Of a stretch of 37,417 nt of DNA, positions 1 to 37,417 are shown in pieces. Position 1 is the first letter of the stretch; every line of letters starts with the position of its first letter. The notes under the pieces are model-generated. The model was not told the DNA's origin. It saw only the letters and a program-made list of their open reading frames with translations, and did not search any database. Made by a program: the position numbers and the translations under genes. This DNA comes from Pseudomonadales bacterium (lineage in GTDB: Bacteria; Pseudomonadota; Gammaproteobacteria; Pseudomonadales; Azotimanducaceae), in assembly GCA_021295895.1 (NCBI GenBank), contig JAGWBM010000009.1, positions 1 to 37,417 of the forward strand, in the 5' to 3' direction.

Positions 1-59
1 CTCGAACCAGCGACCCGCTGATTAACAGTCAGCTGCTCTACCAACTGAGCTAAGGCGGA
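1..59 (-). tRNA. tRNA-Asn(GTT), 3' part cut by the window edge
   Basis: Read on the minus strand, this begins TCCGCCTTAGCTCAG, with a D-arm, an anticodon stem CTGAC/GTCAG-like and the loop CTGTTAA (anticodon GTT), and then reaches the T-arm start GGTTCGAG. The last part of the T-arm and the acceptor 3' strand lie outside the window. The anticodon and overall layout fit tRNA-Asn. It sits behind a good sigma-70-like promoter at 70-97. Confidence 0.93.
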
Positions 60-69
60 AGGGTGCGCT

Positions 70-97
70 AGTGTACCTGCTTGCGAGCACACGGCAA
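70..97 (-). promoter_or_regulatory. Sigma-70-like promoter of tRNA-Asn
   Basis: On the minus strand, TTGCCG (92-97) and TACACT (70-75) are separated by 16 bases. The -10 lies about 10 bases before the mature tRNA 5' end, which is usual for tRNA genes with a short leader. Confidence 0.6.
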
Positions 98-136
98 GCG
101 CCACATGCCAAAACGAGCCTACGCCGCCCAGATGCG

Positions 137-160
137 CGGGGACGGGCTTGTCCCGTCCCG
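137..160 (+). repeat. Intergenic palindromic GC-rich repeat, copy 1
   Basis: The copy carries GGGGACGGGCTTG followed by TCCCGTCCCG. It is the same imperfect palindrome found at 3484, 12091, 12137, 12197, 25732 and 33492. Here it lies between the tRNA-Asn promoter and the 3' end of the deacylase gene. The leading CGTA of the family is not conserved in this copy. Confidence 0.7.
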
Positions 161-198
161 TCTTGGTCGAACGGCAGGCCGTCGAAGGGCCACGCGCG

Positions 199-1896
199 CT
201 AGCGCGACGCTCGCAGCAATCTGCCCGATGTCGCGCCGGTTGGTTCGTTGTCGCGGAGCAGGACTTCGCCGTTCACGACCGTAGCGAGGATGCCGCGCGC
301 GGTTTGCTTGAAACGCTTGGCGCCCGCAGGCAGGTCGTGGACGATCTCCGGCATGTTCGGCGCGATCGTGTCGGGGTCGAACACCGTGACGTCAGCCGCC
401 ATCCCGGGGCGCAGCAAGCCGCGATCGTGGAGCCCCCATCGGCGCGCCGGTTCGGCGGTGACCTCCCTAACCGCTTCCTCCAGGGTCAGCGCTTGCCGCT
501 CGCGAACCCACTGGCTGAACACGTTGGTCTGCAGCGAGCTGTCCATGATCTGTGAGACGTGGGCACCGGAATCCGAGAACGTCACCACCGAGTGCGGGTG
601 CTTCATCATCGCCAGCACGTCATCGTCGTTCTCGTTGTTGAGCGGCATCCGGTATAGCGTCTTAAGGTCTTCTTCAAGGGCGAGATCGATCAGCAGTTCT
701 GCAGGTGGGACGCCTCGTTGCGCGGCCAGTTCCGAGACGCTCGGGTCGTGCCCGTCCGTACCGCGCATGACGAACAGCCAATCCCAGTCGGGCGGATTCA
801 CGATCATGCCTCGGGCCTTGTGGCGTTCGCTGGGATGGCTCGCCACCTCGACCAGCTTCGCCTTCAGGGCCGGGTCCTTGAGCTGCGCCTTCTGCTCGGC
901 CAGGGGCAACCGGCGAATGTTCCGCCACGTATCCCAGGAGTCGAAGGGCAGATGCGATTCGAAAGTGTAGATGACGCAAATCGAACGGGAATGGACCTGG
1001 GCGAACATGCGGCCGCCGGCTTCGGCCACCTCATCGAGCAGATCGAGGTAGCTGCGCCAGACTTCGGGGGCTCGGCGGTTGGCGAACATGCCCCAGGTCA
1101 CGGGTACGCCCGATTCGAGGGCCAGGCCCTTGAGGCGGTGCTGGTAGTCGTGCAACCGCTCCGGATCGCGACCGGTCGCCTCGGCCGCGATCTCGAACAT
1201 CCCCATGCCTGTACGTCCCATGGCATTGACGATTGCCCGGACTTCCTCCCACGACGCCAGGCGGCTGGCCACGGGCTTGTGGTCGGACGTCTGGTGGTTC
1301 GGCGACCGGGAAGTCGTGAAGCCGATCGCGCCAGCGCGCACGGCTTCCTGGACGATGTTCGCCATACGCCTGACGTCGTCCTCGGTGGCTTCCTCCTCGA
1401 AGGCGCGCGGACCCATCACATAGGTGCGCAGCGCGGAGTGGCCGATGTAGCCTGCGTAGTTGATGCCCTTCGGCAGATCGTCGATCACATCGAGGTATTC
1501 GGGGTAGGTCTCCCAACGCCAGTCGATGCCCGCCAGCATGGCTTCGCGGGCGATGTCCTCGGCACGCTCCAAGTTGCGGAACACGAGATCCGCCTCGCTC
1601 CCACGGCACGGCGCCAGCGTGAACCCGCAGTTGCCCATGACAACGCTCGTCACGCCGTGGTAGCACGAACATGACCCGAGTTGATCCCAGAACACCTGGG
1701 CATCCATGTGGGTGTGGCCGTCGACGAACCCGGGAGCGACGACGTGGCCTTCCGCGTCGATCTTGTTGGCGGCCCGCCCCGGATTGTTCCCGATGAAGGT
1801 GATGCGTCCGTCGGTGATCCCCACATCGGCCCGGTAGCCAGGCGCTCCCGAACCGTCCACGACCGTGCCGTTTTCAATTGTGAGATCGTATGTCAT
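199..1896 (-). CDS. N-acyl-D-amino-acid deacylase (amidohydrolase superfamily)
   Basis: This 565-residue protein looks like a D-aminoacylase of the metal-dependent amidohydrolase superfamily, which removes acyl groups from N-acyl-D-amino acids. It starts with the small beta-sandwich of these enzymes (YDLTIENGTVVDGSG), then the metal-binding GFVDGHTHMD, the GNCGF segment that carries the bridging Cys in D-aminoacylases, a late FSDSGAHV, and the C-terminal GLLRPGMAADVTVFDP typical of the family. The ATG at 1896 is preferred over an in-frame upstream start at 1923 because a G-rich Shine-Dalgarno run (GGGGGGG) lies just before it and the protein then begins at the conserved domain edge. It is divergent from the DUF1015 gene, with about 60 bases between. 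Family assignment is firm; the exact substrate cannot be read from sequence. Confidence 0.88.
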   Translation of the reverse strand: MTYDLTIENGTVVDGSGAPGYRADVGITDGRITFIGNNPGRAANKIDAEGHVVAPGFVDGHTHMDAQVFWDQLGSCSCYHGVTSVVMGNCGFTLAPCRGSEADLVFRNLERAEDIAREAMLAGIDWRWETYPEYLDVIDDLPKGINYAGYIGHSALRTYVMGPRAFEEEATEDDVRRMANIVQEAVRAGAIGFTTSRSPNHQTSDHKPVASRLASWEEVRAIVNAMGRTGMGMFEIAAEATGRDPERLHDYQHRLKGLALESGVPVTWGMFANRRAPEVWRSYLDLLDEVAEAGGRMFAQVHSRSICVIYTFESHLPFDSWDTWRNIRRLPLAEQKAQLKDPALKAKLVEVASHPSERHKARGMIVNPPDWDWLFVMRGTDGHDPSVSELAAQRGVPPAELLIDLALEEDLKTLYRMPLNNENDDDVLAMMKHPHSVVTFSDSGAHVSQIMDSSLQTNVFSQWVRERQALTLEEAVREVTAEPARRWGLHDRGLLRPGMAADVTVFDPDTIAPNMPEIVHDLPAGAKRFKQTARGILATVVNGEVLLRDNEPTGATSGRLLRASR

Positions 1897-1957
1897 GCGT
1901 GCGCCCCCCCAACCCAATACCATACACCAACCATCCGCCGAGCCATCCGCGAAGACC

Positions 1958-3259
1958 GTGCAAACCCACTATCCCGACATCGCCCTCCACGTGCCGAGCT
2001 TGCTCCTGCCACGCGCCGGAATCCCGCTTCGCGCCTGGTCCGTGATCGCCTGTGACCAGTACACCTCGCAGCCCGAATACTGGGAAGAAGCGCGCCGTCT
2101 CGTGGGCGAGGCGCCCTCGACACTCGACCTGGTGCTCCCCGAAGCGCATCTCGGCAAGGGCGATCCCGAAACGGCCATCGATCGCATCAACCAGCAGATG
2201 GCGCGGTATCTCGACGACGGCACCTTGGTTGAACACCCCCCGGGGTTCGTACTGGTAGAGCGCGATCTGGGTCGGGCCGCACCCCGCAAGGGCTTGCTGG
2301 TGGCGCTCGATCTCGAACGCTTCGATTTCCGCGACGGCGCCCGCGAACTGATTCGCAGCACCGAGGGAACCGATCCCGCGCGGCTGCCGGCACGAATGGC
2401 GGTTCGGCGCCATGCCTGCCTTGAGACGCCGCACATCCTGGTGTTGATCGACGACCCGGATGACACCGTCATCGAGCCGCTCTCCCGCCTCGACCTGCCG
2501 CACGCCTACGATTTCGAACTGATGCAGGGAGGCGGGCATCTGCGGGGCCGTTGGGTGAACCGGGAGAAGTTGATAGCCGACACCGCGGCGCGTCTCGCGG
2601 CCTTGGTTCGCGGGGATCCGCCGATGCTCTACGCCATGGGCGACGGCAATCACTCGTTTGCCGCCGCCCGCGGCATTTGGGAGGAGTCGAAGGCGCGCCA
2701 AGACGCCCGGCCGGACCATCCGGGGCGCTTCGCGCTGGTCGAACTGGTGAACATTCACGACCCTGCTCTCGAGTTCGAGCCGATTCATCGGCTCTTGGAC
2801 GGCGTCGACCCGCAGGTGCTATTGCGGGCGATGGCCGAGCATTTCGCGGATCAAGGCTTCCGGCATCGAACGTTCGCGAACGAGCGAGACTGGCGTCGCG
2901 CCTGCCACGACGAGGCGACGCGGCGGGGACACGGGCTCCCCTACCGGACGGCGACCACCTTCGGCGAGGTGGGGGTCGGCAACCCGGGTCTCAAGCTCGA
3001 GACCGCGACCCTACATGCCTTCCTAGACCCGTTTCTCGCGCAACACGACGCGGCAAGCGTCGACTACATCCACGGCGAAGCGGCGCTCGCCGATCTATGC
3101 CGTGCGAAAGGACGCATCGGCTTCGTACTACCGGCCATGGACAAGCACGGCCTGTTCGCGAGCGTGGTCGAACACGGCGCGACGCCACGCAAGACCTTCT
3201 CGCTGGGCGAAGCCGACGAGAAACGCTTCTACCTGGAGTGCCGCCGGATCCAGCCGTAG
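1958..3259 (+). CDS. DUF1015 family protein
   Basis: The 433-residue product matches the DUF1015 (PF06245) family from its first residues (THYPDIALHVPSLLLP, AWSVIACDQYTSQPEYW) through the family hallmark GDGNHSFAAARGIWEE around residue 230 and a C-terminal FVLPAMDKHGLF. The biochemical role of the family is not established. The GTG at 1958 is chosen because it puts the conserved motif right at the N-terminus; an in-frame ATG at 1895 would add 21 residues and overlap the divergent deacylase start. No strong ribosome site is visible (CGAAGA only). It converges on the lipoprotein gene at 3593. Confidence 0.85.
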   Translation: MQTHYPDIALHVPSLLLPRAGIPLRAWSVIACDQYTSQPEYWEEARRLVGEAPSTLDLVLPEAHLGKGDPETAIDRINQQMARYLDDGTLVEHPPGFVLVERDLGRAAPRKGLLVALDLERFDFRDGARELIRSTEGTDPARLPARMAVRRHACLETPHILVLIDDPDDTVIEPLSRLDLPHAYDFELMQGGGHLRGRWVNREKLIADTAARLAALVRGDPPMLYAMGDGNHSFAAARGIWEESKARQDARPDHPGRFALVELVNIHDPALEFEPIHRLLDGVDPQVLLRAMAEHFADQGFRHRTFANERDWRRACHDEATRRGHGLPYRTATTFGEVGVGNPGLKLETATLHAFLDPFLAQHDAASVDYIHGEAALADLCRAKGRIGFVLPAMDKHGLFASVVEHGATPRKTFSLGEADEKRFYLECRRIQP

Positions 3260-3592
3260 GGGCGACCCTGGGGGAACCCTATCGCACCCGCCAGGGCGCG
3301 CCTTCGCACGCGCCGGCATCCCGCACGGCATTGACCTAGCGCGTCTCCGGAGTACCGGAGCCGTTCAAGAGCAGGTCGAAGCGCTTATCCATTTGCAACC
3401 TGACTGTGAACATCAAGGGCGCTCAACGAGTCTAGTGGTACGAGAACGCGGCAGCATTCTCGATCGCGCCCGCCGGGCGCGCCGGGACGGGCCAAGCCCG
3501 TCCCCTACGACTCGATGTTCCTTGCAGTGTCCGCCCCGCCACGGCCGCGCGTTCGCGCAGCCAGACCGGCCCGAGCCTAGCGGCGAGGCTCC
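3260..3592. other. 333-base convergent intergenic region
   Basis: No gene is visible between the ends of the DUF1015 and lipoprotein genes. The region holds repeat copy 2 (3484-3510), a perfect GC hairpin GCGCCCG/CGGGCGC with a one-base loop at 3466-3480, and a weaker GAGAA/TTCTC hairpin just before it. None is followed by a T run, so there is no clear intrinsic terminator for either gene. Confidence 0.55.
3484..3510 (-). repeat. Intergenic palindromic GC-rich repeat, copy 2
   Basis: GGGACGGGCC followed by AAGCCCGTCCCCTACGA: the family read in the minus orientation, complete with the terminal CCCTACG. It sits between two converging genes beside a perfect GC hairpin (3466-3480). Confidence 0.75.
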
Positions 3593-4129
3593 TCACCGAC
3601 GCTGGAAAACGCGCACCGAACGCACGTCCTGGCCGCCGGTCTCGATGCTGACGGTGACGCGCAGGATCGTACCGTTGCGTTCGAGCGCAAACACTTCCCT
3701 GCCCCGGGTGCCGCCGCGCACTGAGCGGATGACCAGATCGCCTTCGAACCAGCCGGCGTGCACTCGCCAAAGATCCCGTTCGCGTTCTCCCCAGCTGATG
3801 TCGCGGTAGTCGACACCGTCGAAGCGCATGCCCATCGACCTGTCATCCTGCTCGATCTCGAGACGGGTGGCGGTCAACACCGGGAAGTCCTGCACCGCGA
3901 AGGCCGCCGACGCCGCCGCATCGGATTGCCGACCCCTGACCACGTCGCGGTCTTCCCGGCGTCGAATGGCATCGATGTCGGGCGACGCATCGCTGGCATC
4001 CCGGACAAGCACCCAGTCGCCGGTCAGATTGAAACCGCGGGGAACGTTGGTATCGAGTGCGTTGCATGCCGGCACGACGAGAAACGCCAGGCCGAATGTC
4101 AACAGACGCCAAGACCGTCGATACGGCAT
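3593..4129 (-). CDS. Small predicted lipoprotein of unknown function
   Basis: The 178-residue product starts with a signal peptide (MPYRRSWRLLTFGLAFLVV) ending in the lipobox-like VPAC, so Cys22 is the likely lipidation site. The rest is soluble, rich in charged residues and beta-prone (NLTGDWVLVRD, WFEGDLVIRSVRGG, GTILRVTVSIETGG), perhaps a small lipocalin-like or beta-barrel fold; that is inference only. I do not recognise a family. The ATG at 4129 has a good site (AAGGGG, 6-7 bases upstream). It is divergent from the amidohydrolase at 4206, so the 76 bases between must hold both promoters. Confidence 0.75.
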   Translation of the reverse strand: MPYRRSWRLLTFGLAFLVVPACNALDTNVPRGFNLTGDWVLVRDASDASPDIDAIRRREDRDVVRGRQSDAAASAAFAVQDFPVLTATRLEIEQDDRSMGMRFDGVDYRDISWGERERDLWRVHAGWFEGDLVIRSVRGGTRGREVFALERNGTILRVTVSIETGGQDVRSVRVFQRR

Positions 4130-4205
4130 CGGTGACCCCTTGTCGAAATTGAAGCAAAATCGTAACCCGCATGCGCTTCGACAGAAAGGTTACGAAGGAA
4201 CCCCA

Positions 4206-5354
4206 ATGCACTACGAGGTCATTTCCGCCGACTGCCATGTGGACCTGCCATGGCTACCTGAGAATCTGTTCACCGACGAGGCGCCGGCAGAACTCAAGGA
4301 CCGGATGCCTTTCGTGACCGAAACCGACGGCGGCCGCTTCTGGGTGAGCCGGAACGGAGCCCGGTTCGGCCTGCAAAACGGTATGGGTTCAGCGGGACGA
4401 CGCTACGTGCCCGGCCAGATCCACCGCTCCGACCGAATGGCCGAACAGGGCCTGTACCGCGACGGCGAGGCGGGTATCCGACGTCTGACCGAGCCGGATC
4501 TGCGCATCCGCGACCAGGACCTGGACGGCGTCCAGGCCGAGGTGCTCTATGGCATTCTCGGCGCCGCGATGCGCCTGGACGACAACGAGGCGGCCGATGA
4601 AATGATGCGGATCTACAACGCCTGGCTCGCCGACTTCTGCGCCACGCACCCGGAACGATTCGCCGGACTCGGCAACATTCCCAGCCACGATGTCGAAGCC
4701 GCCGTCCGGGAAGTCGACCGCGTCGGGCAACGCGGCGTGCTGCGCGGTATCGAAGTGGCGTACACCCACGACATGGCGCCGCTCTTCGACCCATGCTGGG
4801 CACCGCTCTGGGCTGGGGCCGAGGATGCCGGTTTGCCGGTCCACTACCACACCATCGGCCCGCGCATGGACTACGACTTCGAAACGCTGTCGGAATTGGG
4901 CAGGCGACAGGCGTTCGCGGTGCACATCACCAGCTTCCAACTTGCCATGGCGAAGATCATCATGGAGATCATCTACGGCGGCGTACTCGAAGCGCACCCG
5001 AACCTGAAGATCGTCATCGGCGAGAGCGGGATCGGCTGGATCCCGTACATCCTCGAACACATGGACCTCGAGTGGGAAGATCAGTTCAAGGACCTGACGC
5101 TCGCCATGAAGCCGTCGGATTACTGGCGACGGCAGTGCTACGCCACCTATCAGAGCGACCCGATCGGCATTCGACTGCTCGACATCCTCGGCGAGGACAA
5201 CGTCATGTGGGGCAGCGACTTCCCGCACCCCGACGGCGTTTGGCCGGATTCGCGGGAGTTCATTGCGCGGGAACTCGGCGACGTTGCGAGCGAGACTCGA
5301 AAGAAGATCGTCTGCGACAACGCGGCACAGCTCTACGGCTTTCAACCGGAGTAG
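4206..5354 (+). CDS. Amidohydrolase-2 family protein
   Basis: This 382-residue protein belongs to the amidohydrolase-2 family (PF04909), related to aminocarboxymuconate-semialdehyde decarboxylase. Visible metal or active-site elements are the N-terminal ISADCHVD (D-x-H), VHYHTIGP in the middle and the C-terminal GSDFPHPDG with its conserved Asp. Members act on aromatic or carboxylated substrates, either hydrolysing or decarboxylating them; the substrate here cannot be told. The ATG at 4206 follows AAGGAA by about 5 bases, and the conserved start motif falls directly after it, although the frame stays open upstream. No partner gene of a known degradation pathway is adjacent. Confidence 0.87.
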   Translation: MHYEVISADCHVDLPWLPENLFTDEAPAELKDRMPFVTETDGGRFWVSRNGARFGLQNGMGSAGRRYVPGQIHRSDRMAEQGLYRDGEAGIRRLTEPDLRIRDQDLDGVQAEVLYGILGAAMRLDDNEAADEMMRIYNAWLADFCATHPERFAGLGNIPSHDVEAAVREVDRVGQRGVLRGIEVAYTHDMAPLFDPCWAPLWAGAEDAGLPVHYHTIGPRMDYDFETLSELGRRQAFAVHITSFQLAMAKIIMEIIYGGVLEAHPNLKIVIGESGIGWIPYILEHMDLEWEDQFKDLTLAMKPSDYWRRQCYATYQSDPIGIRLLDILGEDNVMWGSDFPHPDGVWPDSREFIARELGDVASETRKKIVCDNAAQLYGFQPE

Positions 5355-5381
5355 GTAGCCTCACCTACGAAGAAGCCGGGG

Positions 5382-5387
5382 TATACT
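5382..5387 (+). promoter_or_regulatory. Possible -10 element for the coiled-coil gene
   Basis: TATACT stands out in a GC-rich 74-base gap, 41 bases before the GTG at 5429. No good -35 lies at the right distance. A small hairpin GTAGGT/ACCTAC (5351-5368) is just upstream and overlaps the previous stop codon. Confidence 0.3.
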
Positions 5388-5428
5388 ACGGGCATTCCAA
5401 GGACAACCTGCCCAATAGGGAGAAGCCG

Positions 5429-5803
5429 GTGGGTGTTGAAGTCATTGCCTTGGGCGGTTCCCTTCTCGTTTCCGTCTCCGCATTCGGCGTGTTCATGTGG
5501 CGCGTGTTCGTGAAGATGTTTGAACAGTTCGGCGCCAAGATCGATCAGCAGTTCATAAGGATCGACGACCGTTTCCAAGCCCTAAACCGCAGGATCGACG
5601 ATCGCTTCGAAACCCTCGACCGCAGGATCGACGAGAGAATCCAGCCCATCGAAGCCAAGGTCGACACGCTCGACGCCAAGGTGGATGGTCTGGCGAAGGA
5701 TCATCAATCGTTGGCGCGGGAACTGGCGGAGTTCAGGGGCGAAGTGCGGGGGCGTTTCGGCGAACTGTCGATGCCCCAGCCGCAAGCGCCCGGACCGACT
5801 TAG
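5429..5803 (+). CDS. Membrane-anchored coiled-coil protein
   Basis: A 124-residue protein with one N-terminal membrane segment (about residues 4-24, VIALGGSLLVSVSAFGVFMW) and then a long charged coiled coil. Residues 44-76 form three 11-residue units (RIDDRFQALNR, RIDDRFETLDR, RIDERIQPIEA), followed by KVDTLDAKVDGL and a Pro-rich tail. The 11-residue period suggests a right-handed or straight coil rather than a plain heptad coil. The start is a GTG with AGGGAG eight bases upstream. It could be a trimeric or dimeric stalk on the inner membrane; no function can be assigned. Its neighbours are an amidohydrolase in the same direction and putA converging on it. Confidence 0.78.
   Translation: MGVEVIALGGSLLVSVSAFGVFMWRVFVKMFEQFGAKIDQQFIRIDDRFQALNRRIDDRFETLDRRIDERIQPIEAKVDTLDAKVDGLAKDHQSLARELAEFRGEVRGRFGELSMPQPQAPGPT
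5558..5656 (+). repeat. Three 33-base tandem repeats inside the coiled-coil gene
   Basis: Units start at 5558, 5591 and 5624, each with AGGATCGACGA. The first two are nearly identical at the protein level (RIDDRF..LxR); the third has diverged. Each unit encodes 11 residues, so the copy number could change without a frameshift. Confidence 0.8.
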
Positions 5804-5859
5804 CTATAACCAGGGGGATCCGTGCCACCCGTCGGGCTGCGGTCGCCTCGTCGGGCTGG

Positions 5860-8800
5860 TCAATCCGGCAGGCTGAGCAATTCCGCGTTGCCGCCGGTTG
5901 CCGTCGTGTTCCAGGTCACCGTGCGCTCAACGGCAAATCGCGTAAGGTAGTTGGGACCACCCGCCTTCGGACCGGTCCCGGAAAGTCCTTCGCCGCCAAA
6001 CGGCTGCACCCCGACCGTCGCCCCGATCATGTCGCGATTGACGTAGGTATTGCCGACCTTGACCGTTGCCATCACCCTCTCGGCGCACCCATGGATGCGT
6101 GAGTGGATACCGAGCGTCAGACCGTAGCCCGCGTTCTGGATGGCGTCGAGAACATGGTCGATCTTCGCGGCGGCGAAACGCGCGACGTGCAGTATGGGAC
6201 CGAACCGCTCCGCGTGAAGATCGGCGATGGAGCCGACTTCAATCAGCGTCGGGCCGATGTAACAGCCTTCGAGACCGGACGGAACCTCGCACCGGTAGAC
6301 GACCTGGTCGCGCATCGAATCGACGTGGGCCTCGAGCCGATCCAACGCCGCCTTGTCGATCACGGGTCCTATATCGGTCGCCCGTTCCGCCGGATCGCCG
6401 ATTACAAGCGTACGCATCGCACCGACGATCATCTCGATCAGATGTTCGGCAATGTCCTCCTGGATGTAGAGCATGCGCAGAGACGAGCAGCGCTGTCCCG
6501 CCGACCGAAAAGCCGATGCCACGACATCGTCGACGACCTGCTCGGGCAACGCGGTGGAGTCCACGACCATCGCGTTCTGGCCACCGGTCTCGGCGATGAG
6601 CGGCACCACGGGGCCGTCCTTGTCCGCAAGCGACCGCTGGATGCGTTTGGCCGTTGCGGTCGAACCCGTAAAGGCGACGCCGGCAACGGACTCGTGGGCG
6701 ACAACGGCCGCGCCGGCGTCCACGCCTCCGCATACCAACCGGACGGCGTCCTCCGGTACGCCCGCCTCATGCATCAGCCCCACCGCGACCGCGGCGATCC
6801 GCGGAGTCTGGGGCGCCGGTTTGGCCACGACCGTATTTCCCGCCGCGAGGGCCGCAACGACCTGGCCCGTGAAAATCGCCAGCGGAAAGTTCCACGGCGA
6901 GACGCATGCGAATACGCCGCGGCCATGCATTTGCAACGTATTGGACTCGCCGGTGGGTCCCTGCAAGACCTGCCCGTTCGCGAACAGCCGTTCGCATTCC
7001 ACGCCGTAGTAGCGGCAGAAGTCGGCGGCTTCACGGACCTCCGCGACGGCATCGACCATCGTCTTGCCCGCTTCCGCCGCCATCAGCGCCACGAAGCGCG
7101 GCCGGTTCGCCTCGATCAGGTCCGCGAGCCGCTCGAGGCACTCCCGGCGCGATGCGGCCGGCGTGGCCTCCCAGGCCGGATAGGCGAAGGTGGCACGACG
7201 GAACTCCACGTCGACGTTGGCGTTCGGCACGTCGTCGAGAACGTGGCAGGACGCTGCCGAAACCAGAAGTTCGTCCACGCTCGTACGTTGACCCAGATCC
7301 AGTCCCGAGGAGTTTCGGCGCTCGCCGTAGAGATCGAGGGGCAACGGAATTCGTGGATGCGGTGCGGCGCCATAGTCGGCCACGACCTCGAGCGGATCGC
7401 GCACCAATTCCTCCACGTCGATGTTGTCGTCCAGGAACCGATTGACGAACGACGAGTTCGCACCGTTCTCGAGAAGCCGCCGCACCAGGTAGGCGAGCAG
7501 GTCCTTGTGCGCACCGACGGGTGCGTAGATCCGCACCGGCGGCAGGTCGTCGAAACACCGCTGCGCCTCGTCGTAGAGCAGTTCACCCATACCGTGCAGA
7601 CGCTGGAACTCGTACGGCCCGGAAGCATTTCGAGCGAGTTCCAGGACCGCCGCCAGCGTGTGCGCGTTGTGCGTCGCGAACTGCGGATAGATCCATCGGC
7701 AGCCCAGAAGACGCGCAGCGCATGCCAGGTACGCGAGATCCGTGGACGCCTTGCGGGTGTAGACGGGGTAGTTGGCGAGGCCCCCGACCTGGGCCCGTTT
7801 GATCTCGGTATCCCAATACGCGCCCTTGACCAGACGCACCATCACGGGCCTGCCCAGCGAATCCAGCCAATCGATAACCGCGGGTGCCCGCTTCGAGTAC
7901 GCCTGTACGGCGATGCCGAGTCCCTCCCAGCCGTCGAGCGCCTTGGCGCGGGCGAGGTTTTCGAACAGCAAGAGTGACAACTCCAGGCGCTCGGCTTCCT
8001 CGGCGTCAACGGTCAGGTGGATGTTGCGCGCCGCAGCTTCCCCGGCAAGGTCGAGCAGCGTCGGGCCGAGTTCCTCGAGCACCCGTTCCCGCTGCAGCGG
8101 CTCGTAGCGTGGGTGCAGCGCCGACAGCTTGATGGAGATTCCGGAAGCGCCGGTCGGCGTGGCGTTTCGGTACGCCTTTCCGACGGCCTGGATCGCTCGG
8201 CGGTAGGATTGGGTGTATCGGGCGGCATCCTCGTAGGTACGCGCGCCTTCGCCGAGCATGTCGAAGGAAGACAGCGCCACGCCGCTCGAGCGTTCCCTAG
8301 CCAGCGCCTCCCCGATGGTGCGTCCCTGCACGAATTCCCCACCGACAATCCGAACCGCCCGGGACATGGCGGCCCGGGCCACGGATTCCCCGACACGACC
8401 CGCCAACCGGTTGATCCACCCCCCGACGTCGGTCGTCACGTCGTCGCCCAGACCGATGACGTTGCCGGTCAGCATCAACGCCCACGTCGATGCGTTGAGG
8501 AACACGGAGTCCGACTGTCCCACGTGTTCCGTCCAGTTCGCCGTCCCGATCTTCTCGGCGATGAGCGCTTCCGCCGTATCGTCGTCCGGTATGCGCAACA
8601 GCGCCTCGCTGATGCACAACAGCGCGATGCCCTCCTCGTTGGACAAACCGTATTCCTGGAGGAATAGATCGAGCAACGAGCGTTCGTCGGCGCGCCGCCG
8701 ACAGCCCTCTACGAGCTGCCGGGCCGCCTCAAGGACACGTTGCCGCTCGGCATAGGTGAACGGCACCTCCTCCAGGCGGGCGCGTACTGCCTCGTGTTCG

Positions 8801-8871
8801 GGCTGCACGCCCGCATTCACGATTGCCGCCCATTCCTCGTACACGTCACCGGGTCCCGACAACGCCGGCAT
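5860..8871 (-). CDS. putA: Bifunctional proline dehydrogenase / L-glutamate gamma-semialdehyde dehydrogenase PutA (short form)
   Basis: The 1003-residue product oxidises proline to pyrroline-5-carboxylate with FAD, then to glutamate with NAD+. The N-terminal part has an alpha-domain and the PRODH barrel (GASGISIKLSALHPRYE, VKGAYWDTEIKRAQ, YTRKASTDLAYLACA). The C-terminal aldehyde dehydrogenase half shows FTGSTATA, IAETGGQNA with catalytic Glu761, and SAGQRCSSLR with nucleophile Cys795. It lacks the ribbon-helix-helix domain of the longer PutA proteins, so it should not repress its own operon; about 1000 residues is the usual length of this minimal form. The start at 8871 overlaps the upstream tcuA-like gene by 26 bases, so the two genes are translationally linked. 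It converges on the coiled-coil gene. Confidence 0.95.
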   Translation of the reverse strand: MPALSGPGDVYEEWAAIVNAGVQPEHEAVRARLEEVPFTYAERQRVLEAARQLVEGCRRRADERSLLDLFLQEYGLSNEEGIALLCISEALLRIPDDDTAEALIAEKIGTANWTEHVGQSDSVFLNASTWALMLTGNVIGLGDDVTTDVGGWINRLAGRVGESVARAAMSRAVRIVGGEFVQGRTIGEALARERSSGVALSSFDMLGEGARTYEDAARYTQSYRRAIQAVGKAYRNATPTGASGISIKLSALHPRYEPLQRERVLEELGPTLLDLAGEAAARNIHLTVDAEEAERLELSLLLFENLARAKALDGWEGLGIAVQAYSKRAPAVIDWLDSLGRPVMVRLVKGAYWDTEIKRAQVGGLANYPVYTRKASTDLAYLACAARLLGCRWIYPQFATHNAHTLAAVLELARNASGPYEFQRLHGMGELLYDEAQRCFDDLPPVRIYAPVGAHKDLLAYLVRRLLENGANSSFVNRFLDDNIDVEELVRDPLEVVADYGAAPHPRIPLPLDLYGERRNSSGLDLGQRTSVDELLVSAASCHVLDDVPNANVDVEFRRATFAYPAWEATPAASRRECLERLADLIEANRPRFVALMAAEAGKTMVDAVAEVREAADFCRYYGVECERLFANGQVLQGPTGESNTLQMHGRGVFACVSPWNFPLAIFTGQVVAALAAGNTVVAKPAPQTPRIAAVAVGLMHEAGVPEDAVRLVCGGVDAGAAVVAHESVAGVAFTGSTATAKRIQRSLADKDGPVVPLIAETGGQNAMVVDSTALPEQVVDDVVASAFRSAGQRCSSLRMLYIQEDIAEHLIEMIVGAMRTLVIGDPAERATDIGPVIDKAALDRLEAHVDSMRDQVVYRCEVPSGLEGCYIGPTLIEVGSIADLHAERFGPILHVARFAAAKIDHVLDAIQNAGYGLTLGIHSRIHGCAERVMATVKVGNTYVNRDMIGATVGVQPFGGEGLSGTGPKAGGPNYLTRFAVERTVTWNTTATGGNAELLSLPD

Positions 8872-10327
8872 TGTGGCCTGCCGTTCGTCCGAAGACCGCG
8901 CCCGCGGTCAATCCGGTACCGCCGGGATAGTTGAAATAGTAGAGGCCACCCACGAGCTCGCCCGCCGCAAACAAACGCGGGACCGGCGTGCCGTCCTCGG
9001 CCAGCACCCTGGCTTCGGCATCAACCGCCAAGCCCCCGAAGGTGAACGTAATGCCGCAGGTGACCCCGTAGGCCTCGAAGGGTGGCGTGTCCAGGCGGTT
9101 CGCCCAGTTGGATTTCGGCACGGCTAGGCCAACGGTACCGCGGCCATCCTTGACCGTGGGATCGAACGGCGTCTTGGTGTCGACCGCCGCATTGAATCGC
9201 GCCACCTCCGCCTGCAACGCTTCGGAGTCCATGGTCTCGGCCGACGCAATCCTGTCTGCCAATGCCTCGATGCTGTCGGCCGTGGCCCTGGTCACCTTGG
9301 CAATGCGGTACTCGTCGCGCAGCAGATGGGCAACCTTGGCATCGAATATCTGCCAGGCGCACTGACCCGGCTGATTCAGAATCTCGCGTCCATAGCGCGC
9401 ATAGGTGTAGTTGCGGAAGTCGGCCCCCTCGTCCACGAACCGGCACCCTTCCCGGTTCACGACGATGCCGAACGGATAGGAGTGTTTCTGAAAGCTGTCG
9501 CCCACATCGAGGTCGCCGAATTCCGGTGCGTTCATATCCCATGCGACCGCGTGGCAACCCGAAAAGTTGCCTCTCGTCGCCGCCCCCACGTCGACGGCCA
9601 TTCGTATGCCGTCGCCCGTATTGAATCGCGTGCCCCGGACCTTCGCGAGATCCCAACCGGGGCCAAGGTAGCGCGCCCGCCAAGCGGGGTTGGACTCGAA
9701 GCCGCCGCAGGCAAGCACCACGGCATCGGCATGCAGGCATTGCGATTCGGACGCGCTCCCGAGGCGGATATCGAAACCGGTGCGCGTCCGTTCGAGCCCG
9801 CTCGCGTGCGCACCGTAGCGAATCGCCACCCCGGACTTCTGAGCGATGTCCGTCAACGAGTCGACCAGTCCCGCCCCGCCGCCCCAGGCCTCGACGGTCA
9901 CGCCGCCCCAAAAGCGCACTTTCCCGTCCACCTCGAACGACTGCCGACCGTACAGCGGCAGGAAACGCACACCCTTCTCGCGCATCCAGCAAAGCACCTC
10001 GAAACTCGAGTCGATGAGTCGCTCGGCGAGGTCGGGGTCGGCGCGGTAGTCGGTCACGCGGCCCAGATCGTCGTAGAAGCGCTCCCGGGGATAGGCACCG
10101 AAGTCCGCCCGTTCGACTTCGGCGAGGGTGAGTTCCGGCATGAGGCGACGGAGGTCGTCGACGCCGCCGTAGACCGTGCGCATCGCGCCCGCGGTAAAGC
10201 GGGAATTACCGCCTCGCAACGCGTACGGTGCCCGTTCCAGCACGGTAACGTCACCACCGCGCTCCCTAGCAGCTATTGCGGCGACCAAAGCGGCGTTGCC
10301 GCCGCCGATCACGACGACATGGGGCAC
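8846..10327 (-). CDS. FAD-dependent dehydrogenase, TcuA-like (tricarballylate dehydrogenase family)
   Basis: This 493-residue flavoprotein begins VPHVVVIGGGNAALVAAIAA, a dinucleotide-binding GxGxxA-type motif, followed by the GGNSRFT segment typical of TcuA. It ends GELVGGLYYFNYPGGTGLTAG, the C-terminal FAD-contact region of the fumarate-reductase/TcuA superfamily. TcuA oxidises tricarballylate to cis-aconitate in Salmonella. The GTG at 10327 is chosen over an upstream in-frame start at 10357 because GAGGAG lies 7 bases before it and the protein then starts at the nucleotide-binding strand. The usual partners tcuB and tcuC are not here; putA follows with a 26-base overlap. The substrate could be another carboxylate or a steroid-like compound. 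Confidence 0.83.
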   Translation of the reverse strand: MPHVVVIGGGNAALVAAIAARERGGDVTVLERAPYALRGGNSRFTAGAMRTVYGGVDDLRRLMPELTLAEVERADFGAYPRERFYDDLGRVTDYRADPDLAERLIDSSFEVLCWMREKGVRFLPLYGRQSFEVDGKVRFWGGVTVEAWGGGAGLVDSLTDIAQKSGVAIRYGAHASGLERTRTGFDIRLGSASESQCLHADAVVLACGGFESNPAWRARYLGPGWDLAKVRGTRFNTGDGIRMAVDVGAATRGNFSGCHAVAWDMNAPEFGDLDVGDSFQKHSYPFGIVVNREGCRFVDEGADFRNYTYARYGREILNQPGQCAWQIFDAKVAHLLRDEYRIAKVTRATADSIEALADRIASAETMDSEALQAEVARFNAAVDTKTPFDPTVKDGRGTVGLAVPKSNWANRLDTPPFEAYGVTCGITFTFGGLAVDAEARVLAEDGTPVPRLFAAGELVGGLYYFNYPGGTGLTAGAVFGRTAGHNAGVVGTR

Positions 10328-10356
10328 GGATGTTCTCCTCGGTGTCGGGGAGCGCA

Positions 10357-10385
10357 ACTATGCGAACCCGACGAAGCCCCTGCAA
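10357..10385 (-). promoter_or_regulatory. Candidate promoter of the tcuA-putA operon
   Basis: On the minus strand, TTGCAG (10380-10385) and CATAGT (10357-10362) are 17 bases apart, placing the start point about 20 bases before the chosen GTG and just ahead of its GAGGAG site. The -35 is weak (3 of 6), so this is tentative. Confidence 0.3.
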
Positions 10386-10431
10386 GCGGTTAGACTTCGA
10401 ATCTCCCACACGATGAACTTGAGGAAGGTCG

Positions 10432-10806
10432 ATGCGCACCGACACGATGTTGTTCGCCAAGGACGTCCCCGCAACGTCCCAGTGGTACCAGGACTTCCTG
10501 GGCATGCAGTCCGGGCACGGTGGATCGGAATTCGAGATGCTGATGGGCGGCGACACGCTGCTTCTCCAACTCCACGAACTCGACGCGGATCACGACCACG
10601 GCGTGTCCACCAACCGCCCCCTCGGCCACGGCGTCCTCGTCTTCGTTCACGTCGAGGATCCGCGCGCGGCGTTGGCGCGTGCCCGGGAACTGGGCATCGA
10701 GGTGGTGAGCGACCTCCAATACAACCAACAGGCCCACATGACCGAGTTCACGGTTCGCGACCCCAACGGCTACGCGATCTGCATCTGCAAGTCCGACTGG
10801 GGTTGA
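10432..10806 (+). CDS. VOC (glyoxalase/bleomycin-resistance/dioxygenase fold) protein
   Basis: A 124-residue single-domain protein with the paired beta-alpha-beta-beta-beta layout of the vicinal oxygen chelate fold: DTMLFAKDVPATSQWYQDFLGM at the start and FTVRDPNGYAICI at the end, the latter carrying the standard DPNG turn. Acidic and His residues in HELDADHDHG may help bind metal. It could be a lyase, dioxygenase or binding protein. The ATG at 10432 has GAGGAAGG about 4-8 bases upstream. It is divergent from the tcuA-like gene and converges on lpxC with an 83-base gap. Confidence 0.83.
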   Translation: MRTDTMLFAKDVPATSQWYQDFLGMQSGHGGSEFEMLMGGDTLLLQLHELDADHDHGVSTNRPLGHGVLVFVHVEDPRAALARARELGIEVVSDLQYNQQAHMTEFTVRDPNGYAICICKSDWG

Positions 10807-10889
10807 CCGAATCGCAGCGTGCGGACCGAGAGCACGCCATGGACACGCCGTAGAGCACGGCTGATCCGTCGCCGGTTGGGGTGTCCGCC

Positions 10890-11849
10890 CTACCCCGTCG
10901 TCGATTGAGAGACGCCGCGGCCGTTGTGGGCGACACTTCCCGTCCCGACACCATTGCAGCCCCGGTAGAGGCTGATCGGCGGCTCGCGGCCATTCTCGAA
11001 GGTGACCGATCGATAACTGCCGGAGTCCGCCAGCAGTTGCTTCACCAAGGCGTTGTTGGCGCCGTGGCCGGATTGATAGCCGGAAAACGCACCGATGATG
11101 GGATGACCGGCAACGTATAGGTCTCCGATCGCATCGAGAATCTTGTGCTTGACGAACTCGTCCTCGTAGCGCAGTCCCTCGTCATTGAGCACCCCGTCGT
11201 CGTCGACGACCACCGCATTGTCCAGACTACCGCCCTGGACCAGGTCCATGGCGCGCAGCCGTTCGATGTCCGATAGGAAACCGAAGGTTCGCGCCCGGCT
11301 GATATCGCGAACGAATGCCCGCGAAGAGAAGTCGACCGTCGCATGCTGGCACAATCCCGCGAAGTACGGATGATCGTAGTTCATCGTGTACTCGAGCCTG
11401 AATCCCTCGTGCGGCGAGAGGGTGGTGACCGCGCATCCATCGGTCCAACTCACCTCCCGCGTGACCTCCAGGAAGCGTTTCGGTACCGGCTGCTCCTCGA
11501 TGCCCGCCGTCTGCATGAGCCGGACGAATGGCGCGGCGCTGCCGTCCATGATCGGCAACTCGGCGCCGCTCACGTCGACCTGGGCATTGTCGATTCCCAG
11601 ACCCGCGAAGGCCGCCATCAGATGTTCGATGGTGGAGATCCGGGCTTCGTCGTCGCCCAGGGTCGTCGCGAGTTGTGTATCGACGACGTTGTGCACATTC
11701 GCCTTGACGCTGTAGCCCAAGTCGCAACGGCGAAACACGATACCGGCGTCCGGATACGCCGGACGGATCGTCAGGTCTACCTCCTTGCCGGAGTGGAGCC
11801 CGACTCCTTTCGCGTGCACCGGCCCTGCTAGCGTTCTTTGTCTTATCAA
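10890..11849 (-). CDS. lpxC: UDP-3-O-acyl-N-acetylglucosamine deacetylase LpxC
   Basis: LpxC is the zinc enzyme for the committed step of lipid A synthesis. The 319-residue protein starts IRQRTLAGPVHAKGVGLHSG and has the general base and zinc ligands in register with the E. coli enzyme: Glu75-His76 in STIEHLMAAF, His235 and Asp239 in HKILDAIGDL, and His262 in GHGANNAL. The TTG at 11849 is chosen because the conserved LIRQRTL begins exactly there; an in-frame start at 11990 would add 47 unlikely residues. The ribosome site is poor. It is the last gene of the dcw order, but a 380-base gap with repeats and its own likely promoter separates it from ftsZ. Expression may be kept low by the TTG and weak site. 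Confidence 0.94.
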   Translation of the reverse strand: MIRQRTLAGPVHAKGVGLHSGKEVDLTIRPAYPDAGIVFRRCDLGYSVKANVHNVVDTQLATTLGDDEARISTIEHLMAAFAGLGIDNAQVDVSGAELPIMDGSAAPFVRLMQTAGIEEQPVPKRFLEVTREVSWTDGCAVTTLSPHEGFRLEYTMNYDHPYFAGLCQHATVDFSSRAFVRDISRARTFGFLSDIERLRAMDLVQGGSLDNAVVVDDDGVLNDEGLRYEDEFVKHKILDAIGDLYVAGHPIIGAFSGYQSGHGANNALVKQLLADSGSYRSVTFENGREPPISLYRGCNGVGTGSVAHNGRGVSQSTTG

Positions 11850-12005
11850 CTGACGCCCGCCATGAGTGTGAGTTCTACGTCCCGGGCGTCCCCAACGCCC
11901 CGCGCCGGGCCAGGTGGTGCGGCTCATTTTTCGTTGGCCGTTGTGCGTCGGTCCCTCCGCGGCACACCACCAAGCCCGCTTGCTCACCACCGTGCTGGCG
12001 AGCGG

Positions 12006-12014
12006 ATATTAGCA
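12006..12014 (-). promoter_or_regulatory. Extended -10 promoter candidate for lpxC
   Basis: On the minus strand this reads TGCTAATAT, a near-consensus extended -10 (TGnTATAAT type), in an AT-richer pocket. No good -35 is present, which extended -10 promoters can tolerate. Transcription would begin near 11999, leaving about 150 bases of leader before the TTG. Confidence 0.4.
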
Positions 12015-12090
12015 ATCGCGTCGAACGGCCTCTGCCGCACTTTTGTAACAGTTTGTATCGATTGGATTTTTGAATCGCTGGCGACGGGCG

Positions 12091-12119
12091 CGGGACGGGA
12101 CACGCCCGTCCCCTACGAG
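12091..12119 (-). repeat. Intergenic palindromic GC-rich repeat, copy 3
   Basis: CGGGACGGGACACG followed by CCCGTCCCCTACGAG, minus orientation. Its last 11 bases (CCCCTACGAGT, 12110-12120) are exactly mirrored by ACTCGTAGGGG at 12134-12144, so it forms an inverted pair with copy 4. Confidence 0.78.
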
Positions 12120-12136
12120 TCTGGACGACGCATACT

Positions 12137-12164
12137 CGTAGGGGCGGGGCTTGACCCCGCCCGC
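12137..12164 (+). repeat. Intergenic palindromic GC-rich repeat, copy 4
   Basis: CGTAGGGGCGGGGCTTG followed by ACCCCGCCCGC, plus orientation, with compensating changes in both arms (GGGGCGGGG against CCCCGCCC), as expected if the hairpin itself is kept. It is followed by a small GGCCTTCGGCC palindrome. Confidence 0.75.
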
Positions 12165-12196
12165 ATGGTGTTCACAGGCCTTCGGCCCGACCGACA

Positions 12197-12225
12197 CGGG
12201 ACGGGACGAGCCCGTCCACTACGAG
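12197..12225 (-). repeat. Intergenic palindromic GC-rich repeat, copy 5
   Basis: CGGGACGGGACGAG followed by CCCGTCCACTACGAG, minus orientation, ending five bases from the ftsZ stop. With copies 3 and 4 it makes a minus-plus-minus cluster directly behind ftsZ. Confidence 0.78.
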
Positions 12226-12229
12226 CCTC

Positions 12230-13387
12230 CTAGTCGGCTTGTCGACGCAGGAATGCCGGGATGTCGAGGTAGTCGGGATCCGAGGGGACCGTCCGCGGCG
12301 AGTTTTCCTCGTTGCTGGGGTTGTTGCGCATGACGGTGGGTCGATCCAGTTCCCGGTAGTTGGGCACCCCGACCGTGTTGCGCGGGGAACCCGGTGCATC
12401 CGCGGACTCGTGCTTGGTGGGGCCGAGACCGGTGGCCACAACGGTGATCCGCATCTCCTCGCCGAGCGTCTCGTCGTTCACGGTGCCGATCACGACGGTC
12501 GCTCCCTTCGAGGCCAAGTCGCGAACCGAATTGCCGATCTCCTGAAACTCCCGGATGCCGACACTCGGGGCCGTCGTGATGTTCACCACGACGCCTCTCG
12601 CACCGCGCAGATCCACCTCTTCCAGGAGCGGGCTATTGACCGCCTCGTCGATGGCGTCGCGAGCGCGACTGTCGCCGGATGCCTGGCCGGTACCCATGAT
12701 CGCCATGCCTCGTTCCGACATCACCGTACGGACATCCGCGAAGTCGACGTTTATGCGACCGGGCCTGATGATGATGTCCGAGATGCCTCTGACGGCACCC
12801 AACAGCACGTCGTCCACCGCCGCAAACGCCTGGTCCATCGTGGCATCGTCGTCGAACACGGATGGCAACCGGTCATTGGATACGGCGATCACGGAGTCGA
12901 CATGCTGTGTCAGTTCCACGATGCCCTGTTCCGCGACCTTGGTCCGGTTTTCGAACTCGAACGGTTTGGTCACCACGGCGACGGCCAACGCGCCAATCTC
13001 CTTGGCGACCTCGGCGACGACCGGTGCCGCCCCGGTTCCGGTGCCGCCTCCCATGCCCGCCGTGATGAAAACCATGTCGGCCCCGGCTAGCACGTCGTGG
13101 ATCCTGTCACGGTCCTCGATGGCCGATTGGCGCCCCACATCCGGACTCGTGCCGGCGCCGAGGCCCTTCGTGATAGCCGACCCCAACTGAAGCGTGGTCG
13201 GCCCCTGAAGACTATCGAGCGCCTGCGAGTCCGTATTGGCGGCGATGAAATCGACGCCCTGCACACCGTTGTTGACCATGTGCTTCACGGCGTTGCCGCC
13301 GCCGCCGCCCACGCCGATCACCTTGATCACCGCGCTGCGCGTCGGATTGTCGACCAGCTCGAATGGCATGTCCGTCGTCGTAGTCAT
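12230..13387 (-). CDS. ftsZ: Cell division protein FtsZ
   Basis: The tubulin-like GTPase that forms the division ring, 385 residues. Visible elements are KVIGVGGGGGNAVKHM, the NTDSQAL loop, the tubulin signature GGGTGTGAAP, the T7 loop NVDFADVRTVMSE, and the conserved C-terminal tail DYLDIPAFLRRQAD that binds FtsA and ZipA. The linker before the tail is short (about 50 residues). The ATG at 13387 is preferred over the GTG six bases earlier because AAGGA lies 7 bases upstream. It follows ftsA by 52 bases, one of the few gaps in the cluster, and is followed at once by repeats rather than a terminator. Confidence 0.97.
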   Translation of the reverse strand: MTTTTDMPFELVDNPTRSAVIKVIGVGGGGGNAVKHMVNNGVQGVDFIAANTDSQALDSLQGPTTLQLGSAITKGLGAGTSPDVGRQSAIEDRDRIHDVLAGADMVFITAGMGGGTGTGAAPVVAEVAKEIGALAVAVVTKPFEFENRTKVAEQGIVELTQHVDSVIAVSNDRLPSVFDDDATMDQAFAAVDDVLLGAVRGISDIIIRPGRINVDFADVRTVMSERGMAIMGTGQASGDSRARDAIDEAVNSPLLEEVDLRGARGVVVNITTAPSVGIREFQEIGNSVRDLASKGATVVIGTVNDETLGEEMRITVVATGLGPTKHESADAPGSPRNTVGVPNYRELDRPTVMRNNPSNEENSPRTVPSDPDYLDIPAFLRRQAD

Positions 13388-13439
13388 GTCCACATCCTTG
13401 TAGTAGTGATTGCAAATCCAAGTGGCATCGCTTGAGTGA

Positions 13440-14666
13440 CTACAGGTCGTTGAACCACGACCTCAATCTCGCGAATGCTCCGCTGCGGTTCGTTTTGCGA
13501 CCACGGCGGCCACTCTCCTTTTCCTGCTCCATTCCATACATCAGCAAGCCAACCCCCGTGGAATAAATGGGGTTGCTCACAATGTCTGCGATCCCGGCGA
13601 TCCGCTTTGGCGCGGCCACGTCCACCGGCATGTGAAACACCTCCTCGGCCAACTCCACGACGCCTTCCATCTTGGCCGAGCCGCCCGTCAGGACGACACC
13701 GGAAGCGATCAGTTCGGCGTTGCCGCTGCGGTTGAGTTCTCCCTGCACGAGCGAGAACAGTTCCTCGTAACGGGGCTCCACGACCTCGGCAAGCGCTTGG
13801 CGTGACAGTTCCCGCGGCGGCCGGCCGCCGGCACCGGGCACCTGGATGGTCTCCTCCGCCCGCGCCAGCTGAGCGAGGGCGCAGGCGTACTTGATCTTGA
13901 TCTCCTCGGCGTGCTGCGTCGGCGTCCGGAGCGCCATCGCGATGTCGTTGGTCACTTGGTCGCCGGCGATGGGTATGACCGCCGTGTGGCAAATCGCGCC
14001 GTTCGTGAACACGGCGATGTCGGTCGTACCGCCGCCGATATCCACGAGGCAGACGCCGAGGTCGCGCTCGTCGTCGGTTAGTACGGACATGCTCGAAGCC
14101 AGTTGTTCGAGAATGATGTCGTTGACCATCAGCCCGCAGCGTTCGATGCATTTCTCGATGTTCTGCGCGGCATTGACCGCACAGGTGACGAGATGCACCT
14201 TGGCTTCCAGACGCACGCCGGACATCCCAAGCGGCTCCTTGACACCTTCCTGGTCGTCGACCAGGAACTGCTGGCGGAGCGTGTGCAGCACCTTCTGATC
14301 GGCGGGTATCGCGACGGCCTGCGCCGCGTCGAGCACGCGATCCACGTCCTGCTCGTACACCTCGCGATCGCGGATCGCCACGATGCCGTGCGAGTTGATG
14401 CCTCGGATGTGGCTGCCGGCGATTCCCGCGTAGACCGAGCTGATCTCGCAGCCCGCCATCAGTTCCGCCTCCTCGACGGCGCGCTTGATGGCTTCCACCG
14501 TCGACTCGATGTTCACCACCACGCCTTTTCTCAAGCCCCGCGAATGGTGCGAGCCGATGCCGACTACCTCTATCTCGCCGGAGGCCGATATCTCGCCGAC
14601 GATCGCCGCCACCTTGCTGGTGCCGATGTCCAGTCCGACGACCCTTTGCGCTTCGCCGCTAACCAT
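13440..14666 (-). CDS. ftsA: Cell division protein FtsA
   Basis: The actin-like protein that anchors FtsZ to the inner membrane, 408 residues. It has VVGLDIGTSKVAAIVGE (phosphate 1), the 1C domain after it, CLVDIGGGTTDIAVF (phosphate 2), VVLTGGSAKMEGV (adenosine), and a C-terminal amphipathic helix AFARLRSWFNDL that serves as the membrane anchor. The ATG at 14666 overlaps the end of ftsQ by 8 bases; longer in-frame extensions upstream read through ftsQ in another frame and are not real. Confidence 0.97.
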   Translation of the reverse strand: MVSGEAQRVVGLDIGTSKVAAIVGEISASGEIEVVGIGSHHSRGLRKGVVVNIESTVEAIKRAVEEAELMAGCEISSVYAGIAGSHIRGINSHGIVAIRDREVYEQDVDRVLDAAQAVAIPADQKVLHTLRQQFLVDDQEGVKEPLGMSGVRLEAKVHLVTCAVNAAQNIEKCIERCGLMVNDIILEQLASSMSVLTDDERDLGVCLVDIGGGTTDIAVFTNGAICHTAVIPIAGDQVTNDIAMALRTPTQHAEEIKIKYACALAQLARAEETIQVPGAGGRPPRELSRQALAEVVEPRYEELFSLVQGELNRSGNAELIASGVVLTGGSAKMEGVVELAEEVFHMPVDVAAPKRIAGIADIVSNPIYSTGVGLLMYGMEQEKESGRRGRKTNRSGAFARLRSWFNDL

Positions 14667-15357
14667 CACTAGCCCCGGAATCCCAACGCACCGCGACGCC
14701 GGCGTGATAGCGGGCATCGACGCGAACGACCCGATCCGACGAGTCCGCGAGTTCCTTCCCGTATACCACGAGAAATCGATCGAACCGTTCACGCAACGCC
14801 ATCGAGCCGAGAACGACCTCCATCCCGTCGGCGAACGCGACCGTCCAGTTGCCAACGCCGTCCTCGTCCAGCCGCGCAATGCGCAGACCGGCAGCTTGGG
14901 CCGGCACGTTGAGCAGATTGTAGATTCGCATCGTTTCTGCCCCATCGGACAGTGAGCCCGACAGGATCGGCAGGTCCGAATCCGGACCGTCGCCCGAGTC
15001 GGACGGCACGGGCACGACATCCCCGCCGGTGGTGAGATACGCGTCGTCGCCCCAACTCGCGGCCAATGTGTCCCGAACCACGGCGACATGCAAGGTGTCC
15101 GGCCAGCGCAACCGCACGAGAACCTGGCGCACCCAGCCGATCGACTCGATGGCCGCCGCCACTTCCCGAGCACCGTGTGCGCCCGGCCGCGACAAGACGC
15201 TGGACACGACCTCCTGCACCTGGCGGCTCTCCGGCGTGGTCAGTTGCCCTTCGAGCCGTACGTGTCCCACGTCGACCGTCGCCACGGCTTCGGCGAACCG
15301 GAGTCCCCCGAATCCCGCCGCGGCGACAACCGCAAGCCAAACCAGTGACCGAACCAC
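14659..15357 (-). CDS. ftsQ: Cell division protein FtsQ
   Basis: A bitopic division protein of 232 residues: an inner-membrane helix at about residues 4-20, a POTRA domain (VDVGHVRLEGQL through WVRQVLVRLRWPDTLHVAVV), then the beta domain (LARLDEDG-like IARLDEDGVGNWTVAF, VVLGSMALRERFDRFLVVY). It links the early ring to FtsB and FtsL. The start is a GTG placed directly after the TAG of murC, with GAGGA inside the murC end as ribosome site. The cytoplasmic tail is almost absent, shorter than in E. coli FtsQ (276 residues). No ddlB lies between murC and ftsQ. Confidence 0.93.
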   Translation of the reverse strand: MVRSLVWLAVVAAAGFGGLRFAEAVATVDVGHVRLEGQLTTPESRQVQEVVSSVLSRPGAHGAREVAAAIESIGWVRQVLVRLRWPDTLHVAVVRDTLAASWGDDAYLTTGGDVVPVPSDSGDGPDSDLPILSGSLSDGAETMRIYNLLNVPAQAAGLRIARLDEDGVGNWTVAFADGMEVVLGSMALRERFDRFLVVYGKELADSSDRVVRVDARYHAGVAVRWDSGASDG

Positions 15358-16767
15358 CTAGCCGTTCCTCAATGCTTCGGCGACCCACGCGATGTCGCCG
15401 GCGCCCTGTACCACCACCACGTCGCCGTCCACCACAATCGTTCGCAAATGTTCCAACGCCGACTCCGGCGTCGGCACGAACGTGGCGCGACGCTCGTCGG
15501 CCAGTCGAATATCCCCGGCCAATGCGGCGCCGTCGGCACCGGGGATGGGCAGTTCGCCGGCCGGGTAGACCTCCGCGACGAGCAATTCGTCCAAGCTCGA
15601 CAACACGTCGACGAACTCGTCGTAGAGGTCGCGCGTCCGGCTGAATCGATGCGGCTGGTAGACCATCACCAGGCGGCGGTGCGGCCAGATCCGCCGCGCC
15701 GTGCGGACCACGCGTTCGAGTTCCGTGGGATGGTGACCGTAGTCGTCGAGGAGCGTCAGGCTCTTTCCCTCGAAACAACACGGGCGGGTTTCGAACCGCC
15801 GGCTCACGCCGCGGAACCCCTCCAGGCCCGCGACAATGCAGTCGTCGGCCACGCCTTCCTCAGTCGCCACCGCCACCGCGGCCAGTGCATTCTGTACATT
15901 GTGGCAACCGGGCAACGGCAGCGATACGCGCAGCGCTCCCCGTTCCGGCCGCAACGCCGTGAACGACCAGGGTCCGTCGCCGCCGGCGATTTCGACGGCG
16001 CGATAGTCGACCCCTTCGTTCAGGCCGTAGCTGCGCGATGGTCGACCGATTCGACCAAGAATACCGGCGGCATGGCGGTCGTCCCCGCAGACCACCGCCG
16101 CGCCATAGAAGGGCAGGCGCCGAACGAACTCGACGAAGGTATCGAGCAGGCGCTCGAAATCCCGATCGTAGGCATCGAGATGGTCGCGATCGATGTTCGT
16201 GATGACCGACACGATCGGTGCGAGGTGCAGGAACGACGCGTCGGACTCGTCGGCTTCGGCGATCAGGTGCTTTCCGGTACCCAGTCGGGCATTGCCGCCG
16301 CTGTCGCCCAACGGTGCCCCGATGACGTAGGTCGGGTCCAAGCCGCCGGCCTGAAACACACTCGCGATCAGGCTTGCCGTGGTGGTCTTGCCGTGCGTGC
16401 CGGCCACGGCAATGCCGTGGCGATGGCGCATTAATTCGCCGAGCATCTCGGCACGCGCCACCACCGGAATCCGTAGCCGATGCGCCGCCGCGACTTCGAC
16501 GTTGTCGGCGCCCACCGCGCTCGACACGACAACCACGTCGGCGCCGGCAACCGCCTCGGCGTCATGACCATGGCGAACGGTGGCACCTCGTGCCGCCAGC
16601 CGCGCCGTCTCCGAGGTCCGCTTGAGGTCCGACCCGGTAACCGTGTAGCCGTGATCGATGAGCAACTCGGCGATGCCGCACATTCCCGCACCGCCGATGC
16701 CAACGAAGTGCGCCCGCCGGACGCCGCGCATCCCGAGACCCCCGGTGCCACGCTCAGGCGACGACAT
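15358..16767 (-). CDS. murC: UDP-N-acetylmuramate--L-alanine ligase MurC
   Basis: Adds L-Ala to UDP-MurNAc in the cytoplasm. The 469-residue protein has the N-terminal HFVGIGGAGMCGIAE (about residues 20-35), the Mur-ligase ATP loop AGTHGKTTTAS (about 122-132), and the later NIDRDHLDAYD, LPGCHNVQNALAAVA and DDYGHHPTEL. The ATG at 16767 is chosen: GGAG lies 8 bases upstream, and the 12-residue lead before MRGVRRAHF resembles the E. coli protein. An ATG at 16731 with GGGGGT upstream is the alternative. It overlaps ftsW by 14 bases, so no murG is present between them. Confidence 0.95.
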   Translation of the reverse strand: MSSPERGTGGLGMRGVRRAHFVGIGGAGMCGIAELLIDHGYTVTGSDLKRTSETARLAARGATVRHGHDAEAVAGADVVVVSSAVGADNVEVAAAHRLRIPVVARAEMLGELMRHRHGIAVAGTHGKTTTASLIASVFQAGGLDPTYVIGAPLGDSGGNARLGTGKHLIAEADESDASFLHLAPIVSVITNIDRDHLDAYDRDFERLLDTFVEFVRRLPFYGAAVVCGDDRHAAGILGRIGRPSRSYGLNEGVDYRAVEIAGGDGPWSFTALRPERGALRVSLPLPGCHNVQNALAAVAVATEEGVADDCIVAGLEGFRGVSRRFETRPCCFEGKSLTLLDDYGHHPTELERVVRTARRIWPHRRLVMVYQPHRFSRTRDLYDEFVDVLSSLDELLVAEVYPAGELPIPGADGAALAGDIRLADERRATFVPTPESALEHLRTIVVDGDVVVVQGAGDIAWVAEALRNG

Positions 16768-17896
16768 CGGCGATCTCCGGCGCAGGTTCGGTACGTCGCT
16801 TGGGGGGTGGGCGACGGCGTTCGTAGTGCGCGCGCAGCGCCAGTGCGACAAGCGCGGAACAAACCAAGAGGCTGTTGCCGCCGAAGCTGACGAAGGGCAA
16901 CGTCAGACCCTTGGTCGGCAGCACACCGGTGTTCACGCCCACGTTGAATACCGTCTGCATCCCGAGCAGCAACGCAGCGCCATAGGCGACCATGCCGGCA
17001 AAAACCCGGCGTTCGGCCACCGCATCCCGCCCGATCCGGCAGATGCGCACCGTCAACACCACGAGCAGGGCCAGTACCGCCACCGCTCCGACCAAACCGA
17101 GCTCCTCGGCAATCACGGCATAGATGAAGTCGTTGTGGGGATAGGGCAGGTAGAACAGTTTCTGAACGCCCTCGCCGATGCCGAGGCCGAAGAATCCGCC
17201 GCTGCCAAAAGCGATCAGGGCCTGGGTGAGTTGGTACCCGCTGCCGAAAGGCGTCGCCCACGGGTCCAGGAATGTCATCAGGCGTTCCACGCGATAGGGC
17301 TGCACGACGGCAACCGCCGCCAACGCGACGCCGCCGAGGACAGCCAACAGCATGAAGTCGCGCAACCTCGCGCCACCAAGGAAGAGAATGCCACCGGTCA
17401 GCAGGGCAAGCAGCACGACACTTCCGAAGTCGGGCTGGCAGAGAATCAACACGAGGACGACCACGATCCAGCCGACGGGTCTGAGTAGCAACTGCCAGTG
17501 CGTGGACAAGGCGTCGCCCGCCCGCGCGACGCAACCGGCGAGGTACACCACCACCAGGAACTTCGCCGCTTCCGCAGGCTGAAGGCGGATGACACCCAAT
17601 TCCACCCAGCGCCTGCTGCCATTGATCTCCTGGGACACCCCGGGCACCAGGACCAAGGCACACAACACGACCGCGACTACCAGGCAGGGCACGTGGACGA
17701 TCTCCCACACCCGGAGCGGTATGCAGGCGACGCCCGCAACGACGATCAGAGAACCCAACACGAAGACGCCGTGCTTGGCCAGGTAGTAGCCGGAACCTCC
17801 CGGCAGCGAAGCCGTGGCGGAGGAGACCATGACGATTCCCACCACGACCAAAACCAGCCAAGCCGTCACCAGCGACAGGTCAATCCGGGCGATCAC
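16754..17896 (-). CDS. ftsW: Septal peptidoglycan glycosyltransferase FtsW
   Basis: A SEDS-family membrane glycosyltransferase that polymerises lipid II at the septum with FtsI; 380 residues and about ten membrane helices. Typical elements are NGSRRWVELGVIRLQPAEAAK, QPDFGS with the conserved Asp, YPHNDFIYAVIAEELG, and PTKGLTLPFVSFGGNS. The GTG at 17896 overlaps the murD stop by 4 bases (GTGA). The C-terminus ends in a basic, proline-rich cytoplasmic tail (RRRPPPKRRTEPAPE). Confidence 0.95.
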   Translation of the reverse strand: MIARIDLSLVTAWLVLVVVGIVMVSSATASLPGGSGYYLAKHGVFVLGSLIVVAGVACIPLRVWEIVHVPCLVVAVVLCALVLVPGVSQEINGSRRWVELGVIRLQPAEAAKFLVVVYLAGCVARAGDALSTHWQLLLRPVGWIVVVLVLILCQPDFGSVVLLALLTGGILFLGGARLRDFMLLAVLGGVALAAVAVVQPYRVERLMTFLDPWATPFGSGYQLTQALIAFGSGGFFGLGIGEGVQKLFYLPYPHNDFIYAVIAEELGLVGAVAVLALLVVLTVRICRIGRDAVAERRVFAGMVAYGAALLLGMQTVFNVGVNTGVLPTKGLTLPFVSFGGNSLLVCSALVALALRAHYERRRPPPKRRTEPAPEIADVVA

Positions 17897-19218
17897 GACG
17901 GCGACCTCCCGGACGCCCGTTGTCGCCCGTGCTCGAGCCGCTGGACCTGGGCCGCGAAGTCTTCACCACGCTCGTTGAAATCCGTATACATGTCGAAGCT
18001 GGCGCAGGCCGGCGACAGAATTACCGTGTCCCCGGCGTGCGCGGCGTCGTGCGCGGCCGCAACGGCCTCACTCATGTCGCCAACGCGCATCGCTGGAACG
18101 ACCTTGCCCAACACGGCGTCGATCTTGTCGGCGTCCCGCCCGATCAATACCAACCGGGATACGTGCCTGCGCACGGCGTCTGCAAGGGCCTCGAAGGAGG
18201 CACCCTTTGCATCCCCGCCCGCGATCAACACCAGGTTCCTCTCGCCGGTTCCGAAGCCGTCGAGAGCCGCCAGACAGGCACCCACGTTGGTCGCCTTCGA
18301 GTCGTCCACGTAGGACACGCCATCCACTTCCGCCACCAGGTACGAGCGGTGAGGCAAACCGCGGAACCCGGCCAGCGCGCCGATGTCGGCGTCGATACCC
18401 GCCTGGTGGGCAATCGCCGCCGCGGCCAACGCATTGAATCGATTGTGGCGCCCATTCAGGGCGAGAGCCTCGGCTTTCACCCGGCGTCCGCCTATCACCA
18501 ATTCGTCGTCCTCCAGGCACCAACCGGTCCCGCCGTTCAGGGCGATGGCGGGAACGGAGTCGTCCGGTCGGGTCCTCGGATCGTCGGCGTTGTAGACGGC
18601 CCGTTGCGCACCACCGTAGATACGGCGTTTGGCGGCCGCGTAGGTCGCGACGTCGGGATAACGATCGAGGTGGTCGGCACTGACATTCAATACGGCGCCA
18701 ACCGCGAGTCGCGGCCTGTCGAGCCGCTCCAACTGAAAGCTCGACAACTCCAGAACGTAGCCGTCCATGTCCTCCCCGAGAAGGTCGAGTGCCGGGGTTC
18801 CGAGATTGCCGCCCACGCCGACGTTGCGCCCCGCCGCCGCGAACAACTTGCCCACCAGCGTCGCTACCGTGCTCTTGCCGTTCGTGCCCGTGACACCGAC
18901 GACCGGTCGCCGCGCCGCACCGAGAAACAACTCGATGTCGCTCGTCACCGGGACTTTCGCCGCTCTCGCCGTGGCGACCAGTTCATGATCCATGGCAACG
19001 CCCGGACTCGCAACGACGCGTCTCGCCCGACCGAGTGCCTCGCGCCAACTCGTCGCGTCGACGATCTCGACATCCGGATACTCGCCGCGCACCGCGCCGA
19101 GGAACGGCGGCGCGTCCCGGGTGTCGAACGCCAACAGGCGTTCCCGGCCCGCAAGATGCCGGATACACGAGTACCCCGTGACGCCTAGGCCGATGATGAG
19201 CGTGGCGGGGTCGGTCAT
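17893..19218 (-). CDS. murD: UDP-N-acetylmuramoyl-L-alanine--D-glutamate ligase MurD
   Basis: Adds D-Glu to UDP-MurNAc-L-Ala. The 441-residue protein has the UMP-binding start [13 protein letters not shown], the ATP loop [13 protein letters not shown] (residues 111-117 for the core), [25 protein letters not shown], and the C-terminal [11 protein letters not shown] and [10 protein letters not shown] that are typical of MurD. The ATG at 19218 overlaps the mraY stop as ATGA; an open frame continuing upstream to 19572 is read-through of mraY in another frame. Confidence 0.96.
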
Positions 19219-20297
19219 CGCAGCTTCAACGTCGAGAGGCCGATCAGCACCAGGACCAGCGTGATGATCCACATTCGTACCGTCACCCGTGGTTCTGGCC
19301 AGCCGAGCAGTTCGAAGTGGTGGTGTATGGGCGCCATCCGGAAGATCCGCTTGCCGGTGAGCCGAAAGGAGATCACTTGCACGATCACCGAGACCGCCTC
19401 GACCACGAACAACCCGCCCATGATGAGCAACACGATTTCGTGCCGCACGATCACGGCCACGACACCGATCATGGCACCGAGAGCAAGCGCGCCCAAGTCT
19501 CCCATGATCACCTGGGCGGGGTAGGTGTTGAACCACAGGAACCCCAGGCCCGCACCGATCAGCGCACCGCACAGGACCGCGAGTTCCCCGGCCCCGGGAA
19601 TGTAGGGAATCTGCAGATAGTCCGCGAACAGGCTATTGCCCGCCAGGTAGGCAACGAGTCCAAGCGCCGACGCGACCATCACCGTCGGCAGGGTTGCCAG
19701 TCCATCCAGACCGTCGGTGAGGTTCACCGCATTACTCATGAACACGATCATGAGGTAGGTCAGAACGACGAAGCCCAAACCCAGCGGAATCGCGGCTTCC
19801 TTGAAGAACGGCACGATCAAGGCGATCTCCGCGGGCGTTTGTGCGGTCGTATAGAGCACGACCGCAGCGATGAATCCGAACACGGATTGCCAGAGGTACT
19901 TTTTGCCCGCCGACAGGCCTCGCGAGCTCTTCTCGGTGATCTTGAGATAGTCGTCCATCCAGCCGACGCCACCGAAGCACACGAGGACGCCCAGAACGAT
20001 CCACACGTAGCGGTTCGAGAGGTCGCACCACAACAGGGCCGCGGCGACGATCGACACGAGGATCAGCGCACCACCCATGGTTGGCGTGCCGGCTTTCTCG
20101 AGATGCGTCTCGGGTCCGACGTCCCGAACGACCTGGCCGATCTGGTAGTGGGAGAGCTTCCTGATCATCGTCGGTCCCACGAGCAGCGAGATCAGGAGCG
20201 CGGTCATCGTGCTGACCACGGTTCGGAACGTCAGGTACTGAAAAACGCCGAACCCGCTGACGTAGGCAGCGAGGTACTCGGTGAACCACAGCATCAT
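19215..20297 (-). CDS. mraY: Phospho-N-acetylmuramoyl-pentapeptide-transferase MraY
   Basis: Makes lipid I by moving phospho-MurNAc-pentapeptide to undecaprenyl phosphate. The 360-residue protein has ten predicted membrane helices and the family motifs [18 protein letters not shown] (catalytic Asp pair), [14 protein letters not shown], and [21 protein letters not shown] near the end. It overlaps murE by 4 bases (ATGA), with no murF between, and overlaps murD by 4 bases. Confidence 0.97.
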
Positions 20298-21799
20298 GGT
20301 CGGTCTCCCCTTTCTGCCGAAGCCGAAACGTGACGCCAGCGCTCAGAACGTCCGGCACCGGGTGCCGCCAAGCGATGGTGAAGCAACTCGGCGACGGTTC
20401 CCGTATCGCTCCACGGCAAACGCCGACCATCGATCTCCTGGTAGTCTTCGTGGCCCTTGCCCGCAATCAGCACAACGTCGCAAGCCCCGGCATGATCCAA
20501 GGCCACCCCGATGGCTTCGCGACGGTCCGAGATTCGCAACACCGCGCCCGGATTGTCGAAACCCGCCATCACGTCGTCGAGAATCCTCTCCGGCGATTCG
20601 GAGCGCGGGTTGTCGGTGGTTGCCACGACGACGTCGGCACCCGACTCCGCCGCTCGCGCCATCAGCGGACGCTTGCCCCGATCGCGATCACCGCCGCAGC
20701 CGAACACGGTGATGATACGTCCGCTTCCCACGTGCGAACGGACGGCCGCGAGCACCGCGTTGAGCCCTTCGGGTGTATGGGCGTAGTCCACGAACACCAT
20801 CGGCCGCGCTGCGACCGCCTGCATCCGGCCCGGCACGCCAGGCAGTTCGTTCATGACGTCGACCACGTCGTCCAAAGGATCGCCAAGTGCGCAACACGCG
20901 GCCAACACGCAGGCGGCGTTGTACACCGAGAACTCGCCGAAAAACGCGGCAAGGTCGAATGAACGCTGGCCCCACGGCGTTATCCAGGTGCCGTGGACGC
21001 CGCCCCGGTGAAAGCCCAGGTCCGTCCAGCGCAAGGCACCCGTCCGGCCGACGCCCACGACGTCCATCCGGCCGGCTGCGCTCGCGGCAATCGCGGCACC
21101 GGCTGGATCGTCGATGTTGACAACCGCTACGCGGAGCCGACGTTCGAAGAGCTTGCGTTTGGCTGCCGCATAGCGAGACATCGTCCCGTGGTAGTCGAGA
21201 TGGTCTCGACTCAGGTTGGTGAAAACGCCCACGTCGACATCCACCGCGTCGAGACGGGCCTGGTCCAACGCGTGCGAACTCGCCTCGATCGCCACGCGAG
21301 AGATACCAAGGTCGGCAAGCGTCCGAAGCCGCCCCTGCAAGACCAACGGATCCTCCGTGGTTAGCATTGACGGGCCCAAGTCCGGCGGCATGCCCCACCC
21401 CAACGTGCCGACATAGCCCGTCGTCTCGCCCGCACGCCCGATACGCGCGATGTTGTACGCCACCGTGGTCTTGCCGTTGGTACCCGTGACGCCGACGATG
21501 TCGAGGGCTCGGCTCGGCGAATCATAGAAACGTGCACCGAGCGTGCCGGGGTTCTGCACGATGTCCGGTGCCACGATGTTCGGGACCGGCGTGTCCACCA
21601 CTCGTTCGGAGACAACGGCGATGGCGCCGGCGTCTACGGCATCCGCAACGAAGTCATGGCCGTCGAAGACGTTCCCGCGGCGCGCCACGTAGAGGTCGCC
21701 CGGCTGCACGCGGCGCGAATCCGAGGCGATACCCGAAACCTCCAAGCCGGGCGCTTTCCCGTCGTCCAACAAGCGGCGCAAGTCCATCGCACGCGTCAT
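20294..21799 (-). CDS. murE: UDP-N-acetylmuramoyl-L-alanyl-D-glutamate--2,6-diaminopimelate ligase MurE
   Basis: Adds the third stem residue. The 501-residue protein has [14 protein letters not shown] at the substrate domain, the ATP loop [13 protein letters not shown] (residues 106-112), [27 protein letters not shown], and DNPRSE at residues 396-401. DNPR is the signature of meso-diaminopimelate-specific MurE (lysine enzymes differ), so the peptidoglycan is of the usual Gram-negative kind. It ends normally with no fused MurF domain. The start overlaps ftsI by 4 bases. Confidence 0.96.
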
Positions 21800-23658
21800 G
21801 TGGGACGCTCCGGCTTTCGACGGCCCTGAACCGAAGCCAAGCTGCCGCCCATCGGGGGAACACCCAGTATCCGCAGGGCTCTCTCGGCTACCGCGCCAAA
21901 GACCGGCGCGGCGACGGCTCCGCCGCCGATACCGGCACCCCGAGGCTCGTTGATGACCACGACGAGCACGATCCGGGGCTCGACGGCGGGCGCGAATCCC
22001 GCGAAGAAGGCGACATGGGCCCGCTCGTCGTAGGCGCCGAAGTTGACCTTCCGCGCCGTCCCGGTCTTGCCCGCGGCGGTATAGCTCGCCGGTCGTGCCT
22101 TGGGCGCCGTCCCGCCAAGTGCGAGGACGCCGCGCATCATCTCGCCCACTGCCTCGACGTCCCGTCGGGCGAATACGGGTTGGCTGCTGGCCCGAACCCG
22201 CAGGTCGTTCCGAAGTATGGTCAGGTCCGTTCTGATGCCGTCGTTGGCGATCATCAGGTAGGCCCGCGCGATTTGCATTGGTGTGACCATCACGCCGTAT
22301 CCGTAGGCCAGGGTCGCCCGTCCAATGGGTTTGTCGAGATCGGCCGCGGACAGCAGCCCGATATCCTCCCCGGGCAGATCGCAGCCGGTGTAGTCGCCGA
22401 AGCCCGCCCGTTGGAACGCATCGAACACGGCAAGCTCGGGCATGGCGAGCGCCATCTTCGAAATGGCGACCTGACTCGATTTGGCCAGCGCCGTGGAGAC
22501 GGTTATCCGTCCCCGGTTGGAGGGATCCTCGATGGTCTTGCCCGCGATCCGCAGAAAGCCGGGATGCGTGTCGATCTCGGTTTCGGGGGTGTACATGCCC
22601 GATTCCAAGGCCGCGAGCACCGTCAGTGGTTTGACGGTGGACCCCGGTTCGTAGAGATCCGCGATCGCGCGGTTGCGCACGCCGTGAACGCCGCGGCTGC
22701 GCCAGGCGTTGGGATTGAATGACGGTTGGTTCGCCAGCGCAAGCACCTCGCCGCTGTCGGCATCGAGCATGACCAGGGAACCCGACGTCGCGCGGTTCCG
22801 CTCCACCGCGGTCTTCAGTTCGCGGTAGGCGACGTACTGCAGGCGCAGATCGAGGGCTAGGTCGACATCCCGCCCGAACTTCGGTGCGCGCAGGTAGTCC
22901 AGGTCCCGGACGTAGTCCAGGTCCTTTACCGTGCCACCCCTGCGGTCTCGCAATACGCGTTTGGCGCCGGGCGCACCCGCCAGGTATTCGTCAAAGGCCA
23001 ATTCCACCCCTTCCTGGCCCACGTCGTCGATATTCGTACGGCCGACCAGGTGGGCCGTGGACTCCCCGGCAGGGTAGAAACGGTGGTATTCGCGGCCGAT
23101 CCGCACGCCCTCTATCTGCGCCTCGGTCACACGACGGACGATGTTCGGCGGCAACCGCCGAGCGAGGTAAGCGAAGCGCTTCGACCCGGAACGGTAGCGT
23201 TGTTCGACAACCTCGGGAGTCTGGTCCAAGACGTTGGCGAGGCGTTGGATGTCCGACACCGTCAACGTGGTCTGCTGAGGGTCGACCCAGGCGTAGCCCA
23301 TGGGGGCGCTTACCGCCAGCGGCTCGCCGTTGCGGTCGAAGATCATGCCGCGGTGAACCGGTATCGTGACCTCGCGAACGGAACGCGCCTCGCCTTGCTC
23401 CTTGAGGAAGTCCCGTTCCGTGACGGCGAGATAGCCCGTTCGACCGGCAAGACAAACGAAACCAGCCAGGAACAGCAGCACGACGGCGCCATGGCGATCG
23501 GCGGGGGAATTGTCTGCTCGCGATGAACGACCCTTGTGCAACGCGCCGCTGGCACCCGCCACCCTGCCCGGTCCCTCGAAGGGCGACTTGCGTTTGGTCC
23601 GTCGGGGGGAACCCGTTCTGCCGGTGGGTCTGTCGCGACGGGGGCGACGCCTGTTCAT
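21796..23658 (-). CDS. ftsI: Septal peptidoglycan transpeptidase FtsI (PBP3)
   Basis: The septal class B penicillin-binding protein, 620 residues. It has a long Arg/Lys-rich cytoplasmic tail (about 55 residues), one membrane helix (about 58-75), the pedestal with RGMIFDRNGEPLAVS, and a transpeptidase domain with nucleophile Ser340 and Lys343 in EPGSTVKP and Lys531-Thr-Gly in AAGKTGTA. The second motif, usually Ser-x-Asn, reads Ser394-Ser395-Gln396 (KSSQVAISKMALAMP). It overlaps both ftsL and murE by 4 bases. Confidence 0.96.
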   Translation of the reverse strand: MNRRRPRRDRPTGRTGSPRRTKRKSPFEGPGRVAGASGALHKGRSSRADNSPADRHGAVVLLFLAGFVCLAGRTGYLAVTERDFLKEQGEARSVREVTIPVHRGMIFDRNGEPLAVSAPMGYAWVDPQQTTLTVSDIQRLANVLDQTPEVVEQRYRSGSKRFAYLARRLPPNIVRRVTEAQIEGVRIGREYHRFYPAGESTAHLVGRTNIDDVGQEGVELAFDEYLAGAPGAKRVLRDRRGGTVKDLDYVRDLDYLRAPKFGRDVDLALDLRLQYVAYRELKTAVERNRATSGSLVMLDADSGEVLALANQPSFNPNAWRSRGVHGVRNRAIADLYEPGSTVKPLTVLAALESGMYTPETEIDTHPGFLRIAGKTIEDPSNRGRITVSTALAKSSQVAISKMALAMPELAVFDAFQRAGFGDYTGCDLPGEDIGLLSAADLDKPIGRATLAYGYGVMVTPMQIARAYLMIANDGIRTDLTILRNDLRVRASSQPVFARRDVEAVGEMMRGVLALGGTAPKARPASYTAAGKTGTARKVNFGAYDERAHVAFFAGFAPAVEPRIVLVVVINEPRGAGIGGGAVAAPVFGAVAERALRILGVPPMGGSLASVQGRRKPERPT

Positions 23659-23936
23659 CGTTCCACCCGCCGAACCTGTTCCGGAAACCGCATGTTGAGG
23701 TCGTCGGTGGCGACGCTTTCGATGTTCAGGTAGCTCTCCAACGTCGCCTGCTCGAGCAGCAGCAGGCGATACTCGGCCAGCAGGCGATCCTGGACCTCCT
23801 GGTTCGTCGACAAGCGTTGGAACAGATCACGCATCTCGCCGGACTGGCGTGCCGTCTGAATGCCCGTGACGGCAATGCCTGCCCACGTGGCGATGCCGAC
23901 CAGCATCCAAAATCCGCCTCGCGTCGGTCGTTTCAC
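23655..23936 (-). CDS. ftsL: Cell division protein FtsL
   Basis: A 93-residue bitopic division protein: a basic N-terminus (MKRPTRGG), one membrane helix (about residues 9-26), then a periplasmic coiled coil (MRDLFQRLSTNQEVQDRLLAEYRLLLLEQATLE, shown here only to name its hydrophobic spacing) and a FtsL-type tail MRFPEQVRRVER. Identification rests on this shape and on its place between rsmH and ftsI, each overlapped by 4 bases. It works with FtsB and FtsQ to activate FtsWI. Confidence 0.92.
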   Translation of the reverse strand: MKRPTRGGFWMLVGIATWAGIAVTGIQTARQSGEMRDLFQRLSTNQEVQDRLLAEYRLLLLEQATLESYLNIESVATDDLNMRFPEQVRRVER

Positions 23937-24934
23937 GCGGCCGCTCCCTTGGTTTGGGACGCCAGGGCCAAGGCGTTCTCAGCCGGTCTCAGCTTTTCGA
24001 CGGCCTGCAGAAGCGCGCTGCGTGCGCGTGGATTCCGGCCGATCTCCACCGCACAAGGACGCAGACCCTTGCCGACCGCGTCGATCCGGCGCGCCGCGGG
24101 TTCCGGATCGTGGCGAACCGGCAAACGCCGGGGTAGCTTCGGTCCCTCGACCCAGTGCCGGAACCGGCGCCGCACGAGTCGGTGCTCGAGGCCATGAAAC
24201 GTGAGGACGGCCAGGCGGCCGCCGGTTTTCAGGGCGTCGAAGCCTGCGTCGAGCCCACGGTCGAGTTCGCCCAGTTCGTCGTTGATGTGGATGCGGACGG
24301 CCTGGAAGACGCGCGCACAAGCCGTGGTGGCCGGCCGGCTACCCGGAACGGCTCGGGTTACAACTTCGGTTAGGTCTGTCGTGGTCTTGAGTGGTCGCGC
24401 GGCGACGATCGCCCTCGCAACCCGGCGAGCATGGCGTTCCTCGCCATAGCGACGGATCACGGCGGCGAGATCCTCCACCTTGGCGTCGTTCAGCCAAGCC
24501 CCCGCGGTCAACGCGTCGCGCCGGTCCATGCGCATGTCGAGGGGTCCGGGCGCCGAAAAGCTGAAACCGCGTCCGGCTTCGTCTAGCTGCGGCGAGGACA
24601 TGCCCACGTCGAACATCACGCCGGACGGTGCGCCCAGTGCGCCGTCGTCGCCGTCCCCGAGGTAATCCCTTAGCAAACTGAACCTGCCGTGCCGAGCCCG
24701 GATCCGGGAATCCGCCTTCGCGAGGCGGCGAGCGCTTTCATAGGCATCCACGTCACGGTCAATGGCCAAGAGCCGTCCAGCCGACGACAGTTCCGCGAGG
24801 AGACCCCGCGAGTGGCCACCTCGCCCGAAAGTCGCGTCCACGTAGAATCCATCGCGGTCTACGGCAAGCGCCATCACCATTTCCTCAAGCATCACCGGCG
24901 CGTGCGCCGTTTCGCCATCTCGATCCATGGGCAT
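23933..24934 (-). CDS. rsmH: 16S rRNA (cytosine(1402)-N(4))-methyltransferase RsmH
   Basis: Methylates C1402 of 16S rRNA. The 333-residue protein shows HAPVMLEEMV, the SAM loop DATFGRGGHSRGLL, FDVGMSSPQLDEAGRGFSF, LDMRMD, and a C-terminal FHGLEHRLVRRRFRHW. The start is unsure: ATGs at 24934 and 24928 both give normal N-termini, and the frame is open back to a TTG at 25033. I chose 24934. A 7-base-pair hairpin (24936-24954) lies directly before these ATGs and covers the region where the ribosome site should be. Confidence 0.93.
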   Translation of the reverse strand: MPMDRDGETAHAPVMLEEMVMALAVDRDGFYVDATFGRGGHSRGLLAELSSAGRLLAIDRDVDAYESARRLAKADSRIRARHGRFSLLRDYLGDGDDGALGAPSGVMFDVGMSSPQLDEAGRGFSFSAPGPLDMRMDRRDALTAGAWLNDAKVEDLAAVIRRYGEERHARRVARAIVAARPLKTTTDLTEVVTRAVPGSRPATTACARVFQAVRIHINDELGELDRGLDAGFDALKTGGRLAVLTFHGLEHRLVRRRFRHWVEGPKLPRRLPVRHDPEPAARRIDAVGKGLRPCAVEIGRNPRARSALLQAVEKLRPAENALALASQTKGAAA

Positions 24935-24935
24935 C

Positions 24936-24954
24936 GATCCCGGATAGCGGGATC
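24936..24954 (-). promoter_or_regulatory. Hairpin over the rsmH ribosome-binding region
   Basis: GATCCCG and CGGGATC pair perfectly across a 5-base loop (CTATC on the minus strand). The 3' arm supplies the only Shine-Dalgarno-like bases (GGGAT) ahead of rsmH and ends one base before the ATG at 24934, so in mRNA it could limit rsmH translation. This is a structural reading only. Confidence 0.35.
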
Positions 24955-25040
24955 TCCATCCTCTCAAGCCACCTTTTGCAGCGCTCCCCTCCTCCAGGCG
25001 GTCGGACAAATTCCCGTTCGGTTCCCCGATCAAACGGTCT

Positions 25041-25511
25041 CTACAATCGAATGTCGGCTAGCTGAATATCGGCTAGCTCCTTGAGACTCTCGAAGGCCTC
25101 GTTGCCCTGGCTCCTCCAAAGGGGCATTTCGGCGTTGAGAATCTCCTCGCTCCAGAGTTCGAGCTTGTTCGGTTGGCCCATCACCATGACCGAGCGGTCG
25201 ATTTCCGCGTAGTTGCGCAGGATCGGGGGAATCAATACGCGACCGCTGTTGTCCAGCTCGACGTCGGTCGCGAAGCCCACGATCATGCGTTGCAGTTGGC
25301 GCACGGCCGGACGTAGGTTGGACAAACGCTCGAGCCCGTTCTCGACAGCCGTCCATTCGCCATCGGGATACAGCAACAGGCATTTGTCCTGACGGTCGAT
25401 CGTGATCACCAGCTTGCCGTCGGACCTCGATCTCAACGCATCGCGAAACCGCGTTGGCATGGCGAACCGACCGCGATCGTCCAGACTTGCCTTCGATATC
25501 CCTCGAAACAT
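25041..25511 (-). CDS. mraZ: Transcriptional regulator / first dcw gene product MraZ
   Basis: A DNA-binding protein of the double AbrB-like fold that represses the dcw operon in E. coli. The 156-residue product has both repeats: KASLDDRGRFAMPTRFRDAL near the start and ELDNSGRVLIPPILRNYAEI in the middle. The ATG at 25511 follows AGAGG by about 7 bases. The very C-terminus carries a 5-residue duplication (LADIQ/LADIR). A promoter and a set of TGGGA-type repeats upstream fit autoregulation. rsmH starts 106 bases downstream. Confidence 0.95.
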   Translation of the reverse strand: MFRGISKASLDDRGRFAMPTRFRDALRSRSDGKLVITIDRQDKCLLLYPDGEWTAVENGLERLSNLRPAVRQLQRMIVGFATDVELDNSGRVLIPPILRNYAEIDRSVMVMGQPNKLELWSEEILNAEMPLWRSQGNEAFESLKELADIQLADIRL

Positions 25512-25603
25512 GGGCGCCTCTCGAGCTTACGCGTCGGCTTCGATCCAGGTGTGGGTGGTCGTCCCTGACCCTTGCCACTTCCATGTTCAACCTAACCCGA
25601 TCT

Positions 25604-25638
25604 ACTCACAAATTCCCACAATCTCCCATAAGTTCCCC
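25604..25638 (-). promoter_or_regulatory. MraZ operator: TGGGA-type repeats with 10-base spacing
   Basis: On the minus strand, GGGGA, TGGGA, TGGGA and TGAGT occur exactly 10 bases apart (first bases at 25638, 25628, 25618 and 25608). MraZ is known to bind direct TGGGN-type repeats separated by 5 bases in the promoter region of its own operon. The two central units are perfect and the outer two are degenerate. They begin 3 bases after the predicted -10. Confidence 0.8.
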
Positions 25639-25640
25639 GG

Positions 25641-25669
25641 ACGTTACCCCCCGTCGATTGCGACGTCAA
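25641..25669 (-). promoter_or_regulatory. Promoter of the dcw cluster (Pmra)
   Basis: On the minus strand, TTGACG (25664-25669) and TAACGT (25641-25646) are 17 bases apart. The -35 matches consensus at 5 of 6 positions; the -10 is weak. The start point would fall within the MraZ repeats, leaving about 120 bases of leader before mraZ. Confidence 0.5.
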
Positions 25670-25731
25670 CAACTTTTCGTCCACGAATTTACGAAGCGCC
25701 GTGGCAACAACCGGGCGCAGACCAGCCAGGT

Positions 25732-25758
25732 CGTAGGGGACGGGCTTGTCCCGTCCCG
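25732..25758 (+). repeat. Intergenic palindromic GC-rich repeat, copy 6
   Basis: CGTAGGGGACGGGCTTG followed by TCCCGTCCCG. This copy matches the consensus completely and serves as the reference for the family. It lies upstream of the dcw promoter and downstream of the YejA-like gene. Confidence 0.8.
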
Positions 25759-25892
25759 TTGCCGAGGTACCCGGGGCGTCCGACACGGGCGACCGCGCGC
25801 CCCGGCGGCGCGTTGGGGTGAGGCCGACGAAGGCCGAACAGCCCACCGCACACTCGCGTCGTCGACCCGGGGAGCCCCGGGTGCGGCCGGGG

Positions 25893-27785
25893 TCAGCCCT
25901 CGCCGAGTTCGGCCATCCCTTCTTCGACGCGTCGAGCCTTTCCCTCGTCCCACCACCAGGCGTCCACGAAGGGCACGCGGTTCAGGTCATCGCGGCGCAC
26001 TTCGCCGAACTTGTCCCAGTGCACCAGGCGAAAGCCAGGCTGGGAGCCGAGTGGCACGAGGTAGAAGTTCCACAGGAAAACGCGATCAAAGGCGCGTGTG
26101 GCCGCGTAGAGATCCTCTGCCGTATCGGCGGCGATGGTCGCTTCGATGAGGGCGTCGAGAACAGGGCTCTGGATGCGCGCCCAGTTCTGCCCGTAGTCCT
26201 GGCCCGCGGCTTCGCTGCCGAACCAGTTGCGCAGGGCCAATCCGGGCATATGACCCGGACCCCAGCGGTTGGAGTTGCCGTCGAACTTGCCCGTCCGGCT
26301 CCGGTACAGCCAATTCGAGACTTCGGGCGAGCGTCCGGTCGTCTTGATACCCACCCGGGCGAGATTGTCGACCAACGACAGGTTCTGGCGGATCGAATAG
26401 TAGGAGACGCCAATGAAGTTGAGAGTAAGCCGTTGCCCCGTCTCGATGTTGCGCATCACGCCGTGGCGCATCTCCCAGCCGGATTGCCTGAAGAGTTCGA
26501 GGGCGCGCTTGATGCGGTCCCGGCGCAAACCGTAGCCGCTGCTCGGCGGATGTTTGAACTCCTCGGTAAACACCCGCGACGGCACCTGGTCGCGCCACGG
26601 TTCGAGGAGTTCGAGTTCCTTTTCGCCGGGTAGCCCGCTGTGCGCCATCGGCGAGTTCTGGAAGAGGCTCACGCCCTTCAGATAGAAGTTGTAGAACAGG
26701 ACCCGGTTGGTCCAATCGAAGTCGTAGAGAAGCCAAAGCGCCTCGCGCACGCGGATATCGTTCAGCGGCGGCTTTTCGGCGTTCCAGAAAATCGGCCACC
26801 ACAGTCCCTCCACCCGTGTCAGTTTGCGCAGGTCGCGCTTGAAGAGGCCCGCGCGAACCGCCGGGAAGTCGTATTGCGTCGCCCAGTTCTTGGAAACCCC
26901 CTCCTCGCGGATGTCGAAGACGTCGCCCTTGTGGGCCTCCAGCATCACGCCGTCGTCCTTGAAGTAGTCGAACTTCACGGTCTTGAAGTTGTACCGGCCT
27001 TTGTTCACCGGTATGTCGCGACCCCAGTAGCTCTCGTCCAGTTCGAACTCCAGAAGACGCCCGGTTTCGGCGCGCTTGAGACGGTAGGGTCCGCTGCCGA
27101 GTGGCGGTTCGACCGTGGTCTTGGTGATGTCGCGTTCCTCCCAATAGTGCTTCGGGAGAATCGCCTGCCCGGCGATGGCGAAGGGCAGTGCCGGGTTGAC
27201 ATCCATGTCGGTGTTGCGCACGAAGCAGACCTCTCGCTCCCCGAAGGCGAACACGCGTTCCAGGTCGGCGAGCGACGTGCGCAACGCCACCGAACCGTGT
27301 TCGAGGAACATCTCGAAGCTGTACACGACATCATCCACGGTGATCGGCCTGCCGTCGTGCCACTTCGCGTAGTCGCGCAACTTGAACGCGATCCAGTCGA
27401 GATTCTCGCCCTTGGCAACGCCTTCGGCCAAGCGTCCATAGTGGCTGACGGGTTCGTCGGCCGTTGCCTCCAGGAGCTTGTCGTAGACCAGCCCGCCGGA
27501 CCGGTCGTAGCCGGCCGCCATGCGACCCTTCTCCAGGATGTTGTTGTAGCTGTCGAAGGTGCCGAGCGAAGGCAGGCGCATCGCCCCGGTTTTCGGCGCG
27601 TTCGGGTTAGCCCAATCGAAGTGCGTGAAGTCCTTGTCGTACTTCAACGGCAGCAGATAGGAGATGCCATGCCGGTAGTCCGGATCCTTACAGGGAGGAT
27701 CCTCCGCCGTTGCCGAAAGGCTCAGAACCACCGCGGCCAAACCGAACGGCGCAACGAATTTCGCACGGAACGAGAGCCAAACCAT
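25893..27785 (-). CDS. Extracellular solute-binding protein family 5, YejA-like
   Basis: A 630-residue periplasmic binding protein of the peptide/nickel family (SBP family 5), closest in style to YejA. It has a signal peptide (about residues 1-27, ending SATA), then HGISYLLPLKYDKDFTHFDWANP and GTFDSYNNILEKG, the family core AKWHDGRPITVDDVVYSFE, and late aromatic segments LYDFDWTNRVLFYNFYL and NWFGSEAAGQDYGQNW. Such proteins feed oligopeptides or antimicrobial peptides such as microcin C to a YejBEF-type importer, but no permease or ATPase of that kind adjoins it. The ATG at 27785 has no clear ribosome site. It is divergent from the Nudix gene, with only 41 bases between the start codons. Confidence 0.9.
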   Translation of the reverse strand: MVWLSFRAKFVAPFGLAAVVLSLSATAEDPPCKDPDYRHGISYLLPLKYDKDFTHFDWANPNAPKTGAMRLPSLGTFDSYNNILEKGRMAAGYDRSGGLVYDKLLEATADEPVSHYGRLAEGVAKGENLDWIAFKLRDYAKWHDGRPITVDDVVYSFEMFLEHGSVALRTSLADLERVFAFGEREVCFVRNTDMDVNPALPFAIAGQAILPKHYWEERDITKTTVEPPLGSGPYRLKRAETGRLLEFELDESYWGRDIPVNKGRYNFKTVKFDYFKDDGVMLEAHKGDVFDIREEGVSKNWATQYDFPAVRAGLFKRDLRKLTRVEGLWWPIFWNAEKPPLNDIRVREALWLLYDFDWTNRVLFYNFYLKGVSLFQNSPMAHSGLPGEKELELLEPWRDQVPSRVFTEEFKHPPSSGYGLRRDRIKRALELFRQSGWEMRHGVMRNIETGQRLTLNFIGVSYYSIRQNLSLVDNLARVGIKTTGRSPEVSNWLYRSRTGKFDGNSNRWGPGHMPGLALRNWFGSEAAGQDYGQNWARIQSPVLDALIEATIAADTAEDLYAATRAFDRVFLWNFYLVPLGSQPGFRLVHWDKFGEVRRDDLNRVPFVDAWWWDEGKARRVEEGMAELGEG

Positions 27786-27826
27786 GCTCGAAGCCTATCA
27801 GATCGGAACGAAACTTGCCGAGGTGC

Positions 27827-28609
27827 ATGGCCGCGGACGACCAGTTGGCGTCATCGAACTCCGTTCCGATCCGCAAGGCGGCGACGATCCTTTTGCTCCG
27901 CCAGGGCAGTGCGGGCATCGAGGTGTTCATGGTGCAACGTCCGGGACGCGGCATCTTCCCGAACCTGCACGTCTTTCCCGGCGGCAAGGTGGATCCGGCG
28001 GACGACGGATTGTCCCATCTGTGCGAAGGACTCGACGATCCGCAAGCATCGTCGCAACTCGGCATGCCGAGCGGTGGCCTGCGTTATTGGGTAACCGCCA
28101 TCCGGGAGTGCTTCGAGGAATGCGGCGTGCTTCTGGCATATCGCGACCGCCGTCCTTTCGAGCCATCCGGCGACGAGGAACGCGCCCGGTTCGACGACTA
28201 CCGGGACGCCTTGGCGGCGCGCAGCGACACCCTGACCGAGTTGGCTAGGCGGGAACGGCTACGACTCGCCACGGACCGGGTGCTCTACTTCAGCCATTGG
28301 ATCACGCCGGCCTCCGCACCGGCCCGGTTCGACACCCGGTTCTTCGCCACCGCGATGCCCGAAGGCCAACAGGCGCTGGGCCACAGCGGGGAGACGGTTG
28401 CCGGCACCTGGATCCGTGCAGCCGACGCGCTGGCCAATTTCGATGCCGGGCGCTGGCAGATGATCCATCCAACCCTGACCACGCTGGGCACGGTTTCCCG
28501 GTACGCAGCCATGGATGATCTTCTCGCCGCCGTCGCCGCCCGGCGTCACCTCGACGAAGTGACGAATCTGCTGCACCAACAGGGGATGCAACACGTTGGC
28601 GGCGCTTGA
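27827..28609 (+). CDS. Nudix hydrolase with extended Nudix box (NUDT19/NUDT7-like)
   Basis: A 260-residue Nudix protein. The box is split: Gly52-Gly53-Lys-Val-Asp opens it and Arg93-Glu94 with Glu97-Glu98 (RECFEECGV) closes it, about 25 residues further than in a standard box. This insertion is a trait of the NUDT19-like group, whose known members cut coenzyme A derivatives. The N-terminus KAATILLLRQGSAGIEVFMVQRP is normal for the fold. The ATG at 27827 has GAGGT only 3-4 bases upstream; no nearby alternative looks better. It overlaps the next gene by 14 bases, so it is the first gene of the transporter operon. Confidence 0.87.
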   Translation: MAADDQLASSNSVPIRKAATILLLRQGSAGIEVFMVQRPGRGIFPNLHVFPGGKVDPADDGLSHLCEGLDDPQASSQLGMPSGGLRYWVTAIRECFEECGVLLAYRDRRPFEPSGDEERARFDDYRDALAARSDTLTELARRERLRLATDRVLYFSHWITPASAPARFDTRFFATAMPEGQQALGHSGETVAGTWIRAADALANFDAGRWQMIHPTLTTLGTVSRYAAMDDLLAAVAARRHLDEVTNLLHQQGMQHVGGA

Positions 28610-29255
28610 CGTCCTCGGGGCGGTCAAGCACTACGACGATGGGCGTGGGTTACGCCGCGTGCCGGCTGCGATCGAATTCACCTCGGCAACCGGTCGTACG
28701 ACCGCGCTGTGGGGGCCGAGCGGCACGGGCAAATCGACGCTGCTCAACCTGATGGCCGGCATCCTCGTCCCCGACGAAGGCGGTATCCGCTTTCGGGAGG
28801 ACGACGGCGGCACTTTCGACGTATCCCGCGCATCCGAACGTCAGCGGGTACGCTACCGGCGACGCCATATCGGCTTCATATTCCAGTTCTTCAATCTCGT
28901 GCCGACGCTAACCGTCGCCGAGAACGTGGCCCTGCCGGTAGAGCTCAACCGGCTTGGCCAGCGCGAGGTCGCGCTTCGGCGCCTCGAAACCCTGGGTCTC
29001 GCCGATTGTGCCAACCGATTCCCGGAGACGCTCTCCGGTGGCGAGCAGCAGCGCGTCGCGATCGCCCGGGCGTTGGCCCACCGCCCCGCGATCGTCCTGG
29101 CCGACGAACCGACCGGCAATCTCGATGCCGACAACGCCGACGCCGTCACCGAGTTGCTGTGGCAGGAGGCGCAACAAGCCGGCTGTAGCCTGGTGGTCGC
29201 CACGCACAACCGAAGGATCGCCGACCGGGCAGACGAGGTGATCGCGCTGGCGTGA
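28596..29255 (+). CDS. ABC transporter ATP-binding protein (LolD/MacB type)
   Basis: A 219-residue ATPase of the LolD/FtsE/MacB group. It has Walker A GPSGTGKST, the Q-loop FIFQFFNLVPTLTVAENV, signature LSGGEQQRVAIARAL, Walker B IVLADEPTGNLD, and the switch His in VVATHNRRIADRADE. The start is a TTG at 28596 inside the end of the Nudix gene, with AGGGGA nine bases upstream. The permease gene follows after 4 bases. In this class the ATPase drives lipoprotein release or periplasmic mechanical work rather than plain import. Confidence 0.93.
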   Translation: MAALDVLGAVKHYDDGRGLRRVPAAIEFTSATGRTTALWGPSGTGKSTLLNLMAGILVPDEGGIRFREDDGGTFDVSRASERQRVRYRRRHIGFIFQFFNLVPTLTVAENVALPVELNRLGQREVALRRLETLGLADCANRFPETLSGGEQQRVAIARALAHRPAIVLADEPTGNLDADNADAVTELLWQEAQQAGCSLVVATHNRRIADRADEVIALA

Positions 29256-29259
29256 GCCG

Positions 29260-31710
29260 ATGATCTCTCTTCTGAAGAGCCAACTGCGTTTCGCGATGAG
29301 GCACCCCGTGGGACCGGCCACGTGCCTGACGGGGGTGACACTCGCGGTTCTCGCCGTCGTGGTCGTTCACCTGGTCAGCCAGTCGATCCGTGCCAATCTG
29401 GACGAACCTCGCATCGCCGGGCACACCCACGTCGTTACGGGCGAGACGTTGACCGAGTCCGCCTATTTCGAGTTGCGCCGCCGATGGCGCCGGTCGGGCA
29501 CCGACTTCGAAGACCCGGCCGCAACGGTGAGCGGGGACCGGACCTGGGCTCGTTCGGTTCTCGCGATGTTCCCCGTCGTCGAGGGATTCGTCGACATCCG
29601 AGGTGAACCGCGACGCGTCCTCGGGTTCGATCCCGTGGCGGCCGGCAATATCCGCTCGCTTTCGGAATACGAAGCCAGCGCACCGGCCACGCCTCAAGAC
29701 TCGACGCCCGACAACACCGACGGCTACGGCCGTTTCATCACCGACGACGTGATCATGGTTTCGCCCGAAACCGCTCGCGACATTGCCGCCGACGGCGGGA
29801 CGATCGCCGGCCTTCCGATCGACACCATCGACGCCCCGACACAGGTCGCCCTAGCCGACCTGCCGACCGCGCAGCGACTGCTGGGGCGAGGCGGCGAGGT
29901 CGACGCCATTTGGCTACGGGTCGCGGGCGTCCGTACGCGCTTTCTCGACTGGCTGGACAGCGTGCTGCCCGGCATCGGCGCCAGTCTTCCCGAATATGCC
30001 GATCCCGAGATCGGCGGCTACACCGTCACCGCCGCCGCCCGCTGGAATCCGTCGCGCCGTTTCGCGGACGCCATCCTGTTCAATCTCGGCATGCTGTCAC
30101 TGCTCTGTCTGGTAATGGCTGCCTTCATTGCCTTTCAGGCGAGCGAATCCAACGCCGCCCGACGACGCCTCGAACAAGAACGGCTGATCGCCATCGGTGC
30201 GTCCCGATGGACACTGCGGTGGATGGTCTGTGCGGAGGGCCTCGTGATCGGGGTGCTTGGGGCGGCCGCCGGCCTCGCCCTCGGCTCCCTGGTGGCAGAT
30301 GCACTCCTGCAGGCGGCGACCGACACCGCGACGACCGATGCGGACACCGACGCGATGGGGTATGGCGTGGCCCTGGACGCTTGGGTCGTTGGCAAGGCCA
30401 TCGCCTGCGGCGTCGTGGTGTCGGCACTCGGCCCCATGGCCGAGGGCCGGTTCTCACCGAGTACCCGTATCCGGGGCGTCGTGGGGCTATTGGCGGCGGC
30501 GGTCGCCGTCGTCGGCCTTGTCGACGGCTCCCTGGGTTGGGCATTCGGCGCGCTCGCGGCCGTCTGCGCCGTTCAAGTCGTGATCGTCGTACCCCTCGCC
30601 GGATGGACGGCGGGTCGCCTGTCGCGCCTCGGGCGCTCCTTGGCCATGCGTTCCAACCTGCGCGCCACCGCGCTTCGCAGCAGCGAGATCCGCCTGGCCC
30701 TAGGCGCCCTGTCCGTGGCCGCGGCGGTCGCAATCGGCATGGGAGTGATGGTCGAGAGCCTGCGGCGGGACTTCACCGACATGCTCGATGTCCGTCTTGC
30801 CGACGGCGTCTACCTCGAGACGGCGTCCGACATTCGCGAGGCCGATCTCGATGCCATCCGCCACCTGGCCGGTGTGCGCGACGTGCGCCTCTACGGCGAT
30901 GGCGTCGCCCGGAGCGACGACGGTCCCGTGACCATTCGCATTGCACGGTTGGACGCGACCGAGGCTGGTCGATACGGCTTCGACGCGGCGCTCGAGACCC
31001 GCGGCATGGTCAACGAAGTGGGTGCCCGGCTCATGGGCATCGGCGATGGCGACGTCCTGGACCTCGTCAGCGCGGGTCGTCGCGTCCGCGTGGAAATCGC
31101 CCACGTCTTCCGCGATTTCGGCGCGGCGTCGCCCCGGGTAATCCTGCCCATGACCTTCGTCCCCCAACTCGACGCGGACTCCGTTCGCTGGCGGCGGGTA
31201 TCCGTTTGGCCCGATGCGGATGCCACCGAGAGCCTGACCGCTCAACTCGGCGAACGCTACGGCGCAGGCCGCGTGCGCAACCACGCTCAGATCCGCGACC
31301 TGGCGGTCGCCGTGTTCGACCGCACCTTCGTGGTCAGTCGCTCGCTCGCCGTAATGGCCCTCCTGGTCGCGGCCATTGGGCTCTACGCCGCCTTGACGTC
31401 TCTGCAGGCAAGCCGAGCCCGAGAGTTCCGCCTGCTCTCAGCCGTCGGCCACACCCGCGCCGAACTCATGCGTCTAGCCTTGTCCCAGACGACCGTACTC
31501 GGGGCAGTCGCCCTGCTCGCCGCGTTGCCACTCGGCTTGACCATGGCGTGGATACTTTGCGACTTCGTCAACCCGGCTGCCTTCGGATGGTCGATCGGCC
31601 TTCACCTCGACTTCAGGTCAATCGCCGGACCGCTGCTGCTCGGCGCCCTGGCCGCCTGCGCGGCGGGAGCGGTGCCGGCATATCGCGTGGCCTTTAGGGG
31701 ACTGCCGTAG
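29260..31710 (+). CDS. FtsX/MacB-like ABC permease with two FtsX modules
   Basis: An 816-residue permease. It has a first membrane helix (about 20-42), a large periplasmic region (about 45-260), a first FtsX core (ILFNLGMLSLLCLVMAAF near 268, then helices around 325, 370 and 410-450), a second periplasmic part (about 490-690), and a final core with SLAVMALLVAAIGLYAAL (694), TVLGAVALLAALPLGL (745) and GPLLLGALAACAAGAV (790). It is a fused two-module form, so a single gene may supply the work of two permeases such as AttF and AttG. It lies between the ATPase and the AttH-like lipoprotein with 4- and 7-base gaps. Confidence 0.9.
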   Translation: MISLLKSQLRFAMRHPVGPATCLTGVTLAVLAVVVVHLVSQSIRANLDEPRIAGHTHVVTGETLTESAYFELRRRWRRSGTDFEDPAATVSGDRTWARSVLAMFPVVEGFVDIRGEPRRVLGFDPVAAGNIRSLSEYEASAPATPQDSTPDNTDGYGRFITDDVIMVSPETARDIAADGGTIAGLPIDTIDAPTQVALADLPTAQRLLGRGGEVDAIWLRVAGVRTRFLDWLDSVLPGIGASLPEYADPEIGGYTVTAAARWNPSRRFADAILFNLGMLSLLCLVMAAFIAFQASESNAARRRLEQERLIAIGASRWTLRWMVCAEGLVIGVLGAAAGLALGSLVADALLQAATDTATTDADTDAMGYGVALDAWVVGKAIACGVVVSALGPMAEGRFSPSTRIRGVVGLLAAAVAVVGLVDGSLGWAFGALAAVCAVQVVIVVPLAGWTAGRLSRLGRSLAMRSNLRATALRSSEIRLALGALSVAAAVAIGMGVMVESLRRDFTDMLDVRLADGVYLETASDIREADLDAIRHLAGVRDVRLYGDGVARSDDGPVTIRIARLDATEAGRYGFDAALETRGMVNEVGARLMGIGDGDVLDLVSAGRRVRVEIAHVFRDFGAASPRVILPMTFVPQLDADSVRWRRVSVWPDADATESLTAQLGERYGAGRVRNHAQIRDLAVAVFDRTFVVSRSLAVMALLVAAIGLYAALTSLQASRAREFRLLSAVGHTRAELMRLALSQTTVLGAVALLAALPLGLTMAWILCDFVNPAAFGWSIGLHLDFRSIAGPLLLGALAACAAGAVPAYRVAFRGLP

Positions 31711-31717
31711 GACGACG

Positions 31718-32869
31718 ATGTCGATACCCGCAAGGACATTTACCCGGGCTTGGCACGCGACCGCCGGCACCGCCGTCGTCTTGTTGGTCGGCTGCAGCGA
31801 ACCCGAACGCCATGCATCGCCAAGTCTCCGATCGATCCTCGGCGGCACCGATGGAGCCGACGCCGGATTCGCCCGTGCCGAGAAGATCCGCGAGTTCGTG
31901 TTTCCCCGCGACCATGGACCGCATCCGGCGTACCGCAGCGAGTGGTGGTATCTGACGGCTGTCGTCTCGACCGCCCGCACTGCACAGGTGGAAGCGCGCG
32001 AGTTCGGCATCCAATTCACGTTGTTCCGGCAGGGGCTCGAAGCGCGCCCCGGGGAAGGCCCCGCAGCGGGCGACGGACCGAATGCCTGGCGCACCGGGCA
32101 AGGCTATATGGCGCACGTCGCGTTGTCGGACGTCGCCGCGCGCCGCCACTTGGCGGCCGAACGCTTCAGTCGCGGCCACCCGGCACTTGCCGGCGCACGC
32201 ACGGGACCGTTCCGGGTCTATCTCGACGATTGGCGGCTCCAATCCACCGCTGACGACTTCTCACCGCTGCGCCTGACGACCGCGACCGCCGGCTTTTCCG
32301 CCGACCTGGTGTTGACCGCCACGAGGCCCGCCATCCTGCAGGGCGAAGGGGGACTGTCGCGAAAAGGACCCGACAACGCCTCCTACTACTATTCTCTGCC
32401 ACGCATCGAGGCGCGGGGCGAACTCGTGGTTGGGGGTTCGAGGTACGCGGTAAGCGGGCTCGCCTGGATAGACCGGGAGTGGAGCACGAGTGTGCTCGGT
32501 ACGGACTACCTGGGGTGGGACTGGTTCGCGTTTCACTTCGACGACGGTCGCGATCTCATGCTGTACCAACTGCGTCGGCTCGACGGACGTACCGACGACT
32601 ACAACGCCGGCAGCCTCGGCGACGGCAGGGTCTCGCGAACGTTGACTGCAGATGACTTCTCGCTGGCCCCGATCGAGTACTGGCACGGCTGGCCCGTGGC
32701 GTGGAAGCTCGAACTTCGCGGCACCGAGCCCCAGCAATACGTCATTCGCGCCGCGATCAAGGACCAGCTCATGGACACGTCGGTGCGATACTGGGAAGGC
32801 GTGGCCCATCTGGAAGACGGCGCGGGCCGGCGACGAGGGGCGGGGTACATGGAACTGACGGGGTATTGA
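31718..32869 (+). CDS. AttH-like lipoprotein (DUF2006/CrtC-like calycin)
   Basis: A 383-residue lipoprotein with the lipobox LVGC (Cys26). The AttH/CrtC family (PF07143, PF09410) is seen in FPRDHGPHPAYRSEWWYLTAVV, FGIQFTLFRQGL, and the C-terminal VSGLAWIDREWSTSVLG, GWDWFAFHFDDGRDLMLYQLR. Structures of relatives show a double calycin barrel, and a role with lipids or carotenoid-like compounds has been proposed but is not proven. Its genes usually adjoin an ABC exporter, as here. The lipoprotein is probably the periplasmic partner of the permease; whether it stays in the inner membrane or moves to the outer one is not shown. Confidence 0.88.
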   Translation: MSIPARTFTRAWHATAGTAVVLLVGCSEPERHASPSLRSILGGTDGADAGFARAEKIREFVFPRDHGPHPAYRSEWWYLTAVVSTARTAQVEAREFGIQFTLFRQGLEARPGEGPAAGDGPNAWRTGQGYMAHVALSDVAARRHLAAERFSRGHPALAGARTGPFRVYLDDWRLQSTADDFSPLRLTTATAGFSADLVLTATRPAILQGEGGLSRKGPDNASYYYSLPRIEARGELVVGGSRYAVSGLAWIDREWSTSVLGTDYLGWDWFAFHFDDGRDLMLYQLRRLDGRTDDYNAGSLGDGRVSRTLTADDFSLAPIEYWHGWPVAWKLELRGTEPQQYVIRAAIKDQLMDTSVRYWEGVAHLEDGAGRRRGAGYMELTGY

Positions 32870-32874
32870 ACAAC

Positions 32875-33429
32875 GTGAAGCTCGACTGGGATAGGGTCCG
32901 CTCCGAGCGGGGACCAAACCTCGGCATCCTCGATGTCCGGTTCGACTGGATGCGCCACCCGGGGGGCGAACCGGTGCTGAAACGCCTGGTCCTGGAGTCC
33001 GTGGACTGGATCAACATCGTGGCGCTCGACGCCGAGGGCTTGTCGATCATGGTCGACCAGTACCGTTTCGGTATCGGCGCCCGGACGCTCGAGACGCCGG
33101 GCGGTATGGTCGATCCCGGTGAAGACCCGTTGACGGCCGCGAAACGGGAACTGCTCGAGGAAACCGGCTACGGCGGTGGCGAGTGGCGCTATCTCGGCGC
33201 GGTGGAACCCAACCCCGCGATCCACCCGCACCTCTGCCACCACTTCCTGGCGGACGGCGTCGAGCGAGTCGCCGAGCCCGACCCGGGCCCGGGCGAAGCC
33301 ATCGGTCTCGAGTTCCTGTCCCTCGATGGTATCCGTGCGGCGATGGCCGACGGCCGTCTCCGGCATGCACTGGCACTGTCCGCCCTGGCGCGCGTGTTTC
33401 CGCTGTTCGACGACATGCACCACCGATAG
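32875..33429 (+). CDS. Nudix hydrolase (ADP-ribose pyrophosphatase-like)
   Basis: A 184-residue protein with a perfect, uninterrupted Nudix box from Gly77 to Gly98: GGMVDPGED, then Arg91-Glu92 and Glu95-Glu96 in AAKRELLEETGY. The upstream strands (VDWINIVALDAEGLSIMVDQYR) fit ADP-ribose pyrophosphatase-type members; the substrate is unknown. The start may be the GTG at 32875, or a TTG at 32866 that overlaps the attH stop (187 residues). It closes the five-gene operon and shares no close sequence with the first Nudix gene. Confidence 0.88.
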   Translation: MKLDWDRVRSERGPNLGILDVRFDWMRHPGGEPVLKRLVLESVDWINIVALDAEGLSIMVDQYRFGIGARTLETPGGMVDPGEDPLTAAKRELLEETGYGGGEWRYLGAVEPNPAIHPHLCHHFLADGVERVAEPDPGPGEAIGLEFLSLDGIRAAMADGRLRHALALSALARVFPLFDDMHHR

Positions 33430-33491
33430 CGCCTACCGACGTCCCGAACCAACCAGGGGGCTTCTAGGCACCACATGGGCGACCGCTCGGG

Positions 33492-33520
33492 CGGGACGGG
33501 ACAAGCCCGTGCCCTACGCG
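33492..33520 (-). repeat. Intergenic palindromic GC-rich repeat, copy 7
   Basis: CGGGACGGGACAAG followed by CCCGTGCCCTACGCG, minus orientation, with one change in the arm (GTGCCC for GTCCCC). It lies in the 227-base gap between the second Nudix gene and the PLP enzyme. A fragment CCCGTAGGGA follows at 33536-33545. Confidence 0.75.
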
Positions 33521-33656
33521 TTTCCGCGGCGCAGGCCCGTAGGGACCCAATCGCGCCGGTTTGGGACGCACCCTCGCCCGCCAATAGGTGTGTGTGCGGC
33601 GAAGGCACCGAGCGGGGTTATAGTCCCGCCAAGTAACGCACGTTCGGATACCAGCC

Positions 33657-34886
33657 ATGCCGGGTTTCACGACCTCCATCGTTCACTCCGACCGCCGGGG
33701 CGGCATCGAGCACGGTTCGCTGCAAAAGCCTGTCCACGCCACCGTCGCCTACGGCTACGAGGACGTCCAGGATCTCGCCGACGTCTTCCAAGGGCGGAGT
33801 TCCGCGTACTCCTATGGGCGGCAGGTGAACCCGACGGTCACCGCGCTCGAAACAAAGATCAACGCCATGGAACGGGGCGTCGCAACGGTCTGCTTCGGCA
33901 CCGGCATGGCAGCCATCGGCACGCTGCTGTTCGCCCTGTTGCGCAAGGGCGACCACTTCGTGTCCAGTTCGTTCCTGTTCGGCAACACCAACAGCCTGTT
34001 CCAGACCTTTGGCCTGCACGGCGTCGACGTGACCTTCGTGGACGCGACGAGCGCCGCCGTGGTGGCCCAAGCCATACGCCCCGACACCCGCCTCGTGTTC
34101 GTCGAGACGATCGCCAACCCGCGCACGCAAATCGCCGATCTCGAAGGCATCGGCGAACTCTGCCGCGCGAAGGGTCTGGTGTACGTGGTCGACAACACGA
34201 TGACGTCGCCGTACCTGTTCCAACCCGTGGGGGTGGGAGCCTCGCTGATCGTCAACAGCCTGACGAAGTACATCGGTGGCCACGGCACCACGCTCGGGGG
34301 TGCGGTGACCGAAACGGGTCTCTTCGACTGGTCGACATTCGACAATATCCAGGACACCTACAAGAAGGGCGATTCGGCAAAGTGGGCGATCACCCAGGTC
34401 CGCAAAAAGGGCCTACGCGACTTCGGCCCGAGCCTGGGTCCGGAAGCCGCCCACCACCTCGGTGTCGGCGCCGAGACACTGGCGCTGCGCCAGGAACGTC
34501 AGTGCGCCAACGCCCGGGCCCTCGTGGACTTCCTGAACGGCCACGACAAGGTCGCACGGGTCTACTTCCCCGGCCTCCCCGACCATCCGGAGCACGAACG
34601 GGCAATGGCACTGTTCCGACACCCCGGGGCCTTGTTCAGCTTCGAGCTTGCCGACGGTATGGACACGTTCGCGTTCCTGAACCGACTCGACGTGGCCATC
34701 AAGTCCAGCAACCTCGGAGACAATAGGACGCTGGCGATCCCGGTCGCCCAAACGATCTACTACGAGATGGGCGCCGAGCGCCGGGCCAGCATGGGCATTG
34801 CCGACTCGTTGATCCGGATTTCGACAGGGATCGAGGATATCGAAGACCTGCTCGCCGATTTCGAGCAGGCACTCGCCGAGGAGTAG
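33657..34886 (+). CDS. Cystathionine gamma-synthase family PLP enzyme
   Basis: A 409-residue enzyme of the Cys/Met metabolism PLP-dependent family (PF01053), which includes cystathionine gamma-synthase, beta/gamma-lyases and O-acyl-homoserine sulfhydrylases. It has SSAYSYGRQVNPTVTALE, the cofactor region CFGTGMAAIGT, VVDNTMTSPYLFQP, and the PLP lysine Lys204 in SLTKYIGGHG; the C-terminus VRISTG-like LIRISTGIEDIEDL is standard. The exact reaction cannot be told from sequence. The ATG at 33657 has CGGA near it. A TATAGT at 33619-33624 may be its -10, but no good -35 is seen. No other sulfur gene adjoins. Confidence 0.92.
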   Translation: MPGFTTSIVHSDRRGGIEHGSLQKPVHATVAYGYEDVQDLADVFQGRSSAYSYGRQVNPTVTALETKINAMERGVATVCFGTGMAAIGTLLFALLRKGDHFVSSSFLFGNTNSLFQTFGLHGVDVTFVDATSAAVVAQAIRPDTRLVFVETIANPRTQIADLEGIGELCRAKGLVYVVDNTMTSPYLFQPVGVGASLIVNSLTKYIGGHGTTLGGAVTETGLFDWSTFDNIQDTYKKGDSAKWAITQVRKKGLRDFGPSLGPEAAHHLGVGAETLALRQERQCANARALVDFLNGHDKVARVYFPGLPDHPEHERAMALFRHPGALFSFELADGMDTFAFLNRLDVAIKSSNLGDNRTLAIPVAQTIYYEMGAERRASMGIADSLIRISTGIEDIEDLLADFEQALAEE

Positions 34887-34936
34887 CATCGGATCTCCCC
34901 GGTGGTGCACATTCAGACTATCTAGACCGCTACGGC

Positions 34937-35782
34937 GTGTTGAAGCGTCTTGCTACCCGCGCGGCTATTCCGACAGACTTGCAGCCCACATACCGTGCTG
35001 CGGGACACTTGGCCGTGACCGTCGAACCCGTCAGGCTGCGACTCGATTCCGCCCCGGCGAGAGCAGTGGGCACCGCCGTGGACATCCTGTCCGCGTGGCT
35101 GCCGGTCGGGCATTTGCGCCTGGGCGGCGGCACCGCGCTGGAAGCCCGCTGGCACCATCGGTCCAGCACGGATCTGGACTTTTCCTTCACACCGGGGACG
35201 GGACCATCCGGCGCCCTGTTCCTCAAGAACTTCAACGACATCAGGAAGGACCTGCACGGACTGGCCCGCGACGGGGTAATCGTACGAGACAGCGTGGTGA
35301 TGGTCGGGACGAACCACATCCAGTTCATGGTCGGCGACGTCCCCGTGTCGTTCGTCGGAACCGAGATGTTCCACGGCGACCCGCGCGATGAGGTGGAGTA
35401 CGAGACCGGAGTGATTCTCGGCGGCACCAGGGACATCCTGACGAAGAAGATGTACAACCGTCTCGGTGTCAACCACATCGCGACCGAACGAGACGCCTAC
35501 GACTTCGCCGTGGCGCGCACGCTCGCCCCGGACGACCTGGTCTACGCCTGGTCCACCCTGACGGATGACATGCAGCGGGACACGCTGGCGGCCTATCGGG
35601 ATCTGGCCGAAGGCGAAGGCCACGCACGGCCCCAAGCACTCGTGAAACCCAGATTCGACTGCATCGCCTCCCAAGTGTGGCAGCAGGTCCTGTGGATGAT
35701 GGAGAGCAATCTCGCGTACGTGCCGCCGTTGACGCAAGGCGACGGCGACGTTGGCCATGGGGGCGACGGACATGGGCGCTGA
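34937..35782 (+). CDS. AbiEii/AbiGii-like nucleotidyltransferase
   Basis: A 281-residue protein with the nucleotidyltransferase signature of the AbiEii/AbiGii toxin family (PF08843): LRLGGGTALEARWHHR at residues 61-75, then STDLDFSF with Asp79 and Asp81 as the metal-binding pair, and a later ILTKKMYNRLG that fits the family's Lys-containing helix. AbiEii enzymes are toxins of type IV toxin-antitoxin pairs that transfer nucleotides, some to tRNA. The usual antitoxin AbiEi, which normally precedes the toxin, is absent. The start at GTG 34937 has no visible ribosome site, so a later start is possible. It overlaps the next gene by 11 or more bases. Confidence 0.75.
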   Translation: MLKRLATRAAIPTDLQPTYRAAGHLAVTVEPVRLRLDSAPARAVGTAVDILSAWLPVGHLRLGGGTALEARWHHRSSTDLDFSFTPGTGPSGALFLKNFNDIRKDLHGLARDGVIVRDSVVMVGTNHIQFMVGDVPVSFVGTEMFHGDPRDEVEYETGVILGGTRDILTKKMYNRLGVNHIATERDAYDFAVARTLAPDDLVYAWSTLTDDMQRDTLAAYRDLAEGEGHARPQALVKPRFDCIASQVWQQVLWMMESNLAYVPPLTQGDGDVGHGGDGHGR

Positions 35783-36266
35783 CGAGAAGATTGCGCGCGT
35801 CCCGCTCTACGACGTCTGCGAGGATCATACGTTCGACTCCCCCATCGCCAACCGCCGCATGGGCCATCGGCTCCCCGAATCGTTCGAGGATCGAATTCGC
35901 CGACCGTTGGGTGTACGCGGGGTCGTGGGCGTGTACATGGCGGGCATGCGCTGCCCGACGGCCGAACGGCTCACCGACCTGGTGCACGACATCTCAGGTA
36001 TCGAGGACTGGGAGAAGCACGCGGTGAAGGAACTCTTCGCGCAGCTATCGCCTGCGGAGTGCAACGAATTCATGGTGACCACCGACGCATCGCCCCGCGA
36101 GGTGGCGCGTTTGATGCGGGTGTGCGGCGTCCGCCGCGCCCTGGTGGTGAACTGGATCAACCAGTTCTCGTCCGACCCCGTCTGGCGCGAGGACAAGGCC
36201 CTGCCGATCTGGTGGGGGGATCTATGGGTCAACGACGGCGGTTTCCTTCGCCCGCGCCATCGATAG
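35772..36266 (+). CDS. Unrecognised small protein, overlapping partner of the AbiEii-like gene
   Basis: A 164-residue soluble protein that I cannot place in a family. It begins MGADEKIARVPLYDVCEDH, contains helical charged stretches (AERLTDLVHDISGIEDWEKHAVKELFAQLS, named here only in outline), then FMVTTDASPREVARLMRVCG and a Trp-rich end (VNWINQF, LPIWWGDLWVNDGG). No membrane segment or signal peptide is visible. The ATG at 35772 is supported by GGGGG about 8 bases upstream; ATG 35757 and TTG 35751 are alternatives. All overlap the upstream gene, so the two are probably co-translated. It may be an antitoxin or accessory protein; that is inference from position. Confidence 0.68.
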   Translation: MGADEKIARVPLYDVCEDHTFDSPIANRRMGHRLPESFEDRIRRPLGVRGVVGVYMAGMRCPTAERLTDLVHDISGIEDWEKHAVKELFAQLSPAECNEFMVTTDASPREVARLMRVCGVRRALVVNWINQFSSDPVWREDKALPIWWGDLWVNDGGFLRPRHR

Positions 36267-36571
36267 ACCTAACCCGCTACCCCACGCTCAGGCGGACAAC
36301 CATTCGGGTAGCCCCACGGGACTTTTCCTGATGGCGGTTGGCTGCCAGTGCTCGAGGCTGCAATCCGCATCAGGCCCAAGCGGCCTTGGAGTCGGACCCG
36401 GTGCGCGTGCCGAACGGTGCGCCGTCGATGATCCTCCCCCAACTCCCCCAACTAGCCCGTCTTGCAGTGCATCGCTTTGTCGCGCAATCTTGCCGTCTTG
36501 AAGACGGCTCGCACCGGCAAGACCCCTTGGCGAGCCATCTCGACCACACCTGGTACGACAACGGAGAACAC
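36267..36571. other. 305-base gap before purC
   Basis: No gene is supported. It contains a long-range inverted repeat GCTACCC (36276-36282) / GGGTAGC (36306-36312), a short tandem CTCCCCCAA direct repeat near 36441-36458, and a perfect 17-base palindrome at 36492-36508. The minus-strand open frames here run on into purC and are shadows. No convincing -10/-35 pair for purC is seen. Confidence 0.5.
36492..36508. promoter_or_regulatory. 17-base perfect palindrome upstream of purC
   Basis: GCCGTCTT, a central G, then AAGACGGC: two perfect 8-base arms. It lies 63 bases before the purC GTG. No T run follows, so it looks more like a protein-binding site than a terminator. Flanking CTTGCC and GGCAAG could also pair in an alternative larger stem. 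Confidence 0.4.
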
Positions 36572-37417
36572 GTGCAGCCGAAACTCGTGATGGAGACCAA
36601 TCTCGCTCTCCCCAACAAACGCAGCGGCAAGGTCCGCGACCTCTACGACGTGCAACTGCCCGACGGCAGCGAAGCGCTCCTGATCGTCGCCACGGACCGG
36701 ATGAGCGCCTTCGACGTGGTGCTCGCAAACGGGCCGGCCGGCAAGGGCATGGTCTTGACGCAGATCTCGAAGTTCTGGTTCGAACATTTCGCCGGCGTCG
36801 TCGACCATCACCTGATCTCCACTGACGCAGCCGATGTGCCCGGCTTGAGCGACGCTGAGCGGGAAGCACTCGACGGTCGAATCATGCTCTGCCGGAAGAC
36901 CCGGGTGCTGCCCGTCGAGTGCATCGCCCGTGGCTACCTGGCCGGCTCCGGCTGGAAGGACTACCAGAACACCGGCCAGGTGTGCGGCATCGATCTGCCC
37001 AAAGGACTGCGAAACGGCGACCGGCTGGAAGCGCCGTTGTTCACGCCCTCCACCAAGGCGGATACCGGCCATGACGAGAACATCAGCTTCGACGAAGGCG
37101 CGAAGATCGTCGGCGAGGAAACGATGCTCTGGCTGCAGGAGAGGACCCTTACCCTGTACCGCCTAGCCCGCGACTACGCCGGCGACCGCGGCATTGTGCT
37201 GGCCGATACCAAGTTCGAGTTCGGTGTGATCGCCGGCAACGATGAACCGGTCTTGATCGACGAGATCTTCACTCCCGACAGTTCGCGTTTCTGGCCGGCC
37301 GACCAATGGCAACCGGGCGGCGAACAGCCGAGTTTCGACAAGCAATACGTCCGCAACTACCTCGAGACACAGGTCGCGGAGGGTCGCTGGAACAAGCAGC
37401 CGCCGGGACCCGCGCTG
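36572..37417 (+). CDS. purC: Phosphoribosylaminoimidazole-succinocarboxamide synthase PurC, 3' end cut
   Basis: SAICAR synthase joins CAIR and aspartate in purine synthesis. 282 codons are present and the frame is still open at the window end, but the protein is close to its usual full length for the approximately 300-residue form. It has KRSGKVRDLYDV, VATDRMSAFDVVLANG, VLPVECIARGYLAGSGWKDYQ, FTPSTKADTGHDENIS, and LADTKFEFG with LIDEIFTPDSSRFW. This long form with ATP and substrate loops resembles the yeast Ade1 type rather than the short E. coli one (237 residues). The GTG at 36572 is supported by ACGGAGA about 6 bases upstream. Confidence 0.95.
   Translation, partial: MQPKLVMETNLALPNKRSGKVRDLYDVQLPDGSEALLIVATDRMSAFDVVLANGPAGKGMVLTQISKFWFEHFAGVVDHHLISTDAADVPGLSDAEREALDGRIMLCRKTRVLPVECIARGYLAGSGWKDYQNTGQVCGIDLPKGLRNGDRLEAPLFTPSTKADTGHDENISFDEGAKIVGEETMLWLQERTLTLYRLARDYAGDRGIVLADTKFEFGVIAGNDEPVLIDEIFTPDSSRFWPADQWQPGGEQPSFDKQYVRNYLETQVAEGRWNKQPPGPAL

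Follow-up and report, generated by a model that had tools for sequence, protein, structure and literature searches.

The question raised by this locus is why an ABC transporter is enclosed by two genes for Nudix hydrolases. In the window, the whole stretch of 37,417 nucleotides that was analysed, five genes lie on the forward strand with a spacing of at most 14 bases. These are NudA (27827 to 28609; a Nudix hydrolase of 260 aa with a long insert inside the Nudix box), an ABC ATPase with a TTG start (28596 to 29255; LolD/YbbA/MacB/FtsE group), a double-length FtsX-type permease (29260 to 31710; 816 aa), an AttH-type lipoprotein (31718 to 32869; a tandem lipocalin with CrtC N-terminal and Lipocalin_9 domains) and NudB (32866 to 33429; an ADP-ribose-type Nudix hydrolase, 187 aa counted from TTG). 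NudA and the ATPase gene overlap by 14 bases, and gaps of 4 and 7 bases separate the permease from the ATPase and from AttH, respectively. The TTG start of NudB at 32866 gives a 4-base overlap with the AttH stop, and the alternative GTG at 32875 gives a 5-base gap. Gene by gene, the Pfam domains over the cut-off were NUDIX, ABC_tran, FtsX in two stretches, CrtC plus Lipocalin_9, and NUDIX, the two Nudix genes being scanned as longer frames (NudA from 27710, NudB from 32701). The enclosure described in the earlier note is thus real. It also exceeds what chance would give, since PF00293 has 9 matches in the host genome of 3.39 Mb (about one per 377 kb), but two of them fall within 5.6 kb here, and the same gene order is found in 38 of 200 genomes of one gammaproteobacterial family. 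A simple sigma-70 scan of positions 25000–35500 gave no promoter-like site (1.4 in shuffled sequences).

The two Nudix genes, which had been called unrelated, share the same Pfam domain and are unrelated only at the level of the subfamily: they are not close paralogues, and the best BLASTP piece between them spans 13 residues (E 0.01). In NudA (PF00293, 3e-9), the box is split by the insert, FPGG...RECFEECG, and the pattern of FPGG, 20–60 residues and RE..EE.G was found in 43 of 44 family NudA loci. NUDT19 has an insert in its Nudix box, and the CoA motif of the NUDT19/NUDT7-type CoA diphosphatases is L-[LI]-T-x-R-[SA]-x3-R-x3-G-x3-FPGG. None of the 44 family NudA loci carries the motif in this form. 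The sole PDB sequence match of NudA was 3qsj (E 3.9e-18), which is entered as undetermined in PMC5389931. NudA was also modelled structurally, with three sequences as input; the mean pLDDT was 39.9, and the model was discarded. NudB (PF00293, 2.3e-15) matches the ADP-ribose pyrophosphatases 1v8i (4.4e-15) and 1mk1 (4.7e-15), and the box GX5EX7REUXEEXGU was found in 52 of 53 family NudB loci. The motif given for ADP-ribose pyrophosphatases is a single proline in the loop after the Nudix box (PMC5389931), and a proline downstream of the NudB box aligns with it in both structures. NudB resembles these enzymes in its intact box and in the aligned proline behind it, although the nearest solved chains reach only about 59 bits and the activity is a predicted one. 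For the ADP compounds hydrolase NudE (NF008736), the score of 48.5 bits is below the equivalog cut-off of 169.

The middle three genes, hereafter the cassette, all lie on one strand and encode an ABC ATPase, an FtsX permease and, next to them, a lipoprotein with PF07143 and PF17186, which is the composition of an AttH-type type VII ABC cassette. The ATPase (ABC_tran, 1.3e-32) has LolD as its best PDB match (2.5e-41), followed by YbbA (4.2e-38). It is below the cut-off in all 25 NCBIfam models listed, so that "LolD-type" stands only as a label of the nearest family; apart from this name and "NUDT19-like", the gene names of the earlier note were borne out. The permease (PF02687, 3.6e-22, in two stretches) gave no PDB match at E 0.01 in a single-sequence search; a profile search matched LolF, LolC, LolE and MacB, and weakly YbbP (9ge6_A, E 2.4e-5, no single stretch passing alone). 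AttH (PF07143, 2.5e-53; PF17186, 1.2e-28) has a lipobox LVGC with Cys26, read by eye, and is the sole PF07143 match in the host genome at E 0.001. The residues noted for the carotenoid 1,2-hydratase CrtC are His239, Trp241, Tyr266 and Asp268 (PMC4717167).

Three known systems are comparable with the cassette. The window AttH matches 2ich, "Putative AttH" (8.1e-46), which is NE1406 of Nitrosomonas europaea, a protein with a tandem lipocalin-like fold that is linked to LolD and an ABC ATPase by genome context (PMC2954199, sections 3.3 and 3.4). Glycerol and CHES are reported in its crystal, and lipid transport has been proposed for it (PMC2954199). The two proteins share the tandem lipocalin and the ABC gene context, whereas sections 3.3 and 3.4 of that paper name no Nudix gene. 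The cassette also resembles the type VII ABC system YbbAP-TesA of E. coli in its YbbA-like ATPase, its one double-length FtsX permease and its periplasmic partner. However, the partner is TesA in the one and a lipocalin lipoprotein in the other, and the profile search connects the permease with YbbP only weakly. TesA hydrolyses esters and thioesters, acetyl-CoA included, and the functions of both LolCDE and YbbAP-TesA are described in PMC12646458. No TesA-type esterase was found among the five array genes, and AttH occupies that place. LolCDE is likewise similar in that LolD is the best match of the ATPase and LolF, LolC and LolE are profile matches of the permease, but it has two permeases, LolC and LolE, in place of the one double permease of 816 aa. 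Membership in LolCDE was rejected on this single permease gene and on TIGR02211 (170.6 bits against a cut-off of 307.75).

The distribution of the array was analysed in 200 genomes of the family, taken as one set across the gene searches. The complete array is present on one contig in 38 of them, which belong to 13 genera; since the order is kept across 13 genera, it is old. The window's genus is represented by 16 genomes, and in 11 of them a single contig carries the full array; in one of the 11 (G001), NudA and FtsX are fragmented. Among the other five, G002 stops at contig edges, G012 is without NudB, G015 has NudA on a separate contig, and the array of G006 and G007 is broken between FtsX and AttH. 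The 121 family genomes bearing AttH can be grouped by their Nudix orthologues into those with both (56), NudA only (22), NudB only (9) and neither (34). Where a genome has both AttH and NudB, the two are neighbours in 63 of 65 cases, and of the 78 genomes with NudA and AttH, 60 have NudA at 2.5–6 kb on the upstream side; the FtsX sequences of the family often share no more than about 30% identity with the window's. These counts cover the close NudB class (E below 1e-50) and two partial matches (G432, G232), leaving aside the distant NudB class, fragments, second matches of NudA (three, near 1e-47) and second pieces of AttH (three). In L130, of a sister genus, a distant NudB was seen by eye directly behind an enoyl-CoA-hydratase-like gene. 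In 16 of 20 further family AttH loci, all from genomes without one or both Nudix orthologues and some ending at contig edges, the stretch has no Nudix gene of any kind. Variation of the Nudix genes beside AttH in close relatives, which the earlier note had named as counting against its proposal, is therefore clear in the family, with 34 of 121 genomes having neither, while the window's genus is whole in 11 of 16.

Outside the family, the recurrence in distant taxa that the earlier note had named as support was not seen: a Nudix gene was found nearby in 2 of 115 AttH loci, which is no more than background, and one of the two is encoded on the other strand, at a distance of about 8 kb. The ABC-FtsX-AttH trio itself is present in most AttH loci mapped, inside and outside the family. 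The stretch covered extends 4.5 kb or more upstream and 1 kb or more downstream of AttH in 88 of the 115 loci. L151, which is without Nudix, was counted as outside, yet the AttH trees place it amid rows from the family, to which it may belong. A first detector of two family profiles and a strict motif found 5 of the host genome's 7 other Pfam Nudix genes (the profiles missed three, and the motif regained one) and 13 of 13 control loci, themselves picked for their similarity to NudA or NudB. The 115-locus survey also drew on a general profile, on BLAST and on a loose motif; the general profile recovered 7 of 7 in leave-one-out at E 0.01, with a small set of 20 loci. The named scan covered the best 80 of at least 593 loci. 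Among the papers listed in the literature searches, no title or abstract opening connects AttH with Nudix genes, which does not prove that no such link is in print.

Each half of the array also occurs without the other. NudA and NudB are adjacent, 42–202 bases apart, in 25 of the 200 family genomes, from three genera (18 in g22, 6 in g145, 1 in g16), and AttH had no match at E 1e-20 in these 25. Both Nudix boxes are intact in 9 of 9 cassette-free loci examined; several cassette-free genomes are incomplete (e.g., G394 and G476, 68%), and G400 has stops inside NudA. In g22, the completeness-corrected median genome size is 2.87 Mb for the 18 cassette-free genomes and 4.58 Mb for 9 cassette-bearing ones (Mann-Whitney p 1.3e-4, relatedness ignored). 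No such contrast is seen in g145, with six cassette-free genomes of 2.59–3.03 Mb and one cassette-bearing genome of 2.91 Mb. Conversely, the genera g2, g44 and g136 have the cassette without Nudix genes. In the AttH tree, which omits 14 of the 44 rows that a wider tree had from outside the family, these (5 rows, support 100) join the AttH of g22 (4 rows) with a branch support of 98. This suggests that the transporter alone was transferred among the g2/g44/g136 and g22 lines, as far as can be told from quick trees in which many branches are weak and which have no species tree beside them.

The NudA-NudB pairs without a cassette, and the cassette found alone and seemingly mobile, could also be read in the reverse direction, as an ancestral NudA-NudB pair split by insertion of ABC-FtsX-AttH, possibly more than once. 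We regard this history as unlikely. For its 53 scored rows, the NudB tree needs two state changes, and the cassette-free rows sit within groups of cassette-bearing rows, from which we infer loss of the cassette rather than its gain, a polarity as provisional as these quick, weakly branched trees, drawn without a species tree. Loss also fits better than insertion because 22 genomes with NudA and AttH have no NudB and 9 with AttH and NudB have no NudA. A mobile insertion with flanking repeats was rejected: the scan of positions 27500–33900 gave short imperfect repeats, none paired across the cassette ends.

The tight overlaps and the complete array in 38 of 200 genomes and 13 genera might instead point to one functional unit, in which NudA and NudB cleave an acyl-CoA or nucleotide-linked lipid and the transporter moves the lipid part to AttH. 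The thioesterase activity of TesA, acetyl-CoA included, in the comparable YbbAP system (PMC12646458) and the gene neighbour of the distant NudB in L130 would agree with it. It is nevertheless very unlikely, as the Nudix pair and the cassette each persist alone, the association is without recurrence in the 115 outside loci, the CoA motif is missing from 44 of 44 NudA sequences, and the Nudix proteins are by eye without signal peptides, whereas AttH is a lipoprotein. The functional link suggested earlier is accordingly not supported as an obligate one, and a shared substrate is weakly suggested at best. A looser arrangement, in which all five genes share a promoter and are useful under one condition (e.g., redox stress or stress on the envelope) with no substrate in common, would agree with the long-conserved order and with the split arrays of G006 and G007, which keep NudA-ABC-FtsX together and AttH-NudB together; the gene content is, however, variable in the family, and we consider this quite unlikely. 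A highly improbable variant is that NudA and NudB act as a conserved module of two enzymes, retained even where the genome is small, and break down a nucleotide- or CoA-linked lipid precursor. ABC-AttH would then be an optional arm for export or retrieval of the freed lipid, deleted or exchanged by lineages as one block from its place between the two enzyme genes.

The array is probably two things side by side, a transporter cassette and a Nudix pair, joined through shared ancestry within a single gammaproteobacterial family. Of these, the cassette would be a dispensable type VII ABC-lipocalin system that draws a hydrophobic, lipid-like molecule from the inner membrane. The outer genes would encode Nudix pyrophosphatases, presumably cytosolic and independent of the cassette, and are neighbours in many genomes without the transporter. 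Their shared putative operon is probably a product of descent within the family. Two or more lineages seem to have lost the cassette from between NudA and NudB, and the cassette appears to have entered other genera on its own. Some selection on the putative operon is likely, because passive linkage rarely maintains such tight overlaps so long. AttH-type ABC systems are widespread, and the gene context is among the few clues to their cargo. The Nudix neighbours are a poor clue of this kind, being confined to one lineage and separable from the transporter. Species of one genus with or without the cassette at the same spot offer a natural comparison.

The layout described in the earlier note, five consecutive genes on the + strand, was confirmed by reading of the sequence and Pfam matches. 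Within a host genome of 3.39 Mb in 166 contigs, NudA, a Nudix gene with a long insert in its box (27827-28609), overlaps an ABC ATPase gene (28596-29255) by 14 bases; after a 4-base gap follows a double-FtsX permease gene (29260-31710), and after a 7-base gap the gene of an AttH-type lipoprotein (31718-32869), which overlaps NudB (32866-33429) by 4 bases, or precedes it by 5 bases if NudB starts at GTG 32875. The divergent upstream gene (25893-27785, - strand; SBP_bac_5, 7e-46), of peptide-type binding-protein character, begins only 41 bases from the NudA start and runs towards what we take to be mraZ. Downstream, a cystathionine-gamma-synthase-family PLP-enzyme gene (33657-34886) lies 227 bases from NudB. 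Next to it, in the window and in five close relatives too, is an AbiEii-like nucleotidyltransferase gene (34937-35779, + strand; PF08843, 26 bits against a cut-off of 22.5).

The three genes between the Nudix genes are referred to as the cassette hereafter. AttH matches PF07143 and PF17186, and a PDB sequence search linked it to the solved 'Putative AttH' 2ich (8.1e-46). The nearest PDB relatives of the ATPase are LolD (2.5e-41) and YbbA (4.2e-38), and it falls below the cut-off of every one of the 25 NCBIfam models shown. The permease as a single sequence had no PDB match at E 0.01; its 13-sequence profile reached LolF, LolC, LolE and MacB, and YbbP weakly. Because of this likeness to LolCDE and YbbAP, the cassette would be a type VII ABC system extracting a lipid or hydrophobe, and AttH the putative periplasmic receiver of the extracted molecule. 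In PMC12646458, LolA is described as the acceptor of lipoproteins from LolCDE, and a transfer of membrane lipids from YbbAP to TesA is proposed; the AttH structure paper (PMC2954199) proposes lipid transport and describes LolD and ABC genes as associated with AttH. Alternatively, AttH may have an enzymatic role, as the related CrtC does.

The Nudix box is intact in both NudA and NudB, and comparison of the two indicated that they are not close paralogues. NudB is, from its sequence, of the ADP-ribose type. The only PDB relative of NudA by sequence is 3qsj, entered as undetermined in PMC5389931. Since the CoA motif is absent from all 44 NudA sequences, 'acyl-CoA hydrolase', in line with the acyl-CoA handling once speculated, is an unproved guess for NudA. 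The two would most simply be cytosolic pyrophosphatases of the housekeeping type, where we infer both location and substrates.

Among 200 genomes of the family, which we take to be gammaproteobacterial, 121 hold AttH, 110 a NudA orthologue and 93 a close NudB orthologue. A single contig carries the whole array in 38 genomes, spread over 13 genera, and AttH and NudB are adjacent in 63 of the 65 genomes holding both. The array is whole in 11 of 16 genomes of the window's genus (one, G001, has NudA and FtsX in pieces). Of the 121 AttH genomes, 56 have both orthologues, 22 NudA only, 9 NudB only and 34 neither. Thus, the gene order is old and kept in the family, yet far from universal. In two genomes, G006 (loci L039/L127) and G007 (L041/L128), the operon is broken between FtsX and AttH, and some 31 kb of a single contig separate NudA-ABC-FtsX from an oppositely oriented AttH-NudB. 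One TGA occurs inside the NudB matches of G006 (G006:C112:112061-112597) and G358 (G358:C1:1870420-1870956), and the NudA match of G400 (G400:C27:62590-63348) holds an internal TGA and TAA; these stops may be decay or sequencing error.

The Nudix pair also occurs without the cassette. In 25 of the 200 genomes (18 of genus g22, 6 of g145 and 1 of g16), NudA and NudB stand side by side, 42-202 bases apart, with no AttH match at E 1e-20, although some of these genomes are incomplete (g16's G394: 68%) and G400, with its stops in NudA, is among them. Both boxes were intact in all nine such loci examined closely. In a quick NudB tree of 62 rows with many weak branches (scored rows: 44 cassette-bearing, 9 cassette-free), two changes of state are needed, and rows lacking the cassette are nested among those that have it. 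The completeness-corrected median genome size in g22 is 2.87 Mb for the 18 cassette-free genomes versus 4.58 Mb for nine cassette-bearing ones (p 1.3e-4, uncorrected for relatedness), a difference that loss of the cassette during genome reduction would predict, but no size contrast was found in g145. By eye, an SDR gene lies beyond NudB in the cassette-free loci L107, L115 and L121; L115 also has a protein resembling HMG-CoA synthase there, and L121 has proteins resembling enoyl-CoA hydratase and biotin-dependent carboxylase.

Conversely, among 20 further family AttH loci from genomes without one or both Nudix orthologues, 4 had NudA, whereas the stretches of the other 16 contained no Nudix gene of whatever class. 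In a 99-row AttH tree, likewise quick and with many weak branches, five Nudix-free sequences of g2, g44 and g136 form one group (support 100) that joins four g22 sequences (support 98); other Nudix-free family sequences (L063, L252-L255) are placed among non-family ones. As NudA had no match in those three genera at E 1e-46 and their NudB matches are all of a distant class, the likeliest reading of these sequences is that the cassette moved into those genera without the Nudix genes, although a close relationship between them and g22 may account for the same grouping. In the sister genera g44 (L130) and g9 (L134), a NudB of a distant class has an enoyl-CoA-hydratase-like gene as its direct neighbour (L130) or in its vicinity (L134), and a gene resembling NudA runs in the opposite direction about 3 kb off.

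The ABC-FtsX-AttH trio also occurs widely beyond the family: the best 80 of at least 593 loci include Gammaproteobacteria, Geomonas, Gemmatimonadetes, Chloroflexi, Cyanobacteria, Planctomycetota and others. Further families are represented among 40 AttH loci from the window's order, two of which belong to the family itself. The proposed recurrence with Nudix genes in distant taxa was not borne out. An improved Nudix detector found such a gene in 2 of 115 non-family AttH loci (1.73 Mb; 88 of the loci extend 4.5 kb or more upstream of AttH and 1 kb or more downstream), against about 4-5 expected by chance at the host genome's one Nudix per 377 kb: one on the same strand about 2.7 kb downstream of AttH (L096), the other on the opposite strand about 8 kb off (L165). 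Since Nudix genes and cassette are each also kept where the other is missing, the proposed special unit, in which two Nudix enzymes enclose an envelope transporter, is not supported as an obligate one. The simplest answer is that shared regulation would explain the tight gene spacing long kept in the family.
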